Shown here: positions 1-53,357 of the stretch, in pieces
Numbering within the stretch: position 1 is the stretch's first letter
Layout: every line of letters begins with the position of its first letter
Assembly (NCBI GenBank): GCA_030833725.1
Contig: JAURGP010000009.1
Coordinates: 1 to 53,357, forward strand
DNA: 53,357 nucleotides
Reading direction: 5' to 3'
Source of the DNA: Candidatus Kapaibacterium sp.
GTDB lineage: Bacteria; Bacteroidota; Ignavibacteria; Kapaibacteriales; Kapaibacteriaceae
Notes under the pieces: model-generated
Database searches by the model: none
The model's input: only the letters and a program-made list of their open reading frames with translations
What the model was told of the DNA's origin: nothing
Position numbers and translations under genes: made by a program

Positions 1-2
1 CT

Positions 3-566
3 GGCACCACCACCCGCAAGCAAAATGTGTTCGACGATGCCATTGCCTGTGCGCAGTGGTTGATCGACAACGGCATTACTACGCGCGACCTGCTGGCGAT
101 CAACGGACGATCGAACGGAGGCCTGCTGGTAGGTGCTGTGATGACACAGCGACCAGACCTCTTCCGCGTAGCGCTTCCGGAAGTAGGCGTGCTGGACATG
201 CTACGCTACCACCTCTTCACCATTGGTTGGAACTGGGCACGCGATTACGGCACGGTAGCCAAGGAAGATCAGTTTCGTGCGCTCTTGGCCTACTCACCCT
301 ATCACAACGTGCGTCCTGGAACAACCTATCCCGCAACGATGGTGATGACGGCCGACCACGACGACCGCGTAGTCCCGGCACACTCCTTCAAGTTCGCTGC
401 AGCGCTGCAAGCGTCCGTTGATCCAACGGCGCCGATCACACCGCCTTTGCTCATGCGCGTTGAGCGCCAGAGTGGCCACGGCGCCGTGAATACGGAAACG
501 CTACTGGATGGCATGGCCGACAAGCTGGCCTTTGCCCTGTATGCCATGGGCTGGTCGTATCGCTAA
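3..566 (+). CDS. Prolyl oligopeptidase family serine peptidase, C-terminal part (5' end outside window)
   Basis: The frame is open to the left edge, so only the C-terminal alpha/beta-hydrolase part is present, about 187 residues. It begins with [12 protein letters not shown], which matches the KQNVFDDF stretch of S9A prolyl oligopeptidases. The nucleophile serine lies in GRSNGG (Ser codon at 111-113), the catalytic aspartate in ADHDDRVVP and the catalytic histidine in SGHGAV, so the triad is complete. The family cleaves short peptides after proline and acts in the cytoplasm or periplasm; a signal peptide cannot be judged because the N-terminus is missing. The gene ends 8 nt from the 3' end of the convergent CorC-like gene, with no obvious hairpin between them. 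The truncation is due to the window edge, not a mutation. Confidence 0.93.
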
Positions 567-574
567 GGCGTCCG

Positions 575-1870
575 CTATGACTGTGAGCGCCACGTGAGGC
601 GCACACGCTCTACGCGTCGCTCGCTACCGGCCAGGATCATTGCCGTGTAATCGTCCAGCAGGATGCCGTCACCAACGTTGGGAATGCGTCCGCTGACGTG
701 GGTGATCATTCCGCCCAGTGTTTCGTAGTCGTCGGAGGAGGGAAGGGGCTTGGGCAGCAACTCGTTGAGGTCGTCGATGTGAATGCCGGCGTCGAACTCC
801 CACACGTCACGGGTCGTTTGCGAGGCCAGAGGAGCTTCCTCGTCGTACTCGTCCTGAATCGTGCCGACCAACTCCTCTAGGATGTTCTCCATCGTGATCA
901 GGCCGGCCGTACCGCCAAACTCGTCCAAGACGATGGCCATGTGCACGCGCTTAGCCTGCATGTCGCGCAGCAGCCGCTTGATCTTGACGTCCTCCTGCAC
1001 GAAGTAGGCGGGGTGCAGAATGTCCTGTACCAGGATGAGATCCTTGTGGTGCATCAGCGTGAGCAGGTCCTTGGCATACACAATACCAACAATGCGGTCG
1101 ATCGATCCATCGTAGACCGGTAGGCGTGAGTAGCCTTCCTCCATCACCTGCTCAAGAAGCGCATCGATGTGATCCGATAGGTCCAACGCTAGAATCTTCG
1201 ATCGTGGAATCATCACCTGATCGGCCGTCGTCTCGGTGAAGTCGAACACGTTTTCGATCAGCTCACGCTCCGAAATCTCCAGAGCCCCCTGCTCACCCGA
1301 CTGGGCGATGAGGTAGCGGAGTTCCTCGGGGGAGTGCACTTCGTGCTCCGTGGCCGGCGCAATGCCGATGAGTCGGAGCATGGTGTTGCTCATCCAGTTC
1401 AGTCCCAGAATCACCGGGCGAAACACGATGTAGAAGGCCCGCATGGGCAAGGCAATGGCAAGCGTCACCGCCTCCGATCGCTGAATGGCGAGCGTCTTGG
1501 GCGCCATCTCACCGATCACGATGTGCATGGCGGTAATGATGGTAAAGGCCACGGCAATGCTCACCATGTGCAGGGTAGCCACATCTAGCTGAATGCCGGC
1601 CAGGGCAACAACGTCGGCCACAATGGCCGCAACCACCGGCTCTCCAATCCAGCCCAGGGCTAGCGAGGCCAGTGTAATACCCAACTGGCAGGCCGAGAGA
1701 TAGGCATCGAGATGCTCGATCAGCCCCTTGGCGATCCCAGCAAAGATGTTACCATCCCGCGCTCGAAGTTCGATCTGGGAGGAGCGGACCTTGACCAAGG
1801 CAAACTCAGCGGCTACGAAGAAGCCGTTGAGCAGCACAAAAAACAGGGTCAGGGCGATGTTGCCAATCAT
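575..1870 (-). CDS. HlyC/CorC family protein (CNNM + CBS pair + CorC domains)
   Basis: A 431-residue membrane protein of the CorC/YfjD/TlyC group, implicated in Mg2+/Co2+ export or resistance; the exact substrate is not known. Residues 1-190 form the CNNM (DUF21) membrane domain with hydrophobic helices, starting MIGNIALTLFFVLLNGFF. A CBS-domain pair follows (about 205-330, with MIPRSKILAL and SRLPVYDG), then a CorC_HlyC domain (about 345-425, with LGGMITHVSGRIP). The ATG at 1870 sits only 4 nt downstream of TATCTTTG (1882-1875 on this strand), an exact TAnnTTTG promoter element, so the mRNA may be leaderless. The older hemolysin name is misleading: nothing here suggests a toxin. Confidence 0.9.
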   Translation of the reverse strand: MIGNIALTLFFVLLNGFFVAAEFALVKVRSSQIELRARDGNIFAGIAKGLIEHLDAYLSACQLGITLASLALGWIGEPVVAAIVADVVALAGIQLDVATLHMVSIAVAFTIITAMHIVIGEMAPKTLAIQRSEAVTLAIALPMRAFYIVFRPVILGLNWMSNTMLRLIGIAPATEHEVHSPEELRYLIAQSGEQGALEISERELIENVFDFTETTADQVMIPRSKILALDLSDHIDALLEQVMEEGYSRLPVYDGSIDRIVGIVYAKDLLTLMHHKDLILVQDILHPAYFVQEDVKIKRLLRDMQAKRVHMAIVLDEFGGTAGLITMENILEELVGTIQDEYDEEAPLASQTTRDVWEFDAGIHIDDLNELLPKPLPSSDDYETLGGMITHVSGRIPNVGDGILLDDYTAMILAGSERRVERVRLTWRSQS

Positions 1871-1874
1871 GGTG

Positions 1875-1882
1875 CAAAGATA
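1875..1882 (-). promoter_or_regulatory. TAnnTTTG promoter element of the CorC-like gene
   Basis: On the minus strand this reads TATCTTTG, an exact match to the Bacteroidota -7 element TAnnTTTG. The ATG at 1870 starts 4 nt after the final G, which is about where transcription should start. This suggests a leaderless or nearly leaderless message. No clear -33 TTTG was found at the usual distance. Confidence 0.5.
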
Positions 1883-1918
1883 CCGTGTTCCTCATCGCGA
1901 TCCTGATCAGGATCACGA

Positions 1919-2629
1919 TCAGCGCAACGTATCCGACACGCGACTCACCATCCTGCGGTCGAGGTGGTGCGAGAAGTACGTCGTGAGAAAGGCGTCGATC
2001 TCCTGTTCGTCTGCGTCAGAAAGATCGAGATTGGTGTTTGGATCTGTTTCGAGGCAGAGCAACAGCGCTTCATAGACCTTCCGTGTAAGCCGATAGCCCT
2101 GTGCCGCTTCACTCCGTGGTAGGCCATCCTCGACGCTAATCTTCACCACAGACCCTAGGGGTACGTCCGCCACGGGCAGGCCAAAGCCCATCAGGCGTGC
2201 TACCGCCAATCGGGCATGCAGCCCCGTAGCCAGAGCATGCTCCTCGTGGCCAAGGGCAATGCCAACCACGGCTTCCCGCACCACCGAGAACAGTTCCGTC
2301 GACGGAGCCTCATCGGCCTGACTCCGCATCAATGTTTCGCAGACGGTCATGGCCGAGCGCAGCTTTACGTACGATGGCTCGCGCCACAGCCCCGGATGCA
2401 GGGACTCTGCCGCCGACACCGTATGGAGGTCGCGCAGTTTGCGGTGGTAGATCGTGACCCGCGAGATGGAAAGGGGCTCTAGGGCACTACCAAAGGGGGA
2501 CTTCGGAGTGCGGGCACCCCGAGCCACCACGGACACCTTGCCTAACTGCTCCGTATAGAGCACCACGATCCGTGACGTATCGCCGTATCGGCGGGAGTGG
2601 AGCACAACGGCATCGGTGGTAACGATCAT
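1919..2629 (-). CDS. recO: DNA repair protein RecO
   Basis: RecO works with RecF and RecR to load RecA onto SSB-coated single-stranded DNA during gap repair. The start is placed at the ATG at 2629, giving 236 residues. This start puts MIVTTDAVVLHSRRYGDTSR, the canonical OB-fold opening of the family, at the N-terminus. A longer frame from a TTG at 2671 would run into the tRNA promoter side and adds sequence unlike RecO. The OB fold (about 1-80, with GKVSVVARGARTPKS) is followed by the helical RecO C-terminal domain. I see no CxxC pairs of the zinc-binding kind known from some RecO proteins. The gene lies between the tRNA-Asn gene (divergent) and the CorC-like gene. Confidence 0.92.
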   Translation of the reverse strand: MIVTTDAVVLHSRRYGDTSRIVVLYTEQLGKVSVVARGARTPKSPFGSALEPLSISRVTIYHRKLRDLHTVSAAESLHPGLWREPSYVKLRSAMTVCETLMRSQADEAPSTELFSVVREAVVGIALGHEEHALATGLHARLAVARLMGFGLPVADVPLGSVVKISVEDGLPRSEAAQGYRLTRKVYEALLLCLETDPNTNLDLSDADEQEIDAFLTTYFSHHLDRRMVSRVSDTLR

Positions 2630-2652
2630 GTGGCAAATTACCTTGCACCTCG

Positions 2653-2660
2653 TATATTTG
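2653..2660 (+). promoter_or_regulatory. TAnnTTTG promoter element of tRNA-Asn
   Basis: TATATTTG is an exact match to the Bacteroidota -7 consensus, 17 nt before the mature 5' end of tRNA-Asn. It lies in the short spacer between the divergent recO start and the tRNA. This is good support for the promoter type used by this organism. Confidence 0.6.
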
Positions 2661-2677
2661 TGCTCTCTCAACGAGAT

Positions 2678-2754
2678 TCCGCAGTAGCTCAGCTGGTTAG
2701 AGCATCTGACTGTTAATCAGAGGGTCCGGGGTTCAAGTCCCTGCTGCGGAGCCA
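2678..2754 (+). tRNA. tRNA-Asn (anticodon GTT)
   Basis: The cloverleaf can be folded by hand. The 7-bp acceptor stem is TCCGCAG (2678-2684) with CTGCGGA (2744-2750). The D-arm contains AGCTCAGCTGGTTAGAGC. The anticodon stem TCTGA/TCAGA (2705-2709, 2717-2721) carries loop CTGTTAA with GTT at 2712-2714, and the T-arm has GGTTCAAGTCC. The CCA end is encoded (2752-2754). Anticodon GTT reads AAC and AAU (Asn). A strong hairpin terminator follows at 2786-2816. Confidence 0.98.
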
Positions 2755-2785
2755 AAAATGACCTGGGCTAAGCACCCAGTAAACT

Positions 2786-2816
2786 AAAGGGATAGGCACT
2801 ACGCCTATCCCTTTTT
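2786..2816 (+). terminator. Rho-independent terminator after tRNA-Asn
   Basis: A perfect 12-bp stem, AAAGGGATAGGC (2786-2797) with GCCTATCCCTTT (2803-2814), has a 5-nt loop ACTAC. The T-run TTTTT (2812-2816) overlaps the 3' arm. It can also serve the minus strand, where the A-rich side gives a short T-run behind the convergent monooxygenase gene. Confidence 0.85.
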
Positions 2817-2842
2817 CTATTGCGGTCTCTGTTGCGTGTTGG

Positions 2843-4423
2843 TTACGGGACCAGCAGCGCCTGACTCACCATGGTAGCGTTCGTACGAAGCACCACGCGG
2901 TACATCCCGGCCGGCAGGGTGGAGGTGTCCCAATCCACGAGATGCTGTCCCGGTAGAGCCTTTCGATCGTGCCGGATGATCGACTGACGCAAGCCCTGCA
3001 TGTCATACACTTCAAGCGTCATCGCCGTAGTTCTATCAAGCGTGTATCCTATGGTTACCGGGCCACGCACGGGGTTTGGTGCGAGAGGATAGAGGCGAAC
3101 GTCATGCTCTGATGTCAGGGCCGACTCTACCGATGTTGGCACGTCGTCTAGCACAAGGTCCTCATCGCCACCTTGGTACGGAAGCCACAGGAACGGGAGG
3201 TAGAACATCTCATCGGTGGTGCCTTCACCCCATCGAACTGTTGTTGGAGGGATGCTTGGATTGAAGGGGTTTGCTTCGGTGTTGTCGTACGTCGCAAAGG
3301 CAACGATTGTACATCCGCGGGGAAGAACAACGGGCTGAGCGAAGTGGTACGACCCCTGCCAGTTGAAGTCCCAATCTGGAATTGAGATGAGTGGTATGGT
3401 GTCCTGCTCCGGCGTTACCGCATACACCTTCCATGAGCGATTCAGCAGATGAGCATGAGGCGCCAGCCCGAGGAGCGTCACCTTTATGGGTGTTGTGAAC
3501 CTGCCTTCGAAGGTTGTTACTGAGTTTGGTGGCATCACGAACGGCCCATTGACAATGGCCGGTGGTAGCATGATGTGTGAGCGGACGTAGCGCCGCGCTG
3601 GAGTTTTTGAGAAGAAGAGATTCACCGTCGATGAATCCGTACCTCCAACCGTTGTTGGTGCATAGTGCATCTGAATGACAATGTCGCTGTTGGCAGGGAT
3701 CTTCTGTGCCATACCCTGTGTGTACACGATTGGGCGTGCTCCAGGCACGTAGCTGGGCAACTGATCTCCAAAGCGAGCCTGTCCGGCCTCCGCGCCACGG
3801 CCGACGTAGCCGTACTCAGGAGTCTCAGCATCAAGCTGGGCCGCGGTGCCAGTGGTGTCTGTCCAGAAGAGTGCATGGTGCACTAGAGAAGTGTTTCCTG
3901 GTCGCAGCTCAAGTGCTACGAGATCGCGGTCTTCGCGCAGACCAGTTGGTAGTACGAAGAATCGATACTCATCGGTGTTCGTCGCGCTGACCCGATGTGC
4001 CGATGAAAACGATAGCGACACATCCGGTGTACCAACCTGAGAACCGGTCGGAAACGTTGGTGGAGGTGGGGCCTCCGTAGGATCGCCTTCAGGGGCTCCA
4101 GCGTCGACCCACGCCTTGATGGTTGCAATCTGTTGGTCAGTGAGCCTGTTTGTACCAATGAACGCTCCGCCATACGTGGGGTCTGGCTTCCATGGAGGCA
4201 TGAAACGTATCTGTGTGGTATAGGCAATCATGTCGGCCCACGCCGTTGCATCCTCGTAGGACTCCAAGGGGAACGGCCCGATCTCTCCACTGCGATGACA
4301 CGTCGTGCAATGCGAGTAGATGATTGGAGCGACATCCCGACTCCACGTGACGGACTGTGCTTGCAGCCCCAGCGCGTTGAAGAAACTCAGAATCGGCAAA
4401 ACCAGGAGAAGCCGTCGATACAT
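2843..4423 (-). CDS. PHM-like copper monooxygenase protein with cytochrome-c motif and T9SS sorting domain
   Basis: A 526-residue exported protein. The start at 4423 gives a signal peptide (MYRRLLLVLPILSFFNALG) and follows GGAGG; the longer frame from 4450 does not. A CxxCH heme-type motif (residues 39-43, CTTCH) with GPFPLESY is typical of cytochrome-c-like modules fused to copper type II, ascorbate-dependent monooxygenase folds. All six expected copper ligands can be placed: HH at 182-183, H253 (QMHY), H323 and H325 (PHAHL) and M406 (DEMFY). The last 80 or so residues (APNPVRG, LPAGMYRVVL) form a T9SS type A sorting domain, so the product should be exported to the cell surface. The substrate is unknown. 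It is coupled to the upstream thioredoxin-like gene, whose TAA lies inside its Shine-Dalgarno region. Confidence 0.85.
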   Translation of the reverse strand: MYRRLLLVLPILSFFNALGLQAQSVTWSRDVAPIIYSHCTTCHRSGEIGPFPLESYEDATAWADMIAYTTQIRFMPPWKPDPTYGGAFIGTNRLTDQQIATIKAWVDAGAPEGDPTEAPPPPTFPTGSQVGTPDVSLSFSSAHRVSATNTDEYRFFVLPTGLREDRDLVALELRPGNTSLVHHALFWTDTTGTAAQLDAETPEYGYVGRGAEAGQARFGDQLPSYVPGARPIVYTQGMAQKIPANSDIVIQMHYAPTTVGGTDSSTVNLFFSKTPARRYVRSHIMLPPAIVNGPFVMPPNSVTTFEGRFTTPIKVTLLGLAPHAHLLNRSWKVYAVTPEQDTIPLISIPDWDFNWQGSYHFAQPVVLPRGCTIVAFATYDNTEANPFNPSIPPTTVRWGEGTTDEMFYLPFLWLPYQGGDEDLVLDDVPTSVESALTSEHDVRLYPLAPNPVRGPVTIGYTLDRTTAMTLEVYDMQGLRQSIIRHDRKALPGQHLVDWDTSTLPAGMYRVVLRTNATMVSQALLVP

Positions 4424-4425
4424 AC

Positions 4426-5031
4426 TTACCTCCACACAGGAAGAATACATCCAATCGCCGTCGTGACTCGGGGTGTAACCGACATCCCATCCGTCAGGGC
4501 ACGTAGAACCGCCCGAACATCATGTTGCGTTACCACACCACGACGCTGACCAACTCGCACAAACAGATCATTGACTCGACCTCGATACAGTACCTGCTGA
4601 TCCGCGACGGAAACGATGGCAACTTCTGGGGTAATCGTCACTCCGTACCGTCGTGCACGCACAGCGCCGGAGTCGATACGGCATACAAAGGGCAGATCAG
4701 AAGTCTTGCGAAACTCCTCGATGCTCTCCCATGTCGACACCTGATTCGGAAACCAGCCAACGAACTGGATCGAATCCGAACTGAAGTCCTGATGAAGTCG
4801 AATCAGCTCATCAGTGAATGCTTGCGTGATCGTGCAAGATTCCAGCATGAACACATTCACCACGTACGTCTGCCCAGCTGCTGAGCTAACACCAAACAGC
4901 GCAGCAAGAATGGTGAGTAGGCGTGGTAAACATCGTTGCACGGTGACAAACTGGATAAACTGGACAAACTGGACAAACCGTATACCGCTGAGCTCGGCTG
5001 GATTGCTCCTCGCCTTCATGCCGTCGTTCAA
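4426..5031 (-). CDS. Thioredoxin-like (redoxin) exported protein
   Basis: A 201-residue frame whose core is a thioredoxin fold: TYVVNVFMLESCTITQAF, then strand-helix elements and a cis-proline segment (GVTITPEVAIV), ending with TTAIGCIL. The layout resembles redoxin modules that precede, or are fused to, copper monooxygenase/cytochrome-c proteins in Planctomycetes and relatives. That comparison is from memory of the family. Only one cysteine lies at the active-site position, so a classical CxxC disulfide exchange is unlikely. The start is uncertain: a GTG at 4941 would give a neat signal peptide (QRCLPRLLTILAALFGV). The longer frame adds an odd FVQFVQFIQFV segment encoded by a 9-bp tandem repeat. 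The stop overlaps the Shine-Dalgarno of the downstream monooxygenase gene. Confidence 0.7.
   Translation of the reverse strand: MNDGMKARSNPAELSGIRFVQFVQFIQFVTVQRCLPRLLTILAALFGVSSAAGQTYVVNVFMLESCTITQAFTDELIRLHQDFSSDSIQFVGWFPNQVSTWESIEEFRKTSDLPFVCRIDSGAVRARRYGVTITPEVAIVSVADQQVLYRGRVNDLFVRVGQRRGVVTQHDVRAVLRALTDGMSVTPRVTTAIGCILPVWR
4943..4978. repeat. 9-bp tandem repeat TGGACAAAC, about four copies
   Basis: Units are GTGACAAAC (4943-4951), TGGATAAAC (4952-4960), TGGACAAAC (4961-4969) and TGGACAAAC (4970-4978); the last two are identical. The unit length keeps the reading frame. On the minus strand it encodes FVQ/FIQ repeats, or is 5' untranslated if the GTG at 4941 is the true start. Confidence 0.85.
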
Positions 5032-5080
5032 CGTGAGCAGTCAACCATCGGTCTAACCTACTACCTTCTCCTGCTCAGAC

Positions 5081-6883
5081 CTAGGCCAGCTCGCTCAGCT
5101 CCAGCCAGCGGCTGGTGGCCATGTCGATGTCGTGGAGTAGGCGCTGGAGTTCATCGCTTAGCGCTGCCAGTTCGGTGTAGTCCGTAGTGCCGCCGTTGAG
5201 TGCCTGCTCGATGGAGGCTTGGCGCGCTTCAAGTTCGGGAATGCGCTCCTCCAGAGCAGCAAGTTCCTTTTGCTCTTTGAAGGTGAGTTTGCGTGGACCT
5301 GACGGTTGGGTTTTGGGCTTGGTGGTGTTCTTGGTGGTGGCGGCGTCCGCTGCGCTCGGTGCGGCACCGACCTGTTCGATTTTTTCGAGGTAGGCCGAGT
5401 AGTTGCCCGGATACTCTTTCACGCGTCCGTCTTCGAAGGACCAGATGGTGTCGACGGTTTTGTCGAGGAAGGCCCGGTCGTGGGACACTACCACCAGCAC
5501 GCCTTTGAAGAACTGAAGGTAGTCCTCCAGAGCCGTCAGCGTGGCAATGTCGAAGTCGTTGGTGGGTTCGTCCAGAAACAGCACGTTGGGATTCTTCATC
5601 AGTACGCGCAATAGGCCAAGACGGCGGCGCTCACCCCCGGATAGCGTATGGACGTAGGCATGCTGCTGCTTGCCGGTGAAGGCAAAGCGCTCGCAGAGTT
5701 CACGAGCACTGATGTAGCGGTCGTGCCCCAAGCCAACGTCGATGTATTCGGCAATGGCTCGCACGTTGGCAATCACGGTTTCGTTTTCGGCTAGGTCACG
5801 AATCTCCTGCTCGAAGAAACCCAGCGAGACGGTTTCACCAAGATTCACCCAACCCGCAGTGGGCTGCTGGCGGCCGCTGAGCACGCGCAGCAGGGTAGAC
5901 TTTCCGGCACCGTTGGGACCAATCACGCCAATGCGACTACCCGGCTGCGCTCTCCACGTGACGTCGCGAAACAGCCAGCGTCCGTCACCCTCAGCATCCA
6001 GTTGAACACCCAGATTGTCGGCATCGATGATCCTGCCACCCAAAAAGCGATGCCCCAACTCGATCTCGATATCACGCTGTTGGGAGGTAGGGGGCTCTGC
6101 CTCCATCTGGGCAATCCAGTCGATCCGGCTCTTCTGCTTGGTGCGCCGCGCCTTAGCACCCTTGGCCAGCCATGCCAGTTCCCGACGCAACTTGTTACGC
6201 TGATGGGCTGCCGTGGATTCCTGGACGTCGATGAGCGACGCCTTGCGCTCCAGGTACTTCTCATAGCCCCCTTCAAACGACAGGATGCGATGTTGATCCA
6301 GCTCTACGATGCGTGTGCAGACGGCATCGAGGAAGTACCGGTCGTGCGTTACCAGCAGCAAAGCGCGCGGAGAGTTGGAGAGCTCGTCCTGCAGCCACTG
6401 CACAGAGTCGGCGTCGAGATGGTTGGTGGGCTCGTCGAGGATCAACAGATCGGGCTCCGACATCAACGCTCTGGCGATCGCCACGCGCTTTCGCTGACCA
6501 CCCGAGAGTGTATGGACGTCAACCTCGGGCTCGTGAATACCCAGCTTGCCGAGAAAGCGTCGCGCTCGCGTTTCCAATTCCCATGGCTCGAGCATACCGT
6601 GTTCGGGATTGTAGGCCGCCGTGACTGCCTGGAGCGCCGTGTCTCCACGGGTAAACTCCGGCTGCTGGTTCAGGTATTCGAAGTGCGCTTCACGCGACCG
6701 AGCCACGGTGCCGCTATCGGGGCTGTCGATTCCAGCGATGATGTTCAGCAGTGATGTCTTGCCGGCGCCGTTACGGCCAATAATGCCAACGCGTTCACCG
6801 GACTGCATCCCGAAGGAAATGCCATCGAAGATGGGGTGCTCGCGATGTGTCTTTGCCAGCTCCGTAGCTGAAAACAAGGTCAC
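5081..6883 (-). CDS. uup: ABC-F family ATPase (Uup-like)
   Basis: 600 residues with two ABC domains in one chain and no membrane segment, the ABC-F plan. Domain 1 has GRNGAGKTS (36-44), signature LSGGQRKR and Walker B with LLILDEPTNHLD. Domain 2 has GPNGAGKST (322-330), LSGGERRR and LFLDEPTNDFD. The linker between them contains HRFLGGRIID, and a charged C-terminal coiled coil (about 530-600, LEERIPELEARQASIE) is typical of Uup. The family acts on ribosomes; Uup is also linked to DNA branch migration and transposon excision. The GTG start at 6883 overlaps the anti-sigma stop by 4 nt (GTGA), so the two are translationally coupled. A role in antibiotic resistance cannot be read from sequence. 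Confidence 0.92.
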   Translation of the reverse strand: MTLFSATELAKTHREHPIFDGISFGMQSGERVGIIGRNGAGKTSLLNIIAGIDSPDSGTVARSREAHFEYLNQQPEFTRGDTALQAVTAAYNPEHGMLEPWELETRARRFLGKLGIHEPEVDVHTLSGGQRKRVAIARALMSEPDLLILDEPTNHLDADSVQWLQDELSNSPRALLLVTHDRYFLDAVCTRIVELDQHRILSFEGGYEKYLERKASLIDVQESTAAHQRNKLRRELAWLAKGAKARRTKQKSRIDWIAQMEAEPPTSQQRDIEIELGHRFLGGRIIDADNLGVQLDAEGDGRWLFRDVTWRAQPGSRIGVIGPNGAGKSTLLRVLSGRQQPTAGWVNLGETVSLGFFEQEIRDLAENETVIANVRAIAEYIDVGLGHDRYISARELCERFAFTGKQQHAYVHTLSGGERRRLGLLRVLMKNPNVLFLDEPTNDFDIATLTALEDYLQFFKGVLVVVSHDRAFLDKTVDTIWSFEDGRVKEYPGNYSAYLEKIEQVGAAPSAADAATTKNTTKPKTQPSGPRKLTFKEQKELAALEERIPELEARQASIEQALNGGTTDYTELAALSDELQRLLHDIDMATSRWLELSELA

Positions 6884-7152
6884 GGGTGTATCTCCCGATC
6901 CGTCTCCCGATTCATCTCCCTCTTCAGAGCCTCACGAAGTCGCTGTTGAGCCTCGGTGGAGATCTGTCCCACGGGCGGTGCGGACCGTGCAGACTGTGTT
7001 AAGATGTCTACTTGCAGGACGTAGTGTTGGCAGGGTTCACAGCCGCTCAAGTGCCAACGCAAACGAACGCTGTTCACCAAGCTCAGGCGCGTGTGCTCGC
7101 GCTGTGTCAGCAACTCAGTAGCTTCTTTGCAGGATGGTCGGAGACGTTGCAT
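6880..7152 (-). CDS. Zinc-finger (ZAS-type) anti-sigma factor
   Basis: A small protein of 90 residues with the pattern C8 ... H34-x3-C38-x2-C41 (HLSGCEPC), which matches the HxxxCxxC zinc site of anti-sigma factors of the ZAS group. I see no transmembrane helix, so it is probably cytoplasmic like RsrA-type proteins, and the zinc/thiol site could sense redox or metal stress. Position supports the call: its ATG touches the stop of the ECF sigma gene (TAATG) and its own stop overlaps the start of the ABC-F gene. The regulatory input is inference. Confidence 0.82.
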   Translation of the reverse strand: MQRLRPSCKEATELLTQREHTRLSLVNSVRLRWHLSGCEPCQHYVLQVDILTQSARSAPPVGQISTEAQQRLREALKREMNRETDREIHP

Positions 7153-7745
7153 TAGCGGTGCTCCCGAGGTAGTTCAAACCAATGTGTATTCAGGCAGTCC
7201 CGCAGTCGCAAGCGTGCGCGGTGCAGAACAACCCAGAGGTTCGACGCCGTAATACCGAAAATCTGACAGATCTCGTCGGTTTCCAGTCCGTCGAGCTCTC
7301 GTGCCGTAAAGATTAAGCGCTGTTGCTCTGGCAAGGCCTGTAGGCAGCGGTCAAAGATCTCGTAGAACTCAGCTCGCTCGGCGTCGTCCATCGCCTCTGG
7401 TGATCGCTCCAGCCACGCCGTAGCTGTTGGCTCGTGGTGCCAGTGGCCATCCTCGCGAAACGGAGAATCACCGTCGGAGGAGTCCTCCACGAAGAACGAC
7501 TGACGCGTAGCCCGCCGACGAACGCTGTCGATGATCCGGCTCTTAAGGATCGTGTACAGCCAGTTCCGCTCGGAGATGTCGCCCCGATAGGAATCACGTG
7601 TACGCCAGGCCGTGAGAAACGTTTCCTGCACCACGTCCTCGGCATCACTGTCGTTGCGCAGACGCTGGACGGCGTACCGAAAGAGTTCGCTGCCGAAACG
7701 GTCAACCCAGGTTGAGGCATCCAGCGTGTGGTCCGAAGTGGTCAT
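7152..7745 (-). CDS. ECF RNA polymerase sigma factor
   Basis: 197 residues with region 2 (about 15-85, including DAEDVVQETFLTAWRT and YTILKSRIIDSVRRR) and region 4 (about 125-190, ALPEQQRLIFTARELDG and the helix-turn-helix FGITASNLWVVLHRAR). Region 3 is absent, as in extracytoplasmic-function sigma factors. It redirects RNA polymerase to a stress regulon and is probably held by the zinc anti-sigma factor encoded immediately downstream. The start at 7745 lies 4 nt after the stop of the DUF3298 lipoprotein gene, so the chain is likely one transcript. I could not identify an autoregulatory promoter. Confidence 0.93.
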   Translation of the reverse strand: MTTSDHTLDASTWVDRFGSELFRYAVQRLRNDSDAEDVVQETFLTAWRTRDSYRGDISERNWLYTILKSRIIDSVRRRATRQSFFVEDSSDGDSPFREDGHWHHEPTATAWLERSPEAMDDAERAEFYEIFDRCLQALPEQQRLIFTARELDGLETDEICQIFGITASNLWVVLHRARLRLRDCLNTHWFELPREHR

Positions 7746-7749
7746 GCCG

Positions 7750-8526
7750 TCAGTGCAACACCGTACGTGGTAGCGTTACCACCGTGGAACCAAGGACGTA
7801 CGGGCCGATCTCGTAGGGGTTGTAGTACAGGACTACACTGTCGGCCGTGAGTCCAATGTTGGCAGGCAACATGAACGCATCACCATCGAACCAGTACTCC
7901 GTACCCTCGGTCAGTGATGCTCCGGGAGCCAATCCCGCTTGTTTCCGAAACGCCGCTTCGGCCCTCGTCTTCAGGCGTGTGGTGTCGGCCGTCAGGTCCG
8001 TCAGGGTAAGGGGCTTGCCGGTGCGCATGTCGGCCAGGACGTAGGTTGTGTACGACAGTGGATGTGCTCCTCCCATGTAGCTCGAGGTTGCTACCTCTAT
8101 GCAGGCAATAGAGTCCATCGCGGTCACCGTAGCCGTGCCCTGCATGGTCCAGCGTTGCTCGCTCTCCGGAAAGTCCGACAGGAAGTCTTCGTACTCCGCA
8201 ATGAACCGCTGTGTGGCCTCGGCCAGATTGGTGGCACGCTCCATGTCGGGACCACCCATTTCCTGAGCAATGGCATCGATCACGCGCGAGGTGAGGAGGC
8301 GAGCAATGCTGTCGTTACCCGCATCCACGGCACTAAACACCGGAAATCGCAGGTCCACACCGCCGCAGCGGTCCAGCGGGCCATCGCAGCCGGAGGGTCG
8401 TGCTGTGATGGTCGAGTCGCGCCAGGCAAAGCCCGGCAGGTCGGACACCAGATCGTTGGAACAGGAGGAAACGAACAACACGGTAGCTAGGCCGGCTGCT
8501 ACCGTTGTCATAACAGCGCGCTGCAT
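7750..8526 (-). CDS. DUF3298 (RsiV-like C-terminal domain) lipoprotein
   Basis: An exported lipoprotein of 258 residues with the lipobox VSSC early in the chain (TVLFVSSCSN). The C-terminal half shows the DUF3298 pattern SYMGGAHPLSYTTYVLADM, GKPLTLTDL and YYNPYEIGPYVLG; the front half resembles DUF4163. Such domains occur in RsiV, where the extracellular part binds lysozyme, and in many unlinked lipoproteins. Here there is no anti-sigma transmembrane domain. The ATG at 8526 overlaps the upstream TGA (TGATG); a GTG one codon earlier is an alternative. Next to the sigma/anti-sigma pair it may be a sensor or a target of that stress response, which is inference. Confidence 0.82.
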   Translation of the reverse strand: MQRAVMTTVAAGLATVLFVSSCSNDLVSDLPGFAWRDSTITARPSGCDGPLDRCGGVDLRFPVFSAVDAGNDSIARLLTSRVIDAIAQEMGGPDMERATNLAEATQRFIAEYEDFLSDFPESEQRWTMQGTATVTAMDSIACIEVATSSYMGGAHPLSYTTYVLADMRTGKPLTLTDLTADTTRLKTRAEAAFRKQAGLAPGASLTEGTEYWFDGDAFMLPANIGLTADSVVLYYNPYEIGPYVLGSTVVTLPRTVLH

Positions 8527-9188
8527 CACTTCACCAACATCATCGGCTTGGTGGCCGTGTAGCCCGGAGCCGACAGGACGTAGTAGTAGAGGGAGCTCTG
8601 CATGTTATGCTCACGGGTATCGATCGTCACCGTGTGTTCACCTGCTGGCAGTACGTCGTTCACCAGGGTTGCAACCACAGCACCGTGGAGGTCAACCACC
8701 TTGACAACAACGTCGGACGTTGCCGTCGTCGAAAACCGGATGGTCGCTTGATCCGTGATGGGATTGGGTTGACACTCGAACAGGGTGAATCCCGACACAT
8801 CAGTTTCATGCGTCTTTCCGGCAATGACCGATCCATCCGTCCCGGATTCGACGTCCGACTGTACGATGTAGCCCCGAGGCTCGATAATCACCTGCATAGG
8901 CTTGCTGGTAACCGTGGCACAGGGACCTGCCAATTCCACCGTGTATACGCCGGCCATGTCGGGGCGAGCAATCGGGTAGCGGAGTTCCTGTCCGTGCTCA
9001 CCGCGCAAGAGCACGCCATCCTTGAACCAGCGAACGGTCAGATGGCGCATGTCCTGATCCTTGTTCACCGTCAGGACGAACTCCGAACCCTCCGGCATGC
9101 GCTTCATCAGCTGTGCCATCATGTCGGTAGAGGCGCTGCCTAGCAACGCGATCAGGGTCAGCACGAGGAGTACGGATCGACGTGTCAT
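8526..9188 (-). CDS. Secreted Ig-like protein with T9SS C-terminal sorting domain
   Basis: 220 residues from the ATG at 9188. That start gives a signal peptide (MTRRSVLLVLTLIALLGSAS) and an AGGA box upstream; the longer TTG frame from 9215 is less likely. The middle (about 30-110, with VRWFKDGVLL and DMAGVYTVEL) looks like an Ig-like fold. The last 80 residues (LFECQPNPITDQATIRFS, LPAGEHTVTID) form a T9SS sorting domain, implying export across the outer membrane and surface attachment. A TATATTCG box (9228-9221) may be its promoter. The function is not recognised; linkage to the sigma factor chain suggests an envelope role. Confidence 0.82.
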   Translation of the reverse strand: MTRRSVLLVLTLIALLGSASTDMMAQLMKRMPEGSEFVLTVNKDQDMRHLTVRWFKDGVLLRGEHGQELRYPIARPDMAGVYTVELAGPCATVTSKPMQVIIEPRGYIVQSDVESGTDGSVIAGKTHETDVSGFTLFECQPNPITDQATIRFSTTATSDVVVKVVDLHGAVVATLVNDVLPAGEHTVTIDTREHNMQSSLYYYVLSAPGYTATKPMMLVK

Positions 9189-9220
9189 GTCTCGGGTCCT
9201 TTTTTTCGTTTCCAATAGCT

Positions 9221-9228
9221 CGAATATA
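9221..9228 (-). promoter_or_regulatory. Candidate -7 element for the Ig/T9SS - lipoprotein - sigma chain
   Basis: On the minus strand it reads TATATTCG, one mismatch from TAnnTTTG, 33 nt before the ATG at 9188. It is the only such element in the short divergent spacer shared with lpxB. Confidence 0.35.
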
Positions 9229-9241
9229 GCAGTTTTGTGCC

Positions 9242-10336
9242 GTGCGAATCTTCATTACCGCTGGCGATCCGTCGGCCGACGCTCATGCGGCGCGCCTGAT
9301 GGCTGCCCTCCGTCTCCGTATTCCTGAGGTCGTCTTTGAGGGATTCGGTGGACCGGCCATGGAAATGCAGGGGTTACGATCGGTGGCACATCTCAAGGAT
9401 CTGGCAGTGTCGGGGTTCTGGGAGGTGGCCAAGCGGTATGGCTACTTCCGTGCCCTGCTCAAGCAATGCCAGCAGCTCCTCCATTCCCGCAGGTACGATC
9501 TCTTCCTGCCGGTTGACTACCCTGGATTCAACCTGAGATTGGCTACCTATGCCCGTTCCCAGCGTATTCCCGTTGCTTGGTACATTGCCCCACAGTTATG
9601 GGCATGGGGCTCACGGCGTGCACCCGTGTTGGCAGAAGCCGTAACCGACCTGCTCGTGGTGTTTCCCTTCGAGGTTGAGTTTTTCTTTCACCATGGTATC
9701 GCTGCCTACTACGTGGGTCATCCCCTGATCGAGCAGTTGGATACGATACCCCATGTCCCGCGCACAGAATCGGTGCTCCTGATGCCTGGTTCCCGGCAGC
9801 AGGAGGTACGTCATCACATTCCCGTGTTGCAGTCGGCGATGGTGGAGCTTCGCCGGATGTCTCCTGCGCCCGTTGTTGTGGCCAAGGCGGGGATGGTGGA
9901 TGCCGAGTGGTTAAGCCCCTTGCAGACAAGCGGTGCGGAGATCGTCATGGATAGTCGAACTGCGATGCGTACAGCTGGAGCTGGACTCGTCAAAGCTGGA
10001 ACCTCCACGCTGGAGGCTACCTTGCTCGGCATGCCCTATGCAACGTTCTACCGTACTTCGTGGGCGTCGTATCATCTCAGCCGCTGGTTGGTAGACGTGT
10101 CGTCCGTGACCATGGCCAATCTGTTGCTGGATCGACCGGTGGTGCATGAGTATCTCCAGCAGGACGCCACCGGTGAGCGTCTCGCTGCAGAGCTACTAGA
10201 TCTGCTGCAGAACGAGCAGCGCCGGCAGGAGCTGGCGCAGGCAACCGCCGAGGTGCATCAGCTGCTTGGTGGTACGGGTGCCAGTGAGCGAGCTGCGGAC
10301 TATCTTGCCGACCGCTACCAGAAAAGAGGGCGGTAG
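9242..10336 (+). CDS. lpxB: Lipid-A-disaccharide synthase LpxB
   Basis: 364 residues starting at a GTG (MRIFITAGDPSADAHAARLM, matching the GExSGD-type opening of LpxB with a variant ITAGDPSAD). LpxB is a GT19 glycosyltransferase that joins UDP-2,3-diacylglucosamine and lipid X to make the lipid A disaccharide at the inner membrane. Other landmarks are FLPVDYPGFNLRLA, YIAPQLWAWG and LLMPGSRQQEV, and the late KAGTSTLEATLLGMP segment. It is followed after 4 nt by a DUF374 acyltransferase and then lpxK, a lipid A unit. Its presence shows a Gram-negative envelope with lipopolysaccharide. Confidence 0.95.
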   Translation: MRIFITAGDPSADAHAARLMAALRLRIPEVVFEGFGGPAMEMQGLRSVAHLKDLAVSGFWEVAKRYGYFRALLKQCQQLLHSRRYDLFLPVDYPGFNLRLATYARSQRIPVAWYIAPQLWAWGSRRAPVLAEAVTDLLVVFPFEVEFFFHHGIAAYYVGHPLIEQLDTIPHVPRTESVLLMPGSRQQEVRHHIPVLQSAMVELRRMSPAPVVVAKAGMVDAEWLSPLQTSGAEIVMDSRTAMRTAGAGLVKAGTSTLEATLLGMPYATFYRTSWASYHLSRWLVDVSSVTMANLLLDRPVVHEYLQQDATGERLAAELLDLLQNEQRRQELAQATAEVHQLLGGTGASERAADYLADRYQKRGR

Positions 10337-10340
10337 ACCT

Positions 10341-10937
10341 ATGTTTCGTGCTCGGCTTGTGTCGTTCATCATCCGTGTGCTGGCTCGTACTTGGAGCCTT
10401 GATGTGCAAGGGCAGCTCCCCATGCAGCCCTGTGTTGTGGCCTTTTGGCACGGAAGTATGCTGCCAATCTGGTGGGCCTTCCGCGGCCTGCGCCCAACGG
10501 CGATGGTGAGTGCCAGCCGCGACGGTGCACTGCTGGCACAGCTTCTCCAGGACTGGAACTATCGCACGGTGCGGGGATCGTCGTCGCAAGGCGGTAGTGC
10601 AGCACTGTCCGACTTGGTGCGTGCTGCCCACGACCACGTTGTGATGATCACGCCAGATGGGCCGCGTGGTCCAGCTCAGGTGATGAAGCCAGGGGCAGTG
10701 GTTGCTGCGCAGCGTGCAGGCGTTCCGCTGTTGCTCGTTACAGCTCGTGTCTCCCGAGCCAGGATCTTCGAGCGGTCGTGGGATCGCTTTGCACTGCCAC
10801 TACCGTTTGCAACGGTGACACTAGTGATTGACACACCGCTCACGATTCCCCCAGATGCCGATCGAGACGCCGTAGATGGCATTATGGCACAGTGTGAACA
10901 GCGACTTCGAGCCATCACGGATGACGTCGGCGTATGA
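10341..10937 (+). CDS. DUF374 lysophospholipid acyltransferase-like protein
   Basis: 198 residues from the ATG at 10341, 4 nt after lpxB. It begins MFRARLVSFIIRVLARTW. It carries the acyltransferase-like motif with histidine, VVAFWHGSMLPIWW, then SRDGALLAQLL, VRGSSSQGGSAAL and TPDGPRGPAQVMKPGAV. These are the hallmarks of the DUF374 (LPLAT-like) family often found in lipid A or Kdo gene clusters. The role is probably acyl transfer to lipid A or a phospholipid, but no member-specific substrate can be assigned. The stop overlaps the lpxK start (ATGA), so it is translationally coupled. Confidence 0.88.
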   Translation: MFRARLVSFIIRVLARTWSLDVQGQLPMQPCVVAFWHGSMLPIWWAFRGLRPTAMVSASRDGALLAQLLQDWNYRTVRGSSSQGGSAALSDLVRAAHDHVVMITPDGPRGPAQVMKPGAVVAAQRAGVPLLLVTARVSRARIFERSWDRFALPLPFATVTLVIDTPLTIPPDADRDAVDGIMAQCEQRLRAITDDVGV

Positions 10938-11923
10938 CGATGATACGATCTCTGCTTGCCCGCGTGTATGGCGCCGTCGTGAAGCGCCGGAACAAGCGGT
11001 ATGATGATCGACGTACCCCCATCGTCACGGTGGATGTGCCGGTTGTGAGCGTCGGGAACCTTACGGTAGGTGGTACGGGAAAAACACCGGTGGTGCAGAT
11101 GCTGGTACGCTGGCTCCAGCAGCAGGGCTACCAACCAGGGGTTGTGTTACGAGGCTACCGCCGTCGATCGCGCGGACTGGTGGTGGTTCACAATGGCGAG
11201 CGTCTCTGCGCCACCGTCGATGAGGCCGGTGACGAAGCCTACCTCCATGCCACCGCTCTCGGAGTTCCCGTGGTAGTGTGCGCCAGCAAGGTGGATGCTG
11301 CCGTCCATGCGGCTGGCATGCTTCCCTGTGATGTGATTGTGGTAGACGATGGCTTTCAGCACCGATCACTCCATCGCGACGTGGACATTGTCCTCGTGGA
11401 CCGGGCAACGCTACAGGGCAAGCTTCTACCAGAGGGCCGCTTGCGCGAGCCCCTTACAAACCTGCGTCGAGCTGACGTGGTCCTGTTGACTGATGCAACG
11501 CTCACGGCAGCTGACGTCCAAGGCTACACAGCACCTGAGGCCGTGATCGACCACGTGACCACCACAAGCTCATCCGATCTCACTGGCCAACGGCTGATCG
11601 TGATGGCTGGTATCGCCAACCCAAAAAGATTAACGGCTACGCTGCAGGCTGGTGGTGCCACCGTCCTTGAGGAAATCTTCTTCAGCGATCACTTCCGATA
11701 TTCGCAGCGTGACGTGGCAGGGGTGATCACCGTAGCTGTGACGCACGCTGCGGTCGTCTGCACCACGGAGAAGGACTACGTGAAACTGGGTCCTTACCTC
11801 CACCTGTTCGAAGCTGCTGGTGTTGCTGTTCATGTTGTGCAGATCGAAGCCCAAGTGTCCGATCGCACGCAGCAGCATATTCTCGACCTCATCGCAGGAG
11901 CAACAGATGAAGATTGCCATTAG
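10934..11923 (+). CDS. lpxK: Tetraacyldisaccharide 4'-kinase LpxK
   Basis: 329 residues with the family opening RTPIVTVDVPVVSVGNLTVG and the P-loop VGGTGKTP (45-52). LpxK phosphorylates the 4' position of the lipid A disaccharide at the inner membrane, the step after LpxB. Other landmarks are VLRGYRRRSRG, DVIVVDDGFQHRSL and LLPEGRLREPL. The start overlaps the upstream stop (ATGA). The 3' end overlaps the next gene by 17 nt. No waaA (Kdo transferase) lies in this unit. Confidence 0.95.
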   Translation: MTMIRSLLARVYGAVVKRRNKRYDDRRTPIVTVDVPVVSVGNLTVGGTGKTPVVQMLVRWLQQQGYQPGVVLRGYRRRSRGLVVVHNGERLCATVDEAGDEAYLHATALGVPVVVCASKVDAAVHAAGMLPCDVIVVDDGFQHRSLHRDVDIVLVDRATLQGKLLPEGRLREPLTNLRRADVVLLTDATLTAADVQGYTAPEAVIDHVTTTSSSDLTGQRLIVMAGIANPKRLTATLQAGGATVLEEIFFSDHFRYSQRDVAGVITVAVTHAAVVCTTEKDYVKLGPYLHLFEAAGVAVHVVQIEAQVSDRTQQHILDLIAGATDEDCH

Positions 11924-12626
11924 TAAGGCCTCGGGTTCGGCAAGTTTCGATCGCTATGCACCATGGCTCCAGGCTGCCGATGCCTCGGTGGAGGTGGTGG
12001 ATCTGTTCGGGCTCTCGGCCATGGATGCCGTGGCCGCCCTGCACGATGTGGCCGGCCTGGTGCTCTCCGGTGGCGAGGATGTGGATCCCGCGTTGTACGG
12101 CCATGCGGAGCGGAGGGACCTGTGCGGGACGATCAACGCCGAGCGTGATGCCGTGGAGTTGGCACTGGCAACGGCGGCCGTCGAGCGGCGCATTCCCGTA
12201 CTGGGTATCTGTAGGGGGCTTCAGGTGCTCAACGTAGCATTCGGTGGTACGTTGATCGCAGATGTGCCATCCCAGCGTCCGTCAGAAACAGAACACCGGC
12301 GGATCGAGGGTGTGGACAGCACGCACGCCGTGGAGGTGCAGCCAGGCTCGATTCTCAAGAACGTCTGTGGAACGATGGAGGGTACGGTCAATAGTGCGCA
12401 CCACCAAGCCATTGAAAAGATTGCCGCCGTGTTTACAGCCACCGTCCTGGCCGAAGACGGTATCATCGAAGCCATTGAGTGGGGCGATGCTGCTTTGGGT
12501 GGGAAGCCCTTTCTCCTTGGCGTGCAGTGGCATCCAGAGCGCATGGACTATCAGAGTCCGTTTTCCCTCCGCCTTGCCGAGCACTTCCTGCTGGAGGCCG
12601 CTGCCTACCAGCTGCTGCTGAAGTAG
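11907..12626 (+). CDS. Peptidase C26 / class-I glutamine amidotransferase-like hydrolase
   Basis: 239 residues from the ATG at 11907, with AGGAG just upstream inside the end of lpxK. It belongs to the gamma-glutamyl-gamma-aminobutyrate hydrolase (PuuD-like) group. The landmarks are LVLSGGEDVDPALYG, the nucleophile C102 in GICRGLQVLN, and H209/E211 in GVQWHPERMD, completing a Cys-His-Glu triad. The usual substrate is a gamma-glutamyl amide from polyamine breakdown, but the family is broad and no polyamine genes are nearby. The C102 codon region contains one copy of the repeated 8-mer (12213-12220). The gene ends 4 nt from the convergent HhH-barrel gene. Confidence 0.88.
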   Translation: MKIAISKASGSASFDRYAPWLQAADASVEVVDLFGLSAMDAVAALHDVAGLVLSGGEDVDPALYGHAERRDLCGTINAERDAVELALATAAVERRIPVLGICRGLQVLNVAFGGTLIADVPSQRPSETEHRRIEGVDSTHAVEVQPGSILKNVCGTMEGTVNSAHHQAIEKIAAVFTATVLAEDGIIEAIEWGDAALGGKPFLLGVQWHPERMDYQSPFSLRLAEHFLLEAAAYQLLLK

Positions 12627-12630
12627 GAGT

Positions 12631-14301
12631 TCACATCCGAACGTCCAGCTGGGCAGTGGCAGACGCCTGGGTTTGAAGCAGGACCGTTGAGACGGAGCAG
12701 CGGATGCTGGGTATCGGTTGCCACGAGGCAGCCAAGAGTAACCGTGCACCAATGCCGCTGCCGACGACGGTGTTGAACACACCAACGACGGGCACCTCCA
12801 TGGCATAGGGTGCAACATCGAACGATGTGGACCAGTACGTGGTGTACCGCGCCGTAACGTGCGAGCTGGTCAGAAATGTCCATCGTGCCTCGATGTAGCC
12901 GAGGTATCCCTCGTGTATCTCACCATGCTCCCACGTGGCGCGCCGCACATCCGAGCGCAAACGAAGCCGGAGCTGTCGCTGGACCTGTGCCGTGAGATCC
13001 GCACGAAGGGTGGTGCGATGCCGACGCGTCATCACGCCAGAGGTGGAAACATCGTCCACTTCGTACCGATATCGAGCATCCAGCTCCACACCTCGTACCA
13101 GCTTGATCTGCACATCGGTGATCGCATCGAGGCCGCGTGTGGGCATCGGGACGCTGTAGGATCGCGATGGCCGTCCATGCACGTCGAGGGAGGCCTCGAT
13201 GTTCCATCGGTCTTGGCGGTAGTGGAACCCAACGAGACAGCCGGCCTCATTGCCAAGGATCGATGCCTGAGAGATAGCAGCGGCATAGGGGTGGCGAAGA
13301 TCCGGATCTGACCACCGGACGGCGGCCGACACCGATCCGCTGGGAATCTCTCTGCGGGCAATCAGCAGCATCGCCCAGCGATCTGCACCATGAACGCCAA
13401 TCTCGGAATGGAGGTGCCACGAGTCCAGCTGTACCTCCATATCGGCTGTTGTCATGGTGGTTGTGCCATCGCGGTACGTGTGAATTCCGCCAACAGCACT
13501 CGTCCATAAGGGCATCCGTACCGATGCCAGCAGTGATGTTTCTGGTGTGCCATCAACTGAGACGGGCGACCATACCACGCCCACGTCTATCGGAAGCTCT
13601 GCTGTCAGTGCAGAAACATGGACAGCGATCCCTCGCTTGAGTGATTCCTGCCAGGTTGAGGTGTATGGGCGTAGACGCACGTCGGTGCTCAGGTTGGAGA
13701 GTCTGGACATGGGACTACGCCCGAATCCGCCGCCACCGCCAAGCGCTATGCCGAGACCACTGGCAAGAGAAACATCACCCACACCAATCATGTATCGATC
13801 GAGGGGAATCAACGCCCAACCACCCCTCACAGATTCCGTTCCTGTAGCGCGGAGGAGCGCGCCAACACGGCCCGCCGCCGTGGTCAGATCCAGTCGTGAG
13901 GACCAGTCAGGCGTGCGCCCCTCCCGCCACTGAGCCCGTAGGCGCAACCGTCCACTGTTGATCCACGACTCCAACCATGTTGTGCAGGTGCAGTGCAGCG
14001 TACACGTGGTGGAGATGAGGATGTGCTGGTCGGTTGTCAGGCACGCACGCCGTGAGAGATCGCTCATCGATACAGCGCTATCTACCAACGAATCAACCGC
14101 AGAACGGATGCGCGCAGCCGTCACGCGGCTGATGCCCGGAATCTGCGTGAGGTCGCGACTGCTGGCGCATCGCAGGCAGAGTGGACTCTCAGCATAGGAC
14201 TGCAGCGCATCCAGCATGGCGAGGTTCTGCGGGTCGGACGCCAGGTCGTCTTGGCCACTGGCAACGGCGATAGCCCACAGGAACAACAACACTCTACCCA
14301 T
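12631..14301 (-). CDS. Helix-hairpin-helix outer-membrane barrel-like protein
   Basis: 556 residues from the ATG at 14301, which gives a signal peptide (MGRVLLFLWAIAVASG); earlier starts give a non-signal extension. Residues 20-95 hold helix-hairpin-helix elements (DLTQIPGISRVTAARIRSAV, then MSDLSRRACL). The rest is a long run of alternating short strands ending in a basic-aromatic pattern, consistent with an outer-membrane beta-barrel. The segment GVGDVSLASGLGIALG matches the GDYxLxFGQGL stretch I recall from Bacteroidota proteins annotated as helix-hairpin-helix domain-containing. Their function is unknown. It overlaps the upstream exported-protein gene by 8 nt, so the two are likely co-expressed. 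Confidence 0.7.
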   Translation of the reverse strand: MGRVLLFLWAIAVASGQDDLASDPQNLAMLDALQSYAESPLCLRCASSRDLTQIPGISRVTAARIRSAVDSLVDSAVSMSDLSRRACLTTDQHILISTTCTLHCTCTTWLESWINSGRLRLRAQWREGRTPDWSSRLDLTTAAGRVGALLRATGTESVRGGWALIPLDRYMIGVGDVSLASGLGIALGGGGGFGRSPMSRLSNLSTDVRLRPYTSTWQESLKRGIAVHVSALTAELPIDVGVVWSPVSVDGTPETSLLASVRMPLWTSAVGGIHTYRDGTTTMTTADMEVQLDSWHLHSEIGVHGADRWAMLLIARREIPSGSVSAAVRWSDPDLRHPYAAAISQASILGNEAGCLVGFHYRQDRWNIEASLDVHGRPSRSYSVPMPTRGLDAITDVQIKLVRGVELDARYRYEVDDVSTSGVMTRRHRTTLRADLTAQVQRQLRLRLRSDVRRATWEHGEIHEGYLGYIEARWTFLTSSHVTARYTTYWSTSFDVAPYAMEVPVVGVFNTVVGSGIGARLLLAASWQPIPSIRCSVSTVLLQTQASATAQLDVRM

Positions 14302-15040
14302 CGAACCGCACATCGAGCGATAGCGCGGCCCTGTAGCCGAGGCGCTCCACCCACGATACCTCAGCCACGATGTCCGGCAGGTCCTCCAACAACAGACGAG
14401 CTCCCACACTCAGCGTGATGGGCCAGGTAGAGCATCTCCCGCGCAGGGTTGTCGTGGTGGACGGATGGTACAGAGCTGAGAGCATGAGCGAGGTATACTG
14501 CCCTGGTGCGATGGCCAGCTCGGCAGCAGCAGCCCCCTGCCAACCGACTCCTAGTCGGAGGGTTCGGGTAGGGGGCTGACTGTCCGAGTGGAGTTGCAGC
14601 AGTCCGTCGACGCCGCAACCCACCAACCAGGTGGGGTTGAGTGCCATGATGGTATGGATGTTCATCGCCAGTGAGGTGCGAGCGGGGAAGCCGACAGCCC
14701 CCTGCCAGGTTCCAACAAGTTGTGATGCTGCGGTGAAGGAAGGCGTGATCAACCAGACGCGCGCCACCGAACCCTGGAGATCTATCCATCCTCCACCCGA
14801 CAGTCCGGATACGTGAGCCAGCATCTGTACCGGCGGAATCGACGCCGTGATGGACGCTTTGCTGAGATCGACAAAGCCATACGGGGCGGGCCGAATGCCT
14901 ACCGAAAGGGAGGCGCTCTGTTTTGCCGTGGCGGGAGCCATAACGCCCTCCGTAAGGGACAGCACCGTGGTGCCCGTGATGTCCTGTGCAAGCATGATCG
15001 CAGGAGCCGCGTGCACCAGAAACAACCCTCGACACGTCAT
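14294..15040 (-). CDS. Exported protein of unknown function, partner of the HhH-barrel protein
   Basis: 248 residues from the ATG at 15040 (MTCRGLFLVHAAPAIMLAQ, a signal peptide). I do not recognise a named family. The body is rich in Gly, Ser and Thr with repeated amphipathic strands (LGVGWQGAAAAELAI, SVGARLLLEDLPDIVAEV, YRAALSLDVRF) and ends in an aromatic-free strand. A small outer-membrane barrel or periplasmic beta protein is plausible. Its stop lies 8 nt inside the HhH-barrel gene and it is divergent from porD. Three copies of the repeated 8-mer AGGGGGCT lie within it (14531, 14570, 14696), the densest cluster in the window. Confidence 0.6.
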   Translation of the reverse strand: MTCRGLFLVHAAPAIMLAQDITGTTVLSLTEGVMAPATAKQSASLSVGIRPAPYGFVDLSKASITASIPPVQMLAHVSGLSGGGWIDLQGSVARVWLITPSFTAASQLVGTWQGAVGFPARTSLAMNIHTIMALNPTWLVGCGVDGLLQLHSDSQPPTRTLRLGVGWQGAAAAELAIAPGQYTSLMLSALYHPSTTTTLRGRCSTWPITLSVGARLLLEDLPDIVAEVSWVERLGYRAALSLDVRFDG

Positions 15041-15052
15041 CTTCAGCCTGCG

Positions 15053-15060
15053 TATGTTCG
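15053..15060 (+). promoter_or_regulatory. Candidate -7 element for porD
   Basis: TATGTTCG is one mismatch from TAnnTTTG and lies 47 nt before the porD ATG, in the spacer shared with the divergent exported-protein gene. There is no convincing -33 element. Confidence 0.3.
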
Positions 15061-15107
15061 CAGGTACGAGGATGCTACACATGATGCGATACATCAGGAG
15101 TACACGC

Positions 15108-16025
15108 ATGTTGAACGGAAACGTCGTCAGACTGCTTACCATGTGGATTGTCGTGATGATCACGGCAGGAAACGTGACATCCCACGCGCAGGAATTGGAT
15201 GCCCGCGTAACCGTGAACATGGATGCCATCCAGATGGATCAGCGCATGGAGGCCCGCACCATGGCTGCCGACGTGGAGCGATACCTCAACAACCAGCGCT
15301 ATACGGGCCAGGATTGGGAGGGTGAGCGTATTCCGGTGGACATCACCATCTACCTGATGTCGCGCAGCGGTAATCGATACATGGGACGGTTGGCCATCGT
15401 CAGCCGTCGGCTGGCGAATGGGGAGCCCAATACCGGAGGCCCCCTACTTCGCATCTTCGATCAGGAGTGGACATTTGAATGGTCGTTCAACCCCGTGCTG
15501 AACTACCAGACGATGCGCTATGATCCGTTCAGCAGTGTCATCGACTTCTACGTCCTGCTGGCCATCGGTCTGGATGCTGATACCTACGACGATCTTGGTG
15601 GAGACCCCCTCTACAATGCGGCCAAGCAGATCGCCCAGCTTGGTAGTGCAACGGGCATTTCCAGCTTCTCGACAACGTTTCAGCCGGGCGAGATTACGCG
15701 CATGTCGATTGTGACCGAGCTGACCGATCCTCGGTTTAACGGTCTTCGTCGGATCTTCTACGACTACCATGTAGCCATGGATGAGTATGCGTTGGACCCT
15801 GAAAAGGGAAGGACACAGATGCTCGTCGTTCTGGACGATCTCGCCTACTTCAAGCAGAACTCCATTTCCAATCGGTCGGCCCTACTGGACGTGTACTTCG
15901 ATGCCAAGGCGGGTGAGTTGGCTGACATGTTCCGTGGGATGAAGGATGCGAAGGTATGGGACACGCTCCGCTACCTCGACCCCTCGAACTCACAGATGTA
16001 CGAGTCTGCTTCGCAAGGGAAGTAG
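15108..16025 (+). CDS. porD: PorD-like type IX secretion protein (DUF4835)
   Basis: 305 residues from the ATG at 15108, which has AGGAG at a good distance (ATCAGGAGTACACGC) and gives a signal peptide with the end TSHAQ. After that come QELDARVTVNMDAIQ, DITIYLMSRSGNRYMGRLAI, EWTFEWSFNP and a long helical tail. This is the DUF4835 layout, annotated as the T9SS protein PorD in Porphyromonas. PorD is needed for T9SS secretion, by an unclear mechanism. Its presence agrees with the three T9SS-sorted proteins in this window. No other T9SS genes (porK, L, M, N) lie here. Confidence 0.78.
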   Translation: MLNGNVVRLLTMWIVVMITAGNVTSHAQELDARVTVNMDAIQMDQRMEARTMAADVERYLNNQRYTGQDWEGERIPVDITIYLMSRSGNRYMGRLAIVSRRLANGEPNTGGPLLRIFDQEWTFEWSFNPVLNYQTMRYDPFSSVIDFYVLLAIGLDADTYDDLGGDPLYNAAKQIAQLGSATGISSFSTTFQPGEITRMSIVTELTDPRFNGLRRIFYDYHVAMDEYALDPEKGRTQMLVVLDDLAYFKQNSISNRSALLDVYFDAKAGELADMFRGMKDAKVWDTLRYLDPSNSQMYESASQGK

Positions 16026-16057
16026 ACCGAACGTAGAAGGGAAAGTAGATCACCTGC

Positions 16058-17251
16058 ATGGCAACACCTGCCGCTCTGCGCCACGAAGACATGATGAGTA
16101 TTGCCCTCGAGGAGGCGGCGCAAGCTGCCGCCGAGGGTGAGGTTCCCGTTGGTTGTGTGATTGTGCATAACAACGACGTGATTGCTCGTGGCCACAACGA
16201 AGTGGAACAAACCGGCGACCCGACGCGTCATGCCGAGATGATAGCCATCGAGCGCGCCGTGGAGCGGTTGGGGACGAAGTTCCTGGACGATTGTACGCTG
16301 TATGTTACGCTTGAGCCCTGTACGATGTGCGCCGGAGCCATGGTGCTGGCTAGGGTTCCTACCATGGTGTACGGAGCCGACGAGCCCAAGACCGGAGCCG
16401 TGCGCTCGCTCTTTGAAGTGGCCGACGATCCACGGTTGAACCATCGATGTATCGTTCGGTCGGGAGTGAAGGCCGACGAAGCCAGAAACATGCTCACCAG
16501 CTTCTTTGCTGATCGACGATCCGGTAGCAGTACTGCTGAGGAGCCTGTTGCATCGGAGCAGACGGGGCAGAAGGGGCAGCTGGTATTGGTGCCAACGCCG
16601 ATTGGCAATCTGGAGGATATCACGAAGCGAGCGCTGGATACCCTTCGCGATGCCGATGTGATTCTCTGCGAGGATACGCGACGTACGGGGCAGTTGCTAC
16701 GGCACTACGGGCTGGGCAGCAAGCGAATGGTCAGCTATCACGAGCACAACGAACGCGAGCGAGCTGCCGAAATCGCAGAGCGTGTTGGGAGAGGCTACAC
16801 CGTAGCGCTGGTGTCGGATGCTGGCATGCCAGGCATTTCAGACCCTGGCTTTCGTGCTGTGCTGGCCTGTTGCAACGCCGGACTCACCGTCACGGCTCTG
16901 CCAGGGGCGTCGGCGGCTGTAACGGCGGCGGCCGCTTCCGGACTACCCACCGATGAGCTGTATTTTGTAGGGTTTCCACCCCAGAAGAAAGGTCGGCGCA
17001 CCTTCCTTGAGCGTGTACTCGAGGCCTCGGCAACCATCGTGATGTATGAATCTCCGCACCGCATCGAGCGGCTGTTAAGCGAGGTTTGCGAGATTGCCGG
17101 CAGTGATCGCCAGGTTGTGGTCGCCAGGGAGCTTTCGAAAGCGTACGAGGAGTACCTTCGAGGGACGGCTGCTGATGTTGCCGCCACGATTGCCTCTCGG
17201 GGTGGTATCAAAGGAGAGTGTGTTGTGCTTGTTGCGGGAAGGTTGCTGTAG
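16058..17251 (+). CDS. tadA-rsmI: Fused tRNA adenosine deaminase TadA - rRNA methyltransferase RsmI
   Basis: One open frame of 397 residues carrying two complete enzymes. Residues 1-150 are TadA, which converts A34 to inosine in tRNA-Arg: the zinc site is H58-A-E60 and P87-C88-x-x-C91 (HAE, PCTMC). After a 20-residue Ser/Thr/Glu/Gln linker, residues 172-397 are RsmI, which 2'-O-methylates C1402 of 16S rRNA: LVLVPTPIGNLEDITKRAL, CEDTRRT (204-210), YHEHNE, VSDAGMPGISDPG and LPGASAAVTAAAASGL. No stop or frame break separates them and both active sites look intact. Tmk follows after 2 nt. A fusion of these two RNA-modification enzymes is unusual. Confidence 0.95.
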   Translation: MATPAALRHEDMMSIALEEAAQAAAEGEVPVGCVIVHNNDVIARGHNEVEQTGDPTRHAEMIAIERAVERLGTKFLDDCTLYVTLEPCTMCAGAMVLARVPTMVYGADEPKTGAVRSLFEVADDPRLNHRCIVRSGVKADEARNMLTSFFADRRSGSSTAEEPVASEQTGQKGQLVLVPTPIGNLEDITKRALDTLRDADVILCEDTRRTGQLLRHYGLGSKRMVSYHEHNERERAAEIAERVGRGYTVALVSDAGMPGISDPGFRAVLACCNAGLTVTALPGASAAVTAAAASGLPTDELYFVGFPPQKKGRRTFLERVLEASATIVMYESPHRIERLLSEVCEIAGSDRQVVVARELSKAYEEYLRGTAADVAATIASRGGIKGECVVLVAGRLL

Positions 17252-17253
17252 TC

Positions 17254-17874
17254 ATGTTTATCTCGTTCGAGGGGATCGACGGCAGTGGGAAATCCACCCA
17301 GCTAGGCATGCTGCGAGCATGGCTGGAGGAGCGTGGGCGCACCGTGCTGACCGTCCGGGAGCCCGGAGCGACGCATCTGTCGGAGTCCATCCGGGAGATC
17401 CTGCTAAGCAACAAGCAGACCATCACTCCTACGGCGGAGTTACTGTTGTTCTCTGCTGCGCGTACACATTTGGTGGAAACCGTGATCCGTCCGGCACTGG
17501 AGCGTGGAGACGTGGTGCTCTGTGATCGCTACGTGGATTCCACGACGGCCTACCAGGGACATGGACGGCAACTTGATCTGGAGCAGGTGGCACTGTGTAA
17601 CCGATTGGCTACGCAAGGTGTCCTTCCTTCGCTGACGTTCTTCATCGACGTGCCGTACGACGAGGCACAGCTGCGCATGCAGTTTCATCCTACAGGCACC
17701 GAGCCGGATCGGATGGAGCGGAGTGGCCGTGACTTCTTCGAGCGTGTTCGTGCCGGCTACCTCTCCATCGCGGCCAGTGAGCCGCAGCGGTTCGTGGTGA
17801 TTCCCGGTGTGCAGGATCGTACAGCAATCCACGAGCAGATCTGCGCACAGATCGTGCCGATGCTGCGCGGCTGA
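17254..17874 (+). CDS. tmk: Thymidylate kinase
   Basis: 206 residues from the ATG at 17254, 2 nt after the TadA-RsmI stop. It phosphorylates dTMP to dTDP. The P-loop is GIDGSGKST (7-15). The DR-Y motif is in LCDRYVDSTTAYQG, and the LID region follows in the C-terminal third. A frame from 17218 would overlap the previous gene and add unrelated sequence. The order tadA-rsmI, tmk suggests co-transcription. Confidence 0.94.
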   Translation: MFISFEGIDGSGKSTQLGMLRAWLEERGRTVLTVREPGATHLSESIREILLSNKQTITPTAELLLFSAARTHLVETVIRPALERGDVVLCDRYVDSTTAYQGHGRQLDLEQVALCNRLATQGVLPSLTFFIDVPYDEAQLRMQFHPTGTEPDRMERSGRDFFERVRAGYLSIAASEPQRFVVIPGVQDRTAIHEQICAQIVPMLRG

Positions 17875-17879
17875 TTCCG

Positions 17880-17887
17880 TATCTTTT
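17880..17887 (+). promoter_or_regulatory. Candidate -7 element before the metalloprotease gene
   Basis: TATCTTTT is one mismatch from TAnnTTTG, 23 nt before the ATG at 17911, in the 36-nt gap after tmk. It would allow separate transcription of the secreted protease. Confidence 0.35.
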
Positions 17888-17910
17888 CGGCTCTGTTTAC
17901 ACACCTATCA

Positions 17911-20511
17911 ATGGATTCAACTGGCATGAAGAACCTTCTTGCTTTCGTTGCCTTCGTGGTACTTGCTGGTAGTGCCTTTGCCCACACCCCTCGCGTTGTA
18001 GACGCACGGTCCGTGCTGACAACCATGACGACTTCGGGTAAGCATGCCTCGGCGCAGTCCACGGCCTTCGAGCGTCTGGTGCTGCTACAGCACGATGCCG
18101 CCGCAGCGGCCTTTGCCTCTGGCGATGCCACACTGACCCTCACGAACGTTGAAGTTCCTCTGCACGGAACCCTCACGCTGGATTTACGGCGCACGGCATC
18201 CGTGTTCGATGCCAACACGAAGTTCATGGTGAACACCAAAGATGGTGGCAAACCATTTCCGGTGCGTCCTATTCACTCCTATGCCGGTACCGTTGTCGGT
18301 GACGAAGGCTCGTGGGTAACCCTGCACTACTCCGATGGCGATCTAACGGGCTTCATCCAGCACGGTACTGGCCAACGAACCGTGGTAGGGCGGGCTTGGG
18401 AACATCGCAGTGCAAAGGGCGCTACGCCCCATGCCTTCTCCGATGAAGCGTCGGTACCTGGTGGTGCAGCGCTGAACAACTTCTTCTGTGGAGTGGACGA
18501 CAGCAAGCTCGATGCATCGCAGATCGTGCCGAATATGCTGGTGCCAAGCAGCCTAAACAAGAGCAGTACACAGGGCGGTAAGAAGATGGACGACATGCAG
18601 TCCATGCCACTGAAGCAAATCTCCGTGGCACTTGCACTGCGCGAGGATATCGACTCTACACTCAAGTTGCGCGGATACACCAACGAACAAACAGCCCAGC
18701 ACTTTGCCAAGATCGTGGCCTGTATGTCGCAGGCCTACGAGCAAGACATGCGTGCTCGGCTCTACATCAGCTACGTGTTCGTGTACACCGAGGAAGACCC
18801 TTCCTTCTTCTTCTACGACGGCGCTGCTCCGGGCGAACTGCTGGAAGAGTTTAGCCAGAGCTGGTCGAGCAGCTTCAACGATGTAGATCGCACTGTAGCA
18901 CACCTCTACACGCGTAAGAAACCGGTAGGGGGCTTGTACGTTGGGGGCATCGCCTACCTCGACAAGATGTGCAACAAGGCCTACCGTGGTGGATACGGTG
19001 TGAGCACCGTGGACCTGACCAATCCGGATAACCTGCCAGGCAGCCCCTCGAGTCGTAATGCCTTCGTATGGGACGTCTTCGTGGCTGCTCACGAGATCGG
19101 TCATAACGTAGGCGCTCCCCACACCCACAACTGCTACTGGAGCCCTCCTGTAGACACGTGCATGATTCAGAGCGATGGAACGGATGCCTGCTACGATAAT
19201 GCTGCATTACGCCGTGTGATCCCCGGTACCATCATGAGCTACTGCCACCTGCGCAACGGTAGCAGCACACCACTCACCTTTGGTCCTCGCGTGGCTGAAC
19301 GGATGCGCACCTGGATTGAGAAAGCCCCCTGCATCGTGGACGTACCAAATCCATACGTGAACCTCACCTCCCCACGAGGCACCGATAGCTATGCTGGAGG
19401 ATCGAGCATGCAGATTCAGTGGACGTCGGCCCGAGTGGACCGCGTGAACCTGGATTGGAGCCCGGATGGTGGGACAACGTGGAATGCCATTATTGGCAAC
19501 ATTCCAGCGGTGGACAGTCAGTACGTATGGACACTTCCGGCGGTGGGGACATCGCGTCTGGTGATTCGTATTTCGGATGCGTCGGACGCCTCCGTGTTTG
19601 CAACGTCCATTGCCCAGTACACCATCGACGTACCGCTCGAAGTGCTCAACCCTGTTGGGGGTGAGCGCCTTGGCGTAGGAACCACCTTCAGCATCCGTCT
19701 GAAGAAGGACAACACGATTCCAACGGTCAAGTTGGAATACACCAATGGAACTGGTCAGTGGCAGACGATTACCGAGGGTCTCGCCCAAGCCGTGTATCAG
19801 TGGACCGTGCCAGACGAGCCTACCAATGAGGCACGCATTCGCGCCGTGGCAACGAATAACAACCAGATCGTCGCTACCAGCAACGTGTTTGCCATTGGCG
19901 TTCCTGTGGTAGATCTGCGTATCCCGCAGGAGGGTGGCGAAATCTGCAACAATCAGGCGAATCAGTTCCGCTGGTATGCGGACTTTGTGGACCGCGTGCG
20001 GATTCAGTACTCGGCCGACGGTGGCACCACGTGGGAGCGCGCCGTGCAGGCCATTACGGTACCGGCAGATCAGATTGAGCTCTTTAGCATTCACCCCTCG
20101 TTGAACAGCGTCCCAGAAGGAACGAAGATCTCGCTGCGCATCGTCGAGTCGGTGAGCGAGCAGGTATTGGCCTCGCTGAACGAGCTCACCGTCGTGCCAT
20201 GTTCGGTGGTAGTGTCGGTTGACGAGGACGCTGCTGTTGGGGTCACTGGAGGCATGCAGATTGTGCGCGTATCTCCCAATCCGGCGAGCACGCAAGCCAT
20301 GCTGTGGCTGAACAGTGCTCGCGCGACTACCGTAGAGATTGTTGCGATCGATGTTGCCGGTACGGCTGTGACGCTTTCGAGTACCATTGCCGTGCAGGCA
20401 GGAGAGAATACCGTTTCGCTACCAGTGCAACGGCTGTCGCAAGGCACCTACCGCCTGGTAGTCCGCTCGGCTGCGGGTCAAGTGGACGTGCCACTTCAGA
20501 TTCTTCACTAA
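17911..20511 (+). CDS. Secreted M12B-type zinc metalloprotease with T9SS sorting domain
   Basis: 866 residues with a signal peptide (MKNLLAFVAFVVLAGSAFA; the internal ATG at 17926 is an equal start candidate). A propeptide-like region precedes the reprolysin-type catalytic domain. The zinc site is H394-E-I-G-H-x-x-G-x-x-H (HEIGHNVGAPH), and the Met-turn is at M442 (IMSYCH). This is the metzincin signature. Several Ig/fibronectin-like modules follow (about 485-780, repeated WSPDGGTTW and YSADGGTTW segments). The last 80 residues (VSPNPASTQAMLWL, LSQGTYRLVVRS) form a T9SS sorting domain. The predicted site is the cell surface or outside. The substrate is not known. Confidence 0.9.
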   Translation: MDSTGMKNLLAFVAFVVLAGSAFAHTPRVVDARSVLTTMTTSGKHASAQSTAFERLVLLQHDAAAAAFASGDATLTLTNVEVPLHGTLTLDLRRTASVFDANTKFMVNTKDGGKPFPVRPIHSYAGTVVGDEGSWVTLHYSDGDLTGFIQHGTGQRTVVGRAWEHRSAKGATPHAFSDEASVPGGAALNNFFCGVDDSKLDASQIVPNMLVPSSLNKSSTQGGKKMDDMQSMPLKQISVALALREDIDSTLKLRGYTNEQTAQHFAKIVACMSQAYEQDMRARLYISYVFVYTEEDPSFFFYDGAAPGELLEEFSQSWSSSFNDVDRTVAHLYTRKKPVGGLYVGGIAYLDKMCNKAYRGGYGVSTVDLTNPDNLPGSPSSRNAFVWDVFVAAHEIGHNVGAPHTHNCYWSPPVDTCMIQSDGTDACYDNAALRRVIPGTIMSYCHLRNGSSTPLTFGPRVAERMRTWIEKAPCIVDVPNPYVNLTSPRGTDSYAGGSSMQIQWTSARVDRVNLDWSPDGGTTWNAIIGNIPAVDSQYVWTLPAVGTSRLVIRISDASDASVFATSIAQYTIDVPLEVLNPVGGERLGVGTTFSIRLKKDNTIPTVKLEYTNGTGQWQTITEGLAQAVYQWTVPDEPTNEARIRAVATNNNQIVATSNVFAIGVPVVDLRIPQEGGEICNNQANQFRWYADFVDRVRIQYSADGGTTWERAVQAITVPADQIELFSIHPSLNSVPEGTKISLRIVESVSEQVLASLNELTVVPCSVVVSVDEDAAVGVTGGMQIVRVSPNPASTQAMLWLNSARATTVEIVAIDVAGTAVTLSSTIAVQAGENTVSLPVQRLSQGTYRLVVRSAAGQVDVPLQILH

Positions 20512-20514
20512 GTC

Positions 20515-21420
20515 ATGCAGCTGTTCAGCAAGTTGGTGATCGCCACGTTGCCGATCATCCCCAAGGCCATCATCAAATCAGTGGCTCGGCGATACATCGC
20601 CGGGCCATTGTTGGAAGACGCCGCTCGTGTGACGCAGTCCTTGATGCGTGTCGGCGCATCGTCCACCATCGACGTGCTTGGAGAGTTTGTCACATCGCGC
20701 GATCGTGCGCAGCACGAAGCCACGATGTCGAGCGCCGTTGTGCGAGCCATTCACGATCACCAGTTGGATGCCTATCTCAGCGTGAAGTTGACGTCGCTTG
20801 GATTGGACATCGATGCCGACTTTGCCTTTGAGCAACTCACGGCCATCGTCGATCAAGCTCGTGCTGCTGGTGTGTTTGTGCGCATGGACATGGAGAACAC
20901 CCCGTACACCGAGCAGACGCTGCAGTTCTATGAGCGGCTGCGCTCCATGGGCTACGACAATGTTGGCGTAGTTATCCAGGCCTATCTCCGTCGGTCGGAA
21001 GCCGATATCCGTAGGCTGTTGCCATTGAAACCGAACATTCGACTCTGCAAGGGGATTTACGTCGAGGACGAGGTCCATGCGTTCAAGGATGCCGAAGAGA
21101 TCCGGACCAACTATCGCAAGCTGCTCTCGATACTGCTTGATGGTTACGCAGAGGTCCGCATTGCTACCCACGACGAAGCCCTGATTACCAATGCGATAGC
21201 CCAGATCGCCGAGCGTGAGCGGCATCCCTCCACCGTGGAGTTTCAGATGCTCCTTGGTGTGCGGGAGGAACGACGTGATCAGCTGATCGCCGCTGGCTAC
21301 AAGATGCGGATCTACGTTCCCTTTGGTGAGGATTGGTACGGATACTCTACCCGTCGACTCAAAGAGAATCCTCAAATCGCAGGTCACATCGCAAAGGCCG
21401 TTCTTACGGGACGATCGTGA
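20515..21420 (+). CDS. Proline dehydrogenase
   Basis: 301 residues, the monofunctional type (PRODH/PutB-like), not the PutA fusion. It oxidises proline to pyrroline-5-carboxylate with FAD. The TIM-barrel landmarks are present: LSVKLTSLGLDID, VRMDMENTPYTEQTL, GVVIQAYLRRSEADI, RLCKGIYVE, IATHDE, the phenylalanine-glutamine region VEFQMLLGVR, and the signature IYVPFGEDWYGYSTRRLKENP. It starts 3 nt after the protease stop and its TGA overlaps the ATG of the next gene (TGATG). No delta-1-pyrroline-5-carboxylate dehydrogenase gene is in the window. Confidence 0.95.
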   Translation: MQLFSKLVIATLPIIPKAIIKSVARRYIAGPLLEDAARVTQSLMRVGASSTIDVLGEFVTSRDRAQHEATMSSAVVRAIHDHQLDAYLSVKLTSLGLDIDADFAFEQLTAIVDQARAAGVFVRMDMENTPYTEQTLQFYERLRSMGYDNVGVVIQAYLRRSEADIRRLLPLKPNIRLCKGIYVEDEVHAFKDAEEIRTNYRKLLSILLDGYAEVRIATHDEALITNAIAQIAERERHPSTVEFQMLLGVREERRDQLIAAGYKMRIYVPFGEDWYGYSTRRLKENPQIAGHIAKAVLTGRS

Positions 21421-22310
21421 TGCGGGTGAAGAGAGTGTGCATGGTTGCGCTGGTGGCGGTTGCTATGGCGGTTGCTATGCAAGGCTGCGCTGGCCCTGCA
21501 GCTAGCCCAGATACGAGTGTTGCCATTGCCACCTTCAACATCCAGTGGCTTGGAGACGGGCAGGACGATCGTCAACCACGCTCCAATGCAGACTACCTCC
21601 GGATTGCCGATATCATCATCAAGTCCGATGCCGACGTTCTTGGTGTGCAAGAGATCGAGAATGATGTGGCTCTCTCTAAGGTGCTGCGCTACCTTGATGG
21701 CTATCAGGGTTTTGTGTCGGAGGCAGGGGGCCAGCAGCGTGTAGGGATCGTGTATCGCAAGGGCATTCAGGTTGAACGCCTAGCAGACTACACGCCGCTG
21801 CAGCTACAGCAACCACAGCGCCTGCGTCCAGGTTTGGTTGTTCGATGTGTCAAGGGCTCGTTCGATTGGGTACAGATGGTGGTGCACTTGAAAAGTACCT
21901 CACGCTACGACAGTACGGCCGCGATGGTGGAGGAGTCTCGACGGATCCGCCGTCAGCAAGCAGCTGTTCTGCGCCGGTGGGCCGACAGCGTCGTGCTCGC
22001 CGGTGTTGAAACGGATGTGGTGATCACTGGCGATTTCAACGACTTCCCCGGGCGTACGTCCAACAGCACACTGGACACCCTGCGGGATGCGCCAACACTA
22101 TGGTTTGCTACGGCAACACTTACGAGCTGCAAGAACCCACGCTGGACGGTGATCGACCATGTGGTGGTATCGCAGGCGATGAAGGATCGCTACATCAACG
22201 GAAGTGCTCGTACCGAAAACATGCACGCCTTTCTCACCACGCAGGAAGCGCAGTCGGTGAGTGATCACTGTCCGGTAGTTGCCAGATTCAGTACGCTCCG
22301 CACTAACTAA
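21420..22310 (+). CDS. Lipoprotein of the endonuclease/exonuclease/phosphatase fold
   Basis: 296 residues from the ATG at 21420. The N-terminus is a lipoprotein signal (MVALVAVAMAVAMQGCAG, lipobox MQGC). The fold landmarks are IATFNIQWLG (Asn), DVLGVQEIEND (metal-binding Glu), VVHLKSTSRYDS, VVITGDFNDFPG (Asp/Asn) and the final SDHCPV (catalytic Asp-His). These are the conserved positions of Mg-dependent phosphodiesterases that include DNase I-like nucleases and sphingomyelinase-like enzymes. The substrate cannot be told from sequence; membrane anchoring suggests a periplasmic or surface role. The 3' end overlaps the convergent GAF gene by 8 nt. Confidence 0.88.
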   Translation: MRVKRVCMVALVAVAMAVAMQGCAGPAASPDTSVAIATFNIQWLGDGQDDRQPRSNADYLRIADIIIKSDADVLGVQEIENDVALSKVLRYLDGYQGFVSEAGGQQRVGIVYRKGIQVERLADYTPLQLQQPQRLRPGLVVRCVKGSFDWVQMVVHLKSTSRYDSTAAMVEESRRIRRQQAAVLRRWADSVVLAGVETDVVITGDFNDFPGRTSNSTLDTLRDAPTLWFATATLTSCKNPRWTVIDHVVVSQAMKDRYINGSARTENMHAFLTTQEAQSVSDHCPVVARFSTLRTN

Positions 22311-24627
22311 AAACGGTAACCTTGTTCTGCTGGGCGGAGCTGGCCTGTAGCGCCTGCATTGCGTTAGCAATCAGCGTTGTGTGAGTGTCGGTCCGCGTGG
22401 CCTCGGCTACGCCTACGGAGATCGTCGACGTGGTGCGGCGTCCATCAATGTCCATTGGTGTGCTGGCGATCTCACGACGCAGCCCCTCGGTCCAGAACTG
22501 TGCCTCCTGGCCACGGTAGGCAACTAAACCAACGGCCAAGATGTCCGGCTCGATCTGACCAATCACATCGTACTCGCGAAGTTGCTCCCGGATGCGATCT
22601 ACGATGCGCTCGTGCAGTGCTTGTCGGCGAGCCCCTTGCTCATTGCCATCTACCGTGATCAGGCAGAGTGTGACAGATGTTTGGTAATCGACAGCTCGAG
22701 CCAATTCCTCACGCAGTCGTCGTAGTACACCGTCGCGATTCAAGAGTGCCGATGTGGCCTCGATGTGTGCACCACGCGTGCCGCGCTCGACGGCCCGAAT
22801 GCGCTCAAGGGCATCACCGGCCAGGTCGCCAAGCTGTTCGCAGAGGGCAATGTCCTGCTGGGATAGCGTGCCGAAATCCTGCTCGATAAACAGGGCACCA
22901 TAGGTGCGCTTGGCTGAGCGCAATGGAATGCAGAGGAATTGACCGTTCGGGAGCGGATGTTCGTTGTCGAGAACCCGGATCATGTCCGGGTCGTAGACGG
23001 TAATCACTTCACCAGCTTTCACACACTCGCCGATCAGGGCAGTGTCGAGGTCGACGGTTGTGCCTACGTTCTTGGCATAGTCGGGATGCACGGATCGCGT
23101 ATCGGCAAGCACCCACGCACGAGCCTTGCGATCGTACATGCAGGCGCCGATGGTTGTAACCTCAAACAGTTGAACCACGGTTTCGAACACGGCGTCAATC
23201 ACGCTGTGTTCGGTGTCGTCGCCATCATCGATGTTGGCCTTCAACATGCGAAGCGCGTCCAACGTGCGGGCTGCTTGCTGTAGGTCGTACTTGGTGGTAT
23301 AGGATGCAACAAGGCCTGAAATCAGCTTCGTGAAGTGTCCGAAGAAACCCACGGTGATATCGGTGTAGGCATCCTCTTCTCGGGCATCGGCACACAGCAC
23401 ACCAACAACGTTCCCCTTGAAGTATACCGGAACGCCAACGAACGACGATGTAAACGACTTGTATGCGTAGTACGGCAACAGCTCAAGTTCAGCAGCCGGG
23501 CTGATCTGCGAGAGAATCTCTGGCCTGCCCTCGAGGGCAATCTGACTGATCACGTCATGCCCAATCGGGAACTTCCGCTTCGATGAGAAGTTCTCTTCAA
23601 CATCTGTAATACGCGCTTCAAGAACCAGCTGTTGCTTCTCACGGTTGAACCAGAAGAAGGCTGCGGTGCGCGCCAGTGTTGCTGCGCGGATGACCATCAG
23701 GACGCGATTCAAGAGGTAGTCGAACTCCTTACGCGGCTCTTCAGACGACTCCATCTCCTCGTTCGCATCGGCCATAAAGGCCTGGACGGAGATCTCGGAC
23801 TTACGTCTCTTGTGCGTTGCTGGCGCCGGAGCCGGCTTGCTTTCTTCGTCGTCGGTGGAGTTCGGGTCTGCTGGTTCTGGGGCAGGTGCAGCTGAGGGAG
23901 AAGTGGGAGCGGAAACAACGGGAGACGTACTTGCCGCTGGTGACGTGGTTTGCGACGAGGCCGACGCAGAGGTAGACGACGAGGCTGACTTCGGACGAAT
24001 CGTCACGTCCTCGGAAAGCTGCACCTCTTCCGTAATCGAGGGTTCGGCTTCCACCTCAGCACGAATCTCGGCTGCGCGCCGGGCCTCACGAGAGGTGATT
24101 GCAAGCGCCGGCTCTCCGGCTGAGAGGCTCCGTGCTCGCTTCGTGCCCACGATACGCACCGAGGATGTTGAGTCGCTGAACTCCAGATCAACGCTCTGTT
24201 GAGCCGCGCGAGCCTCCATGGCCAGCTGCTTACGCTCTTGCTCCTCGAGCATCTCTGGGAACAGTCCCATTTGGCGTTCGTCTGCAATGGGTTCTCCAGA
24301 AGTTTCCTCAGCGCCGAAGGTGGCGCGATAGGCAATGCTGTCGAACACCTGACTGGTCTTGAGAGGGTCCTTGCGCGTCTCCGACATCAACGAAGGCGAG
24401 TCGGTTGGCCGAGGCTGGCGCATCACCGAGGGATCAGACATCCGTGGCGACACCATCATGAACAGCGCCACTCCACCGAGGATGGCGATGCAGATGCCAA
24501 TGAGTCGCACGGCCATCTCACCTTCGCCCAGGAACACGGCGATGAACAGGCCAATGATGATCACCACAAAGGCGATGCTATCGCCTGGTAAAAAAACCTT
24601 CCGGAAATCTACCTTGCGGCGTGTCAT
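22303..24627 (-). CDS. Membrane protein with two GAF domains and a degenerate GGDEF domain
   Basis: 774 residues from the ATG at 24627. Two hydrophobic segments near the N-terminus (SIAFVVIIIGLFIAVFL, LIGICIAILGGVALFMMV) anchor it. A long linker rich in Ser, Thr, Pro and Ala (about 215-285) follows. GAF 1 is at about 300-470 (FFWFNREKQQLVLEARI, VGVPVYFKGNVVGVLCADA) and GAF 2 at about 490-640. The last 130 residues have a diguanylate-cyclase fold, but at the GGDEF position (about 690) the sequence is GQIEPDIL. The enzyme site is therefore lost, and the domain is likely a binding or scaffold module. It may be a cytoplasmic sensor coupled to a membrane; the ligand is unknown. Confidence 0.78.
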   Translation of the reverse strand: MTRRKVDFRKVFLPGDSIAFVVIIIGLFIAVFLGEGEMAVRLIGICIAILGGVALFMMVSPRMSDPSVMRQPRPTDSPSLMSETRKDPLKTSQVFDSIAYRATFGAEETSGEPIADERQMGLFPEMLEEQERKQLAMEARAAQQSVDLEFSDSTSSVRIVGTKRARSLSAGEPALAITSREARRAAEIRAEVEAEPSITEEVQLSEDVTIRPKSASSSTSASASSQTTSPAASTSPVVSAPTSPSAAPAPEPADPNSTDDEESKPAPAPATHKRRKSEISVQAFMADANEEMESSEEPRKEFDYLLNRVLMVIRAATLARTAAFFWFNREKQQLVLEARITDVEENFSSKRKFPIGHDVISQIALEGRPEILSQISPAAELELLPYYAYKSFTSSFVGVPVYFKGNVVGVLCADAREEDAYTDITVGFFGHFTKLISGLVASYTTKYDLQQAARTLDALRMLKANIDDGDDTEHSVIDAVFETVVQLFEVTTIGACMYDRKARAWVLADTRSVHPDYAKNVGTTVDLDTALIGECVKAGEVITVYDPDMIRVLDNEHPLPNGQFLCIPLRSAKRTYGALFIEQDFGTLSQQDIALCEQLGDLAGDALERIRAVERGTRGAHIEATSALLNRDGVLRRLREELARAVDYQTSVTLCLITVDGNEQGARRQALHERIVDRIREQLREYDVIGQIEPDILAVGLVAYRGQEAQFWTEGLRREIASTPMDIDGRRTTSTISVGVAEATRTDTHTTLIANAMQALQASSAQQNKVTVFS

Positions 24628-24658
24628 ATGTTGGTAGGGGGCTACGGGCTGTGAGAGG

Positions 24659-25786
24659 CTACGGAAGCAATTCAACCGTAAAGATAATATCCTGCTTCTG
24701 ACTGAGCACGCGTGAATCTGGCATATCGATAGCGCTGGTTGTTGCCGTCACATCCTGACTCAGGCGATTGACCTTGCGGATCGTCATGCCGGTCGTTACA
24801 TCTAGCACCGCCTCGGACGAACCGGTAATCTTCGATCGATTCAGGACCAGCTTGGACGTAGCATCCGGCGGAGGTGCACCCAATTTCATCGAGCCGGTGA
24901 CCGAAGCCTCGACGGTTGCAATGAGATGGTTATCAACCTTCTTTACACCGGTAATCTTGTAGTCGGTATCGGTCATCACCGTGAAGAGCGTACCAATCGG
25001 GGTTTCTTGCTTACGACTCCACGTGCCCTTGGCGCTCACTGTGCCCTGAGGGTAGGGTACAAACTGCTGGGCAATGAACGTGGTGAACATGGACGTCTTG
25101 ACCTGTTCGGTGATGTAGGACTTTACCTGTGGGGTCATCCGATTCTTGTCCGGAAACGCCGCAACGATTTTGTTGACAATGGCGCCAACATCTGATACCT
25201 GAATAGCCTCGCCCTGCGGACTGATGATCACCGTTACCTCTTCGCCAATCAGTGCAGAGTAGTTGATGTTGCGTACATCGCGGAAGTTGGCTGTATCAGC
25301 AGAGTTGTAGGAGCTCTGTGACACAACTTCGCGCGTGTCCACCTTGCGGGCTTCCAGTCCGAGGGTGATAGAATCGAACTGCATCCCGACCTCCACCGAA
25401 CCGTCGGGACGGATGGACTTCACGCGGATGTGGTAGACGTGCGTGCCAGTGGTGACCGCCACAACGGAGTCTTGCGTACTTGACGTGCGCTGGGTAAGGC
25501 GGTACCGGAAAAAGTTGCCCGGCTTGACGCGCAGGCGAATACTGTCGATCTTGGCTTCAACGAGGGAGATCGAAGGCGCCGACGCTACGGCAGCCAACTC
25601 CTCCGGCGATAGCGCCACGCCGGGTGTAGTCGACGTTGGAATACTGCCACCTGCCGGCTCGCTCGAGGATTGGGCGGATTCCGGAAGGTCGACAACGTCG
25701 TTCGACGAATTCTCCGCTGTGCACGACATCGTGAGGGCGCTTGCTACCAGCAGGGCCAAAAGGGCAAAGAGGCGAACCGTTACCAT
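24659..25786 (-). CDS. Exported lipoprotein, DUF6263-like
   Basis: 375 residues from the ATG at 25786. A lipoprotein signal ends at LTMSC. A disordered Ser/Pro stretch (about 25-70) is followed by a beta-rich body with NFFRYRLTQRTSS, VGMQFDSITLGLEA, IGEEVTVIISPQGEAIQVSD and a closing strand DIIFTVELLP. The family resembles DUF6263, whose function is unknown. The upstream gene encodes a related protein: the two share the order of strand segments and overlap by 7 nt. It is separated by 31 nt from the downstream GAF gene. A periplasmic or outer-membrane role is inferred from the signal. Confidence 0.65.
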   Translation of the reverse strand: MVTVRLFALLALLVASALTMSCTAENSSNDVVDLPESAQSSSEPAGGSIPTSTTPGVALSPEELAAVASAPSISLVEAKIDSIRLRVKPGNFFRYRLTQRTSSTQDSVVAVTTGTHVYHIRVKSIRPDGSVEVGMQFDSITLGLEARKVDTREVVSQSSYNSADTANFRDVRNINYSALIGEEVTVIISPQGEAIQVSDVGAIVNKIVAAFPDKNRMTPQVKSYITEQVKTSMFTTFIAQQFVPYPQGTVSAKGTWSRKQETPIGTLFTVMTDTDYKITGVKKVDNHLIATVEASVTGSMKLGAPPPDATSKLVLNRSKITGSSEAVLDVTTGMTIRKVNRLSQDVTATTSAIDMPDSRVLSQKQDIIFTVELLP

Positions 25787-26736
25787 TGATACTGTCCTTT
25801 GAGTTTCCACGTGGTGGTTGTGCGCACGCGTTGGGTGAATTCCTCCATCAGAACGCGGCCCTTCCACCATGTGGATGCAACGTTATCGACCTGCTGGATA
25901 CTTCCTGTGCGCGACATCTGAAGGGTATGCGACACGTCGGCATGTCCCTCCATCAGCTGCACCACATAAGGAACACCGTACACGCGTAAAGGTTGCGGAG
26001 CCACCGCCTGCAGGGTGTCAGAAACGGTCATGGTTAGAAGGCCGCCGTCGACATCCGTTAGGGTTGCCTTTGTGCGCCCCTTGTACGTCACGCCGTCCAC
26101 GCGCAAGGTCATGGTGAGATTCCACGTAGAGTCCTTGCCGGTTGTCAGGCCTGGCACAACGCGTTTCTGGAGGTCGCCGTAGTGGAGCAGATTCTCATCG
26201 GAAATCGCCTGCGTCCACATCAGGTAGGTTACACTGTCGATGCCTGAAGAGTTGTCGGCTAGGTAGTCGCGCCAGTACTCGACCTGCTCGCCCTCAAGAG
26301 CACTTACCTCTCCGTACGGGCTTACCGTGAGTGTGAACGGGCGGTTCAGCGGCCCGATGTAGGCGTTGATGTCTGAGAAGTTCTTGGGAGAAACATCTTT
26401 CTCCGAATCATACTCCACCAGCCGGCTATCGGCCATGAAGCGGTATCGCATTGAGTCCACGTTCACCACCACACGGGCAATGCCGTCCATACTCTCGATG
26501 CAGCGTATGGTGGTGAAGTAGGTGACGGTACGATCGTAGTTTTTCTGCGAGCTATCGCTATACCAGCGCGTAGCAGTGGTTTGCTCCGTGATCTCGTACG
26601 ACTGGGCAACGCCAGCCGTATAGATCACCTGAGCGCGGTACTGTTTTGACGGTGCACCTGACGTTTGCGCCACGGTAGGAACCGCAGCCATACAGACAGC
26701 AGCCAGGACGAGGCAGAAGCGTTGTGATGCAACCAT
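25780..26736 (-). CDS. Exported protein, paralogue of the adjacent DUF6263-like lipoprotein
   Basis: 318 residues from the ATG at 26736, with a signal peptide that ends VPTVAQ and no lipobox cysteine. The middle shows segments that line up with the next gene: QSYEITEQTTATRWY, ARVVVNVDSMRYRFM, INAYIGPLNRPFTLTVSPYGEVSALEG. This indicates duplication of an exported beta-rich domain. No catalytic residues can be named. It follows ndk by 4 nt and overlaps its paralogue by 7 nt. No specific function is known to me. Confidence 0.62.
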   Translation of the reverse strand: MVASQRFCLVLAAVCMAAVPTVAQTSGAPSKQYRAQVIYTAGVAQSYEITEQTTATRWYSDSSQKNYDRTVTYFTTIRCIESMDGIARVVVNVDSMRYRFMADSRLVEYDSEKDVSPKNFSDINAYIGPLNRPFTLTVSPYGEVSALEGEQVEYWRDYLADNSSGIDSVTYLMWTQAISDENLLHYGDLQKRVVPGLTTGKDSTWNLTMTLRVDGVTYKGRTKATLTDVDGGLLTMTVSDTLQAVAPQPLRVYGVPYVVQLMEGHADVSHTLQMSRTGSIQQVDNVASTWWKGRVLMEEFTQRVRTTTTWKLKGQYQW

Positions 26737-26740
26737 AGGA

Positions 26741-27154
26741 CTAGATGAGTTCGTGTTCGCCGAAGAAGAAGCCAACTTCACGGAGTCCGTTCTCGACGGA
26801 ATCAGAACCGTGAACGGCGTTTTCGCCAACGCTTGTGGCGTACAGCTTGCGAATGGTGCCATCGGCGGCTTCTGCCGGGTTGGTGGCACCGATCAGCTCG
26901 CGCCAGGCGGCTACGGCATTGTCCTTTTCCAGGGCAATCGGAACGATCGGACCGCTCGACATGAACTCTACCAGCTCGCCGTAGAAGGGCCGTGCTTTGT
27001 GAACTGCGTAGAACTCACCGGCTACAGCTGGGGAGATGGTCATCTGCTTCATGCCAAGGATCCGGAAACCGGCTTCTTGGATGCGAGCTACGATGTTGCC
27101 AATGTTCTGATTGCGGACAGCGTCCGGCTTGATGATGCAGAGTGTGCGTTCCAT
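26741..27154 (-). CDS. ndk: Nucleoside diphosphate kinase
   Basis: 137 residues, close to the usual family length. It moves the gamma-phosphate of ATP to any NDP through a phosphohistidine. The catalytic histidine is H115 in [12 protein letters not shown], and the opening [18 protein letters not shown] is canonical. The minus-strand order sucD, ndk, paralogue pair, GAF protein suggests a shared transcript, with gaps of 77, 4, -7 and 31 nt. Linkage of ndk with sucD fits nucleotide exchange for succinyl-CoA synthetase, which can make GTP or ATP. Confidence 0.97.
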
Positions 27155-27231
27155 AGTGGGTTGTATGCGTTGAGATGAAGAAAACTGACGGTTTCGTTTG
27201 AGTGCGATTACTTCTACGTGATTACTTCTGA

Positions 27232-28203
27232 CTACTTCTTTTTGGCAGACTTCGTCGATGACTTCTTGGAGGCGGCCTTCTTTGCAGCCGGCTTGCTGGA
27301 ACCCTTCGATTCCAACAGCTGCTTCATCGTGACACCAATTGTGGCTGGTGACTCAACAACCGTAATGCCGCATTCCTTCATGGTAGCCATCTTGTCGGCT
27401 GCCGTGCCTTTGCCCCCTGAAATGATTGCACCGGCATGACCCATGCGGCGGCCGGGAGGAGCGGTTTGACCCGCAATAAAGCCCACAACAGGCTTCGTGA
27501 CGTGATCCTGGATGTAGCGGGCAGCTTCTTCTTCGGCCGAACCACCGATCTCGCCAATCATCACAATGGCTTCGGTTTCAGGGTCATCGTTAAACAGCTT
27601 GATGGCATCGATGAACTGTGTGCCAATGATCGGGTCGCCACCGATACCGATACAGGTGGTCTGACCCAGACCAACATCGGTAAGTTGCTTTACGGCTTCA
27701 TACGTAAGCGTTCCAGAGCGCGACACGAGGCCGATAGGACCACGCGAGAAGATGAAGCCAGGCATGATGCCAATCTTCGCCTCGCCGGGCGTGATGATGC
27801 CAGGGCAGTTCGGCCCGATCAACACTGCACCGGAAGCCGCGAGAGCTGCCTTGACGGGGATCATGTCGCGGACGGGAATGCCCTCAGTGATGCAGATGAT
27901 CACGCCAATGCCTCCGTCGATGGCCTCGAGAATCGCATCGGCCGCAAATGCTGCCGGCACAAAGATGATCGACACGTCTGCGCCGGTTGCAGCTACGGCA
28001 TCAGCCACGGTGTTGAACACTGGCACGGGGCGAGCGAACATATCGTCTCCCTTGCCCTCGTACGTTGTGCCACCCTTGCCTGGAGTAACGCCACCTACCA
28101 CATTTGTGCCATATTGAAGCATCTGTGAAGCATGGAACGTACCTTCGCCGCCCGTTAGGCCTTGAACAAGTACTTTCGAATGTTTGTTGACAAGAACGCT
28201 CAT
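27232..28203 (-). CDS. sucD: Succinate-CoA ligase alpha subunit with a lysine-rich C-terminal tail
   Basis: 323 residues from the ATG at 28203; a longer upstream frame is untranslated. The alpha subunit carries the phosphohistidine H256 in [14 protein letters not shown], the CoA-binding domain at the N-terminus ([16 protein letters not shown]) and the loop [13 protein letters not shown]. The usual SucD ends near residue 295. Here about 25 extra residues follow ([19 protein letters not shown]), resembling histone H1 or nucleoid-protein tails. The coding for it is AAG/GCT-rich and in frame to the TAG at 27234-27232. sucC is not in this window. Promoter TACTTTTG lies 43-50 nt upstream. Confidence 0.95.
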
Positions 28204-28245
28204 AACTGCCTGTCCTGTTGGCTGTTCGTGGGGAATGGTAAGCCA

Positions 28246-28253
28246 CAAAAGTA
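28246..28253 (-). promoter_or_regulatory. TAnnTTTG promoter element of sucD
   Basis: On the minus strand this reads TACTTTTG, an exact match to TAnnTTTG, with a leader of roughly 37-40 nt to the sucD ATG. No -33 TTTG is evident. It sits in the divergent spacer between sucD and osmC. Confidence 0.5.
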
Positions 28254-28299
28254 CGGAAACAGACGGCATCGTACTCGCACTTGATAGGAAGAAAGCGCC

Positions 28300-28722
28300 A
28301 TGGTTGAAATCACGCTCCTCTACAACGGCCACCAGAGGGTTACGGCCGTGCACGGCCCCTCGGGTGCGCAAGTCCTGACCGATGCCCCAGTTGACAATGG
28401 TGGCAAAGGCGAGAGCTACTCACCCACGGATCTCGTGGCTACGGCCTTGGGATCGTGTATGCTTACGTACATCGGCAAGGTGGCCGAGCAGCACGACTGG
28501 GATGTGCGTGGCACGGCCGTGTCGGTAAAAAAAGAGATGGTGGCTGATCCTCTGCGCCGCATCGGGCGCCTGACGGTGGACATCCAGCTCAATCAGCACT
28601 TCGATGAGAAGGCGTTGAAGATGTTCACCAATGCCGTCACCACGTGCCCGGTGAAGCTGTCGATCTCCGATCAGATCGAGGTGCCGATCACGCTGCGGCT
28701 TCCTGCGCAGCCGCCGCAATAG
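28300..28722 (+). CDS. OsmC/Ohr family protein
   Basis: 140 residues. The redox cysteines are C53 in [10 protein letters not shown] and C116 in TTCPVKL, spaced as in OsmC peroxiredoxins that reduce organic hydroperoxides. The landmarks [14 protein letters not shown] and VDNGGKGES agree. The start ATG at 28300 has AGGAAG upstream. The gene is divergent from sucD and its last 35 bp overlap the convergent gatA end. OsmC and Ohr subfamilies cannot be told apart with confidence. Confidence 0.92.
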
Positions 28723-30061
28723 TCCCAGCAATCGCCAACATGTTCTCATCGGCATGCATGGCTGCCTGCAGCTGCATGCCAATCGGCAAGCCCTGGCTGT
28801 CGGTACCGAATGGCATCGACAGGGCTGGAATACCAGCGATGTTCGCACTCACGGTGTAGAGATCGCTCAACCACATCTGGACCGGATCGGTAATGGCTCC
28901 GCGCTTGAAGGCCGTGGTAGGAGTTGTCGGCATGGCCAGAACATCTACGCTGGCAAACAGCGCCGTGTAGCTGTCGAAGATCAGTCGGCGGGCCTGCTGC
29001 GCCTTGGTGTAGAATGCATCGTGATAGCCGGCACTTAACACATAGGTTCCCAGCATCAGCCGCCGTTTGACCTCGGTGCCAAAGCCCTCGGATCGGCTGG
29101 CCGTCGTCATGTCCGATCCTGATTCTGCTCGATGACCGTACCGCACGCCATCATACCGTGCAAGATTGCTCGAGGCCTCGGCCGTAGCCAAGATGAAGTA
29201 CGTCGGAATCCACAGATCAAGGTGTGGCAGTTCGACGCAGGTTCCGGTGCCGCCGCACTTCTCAAGCGTTGCGAGAAAGTGTTGGTAGGCAGAGCGGATT
29301 TCCTCGTCGCAGCCAGCAAGCATGTGGTCGGGGAGGTAGCCAAATGTGAAGCTGGTAGGGGGCTGACCCACGGCATCGCCGGCGTGGCCAGCGGCCTGCG
29401 GGCTAGAGGTAGCATCCATGGGGTCGTGCGCAGCCAGAACATCAAAAGTGCGCGCCATCAGATGGAGGTCGCGTGTAAAGATGCCTACCTGGTCCAGGGA
29501 CGAGGCAAAGGCTACCAAGCCGTGCCGACTCAGGCGGCCGTAGGTGGGCTTTAGCCCGTACACTCCACAAAAGGCCGCAGGTTGACGCACCGATCCGCCG
29601 GTGTCTGAACCAAGAGCTACGTCGCAGTGATGAGCAGCAACTGCTACGGCCGAGCCTCCAGACGAGCCACCGGGTACGCGCTCAGGATCGAGATGATGGA
29701 CCACCGGACCAAAGGCCGATGTTTCATTCGACGAGCCCATGGCGAACTCGTCCATGTTGGTTTTTCCGAGGAGCACAGCTCCGGCATCTCGCAACCGCTC
29801 TACAACGGTAGCGTCGTACAGGGGCTGAAAATCTCGCAGCATGTTCGAGGCACACGTGAGCGGCATGCCCTTCACGGAGATATTGTCCTTGACGCCAACA
29901 ACAACACCTTCTAATGGACGCTCCAATGCAGTGCCGAGCCGGTTCTCACTTTCAACGGCCGATGCTTGGGCGCCCTGTTCATCAATGTGCATCCAGGCTC
30001 GTAGGTCCTGTTGGGCGGCACACAGCTGGATAGACTTCTCGACGTTGGAAAGGGTAGGCAT
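28688..30061 (-). CDS. gatA: Aspartyl/glutamyl-tRNA amidotransferase subunit A
   Basis: 457 residues, an amidase-signature enzyme that makes Gln-tRNA or Asn-tRNA in the GatCAB complex by releasing ammonia from glutamine. The Ser-cisSer-Lys triad can be placed at K58 (VVGVKDNISVKG), the cis-Ser in PGGSSGGSAVAVA (about 133) and the nucleophile S157 in GSDTGGSVRQPA. It is the last gene of the run psd-pssA-purS-purQ-tatA-tatA-gatA, 3 nt after the second tatA-like gene. gatB and gatC are not in the window. Its 3' end overlaps osmC by 35 bp in convergent arrangement. Confidence 0.95.
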   Translation of the reverse strand: MPTLSNVEKSIQLCAAQQDLRAWMHIDEQGAQASAVESENRLGTALERPLEGVVVGVKDNISVKGMPLTCASNMLRDFQPLYDATVVERLRDAGAVLLGKTNMDEFAMGSSNETSAFGPVVHHLDPERVPGGSSGGSAVAVAAHHCDVALGSDTGGSVRQPAAFCGVYGLKPTYGRLSRHGLVAFASSLDQVGIFTRDLHLMARTFDVLAAHDPMDATSSPQAAGHAGDAVGQPPTSFTFGYLPDHMLAGCDEEIRSAYQHFLATLEKCGGTGTCVELPHLDLWIPTYFILATAEASSNLARYDGVRYGHRAESGSDMTTASRSEGFGTEVKRRLMLGTYVLSAGYHDAFYTKAQQARRLIFDSYTALFASVDVLAMPTTPTTAFKRGAITDPVQMWLSDLYTVSANIAGIPALSMPFGTDSQGLPIGMQLQAAMHADENMLAIAGTIAAAAQEAAA

Positions 30062-30064
30062 ACG

Positions 30065-30406
30065 TTAAGGTACTTCTGGTTCGGAGGGAGGTTCCTCGGC
30101 TGGCGGTGTTGGTGGTGTAGGTGGCGTAGGTTGTGTAGGTGCTGTACGTGGAACTGCCTCAGGGTTAGCAGCCACCGCTACCGACTTCTGAATCTGATCC
30201 TGTATCTGATCAGATACCCGGGTAACCGGAGTTGTGACGTCCGCGGAGATATCCCGAATCTGCTGCGTAAGATCCTCCTGGGCCTTGCGCATAGTGCGCA
30301 GCCCCTTACCAACCGACCGAGCGAGTTCCGGAAGCTTGGATGGGCCAAACAGGAGGAGAATCACAAGGACGATCAGGAGAAATTCTCCGCCGCCGACGTC
30401 GAACAT
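30065..30406 (-). CDS. TatA/TatB family translocase protein with proline-rich tail
   Basis: 113 residues. One N-terminal transmembrane helix (GGEFLLIVLVILLLFGPSKLPELA) with the FGP hinge is followed by an amphipathic helix (RSVGKGLRTMRKAQEDLTQQ). The tail from about 80 on is Pro/Thr/Glu-rich (PTPPTPPTPPAEEPP). The family forms the pore or docking site of the twin-arginine system that exports folded proteins. The length and the EF at the N-terminus suggest a TatB-like or TatA-like member. It follows a shorter tatA gene by 40 nt. tatC is absent here. Confidence 0.85.
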   Translation of the reverse strand: MFDVGGGEFLLIVLVILLLFGPSKLPELARSVGKGLRTMRKAQEDLTQQIRDISADVTTPVTRVSDQIQDQIQKSVAVAANPEAVPRTAPTQPTPPTPPTPPAEEPPSEPEVP

Positions 30407-30446
30407 GCGTGGGATCCTTGGTTGCTATTCCGAGAGCAATTCCGAG

Positions 30447-30614
30447 CTATTCGCTCTTCTTTGGTGTATCGGTGTCGTCGGCATTGGCTGCCTGCTTGAA
30501 CTCACGGATGCCGGAGCCAAGTCCGCGCATGAGTTCAGGGATGCGACGTCCACCGAACAGGAGAACGATAACCAGAACGATGAGAATAAGTTCTGTTGGA
30601 CCTAAGCCGAACAT
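30447..30614 (-). CDS. tatA: TatA family translocase protein, short form
   Basis: A 55-residue protein that is easily missed because of its length. It reads [20 protein letters not shown], then [22 protein letters not shown] and a short acidic-basic tail ([10 protein letters not shown]). This is the TatA plan: a transmembrane helix, FGxxxxPEL hinge and amphipathic helix. The ATG at 30614 overlaps the end of purQ by 13 nt, so it is translated from within the operon. With the larger neighbour it may form a TatA/TatB pair in a system with a separate tatC. Confidence 0.88.
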
Positions 30615-31285
30615 AGGGTGTCTCCCAAATGAAGTGCAATGCTTGAAAAGATGCTCATGCCATCCGATGAGCCCAGAATCGACTCGGCAGCCCGCTCCGG
30701 ATGCGGCATCATGCCCAGGACGTTGCCAGAGGCATTCACAATGCCGGCGATAGCATTCATGCTACCATTTGGATTGTCGCCGACGTAGCGAAACACGACG
30801 CGATTGCTATCCTCCAGCTCCTGAATGACCTCCGGGCTGGCAACGTAGCATCCCTCGCCATGGGCAATAGGAATGCGGAGCGTTGTACCCGGCTGAATTG
30901 ACGATGTAAACGGCGTAGATGTGTTTTCCGTACGTAGCAGCACGTCTTTGCAGATAAACTGCAGATTGTGGTTGCGCGTGAGTGCGCCAGGCAGCAATCC
31001 AGCTTCACAGAGAATCTGAAACCCGTTACAGATCCCGATGACGAGGCCCCCTGCAGCAGCGAAGTTGACCACTTCGGCCATGATGGGCGAGAACCGAGCA
31101 ATGGCACCCGTTCGGAGGTAGTCGCCGTAGGAAAAGCCACCTGGCAAGATCACCAGGTCTAGATCCGCGGGAATCGATGTGTCCTTGTGCCACAGCGATA
31201 CGACGGTGCCACCGGCGAGTTGCGCGGCGTAGCGCGCATCGGCGTCACAGTTGGATCCAGGGAATGTTACCACACCTACCTTCAT
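30602..31285 (-). CDS. purQ: Phosphoribosylformylglycinamidine synthase subunit PurQ
   Basis: 227 residues, the glutaminase subunit of the three-part FGAM synthase of purine synthesis. The nucleophile is C86 in GICNGFQIL, and the His/Glu pair is in [10 protein letters not shown]. The start [14 protein letters not shown] is typical. It overlaps purS by 4 nt (ATGA). purL is not in the window. The order purS-purQ inside a membrane-lipid and Tat operon is unusual but not unique. Confidence 0.96.
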
Positions 31286-31554
31286 ACGTGGTCTCCCTCG
31301 AATCCCTCGGTAATGGTGATGGCAACATCCTCCATGACCGGATTGGCCAGAAGCTGCTGACAGGCACGCTCCACCAGCTCCCGCGCATGATCGGCATCGG
31401 CCGCCTGGACCGACATCTCGACGTGTTTGCCGATGCGCACGTGTTGCAATCCGGGCATGTGCAGACTGTGAAGAGCATGCTCCACGGTTTTCCCCTGCAC
31501 ATCAAGGATGGCGCGACGTAAGGTTACGGTAACGTGAGCGGTGAAGTGTTTCAT
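31282..31554 (-). CDS. purS: Phosphoribosylformylglycinamidine synthase subunit PurS
   Basis: 90 residues, the small structural subunit that links PurQ and PurL. It begins [21 protein letters not shown], with the GxxxxxAL segment in [11 protein letters not shown] and the C-terminal helix region around [13 protein letters not shown]. It is coupled to purQ by a 4-nt overlap and follows pssA by 9 nt. The length is normal for the family. Confidence 0.92.
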
Positions 31555-31563
31555 AGGATGGGG

Positions 31564-32331
31564 TTACATCGAAAAAGGGTCTGGGTCGGATTCCTCGATC
31601 GTATCGTCGGATTCATCTCGTCCACCCGTGACGAACAGGTAGACGACGTGACGCACGGCTCCTCCCACGATGTAGAACGCCATAAAGGGGAAGAGCGCCT
31701 GACCACCCGTTGCGATGATGGTAACGATACCAGCGAAAAATACGAGAAAAACAAAAGGTCGTTCACGGAAGCTGCGTGCCGAGGGTCGGGGGAGGTTGTC
31801 GTACTTGATGGTACTTACCATGGCCAGCGACGTCAGGACCACCACTCCGGTTGCTGACCACAGCTTCCACTCGTCGGGAACCATTGCGGATGGGTGAACG
31901 AAGATGATGTACGACACCACCGTGAGTGCGCCGGCCGGAATCGGCATGCCACGGAAATAGGCCTTGTCTTCCATGCTCGTGAGCTGCACATTGAATCGTG
32001 CCAGACGTAGCACGCCCAGCAACGCCGGCAGCGCTGCAAGCAGCAGTCCCCAGTTCAGCCACTCGTGGAACACTGCCATCCACAGCATCATCGAGGGGGC
32101 CACCCCAAATGATACGGCGTCGCACAGGGAGTCGAGCTCCACGCCAAACTCGCTGGTGCTATTCACGAGGCGGGCCACAAAACCATCTAACGCATCGAAG
32201 ATGCCTGAGAGGAGAATCAGGACGGCTGCGCGATCTAGGTCGCCATCAGCAGAAGCCACGATCGAGCCAAACCCGCAGAACAGGTTTGCCAAGGTGAACA
32301 GGTTCGGTATGATCGACCGGGTTACGCGCAA
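31564..32331 (-). CDS. pssA: CDP-diacylglycerol-serine O-phosphatidyltransferase
   Basis: 255 residues, an integral membrane CDP-alcohol phosphatidyltransferase. The signature D46-x2-D49-G50-x2-A53-R54-x8-G63-x3-D67-x3-D71 is intact (FDALDGFVAR, then GVELDSLCD). It makes phosphatidylserine from CDP-diacylglycerol and serine. Several hydrophobic helices follow. The start is a TTG at 32331: no ATG or GTG exists upstream in frame before a stop, and psd ends inside this region with a 10-nt overlap. The next enzyme in the pathway, Psd, is encoded just upstream. Confidence 0.93.
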   Translation of the reverse strand: MRVTRSIIPNLFTLANLFCGFGSIVASADGDLDRAAVLILLSGIFDALDGFVARLVNSTSEFGVELDSLCDAVSFGVAPSMMLWMAVFHEWLNWGLLLAALPALLGVLRLARFNVQLTSMEDKAYFRGMPIPAGALTVVSYIIFVHPSAMVPDEWKLWSATGVVVLTSLAMVSTIKYDNLPRPSARSFRERPFVFLVFFAGIVTIIATGGQALFPFMAFYIVGGAVRHVVYLFVTGGRDESDDTIEESDPDPFSM

Positions 32332-32987
32332 TGGAGTCGGGCCAGCATAGTTGCGGAACTTACCACCTTCTGTCCCGTTCGCACGTACACATCGGCATCG
32401 GCTGGCACCACAACATCCATCCGCGATCCGAACTTCATCATACCAAATCTCTCTCCAACGCGCACAACGTCGCCTGCTGCTGTATCGTACACGATCCGTC
32501 GTGCGAGGAATCCGGTGATTTGGCGGTAGAGCACCCGTCCAAACCCTGTATCGACCACAAACTCGGCACGCTCATTTTCCTCGGAGGCCTTGGGATTAAA
32601 GGCCATGAGATACTTGCCGGCATGATAGTCGGCCCGGAGGATGGTGCCGCTGGCAGGGTAGCGATTGACGTGCAAGTTGATCGGCGATAGAAAAATCGTG
32701 ATTTGGATGGCAGGCCCGCCGATATCGGCATTGTGCTCGATCTGAAACACCTCCGTCACCTGGCCATCGGCCGGGCTGACAATCACGGCCGCATCGTTTC
32801 CGGCTTCGGAATGTAAGGGGCGCTCCGAGTCGCGGAAAAACCATAGTGTGAAGCAGATCAGTGCAAGGCCCAAGACAATGGCTGCCACAGCGGCAATCGT
32901 ACCTACGGGCAAGAGCGCAACGCACATTATGGCGGCTCCGGTCAGGAGCAGGATCAGGGCGTTGTCGCGCCCGTATGGAGTTATCAT
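32322..32987 (-). CDS. psd: Phosphatidylserine decarboxylase (short PSD-A type)
   Basis: 222 residues from the ATG at 32987; the upstream part of the frame is not coding. Two hydrophobic segments (ALILLLTGAAIMCVALLPVG and following) anchor the N-terminus. The catalytic region holds VSPADGQVTEV, FLSPINLHVNRYPASG and the self-cleavage site G187-S188 in KFGSRMD, which would give the pyruvoyl group. The product decarboxylates phosphatidylserine to phosphatidylethanolamine. It heads the minus operon and is divergent from dnaN. Confidence 0.93.
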   Translation of the reverse strand: MITPYGRDNALILLLTGAAIMCVALLPVGTIAAVAAIVLGLALICFTLWFFRDSERPLHSEAGNDAAVIVSPADGQVTEVFQIEHNADIGGPAIQITIFLSPINLHVNRYPASGTILRADYHAGKYLMAFNPKASEENERAEFVVDTGFGRVLYRQITGFLARRIVYDTAAGDVVRVGERFGMMKFGSRMDVVVPADADVYVRTGQKVVSSATMLARLHCA

Positions 32988-33040
32988 AGTTGAGTCAAGA
33001 AGTTGAAGCAAGAACCTTGTCTCGTACCCGCTCTCGCTCG

Positions 33041-33071
33041 TTGTTCGGTGAGCCGACTCTTCGTAGTTTCG
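33041..33071 (+). promoter_or_regulatory. Candidate promoter of dnaN
   Basis: TTG at 33041 and TAGTTTCG at 33064-33071 are spaced about 20 nt, close to the Bacteroidota -33 TTTG / -7 TAnnTTTG layout, with one mismatch in the -7 box. The leader to the dnaN ATG at 33124 would be about 50 nt. The spacer 32988-33123 shows no TTATCCACA-type DnaA box. Confidence 0.4.
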
Positions 33072-33123
33072 GCCTGTAAAAATAGCCAATTGAATCGGCT
33101 TCCTTCCTATCATCCCGAGCGTC

Positions 33124-34245
33124 ATGATGCACTTTACGGTAGCACTCGCTGACCTGCAGAAGGCATTGCAGAAAGTTCTGCCTGCCATCCCCACGAAGTC
33201 TACGATTCCAGTCCTCGAGCACGTGCATACCACGCTGTCGGACAGCGACCTGACCTTTACAGCTACCGACCAGGAAATCACGATTGCACTCACGATCCCC
33301 GTGATTGGCGAACAGGATGGTGCGGTGTTGATTCCGGCGCGTCAGTTCCACGACCTGATCAAGGAACTGGGGTCGGCTGGCACGGTAACGGTACAGGCGG
33401 ATGATGCCTCCGGCATTTCCATTCGCACGTCGAAGGGCTCCTACCAGATGAAGGGTCTGAACGCCGAAGAGTTTCCGCTCATCCCACCGTTCCCCGAAGC
33501 CCAGACCGCCGTGCTGTCCAAGGACGACATTACCCGCATGGCGCAGAAGGTGGTGTTTGCCGTATCAACGGAAGAGTACCGACCGAGCATGACGGGTGTA
33601 TTCTTTCAATTCAATGGTACCACTGCTACTGCCGTTGCCACCGATGGTTTCCGATTGTCGCGTGTGAACGTGACGGCGCCAGAGTCGAGCCCCTTCCCAA
33701 CCAACCTGGAAGTTATCATCCCGGCACGCGCCGTGGATTTGCTCAAGAAGGTAGATGGCTCAGTGACGATGGATGTGTCGAGGACCCATGCACGGTTTAC
33801 CGTTGATTCGCTGCGGATTACCACGCGGATCATCGATGAGAAGTATCCGCCGTATCAGAACGTGATCCCCTCCGACAACGACAAAACATTGATCGTTAAC
33901 CAGCGTGAAGTCCTCAGTGCTATCAAGCGGGTGTCGCTGTTTGCCAATGCGAATACCCGTCACGTGCGATTCAAGATGTCGGCAACGGAGGTATCGATTC
34001 ACTCCGAGGACGAGGACTCCGGCAGCAAGGGTACGGAGACGATTCCGTGTGAGTTCTCTGCCAGCGATTTCGAGGTGGGCTTCAACTACCGGTTTCTGGA
34101 AGAGGCCATCAAGAACATCACCACGGATGATGATCCCGACTTGAATGTTCGGATGACGTTCTCCACCCCAATTCGTGCCGTGCTGATTACACCGGGCATA
34201 CAGGGCGATGCGCTGCTGATGCTGGTGATGCCGGTGAAGATTTAA
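33124..34245 (+). CDS. dnaN: DNA polymerase III sliding clamp (beta subunit)
   Basis: 373 residues with three repeated clamp domains. The opening MMHFTVALADLQKALQKVL and landmarks such as TKSTIPVLEHV, VLIPARQFHDLIKEL, VATDGFRLSR and the end LMLVMPVKI are typical. It encircles DNA and tethers polymerase and other partners. Downstream lie recF, dciA and gyrB in the order seen near many bacterial origins. dnaA is missing from the cluster; instead the divergent neighbour is psd. Confidence 0.97.
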   Translation: MMHFTVALADLQKALQKVLPAIPTKSTIPVLEHVHTTLSDSDLTFTATDQEITIALTIPVIGEQDGAVLIPARQFHDLIKELGSAGTVTVQADDASGISIRTSKGSYQMKGLNAEEFPLIPPFPEAQTAVLSKDDITRMAQKVVFAVSTEEYRPSMTGVFFQFNGTTATAVATDGFRLSRVNVTAPESSPFPTNLEVIIPARAVDLLKKVDGSVTMDVSRTHARFTVDSLRITTRIIDEKYPPYQNVIPSDNDKTLIVNQREVLSAIKRVSLFANANTRHVRFKMSATEVSIHSEDEDSGSKGTETIPCEFSASDFEVGFNYRFLEEAIKNITTDDDPDLNVRMTFSTPIRAVLITPGIQGDALLMLVMPVKI

Positions 34246-34257
34246 GGACGAGGTGCC

Positions 34258-35376
34258 ATGGTCATCACCTCTGTGACCATCACGCACCTGCGCAGTCATG
34301 GGCAGACCACCATCGACTGTGCGCCGGATGTTACGATTCTGCATGGACCCAATGGCTCTGGGAAGACGTCGGTTCTCGAGGCCATCAGTCTGTGCTCCAT
34401 GGGAAGAACCTTTGTGCCTGTGCCTGATTACTCCCTGATCCAGCGTGGTGCCGACCACGCCATTGCTGCTGTGACGGCTCGCACGGACAACGACGTGCCG
34501 TACCGCGTGGCTGTGGAAGTGCGCCAGGGCATGCGCAAGCGTATCCATACCACACATGCCTCATCGGCATCGGTGCGCGAGCTGATTGGTGAGTTACCCT
34601 CGGTGGCACTCTCCCCCGATCACAAGATGGTCACCTTGGGTGGTCCGTCCGAACGTCGGGCCTTTGTGGATGCCGTGATGGCGCAAACAAGTCGCGTGAT
34701 CACCGACGTCCTGTATGAACACCGTCGCCTGCTCAAGCAACGTAATGCTGTACTCGGCGACGACGCTCATGCAAGCCGCGAGACGCTCCGAACGTGGACG
34801 CCGCCCTATATCCAGGCCAGCGCCGACGTTGTGCGACGCCGTGCGCGCTTTATCGAAGCCCTTGTGCCCCTCGTGCAAGAGGAGTATCAGGCCGTAGCGG
34901 GGGAGCGCGAGAGCATCACCATCACCTACAAGCCTGATCACCTGTTGATGGACGGATCGGACCTGGAAGCCCAACTGCAGGCGGTGGCCGATCGACTGGA
35001 ACAGGCAGAGTGGGCACGGGGTACCACGTTGTTTGGTCCCCACAAAGACGAGATTGAATTGTTGATCAATGGCAGATTAGTGCGAGAAACGGCATCGCAG
35101 GGCCAGCACAAGTCGCTGCTGGTGGCACTGAAGATCGCCGAATGCCGGCTGCTGGAGCAACTCCGCAGGGAGCGCCCGATCGTGCTGCTTGATGACGTGT
35201 TTGCCGAACTAGATCGGACGCGAAGCAGCCGTGTGCTGGACCGCATCCGCGATCTGAAGATGCAGTGCCTGATCACCACGACCGAAGAAGACCGCTTCCA
35301 GTGGGTTGCGGACGCTCCTGGCTGTGCGATGGTCCAGGTGGAGCGCGGCACCGTTGTGCGTCAGGAGGCCGCATGA
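34258..35376 (+). CDS. recF: DNA replication and repair protein RecF
   Basis: 372 residues, an SMC-like ATPase that helps load RecA at gaps with RecO and RecR. The Walker A is G30PNGSGKTS (30-38). The signature is SQGQHKSLLVALKIAE, and Walker B with the D-loop is VLLDDVFAELD. It starts 12 nt after dnaN and ends in a 4-nt overlap (ATGA) with the dciA gene. recO is also in this window but about 32 kb away. Confidence 0.96.
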   Translation: MVITSVTITHLRSHGQTTIDCAPDVTILHGPNGSGKTSVLEAISLCSMGRTFVPVPDYSLIQRGADHAIAAVTARTDNDVPYRVAVEVRQGMRKRIHTTHASSASVRELIGELPSVALSPDHKMVTLGGPSERRAFVDAVMAQTSRVITDVLYEHRRLLKQRNAVLGDDAHASRETLRTWTPPYIQASADVVRRRARFIEALVPLVQEEYQAVAGERESITITYKPDHLLMDGSDLEAQLQAVADRLEQAEWARGTTLFGPHKDEIELLINGRLVRETASQGQHKSLLVALKIAECRLLEQLRRERPIVLLDDVFAELDRTRSSRVLDRIRDLKMQCLITTTEEDRFQWVADAPGCAMVQVERGTVVRQEAA

Positions 35377-35651
35377 GTGTGCCACTGTCGAGTGTCCTAA
35401 AAGGGCTCGTCAAACGCTACGGATTGGAGCGAGCTCTGCTGGAGCAGCGTCTGCCGTCATACTGGGCTCAGGCAGTGGGCGATCGTATTGCCCAGATCAG
35501 TCAGATTCGCGGCTTCGAGAATGGCGTCCTCCGCGTCCATGTTTCCGAGGCAGCTTGGCGGAGTGAGGTGATCCTGCGCCGCAATGAACTACGAACACAA
35601 TTGAACACGCTGATTGGAGAGCCGGTGATCACAGAGATCCAGGTTCGATAA
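35373..35651 (+). CDS. dciA: DUF721 / DciA-like helicase loader
   Basis: 92 residues from the ATG at 35373, which overlaps the recF stop (ATGA). The DUF721 pattern is visible: LPSYWAQAVGDRIAQIS, GVLRVHVSEAAWRSEV and ELRTQLNTLIGE. DciA is the ancestral loader of the replicative helicase in bacteria that lack DnaC. Its position between recF and gyrB matches the replication cluster of many phyla. The short form lacks the C-terminal disordered region of some DciA proteins. Confidence 0.88.
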   Translation: MSVPLSSVLKGLVKRYGLERALLEQRLPSYWAQAVGDRIAQISQIRGFENGVLRVHVSEAAWRSEVILRRNELRTQLNTLIGEPVITEIQVR

Positions 35652-35685
35652 TCTGTATTACAGTACTTGCTGTAGAAGGAGTTAG

Positions 35686-37695
<2,010 letters not shown>

Positions 37696-37705
37696 TCAGC
37701 GCTAC

Positions 37706-37750
37706 AAAAAACAGCAACGCCACGTCCGTCTGCACCCGTCCGTGGCGTTG
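37706..37750 (-). terminator. Terminator of the ahcY block
   Basis: Stem CAACGCCACG (37715-37724) with CGTGGCGTTG (37741-37750), loop of 16 nt. On the minus strand it is followed by CTGTTTTTTG (T-run at 37711-37706). It lies downstream of ahcY on that strand, in the convergent gap to gyrB. Confidence 0.7.
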
Positions 37751-37793
37751 AGATTGTGCACGCCAGTACAGGCGGCACAACGTGTGAAACGAG

Positions 37794-37848
37794 AAGGCCC
37801 GCCGGGAGAGTTCCCGGCGGGCCTTGTTCGTTGAACTATTTTTTTTTG
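37794..37848 (+). terminator. Terminator of the gyrB cluster (bidirectional hairpin)
   Basis: A 14-bp stem AAGGCCCGCCGGGA (37794-37807) with TCCCGGCGGGCCTT (37812-37825) and a 4-nt loop. A small hairpin GTTC/GAAC and a run of Ts (TATTTTTTTTT, to 37848) follow on the plus strand. It may act in both directions. Confidence 0.75.
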
Positions 37849-37869
37849 ACGCAGAGCGACGCCAACCGA

Positions 37870-39249
37870 TCAATAGCGGTAATACTCCGCCTTGTACGGT
37901 CCGTTGACCTCTACACCGATGTAGTCGGCTTGCGATTTGCTGAGTTTCTCCAGCTTCACGCCGATCTTTTCGAGGTGCAGGCGAGCGACCTTTTCGTCGA
38001 GGTGCTTGGGCAGAACGTAGACCTTGTTCTCGTAGCGGTCGCGGTGCTTCCACAGCTCCAGCTGAGCCAACACCTGATTTGTAAAGGAGTTGCTCATCAC
38101 GAAGGAGGGGTGGCCCATGGCGCAGCCAAGGTTCACCAATCGGCCCTCGGCCAGGACGATGATATCGTTCCCTTTGATGGTGTACTTGTCTACCTGAGGC
38201 TTGATCTCTACGCGTGATTTGCCGTGGTGCTTGTTCAGCCACGCCATATCGATCTCATTGTCGAAGTGGCCAATGTTGCACACGATGGCCTTGTCCTTCA
38301 TCAGCGGGAAGTGCTCGCCAGTGACGATATCGCGGTTGCCGGTAGCCGTTACGATGATGTCGGCCTCCTTCACGGCATCCTTCATCCGCTTAACCTCGAA
38401 ACCGTCCATCGCGGCCTGCAGGGCACAGATGGGATCGATCTCGGTGACGATCACGCGTACACCAGCTCCCAGCAAGGAAGCTGCCGAGCCTTTGCCAACG
38501 TCGCCATATCCAGCGACGACGGCAACCTTGCCGGCCAGCATCACGTCCGTCGCACGGCGAATGGCGTCTACTAGCGATTCCTTACAGCCGTACTTGTTGT
38601 CGAACTTACTCTTGGTCACCGAGTCGTTGACATTGATGGCTGGCATGGGCAGTGTGCCGTTCTTCATGCGCTCGTACAGGCGCAGTACGCCGGTGGTAGT
38701 CTCCTCGGACAGACCGCGAATGTCACCAACAAGCTCAGGGTACTTGTCCAGCACCATGTTGGTAAGGTCGCCACCGTCATCCAGGATCATGTTAAGGGGC
38801 TTGCGGTCCTTGCCAAAGAACAGCGTTTGCTCGATGCACCAGTCGAACTCTTCGGCATCCATGCCTTTCCAAGCAAAGACAGGCGAACCGCTCTTGGCAA
38901 TGGCAGCCGCGGCATGGTCCTGCGTCGAGAAGATGTTACAGCTGGACCACTGTACCTCGGCCCCGAGGTCCGTCAGGGTTTCAATCAGCACCGCTGTTTG
39001 GATCGTCATGTGCAGGCAGCCGGCGATGCGAGCCCCTTTCAAGGGCTTCTTGCCCTTGAACTCCTTGCGCAAGGCCATCAAGCCCGGCATCTCGGCTTCG
39101 GCCAGCTCGATTTCACGACGTCCGAAGGCAGCCAGCTGGATATCGCGCACACAGTAGGCATGTGCCTTGTAGCTGTAGTCGCCCTTGGAGACGCGCTTTG
39201 GTGTTTTCATGAGTTTCTTTTCGGCTTTAACAGGTCTTGCGGTCGGCAT
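37870..39249 (-). CDS. ahcY: Adenosylhomocysteinase (S-adenosyl-L-homocysteine hydrolase)
   Basis: 459 residues. It splits S-adenosylhomocysteine into adenosine and homocysteine, relieving methyltransferase inhibition. Landmarks are [34 protein letters not shown], the NAD site [20 protein letters not shown] and the C-terminal YKAEYYRY. It follows metK by 24 nt, so SAM synthesis and SAH removal are in one unit. The N-terminus has a short lysine-rich extension. No SAM or SAH riboswitch fold was seen upstream. Confidence 0.97.
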
Positions 39250-39273
39250 TGAATCTCCGAGTACGTAAAGTGA

Positions 39274-40434
39274 TTAGGCTAATGCAGTACGGAACGCCTC
39301 AACGAGGTCGAGATGTTCCCAAGGGAACTGATGACGTCCAAAATGGCCGTAGGCCGCCGTTGGGCGGTAGATCGGTCGGCGCAGATTCAACCGGCGGATG
39401 ATGCCACCCGGTGTGAGATCAACGTTTGCGCTGATCCATGAGGCAATCTCATGATCCGGCATGGCAGCTGTGCCGTGGCTATCCACGAGAATCGACACGG
39501 GCTCGGCCACGCCGATAGCGTAGGCCAGCTGGATGGTGCACTCTCGGGCAACGCCGGCTGCAACCAAGTTCTTGGCAAGATGCCGCGCAGCATAGGCTGC
39601 CGAGCGGTCTACCTTGGTGGGGTCCTTGCCGGAGAACGCTCCGCCACCGTGCGGTGCACGTCCGCCGTAGGTGTCCACGATGATCTTTCGACCGGTCAAT
39701 CCCGTATCGCCATGAGGACCACCAATGACGAACCGACCCGTTGGGTTGATGTGGTAGGTGGTAGCATCGGTGATCAGGTGCTCAGGGATGACGGCCTTAA
39801 TCACGTTTTCGATCACATCCTCTTTGATGCGCTGCTGTGTGACGTCATTGCCATGGCTGTCGTGCTCGGCATGCTGCGTTGAGACCACGATGGTTGGGCT
39901 ACTGACGATCTCCCCGGAATCGGAGTACTCCACCGTTACTTGGGCCTTGGCATCCGGACGGAGGTAGGGCATCAAGACGGGATCACTCTTGCGGATATCT
40001 GCAAGGCGCTTCACCAGCTGGTGGGAGTAGTAGATCGGTGCCGGCATGAGCTCGTCGGTATCGCCGCAGGCATAGCCAAACATCATACCTTGGTCGCCAG
40101 CGCCACCGGTGTCGACGCCCATGGCGATATCGTCGGACTGGCGGTTGATGACGTTGATCACTGCACACGATTCCGCATCGAAGCGCAGGGCCGGATCGGT
40201 GTAGCCGATGTCGCGGATCACGCCACGTACAACCTCTGGTAGATCGATGTACATGGATGTTCTGATCTCGCCCCCTACCACAATCATTCCCGTGGCAGCG
40301 AAGCACTCGCAGGCCACACGGGCCTCTGGATCCTCGGCAAACACAGTGTCAAGGACGGCGTCGGATACTTGATCGCAGACCTTGTCGGGATGTCCTTCCG
40401 AAACTGATTCCGACGTAAAAATGTGTGTACTCAT
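39274..40434 (-). CDS. metK: S-adenosylmethionine synthase
   Basis: 386 residues. It joins methionine and ATP to SAM. Landmarks are [52 protein letters not shown] and [19 protein letters not shown]. The start ATG at 40434 lies 24 nt after the nucleotidyltransferase stop. The order nucleotidyltransferase-metK-ahcY suggests a shared transcript. Confidence 0.98.
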
Positions 40435-40458
40435 GCTTGAAGAAAAAGCGGTGAAGAG

Positions 40459-41436
40459 TTAGTGTGCAAGTTTCACGTTCGAGGCATCACCAAGGTTGAT
40501 CTTGGCATAGGTGCCATGTACCTCAGCGTTCTCACCAATGATGGACTGCTCCAGCATGATGTCGCTCAGCACAGCGTCGTTGCTGATGATGCTGTCGCGC
40601 ACGATGCTATTCCGCACGACGGCGCCCTTGGAGATCGTTGTGTACGGGCCGATCACGGAGTGTTCTACGATGGCAGAGGGGTCGACGTACACCGGAGGAA
40701 TCACCACGCACCCAGCCGGGACAGCCGCCGAGTTGCGCTGTTGTAAGAGGTAGCGATTCGTCTCTAGCAGCGTTTCGGGCTTCCCGCAATCGTACCAGCC
40801 CTCCACATCGAAGGTGGTGAACTTCTCACCGCGGTCGACCATCAGCTGCAGGGCATCGGTGAGTTGGTACTCACCCTTGGTGCGCAGATCGTTGGTGATG
40901 AGGTGTTCGATGCAGTCCCGCAGCAGGACCGGATGGGCGATGTAGTACAAGCCCACGATGGCTAACTGCGACACGGGCGTTTCCGGTTTCTCCACCAGGC
41001 GATCCACAAACGATCCATCCTTGACCACCACACCAAACCGGCGAGGGTCGTCCACGTGCCGTACGCCGAGCGACGAAAACTGACTCGTACGTAGCACGCT
41101 CAAGTCCACATCAAACACCGTGTCGCCGAGAATGATCAGGACGGGTTCATCGGTGAGGGATTCCCGAGCGGTCCAGATGGCATGTCCCAAGCCCAGCATC
41201 TCCTCCTGAGCTACGTACGTCACGTTCAGCGCGTACTCGGAGGACACGTACTGTTCGACGAGGTCGCCCTTATAGCCAGTGATGATGGTAACGTCGGTAA
41301 CGTCCTGCTGGAGCAGTGCGTCAAGAATGTGCCCGAGGATGGGTTTTCCAGCCACGTTCACCAGCACCTTTGGAAGCGAGTGGGTAAACGGGCGAAGACG
41401 AGTGCCGATACCGGCTACAGGAATGATCGCGCGCAT
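40459..41436 (-). CDS. Sugar-phosphate nucleotidyltransferase with left-handed beta-helix tail
   Basis: 325 residues of the RmlA/GlmU-like superfamily. The NTP site is GIGTRLRPFTHSLPK (about 10-24). Other marks are ITGYKGDLVEQYV, VLIILGDTVFD, VEKPETPVS and GEYQLTDALQLM, with D and G residues around VEGWYDCGKPETLLETNRYLL. From residue 240 on, hexapeptide-like repeats (IVEHSVIG, AVVRNSIV, AVLSDIM) form a beta-helix. Probable product is a dTDP- or UDP-sugar for the envelope; the exact sugar cannot be assigned. It follows the lytic transglycosylase gene by 29 nt. Confidence 0.85.
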   Translation of the reverse strand: MRAIIPVAGIGTRLRPFTHSLPKVLVNVAGKPILGHILDALLQQDVTDVTIITGYKGDLVEQYVSSEYALNVTYVAQEEMLGLGHAIWTARESLTDEPVLIILGDTVFDVDLSVLRTSQFSSLGVRHVDDPRRFGVVVKDGSFVDRLVEKPETPVSQLAIVGLYYIAHPVLLRDCIEHLITNDLRTKGEYQLTDALQLMVDRGEKFTTFDVEGWYDCGKPETLLETNRYLLQQRNSAAVPAGCVVIPPVYVDPSAIVEHSVIGPYTTISKGAVVRNSIVRDSIISNDAVLSDIMLEQSIIGENAEVHGTYAKINLGDASNVKLAH

Positions 41437-41465
41437 AGTCCTGCAAAGTTAGCGCAGGCGGCCAC

Positions 41466-43667
41466 TTACTGCAGACGGATTTGTTGGCCCGCACGGATAT
41501 TATCCGAGTTGCGGAGCGAAGGGTTGGCCTTGCGCAGTTGCGAGATGCTCATGCCGAACTTGTCGGCAATCGTCGACAGCGTATCACCGCGCTGAACCTT
41601 ATAGGTCTTGGGTTTCTTCGAGGACTTCGACGACGACGACTTCGACGAGGACTTCGACGATGAGGCATACTGTTCGGTGGAGGTCTTCTGCACCTTGATC
41701 GATTTGCCAGCCTTCAGCACGGCCTTTCGAGAGAGACCATTAAGGGATCTCAGTTCCTGGACCGACATGCCATAGCGATCGGCAATCGAGGAGAGGGTTT
41801 CGCCCCTACGGACCTTGTGGCGAACGATCTTCGTCACAGCGATGCGCTCCACCGAGGCCGTTGCCTCTGGCCGTGCACTCACGTTGACGACCAGCTCCTG
41901 ACCGGGATGGATGGTGCCGTCGTTCGAGCGCAGATCATTCCACGAGCGGAGATCGGAGACCTCTACGGAATAGCGTTTGGCGATGCTTGCCAAGCTTTCA
42001 CCACTCTGAACGGTGTGTGTGGTGGTTTGTCGGGCAGTAGAACCTTGCTTCTTGGGAGCTACAGGTTCGGCATCGGAGATGGTTGCCAGCTGCTCTTGGC
42101 CTTGATTCACCACGGGAATGCGGAGCACCTGACCACGGCGCACGTTGCTGCGGTAGCCAGCAATGTTGTTGAGTGCGGCCAGTTCGGTGCTACTCACGCC
42201 GTAGCGACGGGCAATCTTGGCAAGGGTCTCGCGACGACCAACGGTATGCTCGATCCAGGGCATGCGCTCCTGCTCGGTAAGCAAGGCGTACTGCTGCTGG
42301 AAATCCAGACGCTTACCCATCGGGATCTTCAGCACGTACTGCATGTCCGGTGGCGTGCAGTTCCTCTTCAGTTCAGGGTTGAGTTTCTTCAGCGAGTCAA
42401 CGCTTACACCGGCTGCCTTCGCCAGCGCCGACAAGTTGGTAGGCTCGGCTACCTTGACGGTATCGAAGACGTACTCCGGATGGAAGTTCAGCTCGCTCAA
42501 GTTGATGCCGTACTTCTCGGGATCCATGGCAACCATGGATGTGGCAATGAAGAACGGAACGTAGTTCCGAGTCTCACTTGGCAGGTGTGGGCGGATGTCC
42601 CAGAAATTCCCTTCCGGATTTCCGCTGCGACGCTTAGCACGTCGAACACCCCCTGCACCGCAGTTGTAGGCGGCTAGGGCAAGATGCCAATCGCCGAGGT
42701 CCTCGTAGAGGTCCCGTAGGAATCTCATCGAAGCGCGCGTGGATTTTTCAATATCGCGTCGCTCGTCAATCCAGGAATCGATGCGAAGGCCATACTCGCG
42801 GCCCGTCGAGGCAATGAACTGCCACATCCCCACGGCCTGGGCCCGTGAGACGGCATAGGGGTTCAGGCCGGATTCCATGATGGCCAGGAAGATGATCTCC
42901 GGAGGCATCTGTTCGTCGGCGGCGATCTTCTTGATCGTTGGGAACCAGCGTCCGGAGCGCTCCAGGCACGCGTTGATGAACTTCTGGCCTTTTTCACTGG
43001 CGAGGAACTGCAAACTGCGTTCTACGAATTCATTCTGGGTCATGTCTACCTGGGTCGATCCCAGGGAGGGGGCTTTCCAGGCGGTCTTCGATCCCGATCC
43101 AGAGGTAGCTGTAGAACCGGTCGGCTTCTTCAGCGGTGCAACGGTTAGTGTGGGCTTGGCGTCGACCTCGCGAAACATGTTTCGCCGCAGAACGGAGATC
43201 GGGGCACTGGTACTCAGATCATCGATGTTGGTGATGTACGTTTCGTAGTCTTCGATCAGTGCCTGCACCAGCTCGGTATAGTCGGCTGTGCTGGCTACGC
43301 GACTGTCCGACGACACCTCGTTGAGGATCCGGATGGCCTTGTCGAAGAAGGCTGCGGCTGCCGAGGGATTCTCCTGCTCGATGGCTTCAAGCCCCTGCAG
43401 GTAGAGTTGACGGGCACGGTCGACGTTTTCCGAGGCTGGGAGAGAGAACGATGCAATCGTAACGGCTTCGGGCTCCTCGTCCAAATCGGCGAACTCATCT
43501 GGGAAGGCAACGGCCCGGCCGGTGGTAACGTCGTCGGCGCTCTGTCTCTGAGAAGCGTCTCCCTGGGAGGTCTGTCCTTGATCCGTCTGTGCCATCGTAC
43601 CTGGTACGATCACTCCTACCAGGATGGTGGTGCATAACAGAAAGCGAAGGGCAACGGTCAACATCAT
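41466..43667 (-). CDS. Membrane-bound lytic transglycosylase-like protein with LysM repeats (MltD-like)
   Basis: 733 residues with a signal peptide (MMLTVALRFLLCTTILVGVIVPGTMAQ). The SLT domain (about 240-370) has the catalytic E265 in IMESGLNPYAVSRAQAVG, with YNCGAGGVRRAKRRSG. Four clear LysM modules follow, preceded by one degenerate LysM; the last ends LRNSDNIRAGQQIRLQ. They bind peptidoglycan. Between LysM 3 and 4 is a Ser/Lys linker (YASSSKSSSKSSSSKSSKK). The enzyme cuts glycan strands and produces 1,6-anhydro ends. It is separated from the baeRF gene by a hairpin. Confidence 0.9.
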   Translation of the reverse strand: MMLTVALRFLLCTTILVGVIVPGTMAQTDQGQTSQGDASQRQSADDVTTGRAVAFPDEFADLDEEPEAVTIASFSLPASENVDRARQLYLQGLEAIEQENPSAAAAFFDKAIRILNEVSSDSRVASTADYTELVQALIEDYETYITNIDDLSTSAPISVLRRNMFREVDAKPTLTVAPLKKPTGSTATSGSGSKTAWKAPSLGSTQVDMTQNEFVERSLQFLASEKGQKFINACLERSGRWFPTIKKIAADEQMPPEIIFLAIMESGLNPYAVSRAQAVGMWQFIASTGREYGLRIDSWIDERRDIEKSTRASMRFLRDLYEDLGDWHLALAAYNCGAGGVRRAKRRSGNPEGNFWDIRPHLPSETRNYVPFFIATSMVAMDPEKYGINLSELNFHPEYVFDTVKVAEPTNLSALAKAAGVSVDSLKKLNPELKRNCTPPDMQYVLKIPMGKRLDFQQQYALLTEQERMPWIEHTVGRRETLAKIARRYGVSSTELAALNNIAGYRSNVRRGQVLRIPVVNQGQEQLATISDAEPVAPKKQGSTARQTTTHTVQSGESLASIAKRYSVEVSDLRSWNDLRSNDGTIHPGQELVVNVSARPEATASVERIAVTKIVRHKVRRGETLSSIADRYGMSVQELRSLNGLSRKAVLKAGKSIKVQKTSTEQYASSSKSSSKSSSSKSSKKPKTYKVQRGDTLSTIADKFGMSISQLRKANPSLRNSDNIRAGQQIRLQ

Positions 43668-43687
43668 ATCCCATGAAAATAAGAGCT

Positions 43688-43718
43688 AAGGCCCTAACCA
43701 TCAAATGCTTAGGGCCTT
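43688..43718 (-). terminator. Hairpin terminator or attenuator between the baeRF and lytic transglycosylase genes
   Basis: Perfect 10-bp stem AAGGCCCTAA (43688-43697) with TTAGGGCCTT (43709-43718) and an 11-nt loop. On the minus strand a T-rich stretch (CTCTTATTTTC) follows. It lies 3' of baeRF and just before the transglycosylase ATG at 43667. Confidence 0.6.
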
Positions 43719-43763
43719 GTTCTTCATGAAAAGTTGTTCACGAGAACCGGTATGGACCCAGTG

Positions 43764-44900
43764 TCAATACCTCAGGATTGCCGCAAGCCCCGTACCAGCA
43801 GGAATGTGTTCGGCATCCAAGACAAGCACGCGACCCTTGGCACGCAGAACCATCTCTGCGACGTCGTCCAAGATGTCATCCACATCGGTCTCGTCGTTGG
43901 AGTCGAAGGTAATGGCTCCGGTTGTGGCATCCACGATGCCCGGCAGGATCCGACCCGACTCCACAAACAGGGTGTCCACCCGGCCTTCGGCTGCCGCTGT
44001 TGCTACATCGGCCGGCGCCGAAAGCCCCTTACCGTGCGCAGCAGCATTGTGATAGGCGTCTACTTGCTGCTTGGTGGCAGCATCGATGTAGGGCTTCATC
44101 AGCTTCCACGTGCGCTCCGTCAGGTCGGCCAGCGATACACCTTCTGGATGGACGGTTACGCCTTCAAGGAGGATGTTCGGATTCTTACGCAGACGTTGGA
44201 ACATGCTGATCTGGTCGGAGAGTCCCGCCAGGATCACTGGCAGGCCATCCTTAGCTGAGTAGTGGTGCTCGATGGCGCGATCAACGGCTCGGAAGAACCG
44301 CTCCGTGTCCAACTCGTGATCCTCTGCCGCCGTGCGGTGGCCGTGCATCCGTTCTGCACCGCCGGACGAGGCAATGGTTGTTTCGCGGTGGGTTTCTTTC
44401 ATACCCAGTGCTTGTTCGAGTGTGGCCGGCACATCGGGGTGAAGTTCAACCGGACTCAGGCCGTCGCGATCGCCCACGTAGAAGCTGATCCGCTCCTTCG
44501 TCAGGGCTAACACATGGTATCGCTCCATGGTTTGGAGGATTCTGAGAAGGGGCTTCAGGTGAAAACTATTGGCCACCACGGCCAGCTCCGGCACGGGTCG
44601 GTCGAGATGTTGAGCAATGTGGACACCGGGCGCAGCGAACAGCGCAATGCCCTCACGTCGGGCGTTCCAGAATGACTCGTCGTGCTCGATGTTGCGGAAG
44701 GGCAGCAGCAGCGATTCCACGTCGGCTGGGGAGTATGTCCGCTCCAGCGACACGGCCAGCTGCCGCACAAGTGCGCGATACCGCGTGGGATCGTCCCTCC
44801 GCTCGGGTTGCGTGCGATGGGCAGGGAGGTACAAACTCATGCAGGGGCCGCTACTGGCCGCCATGAGCTCCGAAATCAAGGGATGATGTTGCGTACGCAT
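43764..44900 (-). CDS. Bacterial archaeo-eukaryotic release factor family (baeRF) protein
   Basis: 378 residues with an eRF1-like plan of bacterial baeRF proteins. The N-terminal SLYLPAHRTQPERRDDPTRY and the middle FRAVDRAIEHHYS, LPVILAGLSDQISMFQRL are of the kind I recall for baeRF3. The C-terminal part has GRVDTLFVES. These proteins are proposed to act on stalled or foreign ribosomes or at the ribosome exit site; no member has a settled role. A start at 44900 is preceded by GGAGG. It follows the SDR gene by 24 nt on the minus strand. The subfamily number is less certain than the family. Confidence 0.7.
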   Translation of the reverse strand: MRTQHHPLISELMAASSGPCMSLYLPAHRTQPERRDDPTRYRALVRQLAVSLERTYSPADVESLLLPFRNIEHDESFWNARREGIALFAAPGVHIAQHLDRPVPELAVVANSFHLKPLLRILQTMERYHVLALTKERISFYVGDRDGLSPVELHPDVPATLEQALGMKETHRETTIASSGGAERMHGHRTAAEDHELDTERFFRAVDRAIEHHYSAKDGLPVILAGLSDQISMFQRLRKNPNILLEGVTVHPEGVSLADLTERTWKLMKPYIDAATKQQVDAYHNAAAHGKGLSAPADVATAAAEGRVDTLFVESGRILPGIVDATTGAITFDSNDETDVDDILDDVAEMVLRAKGRVLVLDAEHIPAGTGLAAILRY

Positions 44901-44924
44901 CCGACCTCCGATAACAGTGAAGGA

Positions 44925-45674
44925 TTACCGTGCCAGGTAGGCACCGTCGATAGCATAGTAACTGCCGGTAACAAACGAGGCTGCCGGCGACGTCAGGAAC
45001 ACGATCACGTTGGCAACTTCCTCGGGCTCACCTATACGTCCGATGGGATGGAGTTGTGCCAGCATCGCAGCCATGTCAGGATTCTCTTCCAGGCCGGAGA
45101 TCATCGGCGTATGGATAAAGCCAGGGCCCACCACGTTGACCCGCACACCCTGTGCTGAGTGATCCAACGCCGCCGCTCGGGTGAGTCCCACCAGTCCGTG
45201 CTTGGCAGTCGTATAGGCCGGAGCACCAGAAAATCCTACCATTCCAAGGATCGATGCTACGTTCACGATGGCACCACCGCCCGAGGCGATGATGGCTGGT
45301 ATCTGGGCTTTCATCCCCAGGAACGGTCCTGTGAGATTGATGTCTAAGACCTTCTGCCAACTCTCCACCGGATAGTCTGCCGTAGGCCCCTGATCTCCAC
45401 CAATACCAGCATTATTCACGGCATAGTCCAACCGTCCGTACGTATCCAGTGCCACCTTCACCGCCTTCTGGTGATCGGCCAGCTGCGACACATCACAGTG
45501 CACGTACGTAGCCTGTGCCCCTCCATCCCGCAACTGCTGGGCAAGAGCTTCACCGGCCTCATCCTGCACATCCGTCAGCACCACCGCCGTCCCTTGCGCC
45601 GCATAGGCCTCGGCCACAGCCTTTCCAATGCCGGAGGCAGCGCCAGTAACAATCGCCACGGGAGTCGTTGTCAT
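44925..45674 (-). CDS. Short-chain dehydrogenase/reductase
   Basis: 249 residues of the classical SDR family. The nucleotide site is TGAASGIGKAVAEAYA, the structural NNAG is at VNNAGIGGDQG, and the active site is S in NVASILG and Y-x3-K in PAYTTAKHG. The end SPAASFVTGSYYAIDGAY is typical of FabG-like members. The substrate is unknown. A short inverted repeat lies upstream at 45723-45737. It is followed by the baeRF gene. Confidence 0.93.
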   Translation of the reverse strand: MTTTPVAIVTGAASGIGKAVAEAYAAQGTAVVLTDVQDEAGEALAQQLRDGGAQATYVHCDVSQLADHQKAVKVALDTYGRLDYAVNNAGIGGDQGPTADYPVESWQKVLDINLTGPFLGMKAQIPAIIASGGGAIVNVASILGMVGFSGAPAYTTAKHGLVGLTRAAALDHSAQGVRVNVVGPGFIHTPMISGLEENPDMAAMLAQLHPIGRIGEPEEVANVIVFLTSPAASFVTGSYYAIDGAYLAR

Positions 45675-45722
45675 CAGAGGTTCCTTCTTTCGAACTTGGT
45701 TAAATGTCCCACTCCCACGAAC

Positions 45723-45737
45723 CTACACCGTTTGTAG
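45723..45737. promoter_or_regulatory. Possible operator: inverted repeat upstream of the SDR gene
   Basis: CTACA (45723-45727) and TGTAG (45733-45737) are separated by 5 nt. The short arms and 15-nt size fit a regulator half-site pair, but such repeats arise by chance often, and no regulator gene is near. Confidence 0.25.
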
Positions 45738-45802
45738 TGTGGCAAGTATGACAAATGACAGGATTGTCTCACGATTGGGGTCGGGAAGAGCGCACCTACA
45801 CG

Positions 45803-45833
45803 AAGCCCCCTACCAGCGCGTGATAGGGGGCTT
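45803..45833 (-). repeat. Hairpin formed by two inverted copies of the repeated 8-mer AGGGGGCT
   Basis: AAGCCCCCTA (45803-45812) and TAGGGGGCTT (45824-45833) give a 10-bp perfect stem with an 11-nt loop, 3' of aconitase on the minus strand. No T-run follows, so a terminator is possible but not proven. The same 8-mer occurs at 18 places in the window: 1283, 6089, 6265, 12213, 14531, 14570, 14696, 18927, 19323, 24636, 29357, 36990, 43067, 45804, 45825, 47654, 48638 and 52104. Confidence 0.75.
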
Positions 45834-45855
45834 GTTGGGGCGAGGCGTCGTGTGG

Positions 45856-45913
45856 GGGCGAGACGGCGTCTCGCCCATACGAGGAGCTGAAGGGGCGAGA
45901 CGGTGTCTCGCCC
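45856..45913. repeat. Two copies of a 21-bp palindromic element behind aconitase
   Basis: Copy 1 (45856-45876) and copy 2 (45893-45913) both read GGGCGAGAC-GGY-GTCTCGCCC, a 9-bp stem with a 3-nt loop. They differ at one loop base. The second ends 5 nt before the aconitase stop, and a partial third half-copy (GGGGCGAGGCGTCG) lies near 45837-45850. The arrangement is like REP or other mobile palindromes. Confidence 0.8.
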
Positions 45914-45917
45914 ACTA

Positions 45918-48155
45918 CTAGCGTCCTGCGATCAGGTTCAGAGCCGAGCCGGCGTGGAACCAGCCGATTTGCTGGTCGTTCATCGTGTGCTTGGCTTGGA
46001 GGGTGTCTACTGAGCCGTCGGCGTGCGTGAGCGTCACGGTGAGTTCAGCACCAGGAGCAAGGGCGGAGATGTCGATGCTGATGCGGTCGTCCTCGCGGAC
46101 CATGTCGTAGTCGGCAGGGTTGGCGAAGGTGAGCGGGAGCATGCCCTGCTTCTTGAGGTTGGTCTCGTGGATGCGGGCGAAGCTCTTTACCAGGATGACC
46201 TTGCCACCTAGGAACCGTGGCTCCATGGCAGCGTGCTCGCGGGAAGAACCCTCGCCGTAGTTCTCGTCGCCAACAACAACCCAGCCGAGGCCACGGGCCT
46301 TGTAGTCGCGGGCCACGGCAGGCACTTCGTTGTACTCACCCGTGAAGGTGTTCTTGATGCTGTTGGCCGTGTCGTTGACGTAGTTGATGGCACCGATGAA
46401 CATGTTGTTCGAGATGTTGTCCAGGTGGCCACGGAAGCGCAGCCACGGACCGGCCATCGAGATGTGGTCGGTGGTGCACTTGCCTTTCACCTTCATCAGC
46501 AATGGCATATTGTGATACTCATCGGCCTTGGGGGCGGCGAAGGGCTCGAGCGCCTGCAGGCGGCTGCTGGCCGGATCGATCACCACACTTACGCCACTGC
46601 CGTCGGCAGCTGGAGCTACGAAACCGTCAGGATCGGGCACGAAGCCGCCGTCGGGTAGCTCCTTGCCAGCGGGTGGCTGGAGCAGCACGCCATCGATCGG
46701 CTCGGTGATGAAGTTGTGCGTGAGCTTGCCGGCGAGGACAAAGCCAGCCACGGTTTCTGGTGAAGCAACAAAGGCATGCGTTTCCTTGATGCCGTCGTTG
46801 CGACCCGTGAAGTTGCGGTTGAAGCTCGTGATGATCGAGTTACGATCGCCGGCCGACACGTCGTGACGCTTCCACTGGCCGATACATGGACCGCAGGCAT
46901 TGGCCAGCACCACGCCACCAACCGACTCGAGTTTTTCCAGGATGCCATCGCGCTCAATCGTGGCGCGCACTTGTTCCGATCCTGGTGTGATCGTGAACTC
47001 GCTCTTGGCCTTTAGGCCATGAGACGCAGCATAAGCAGCAACATCGGCTACACGCGACATATCCTCGTACGAGGAGTTCGTGCAGGAGCCAATCAAGCCC
47101 ACGCGGAGCTCTTCGGGCCAATTGTTCTCCTTGACGGCCTTGACGAACTCGGAGAGTTCCATGGCGCGGTCTGGAGTGAAGGGGCCATTGACGTGTGGTT
47201 CGAGAGCGCTCAGGTCGATGTGGATGACCTGGTCGTAGTACAGTTCAGGATTGGCTTCCACCTCGGCATCAGCACGTAGGTGTTCGGCAACGCCGTTGGC
47301 CAAGTCGGCTACGTCGTTGCGGTCGGTGGAGCGCAGGTAGCGATCCATCGAAGCATCGTAGGGGAACACGGAAGTGGTGGCGCCAATCTCGGCGCCCATG
47401 TTGCAGATGGTGCCCTTGCCGGTTGCTGAGAAGCTGGCTACACCGTCGCCGAAGTACTCCACGATGCTACCGGTTCCACCCTTCACGGTGAGGATGCCAG
47501 CCAGCTTCAGAATAACATCCTTCGGTGACGTCCAGCCACTCATCTTGCCGGTAAGCTTCACGCCGATCACCTTCGGCATCTTGAGTTCCCAAGGCATACC
47601 GGCCATGACGTCCACGGCATCGGCACCGCCAACACCAATGGCAACCATGCCCAAGCCCCCTGCATTCGGCGTATGGGAGTCGGTGCCAATCATCATGCCG
47701 CCGGGGAAGGCGTAGTTCTCCAGGACCACCTGGTGAATGATGCCAGCGCCGGGCTTCCAGAAGCCAATGCCGTACTTCTTGCTCACCGAAGCAAGGAAGT
47801 CGAACACTTCCTTGTTCTCTTCGAGCGACTTCGACAGATCCTGGGTGGCACCGTGCTCGGCACGAATGAGGTGGTCGCAGTGTACCGTGCTCGGTACGGC
47901 CACCTGTGGAATACCGGCCGACATGAACTGCAAGAGCGCCATCTGAGCAGTGGCATCCTGCATGGCAACGCGGTCGGGGCGGAAGTTCACGTAATCCGCT
48001 CCGCGCACGTGGGCGGCTGCCGGCAGCGCATCGATGTGCGAATAGAGAATCTTTTCGGTCAGGGTAAGGGGCTTGCCCACTACACCGCGTGCAGCGGCAA
48101 TCTTTCCGGGAAGGTCAGCATAGACCTTCTGAATCATGGAGATGTTCTGTGTCAT
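45918..48155 (-). CDS. acnA: Aconitate hydratase
   Basis: 745 residues, the size of the mitochondrial-type aconitase common in Bacteroidota. The 4Fe-4S cysteine motif is seen in [11 protein letters not shown], with a further one in [13 protein letters not shown]. Other marks are [22 protein letters not shown], and the swivel domain with [23 protein letters not shown]. It converts citrate to isocitrate in the TCA cycle, in keeping with SucD in the window. No clear promoter was found in the 51-nt gap upstream. The stop is flanked by the palindromic repeats and the motif hairpin. Confidence 0.97.
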
Positions 48156-48206
48156 AGGATCGTGTTCGTCAATTACGGTCAGTTACGGTCAGGTACTAGG
48201 AGATTG

Positions 48207-49151
48207 TTATGCTGCTTCTTCAACGGGCGTGAGCTGTAGTTCGGGCTCGCCGCCTTCAGTCATCGACAGTTCCTGGACGTTTAAGTCTTCGCCGCGCGAG
48301 CTATCGATGCGACGCTTTTCGAGGAGCGATTCGGGAATCCGCACCACGTTCTTCACCAGGCCGAGCTTCTCGTAGACCTTGATGGTAAAGCCTGTGAAGT
48401 CCAGCTGCCACGGCGTCAGTCCGTGAAAGGCCGAAGAAGGGAAGGCATGGTGATTGTTGTGCCAGCCCTCGCCAAGGGCGAAGATGCCGATGATGGGATT
48501 GTTGCGGCTCTTGTCGGTGGTGCGATAGGTGCGCTTGCCCATGTAGTGACATACGGAGTTCACGCTCCAGGTGACGTGCGACGTCAAGAAGATGCGCACC
48601 AGAGCGCCCCAGATGAAGCCGGTGCCAGCTGCTGGCCAGCCCCCTACAGCAAATCCGATGGCAGCAGGAAGTATCAAGGAGAATGCCGACCAGAACAGGA
48701 AGGTCTTCGAGAACCAGTTGATCATCGGGTCCTTCTGGTACCGACCACCCCATTTGTCGATGATCTGGCCCAACTCATCGGAATTCATCTCGATGAGCCA
48801 TTCGAAGTGGGCGTAGAGGAAGCCCGATACGGTGGGGGAGTGTGGGTCGCCCTCGTGGTCGGAGTGCGCATGGTGCTTCGTGTGCACGGATGCCCAGTGG
48901 ATGACGGGTCCTTGGAAGGCCATCGAACCAAGGGCCAGGATGATTGCTTTCAACACCGGATTTGGCTCGGCTGACTTGTGCACCACCAAACGGTGGTAGC
49001 CGAAGGTGACACCATACTCTGTGAGCAAGGCCAGCGACAAACACAGGATGACATCAGTTGCAGACACATTGCCGGTAACAGCAAGGTAGATGGCGGCGAT
49101 CACGCCCAGCAGGGGCAGGATCACGAGGCCATAGATGGGAAGTCGATTCAC
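48207..49151 (-). CDS. Acyl-CoA (delta-9) fatty acid desaturase
   Basis: 314 residues, a membrane di-iron enzyme. Three histidine boxes are present: HRLVVH (53-58), HTKHH (90-94, in WASVHTKHHAHSDHE) and HNNHH (231-235). Hydrophobic stretches at about 8-25, 33-50 and 150-190 fit four membrane helices. It introduces a double bond into saturated acyl chains with O2, implying aerobic growth and membrane fluidity control. It lies 51 nt from aconitase and downstream of a hairpin behind the FKBP gene. Confidence 0.92.
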   Translation of the reverse strand: MNRLPIYGLVILPLLGVIAAIYLAVTGNVSATDVILCLSLALLTEYGVTFGYHRLVVHKSAEPNPVLKAIILALGSMAFQGPVIHWASVHTKHHAHSDHEGDPHSPTVSGFLYAHFEWLIEMNSDELGQIIDKWGGRYQKDPMINWFSKTFLFWSAFSLILPAAIGFAVGGWPAAGTGFIWGALVRIFLTSHVTWSVNSVCHYMGKRTYRTTDKSRNNPIIGIFALGEGWHNNHHAFPSSAFHGLTPWQLDFTGFTIKVYEKLGLVKNVVRIPESLLEKRRIDSSRGEDLNVQELSMTEGGEPELQLTPVEEAA

Positions 49152-49211
49152 GTAGGTACTTTCAACACTGTCATGGACGAAACGTATCCGCTCAATTTAC
49201 GGCGAAACGCA

Positions 49212-49248
49212 ACAATGCCCGGTCCCCTTGGCGGGAACCGGGCATTGT
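49212..49248 (-). terminator. Hairpin terminator after the FKBP gene
   Basis: Stem ACAATGCCCGGT (49212-49223) pairs with ACCGGGCATTGT (49237-49248), with CCC/GGG inside after one C-A mismatch. On the minus strand it lies 3' of the FKBP gene and 5' of the desaturase. The T-run is weak (TTGCGTTTCG). Confidence 0.6.
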
Positions 49249-49285
49249 GATGTTGTTGTGATGTTGTTATCCTGAACGAGGGGCC

Positions 49286-49984
49286 TTAGCCGCCGATCTT
49301 GATCAGCTCAACTTCGAAGACGAGCACTTCGTTTGGTCCGATGCTGCCACCGGCACCGTTGGCGCCATAACCAAGTTCCGAAGGGATGTAGAGCATGTAC
49401 TTGGAACCTTCGCTCATCAGCTGAAGGCCTTCCGTCCAGCCTGGAATCACTTGATTCAGACCAAACGTTGCTGGCTGACCGCGATCTACCGAGCTGTCGA
49501 ACTTCGTGCCATCGATCAGCGTGCCGGTGTAGTGTACCGTAACCTGGTCGGTAGCGGATGGCTTCTTGCCATTGCCTTCCTTGATCACTTTGTACTGCAG
49601 GCCGCTAGCGGTCTTCTTTACGCCTTCTTTCTTCTCGTTGGCGGCGAGGAAGTCAACTCCCTTCTTCTGGTTGGCTTCACCCTTCTTCGACATTTCTTCC
49701 TGCTGCTTCTTCATGGCGCGCTCTTGGAAGGCCATGAGGACTGTTTGCATTTGCTCGTCGGTCAGTTTGGATTGTCCGGCAAGAGCATCCTTCAAGCCAG
49801 CTGCCAGCATGTCGGCGTTTACTTCAGCTCCCTGTTGCTTCAGGTTGCCACCAATGCTTGCACCGATGGCATAGGATGCGGAATCTTGTTCGTTCTTAAG
49901 GTCCACAGCTGCACTTCCTTGTGGTTGGGCGTTGCACGCCAGGGTAAGCATCGCTACACTGGCGATGGTCAGAATGACCTTCAT
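49286..49984 (-). CDS. Lipoprotein FKBP-type peptidyl-prolyl isomerase
   Basis: 232 residues from the ATG at 49984, with GGAG upstream and a lipoprotein signal (MLTLACNAQ, lipobox TLAC). An N-terminal helical dimerisation part (about 30-115, with KKQQEEMSKKGEANQKKGVDFL) is followed by the FKBP domain (about 120-232, TVHYTGTLIDGTKFDSS, FGLNQVIPGWTEGLQLM, IPSELGYG). The layout is that of Mip/FkpA. It assists folding of periplasmic or surface proteins by proline isomerisation. A promoter with TTTG and TAATTTAC spaced 19 nt lies upstream. Confidence 0.93.
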   Translation of the reverse strand: MKVILTIASVAMLTLACNAQPQGSAAVDLKNEQDSASYAIGASIGGNLKQQGAEVNADMLAAGLKDALAGQSKLTDEQMQTVLMAFQERAMKKQQEEMSKKGEANQKKGVDFLAANEKKEGVKKTASGLQYKVIKEGNGKKPSATDQVTVHYTGTLIDGTKFDSSVDRGQPATFGLNQVIPGWTEGLQLMSEGSKYMLYIPSELGYGANGAGGSIGPNEVLVFEVELIKIGG

Positions 49985-50017
49985 AGATGAGTTCTCCAGA
50001 TTAAGTGTAATGGACGT

Positions 50018-50044
50018 GTAAATTACGGACGAAATGCGGTCAAA
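50018..50044 (-). promoter_or_regulatory. Candidate promoter of the FKBP gene
   Basis: On the minus strand TTTG (50044-50041) and TAATTTAC (50025-50018) are spaced 19 nt, close to the Bacteroidota -33/-7 layout (one mismatch in TAnnTTTG). The leader to the ATG at 49984 is about 30 nt. Confidence 0.45.
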
Positions 50045-50056
50045 CAACAAGGCATC

Positions 50057-50395
50057 ATGTCGAAATCTGACTTCTATCACCAGGTCTACGCCCTCGTCCG
50101 AAGGGTTCCTCATGGCATGGTGACAACGTACGGGCACATCGCTGCGGCGTTGGGGCTGCGATCCTCGGCCCGGATGGTGGGGTGGGCGCTCAACGCCATC
50201 CCCGTGGACCAACGCCTCGAGATTCCGGCACACCGTGTCGTGAACCGCTTGGGAGAGCTCTCAGGGAAGATGCACTTCGAAACTCCACACGTCATGCGGG
50301 AGCGCCTTGAAGCGGAAGGGGTAGCGTTCAATGGCGACTGTGTCGACCTCAAGCGCCATCTCTGGGTGCCTGACGTTACTTCCGAAGAATCTTAA
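50057..50395 (+). CDS. Alkyltransferase-like protein (ATL, Cys replaced by Ala)
   Basis: 112 residues of the MGMT-like DNA-binding domain. The active-site motif PCHRV is PAHRVVN here (A58), so it cannot accept alkyl groups and belongs to the ATL group. ATL proteins bind O6-alkylguanine and route it to nucleotide excision repair. Other marks are VPHGMVTTYGHIAAALGL with the helix-turn-helix, and SARMVGWALNAIP. The gene is divergent from FKBP and its last 20 bp overlap the convergent VWA-OmpA gene. Confidence 0.9.
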   Translation: MSKSDFYHQVYALVRRVPHGMVTTYGHIAAALGLRSSARMVGWALNAIPVDQRLEIPAHRVVNRLGELSGKMHFETPHVMRERLEAEGVAFNGDCVDLKRHLWVPDVTSEES

Positions 50396-51785
50396 ACACC
50401 GTGCGGCGGTTTTGCGCCCTACCTTCTTCGGTAGTGTTGGGGGCAACGGGCATCGTCAGACCGTAGCCTTTTGTCCGCAGACGCTCCGGCTCGATCCCAC
50501 GCGTAATCAGCGCGTCGCGCACAGCATGTGCACGGGCTTCCGACAAACGTTTGTTGAAGGCCTCTCCACCAATGTTGTCGGTATGGCCCTGCACCTCCAG
50601 AATCACGCGCTCGTAGAGTTCCATGGCGTCTGCTAGCTCATCGAGAAGGGGCAGGGATGTCGAGTCGATGTCGGCCTTGTTGTAGGCAAACAGGATCATC
50701 CGCGAAAACTCGTTTGTCGGCGACAGGGGAGTAAGCGGCGATTTGTCGTACTGACCTCTGGAGAGCATTGTGTCTCTACCCGGCACGGCAACGACTACGT
50801 CAACCATGTGCAGGCTTTGGTATTCCGGCGGTACGTACGTCACGAGGTAGTAATTCTGCAGCGACCGGTAGATATCCAGGAAGATGGCCAGCAGGTCGCG
50901 CTTGCTGTAGGCGCGATAGTACTTCCCACCGGTATAGAGCGACAGGGCCTGGAGTTCGTCGTCGTTGGCATAGGCGAAGCCTACGCAGTAGATGCTGATG
51001 TTATGGCGAGTGGCATACTCGTAGATGTCAGCATTTCGCGTCATCGATGTGTTTTCTTCGCCGTCGGCAAACACCACGCAGACCTTCGGCTGCTCCAGTG
51101 GAACATCTTCGAGCGTTTTCAACGCCGTCAGGATGCCGTCGTACACGGACGAGAACAGCCCCTGCGATGTTCGTGCATACGTGCGAAAGGCGCGAAGCAT
51201 GGCCGTCGTATCAGACTCCAATCCGAACACGGTGGTGATCTTCTCATTGAACCCTGTCAGCGAGATGAAGTCGCAGTCGCGTTTGAGCGAGATGAACAAC
51301 TCGGTTCCCATGTCGAGAACCTCCTTGACGCCCTTCATCGAGCCCGACTGGTCGATGGCCAGAGCAATCGATGTTGGAATGGAATCCTGGGCGCCGTACT
51401 CGCGCACCGTATACGGACTCACCTCGATGGTCTTCTTGCGTCGTCCGGTACCGATCGTCTCCCGAATGGCGGGAAAGTAGTTCGGTGCGTCGGGACGTTT
51501 GTAGGGGTCGGCCATGTGGGTCACGACGTAGCCGGAGCTGTCAAGTACACGTACAAACAGCCGAATCGAATCGGGATACGTGTAGTGCTCCACCTTCCAC
51601 ACATCGGTAGCAAGCTTCGTGACGTCGGCCACGGAGTCGATGTGTCGGGTTTGTGTAAAGCGCAGCTCGCTTCCCCGCTCGCCATCCATGCGCAGATCAA
51701 AGCGCTGATCAAGGCGATGGCTTGTTCTGCAACTCTGGACGGACAGAACCACCATGAGCAGAACGGACACGCGCAGCATAAGCAT
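50376..51785 (-). CDS. Lipoprotein with von Willebrand A and OmpA-like domains
   Basis: 469 residues. A lipoprotein signal ends VQSC. The VWA domain (about 135-310) has the MIDAS motif DQSGSM (DxSxS), and FADGEENTS near the ligand site. The C-terminal OmpA-like domain (about 360-469) has NKADIDSTSLPLL, EVQGHTDNIGGEAFNKRLSEARA and RRTVFKI, which bind peptidoglycan. It probably links the outer membrane to the wall while the VWA domain binds a partner protein or metal. It follows an O-methyltransferase gene (TAATG overlap). Partners are unknown. Confidence 0.88.
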   Translation of the reverse strand: MLMLRVSVLLMVVLSVQSCRTSHRLDQRFDLRMDGERGSELRFTQTRHIDSVADVTKLATDVWKVEHYTYPDSIRLFVRVLDSSGYVVTHMADPYKRPDAPNYFPAIRETIGTGRRKKTIEVSPYTVREYGAQDSIPTSIALAIDQSGSMKGVKEVLDMGTELFISLKRDCDFISLTGFNEKITTVFGLESDTTAMLRAFRTYARTSQGLFSSVYDGILTALKTLEDVPLEQPKVCVVFADGEENTSMTRNADIYEYATRHNISIYCVGFAYANDDELQALSLYTGGKYYRAYSKRDLLAIFLDIYRSLQNYYLVTYVPPEYQSLHMVDVVVAVPGRDTMLSRGQYDKSPLTPLSPTNEFSRMILFAYNKADIDSTSLPLLDELADAMELYERVILEVQGHTDNIGGEAFNKRLSEARAHAVRDALITRGIEPERLRTKGYGLTMPVAPNTTEEGRAQNRRTVFKILRK

Positions 51786-52462
51786 TATGCGGACACCTTG
51801 AGCCCCACCACCATGCCGTCTCCCAGTGGTATGAGCGTTGTGAGAAATCGTGGATCAGACGACATGCGGTCGTTGAACGCACGAAGGGCGCGAACATTTT
51901 TTGGCTCGTTTTCGGGATCGGCCATGTGGACCTGCCCCCACGCTAGAGCATTGTCGCCAATCACGAAGCCTCCAACCCGCACGTGGGGCACCAGCAGATC
52001 GTAGTAGTTCTGGTAGTTGGGCTTGTCGGCATCGATGAAGACAACATCGATAGATGGCTCGGATTGCGTGAGCAACGCATGTGAGGGGAGTGTATCTAGG
52101 GCAGCCCCCTGTAGAACGTCAATCACCGAGCCCAACCCGGCCTCGGCTGCTTTTTCACGAATGAAGGCGGCGTGACGGGGATCCTTTTCGCAGGCCACAA
52201 CAATTCCATCGGGCGGTAGTGCCCGAGCCAGAACGATCGTGGAGTACCCTGCCAGCGAACCCACCTCTACAACCGTCCGGGCGTTGATACTACGAAGCAA
52301 CAGCTGCAGGCAGGCCGTCTGCTCCGAGGCAATGTGAATGTCGGGAATGCCACTGACAGCAGCCTGGGAGTTCAGGTCGCGCAGGAAGTCGTCTTCCGTA
52401 CTGAAGGACGATCTGAGGTAGTCAGTCAGTTCCGGCGTGAGAGGTGTACTTGTGACCGACAT
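51785..52462 (-). CDS. Class I SAM-dependent O-methyltransferase (COMT/CCoAMT-like)
   Basis: 225 residues with SAM-binding motif VVEVGSLAGYSTIVLARALP, acidic motif CEKDPRHAAF and catalytic segment DVVFIDADKPNYQNYY with VRVGGFVIGDNALAWGQV. The family includes caffeoyl-CoA O-methyltransferases, catechol O-methyltransferase and bacterial homologues with varied substrates. No substrate can be named. The stop overlaps the next start (TAATG). It follows the MlaD-like gene by 11 nt. Confidence 0.9.
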   Translation of the reverse strand: MSVTSTPLTPELTDYLRSSFSTEDDFLRDLNSQAAVSGIPDIHIASEQTACLQLLLRSINARTVVEVGSLAGYSTIVLARALPPDGIVVACEKDPRHAAFIREKAAEAGLGSVIDVLQGAALDTLPSHALLTQSEPSIDVVFIDADKPNYQNYYDLLVPHVRVGGFVIGDNALAWGQVHMADPENEPKNVRALRAFNDRMSSDPRFLTTLIPLGDGMVVGLKVSA

Positions 52463-52473
52463 GCTGCATCCCG

Positions 52474-53357
52474 TTATCGATGGCCGATTCCTACGTTTAC
52501 GTTTACGCCAACCTCGCGTGCACTGCGCACGAATCCCGACAGACGCATCACTGCCGTGTCGATGCGTCGACGGAAGTTGGTGTCGTACATGGCGGCGTTC
52601 ACGAAACCCTTGTTCGTCTTCAGGTCGGTTACCACACCATCCAGGCGCACCACAAGCGAGTCCACGTGCACGATCGCGGCATCGGCAGACGACAACGTCC
52701 GTTCCAGTTCGATCAGCCGTGCATCCAAGTTGTTCACCGAGCGAGTGACAGCCGGTTCATTGGTTGATACCAGCCGGCGTACATCGCTCATCGTTGCTCG
52801 AGCATCGGCCACGGTTGCGGATAGATCGTTACGGTTTCGCTCCAACCACAAGCGTGCGTCTGACATCAACACAGCGCCGTTGGATGCAATCGTGCTGACG
52901 TTCTGCATGAAGACGGTATCCTGCATCACGTTAGCGATCACCGCGGTAATCGTGTCGAGTCGTCGTAGAAGGCGAACAAGATCGCCGCTAACGTCGCCCA
53001 CCTGTGTGACGAGGTCGCTGATATCCGAGGCGGTGGTGCCCTGAAGTTCCTGGGTTGCAGGAATAAAGGGTTCGCTCGACATCCCGGGAAAGATCTCGAC
53101 CTTCTTCCCGCCCGTGATTTCCAGCATGACGACGCGGGCGGAGGCATCCGTGCGGAGATCGGACGCATCGTCCACATCCACAAGGGCAAGAACACTGGCA
53201 TTGTCGGGTTGGACCGATAGCACCTTACCGCGATTCACGCCGTTGATCATCACCGGTGAACCAGCCACGAGGCCGCCACTATGGGTAAGGCGGATCTTGA
53301 GTTGCGTCCCGGTAGAACCGAACTGCATTCCCTCGCCGAGTAGGATTCCACCGATGA
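52474..53357 (-). CDS. MlaD/MCE-family lipid transport protein, C-terminal part (5' end outside window)
   Basis: The frame stays open to the right edge (IGGILLGEG precedes the first internal Met), so the start and the membrane anchor lie outside. At least 294 residues are visible. The MCE domain is marked by LTHSGGLVAGSPVMINGVNRGKVLSV and IEFP-like VEIFPGMSSEPF. The rest is a long helical/coiled-coil tail, as in substrate-binding proteins of Mla-type ABC systems that move phospholipids between membranes. The permease and ATPase genes would be expected further right. The truncation is due to the window edge. Confidence 0.88.
   Translation of the reverse strand, partial: IGGILLGEGMQFGSTGTQLKIRLTHSGGLVAGSPVMINGVNRGKVLSVQPDNASVLALVDVDDASDLRTDASARVVMLEITGGKKVEIFPGMSSEPFIPATQELQGTTASDISDLVTQVGDVSGDLVRLLRRLDTITAVIANVMQDTVFMQNVSTIASNGAVLMSDARLWLERNRNDLSATVADARATMSDVRRLVSTNEPAVTRSVNNLDARLIELERTLSSADAAIVHVDSLVVRLDGVVTDLKTNKGFVNAAMYDTNFRRRIDTAVMRLSGFVRSAREVGVNVNVGIGHR

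What the first reader, a model, noticed from the sequence alone, without database searches (positions are those of the whole stretch)
16058..17251. TadA-RsmI fusion joins tRNA A34 deaminase to 16S rRNA C1402 methyltransferase
One frame contains the full TadA zinc site (HAE, PCTMC) and the full RsmI motifs (PIGNLEDIT, CEDTRR, SDAGMPGISDPG) with a polar linker. Both enzymes modify RNA at or near the decoding centre (wobble base and the P-site rRNA). A single polypeptide would couple their levels. The two genes are normally separate.
Basis: partly seen in the sequence, partly recalled or inferred. Interest (0 to 1): 0.7.

Follow-up and report, generated by a model that had tools for sequence, protein, structure and literature searches.

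The report
Fused TadA and RsmI RNA-modifying enzymes
In one family of uncultured, Bacteroidota-like bacteria, the enzyme that edits the decoding base of an arginine tRNA and the enzyme that methylates the ribosome's decoding centre are made as a single protein, apparently after two neighbouring genes merged once; it is a real, apparently unreported but mechanistically modest gene fusion.

Summary
Window 16058-17251 (+) is one 397-aa open frame holding a complete TadA (tRNA A34 deaminase) and the RsmI catalytic core (16S C1402 2'-O-methyltransferase), joined by a ~20-residue disordered linker. It is not an assembly error: the same fusion, without a stop, is in all 23 held species (7 genera) of the same family. 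It holds the only TadA of each of these genomes, and the only RsmI of 20; three have an extra RsmI-like gene. All catalytic residues checked are invariant. Both domain trees put the fused sequences in one group, so one fusion event suffices. In the rest of the order the genes are separate but usually adjacent (tadA upstream); some overlap, and in four genomes they abut in frame as TAA-ATG, one substitution from fusion. In 40 sampled genomes outside the order they are not adjacent. The genome has the expected substrate (one tRNA-Arg ACG, its only A34 tRNA) and the partner rsmH. Best reading: a bifunctional protein with two independent catalytic modules on a flexible tether, born by stop-codon loss in an operon. 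Level coupling follows from the architecture; any functional coupling is untested. No report of this architecture was found in the held literature. Modest interest.

The parts
16058..17251 (+). Whole tadA-rsmI fusion gene, 397 aa, ATG start, TAG stop
16082..16519 (+). TadA domain (residues 9-154)
   Evidence: Pfam PF14437 9-154; NF008113 over its cut-off; 2b3j S. aureus TadA E 2e-42; AF2 pLDDT mostly above 90 when TadA relatives are in the alignment
16229..16237 (+). HAE zinc and proton-shuttle motif (residues 58-60)
   Evidence: invariant in 24 of 24 fused sequences
16316..16330 (+). PCTMC zinc motif (residues 87-91)
   Evidence: C88 and C91 invariant in 24 of 24
16502..16507 (+). FF of the C-terminal TadA helix (residues 149-150)
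   Evidence: invariant in 24 of 24
16520..16573 (+). Interdomain linker (residues 155-172): polar, unconserved, predicted disordered
   Evidence: mean column conservation 0.26 against 0.76 and 0.72 in the domains; pLDDT under 50 at 157-169; FF-to-PTPIG distance 24-38 residues, 59 in one species
16574..17248 (+). RsmI methyltransferase core (residues 173-397), without the C-terminal ~50 residues found in many RsmI
   Evidence: TIGR00096 positions 2-220 of 275; E. coli RsmI 5hw4 E 2e-55; pLDDT mostly 80-97; C-terminal comparison
16814..16849 (+). SDAGMPGISDPG motif; D262 equals E. coli RsmI D100 (AdoMet binding)
   Evidence: D262 and A286 (E. coli A124) and R335 (E. coli R174) invariant in 24 of 24; roles of D100, A124, R174 from PMC5053481
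14958..16025 (+). Upstream neighbour on the same strand, DUF4835 protein (32 bp upstream; start codon chosen here)
   Evidence: PF16119 E 2e-48
17254..17874 (+). Downstream neighbour, thymidylate kinase, ATG 2 bp after the fusion's stop
   Evidence: PF02223 E 2e-45; sequence

Best explanation
A bifunctional enzyme. The N-terminal module is a working TadA that deaminates A34 of tRNA-Arg(ACG) to inosine; the C-terminal module is a working RsmI core that 2'-O-methylates C1402 of 16S rRNA (after or together with RsmH). The two modules fold and act independently on a flexible tether. The fusion arose once, in the ancestor of this family, when the stop codon between an adjacent tadA-rsmI operon pair was lost in frame, and it has been inherited vertically since. 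Its sure consequence is that the two activities are translated one to one. Shown: architecture, spread, single group in both trees, intact catalytic residues, substrate tRNA, partner gene, gene-order precursors. Inferred: that both activities work in the cell, that the protein stays uncut, and the order of evolutionary steps.
For: One open frame with both equivalog matches over their curated cut-offs. Present in 23 of 23 species of the family, as the only TadA match over or near the cut-off and the only RsmI match in 20 of 23. Catalytic and cofactor residues invariant. tRNA-Arg(ACG) present once and the only A34 tRNA found; rsmH present. Fused sequences form one group in the TadA tree (93/90, in 98% of bootstrap trees) and the RsmI tree (100/98). 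In 31 of 37 unfused genomes of the order tadA lies directly upstream of rsmI on the same strand; overlaps in genomes such as G026 and G053; TAA immediately followed by ATG in frame in G558, G569, G570, G571. Linker disordered and unconserved.
Against: No biochemistry, no proteomics, no 16S gene in this MAG to inspect C1402. The RsmI module lacks the C-terminal ~50 residues of many RsmI proteins, though unfused relatives lack them too. RsmI function rests on sequence family only. Root placement is not settled, so one loss of fusion elsewhere cannot be strictly excluded.
Confidence: 0.87

Rival explanations
1. The fusion is functional coordination: the tether brings the two activities together, for example the TadA module gives RsmI extra RNA or 30S binding, or tRNA editing is coupled to late 30S maturation.
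For: Kept in 23 of 23 species with no reversion seen; both products act at decoding (established knowledge; RsmI role in PMC5053481).
Against: The linker is unconserved, varies from 24 to 59 residues and is predicted disordered; no conserved interdomain surface was found; the missing C-terminal RsmI extension predates the fusion, so TadA did not replace it; operon neighbourhood alone explains the origin. Retention is expected anyway, since splitting would need a new stop, start and ribosome-binding site.
Confidence: 0.09
2. The reading frame is fused but the working proteins are separate, by proteolysis in the linker or by internal translation initiation of rsmI.
For: The linker is a disordered, cleavable-looking stretch. 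In the window TTG and GTG codons preceded by GAAGGGG lie at the RsmI start.
Against: 5 of the 23 species have no in-frame ATG, GTG or TTG in the linker or first RsmI residues (L004, L007, L013, L014, L019), and in the window such a start would cut off part of the first strand. No promoter-like site within 15900-17400. Cleavage is not testable here.
Confidence: 0.06
3. Assembly or binning artefact joining two genes.
For: The source is a draft assembly of 92 contigs.
Against: The same fusion in 23 species assembled separately, including a 1-contig genome, G004, and in the named record JANJTN010000061.1.
Confidence: 0.01

Closest known systems
TadA, bacterial tRNA adenosine(34) deaminase (NF008113/PRK10860; PDB 2b3j, 1z3a)
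   Same: Full domain, HAE and PCxxC zinc site, C-terminal FF helix; the substrate tRNA-Arg(ACG) is present
   Different: Known TadA in the solved structures is a free ~160-170 aa protein; here it has a C-terminal RsmI
RsmI, 16S rRNA (cytidine-1402-2'-O)-methyltransferase (TIGR00096; PDB 5hw4, 3kwp, 9pzg)
   Same: Full class III methyltransferase core, AdoMet-site D100 and A124 and R174 equivalents conserved; rsmH present
   Different: Fused behind TadA; lacks the C-terminal ~50 residues (model positions 221-275), as do unfused relatives in the order
Unfused tadA-rsmI operon pairs in the same order (e.g. G569, G026, G054)
   Same: Same two genes, same order and strand; TAA-ATG in frame or overlapping ends in some
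   Different: A stop codon separates the genes

Membership tests
TadA (tRNA A34 deaminase) | Match to the curated TadA model over its cut-off | tested here: met
   NF008113 159 bits against 150
TadA (tRNA A34 deaminase) | Zinc site HxE and PCxxC intact | tested here: met
   H58, E60, C88, C91 invariant in 24 of 24
TadA (tRNA A34 deaminase) | Substrate tRNA-Arg(ACG) encoded | tested here: met
   one gene, L139; no other A34 anticodon among the tRNAs called
TadA (tRNA A34 deaminase) | Deaminates A34 to inosine | not testable with these tools
   needs assay or tRNA sequencing
RsmI (16S C1402 2'-O-methyltransferase) | Match to the curated RsmI model over its cut-off | tested here: met
   TIGR00096 221.9 bits against 167.9
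RsmI (16S C1402 2'-O-methyltransferase) | AdoMet-site residues of E. coli RsmI (D100, A124) and R174 | tested here: met
   D262, A286, R335 invariant in 24 of 24 (roles from PMC5053481)
RsmI (16S C1402 2'-O-methyltransferase) | C-terminal extension of about 50 residues (common, but not part of the solved E. coli catalytic core) | tested here: not met
   absent here and in unfused RsmI of the same order, present in most RsmI of other phyla sampled; family model cut-off is still passed
RsmI (16S C1402 2'-O-methyltransferase) | Target C1402 in 16S rRNA | tested here: inconclusive
   no 16S gene found in this assembly; rsmH, which acts on the same base, is present
RsmI (16S C1402 2'-O-methyltransferase) | Methylates C1402 ribose | not testable with these tools
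   needs assay

The most novel reading that the evidence does not exclude
The tether has a function: one protein coordinates wobble editing of tRNA-Arg with decoding-centre methylation of the 30S subunit, for instance by joint dimerisation of both modules or by docking TadA on ribosomal particles, so that Arg CGN decoding and P-site fidelity change together.
Probability: 0.09. Interest if true: 0.6.

Novelty: new variant of a known kind. Interest (0 to 1): 0.36.

Why it matters
It joins an enzyme that is essential in E. coli and B. subtilis (TadA; stated in PMC4014445) to a usually dispensable fidelity factor, so the second cannot easily be lost without touching the first. It gives a clear, datable example of operon adjacency, gene overlap, TAA-ATG abutment and finally fusion in one order, and a natural test of whether two decoding-related modifications gain from being tethered. 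It also matters for annotation: automatic naming may report only one of the two functions.

Tried and rejected
Assembly error: rejected by 23 species. Independent fusions elsewhere: G029, G054 and G438 gave same-frame or full-length matches, but each has one or two stops between the genes. Idea that TadA replaces the missing C-terminal part of RsmI: rejected, unfused relatives lack it too. Conserved internal start for a separate RsmI: not conserved. Promoter inside the gene: none found. First structure model had a poor TadA half because the alignment held almost no TadA rows and one of them was misplaced; a second model with TadA relatives fixed that half. Mixed alignments A3 and A4 were dropped because MAFFT laid RsmI rows on TadA. 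Named organism for the family: the one genome-contig scan gave only one fused record, titled 'bacterium isolate RX1_metabat.bin.9', so the lineage name is not established. Literature searches found no TadA-RsmI fusion.

Full report
OBSERVATION. The frame at 16058-17251 (+) is a single 397-residue ORF from ATG to TAG. Residues 9-154 match TadA-type deaminases (PF14437, PF00383) and residues 175-374 the tetrapyrrole/RsmI methylase fold (PF00590). Both halves pass the curated cut-offs of function-level NCBIfam models: TIGR00096, 16S rRNA (cytidine(1402)-2'-O)-methyltransferase, 221.9 bits (cut-off 167.9), and NF008113/PRK10860, tRNA adenosine(34) deaminase TadA, 159 bits (cut-off 150). The best solved relatives are RsmI proteins (3kwp, 9pzg, 5hw4) for the C-terminal half and TadA proteins (2b3j, 1wwr) for the N-terminal half.

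NOT AN ARTEFACT. The same fusion, with no stop inside, is found in every genome of the same family held: 23 species in 7 genera including the window's own, among them a single-contig genome (G004). One member, G005, has a longer linker (59 residues from the TadA FF to the RsmI PTPIG motif), so its match is split in two, but the frame is open throughout. One named public record carries it, JANJTN010000061.1 (L021), whose domains are identical to those of G002. In each of the 23 genomes this is the only strong TadA; in 20 it is the only RsmI match, while G008, G009 and G013 have one further RsmI-like gene. So the fusion must supply TadA, and in most of these species RsmI too, if those functions exist there.

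SPREAD. In all 123 genomes of the order that are held, full-length matches without a stop occur only in this family. A class sample of 197 and a phylum sample of 395 gave no other fusion; a fusion with a very different linker could split into two matches and be missed in those larger lists, as G005 shows. In 37 unfused genomes of the order (my count) 31 have tadA directly upstream of rsmI on the same strand, two have them about 0.9-1.3 kb apart, and four have them on different contigs. In 40 genomes of other orders, one per genus and nearly all from different families, the two genes are not adjacent; the nearest are about 4 kb apart in G214. One genome of another order in the class, G438, does have adjacent genes, separated by a TAG and 66 bases.

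ORIGIN. Domain trees place all fused sequences in one group, in the TadA tree with 93/90 support (98% of bootstrap trees) and in the RsmI tree with 100/98. One fusion event followed by vertical descent is enough. The unfused relatives show plausible steps: ends that overlap or nearly touch (family f5: L106, L113), genes in the same frame with one stop between (G054), and in G558, G569, G570 and G571 the tadA TAA is followed at once by the rsmI ATG in the same frame, a configuration that one substitution would turn into a fusion. These are not the ancestors of the fused family; they show that the route is open.

INTACT ENZYMES. Across the 24 fused sequences (23 species plus the duplicate record) the TadA zinc and proton-shuttle residues H58, E60, C88, C91 and the C-terminal FF are invariant; so are the RsmI residues D262, A286, R335, equivalent to E. 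coli D100, A124, R174, the first two vital for AdoMet binding and the third highly conserved and placed at the RNA backbone in a docking model (PMC5053481). The genome encodes one tRNA-Arg with anticodon ACG, the classical TadA substrate, and no other A34 anticodon was called. RsmH, which methylates N4 of the same C1402, is present. No 16S gene is in this assembly, so C1402 itself could not be checked.

THE JOIN. The linker is alanine-, proline- and charge-rich, poorly conserved (mean 0.26 against 0.76 and 0.72 in the domains) and predicted disordered at residues 157-169 in both structure models. No single model is confident in both halves, since the aligner could not place both sets of rows together. 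The RsmI half ends where many RsmI proteins of other phyla run on for about 50 residues; the unfused RsmI of the order also stop there, so this loss is older than the fusion and was not caused or compensated by it.

HOW IT MOST LIKELY WORKS. Two independent catalytic modules on a flexible tether, translated one to one. Both parent enzymes are homodimers in known structures (RsmI: PMC5053481; TadA: established knowledge), so the fusion is probably a dimer or a larger assembly; this is inference. Nothing found requires the two activities to help each other. The two genes upstream and downstream on the same strand, DUF4835 and thymidylate kinase, lie 32 and 2 bp away and suggest an operon.

SEPARATE CHAINS? 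Internal initiation of RsmI is possible in the window by TTG or GTG codons, but 5 of 23 species have no in-frame start codon near the junction, so it is not a conserved feature. Cleavage cannot be tested here.

NOVELTY. Searches of the held literature for TadA with RsmI and fusion, and for related phrases, found no report of this architecture; subscription papers and protein databases could not be searched. Each enzyme is well known and gene fusion of operon neighbours is a known kind of event, so I rate it a new variant of a known kind. The lineage looks like Bacteroidota (secretion tail domain PF18962 and DUF4835 nearby); from gene content and genome sizes I suspect Kapabacteria, but this is a guess that no tool here tested.

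Noticed in passing
L196, L197, L198, L199 (G569, G558, G570, G571): tadA TAA followed directly by in-frame rsmI ATG: two genes one substitution from fusion.
   Followed up: partly
G009:C7:77308-77991, G013:C21:245010-245702, G008:C7:61750-62457: Second RsmI-like gene inside open frames of 615-685 aa in three fused genomes; similar 33-38% paralogues occur in most genomes of the class. Function not examined.
   Followed up: no
L101-L120 and L060, L069, L073: RsmI without the C-terminal ~50 residues throughout this order and in Neomarinimicrobiota, unlike most other phyla sampled.
   Followed up: partly
window 17911-20511 (+): Reprolysin-like M12B metalloprotease domain with a Por_Secre_tail (type IX secretion) C-terminus, two genes downstream of the fusion.
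   Followed up: no
G000 assembly: No 16S rRNA gene match in a genome rated 98% complete; probably a MAG gap.
   Followed up: no
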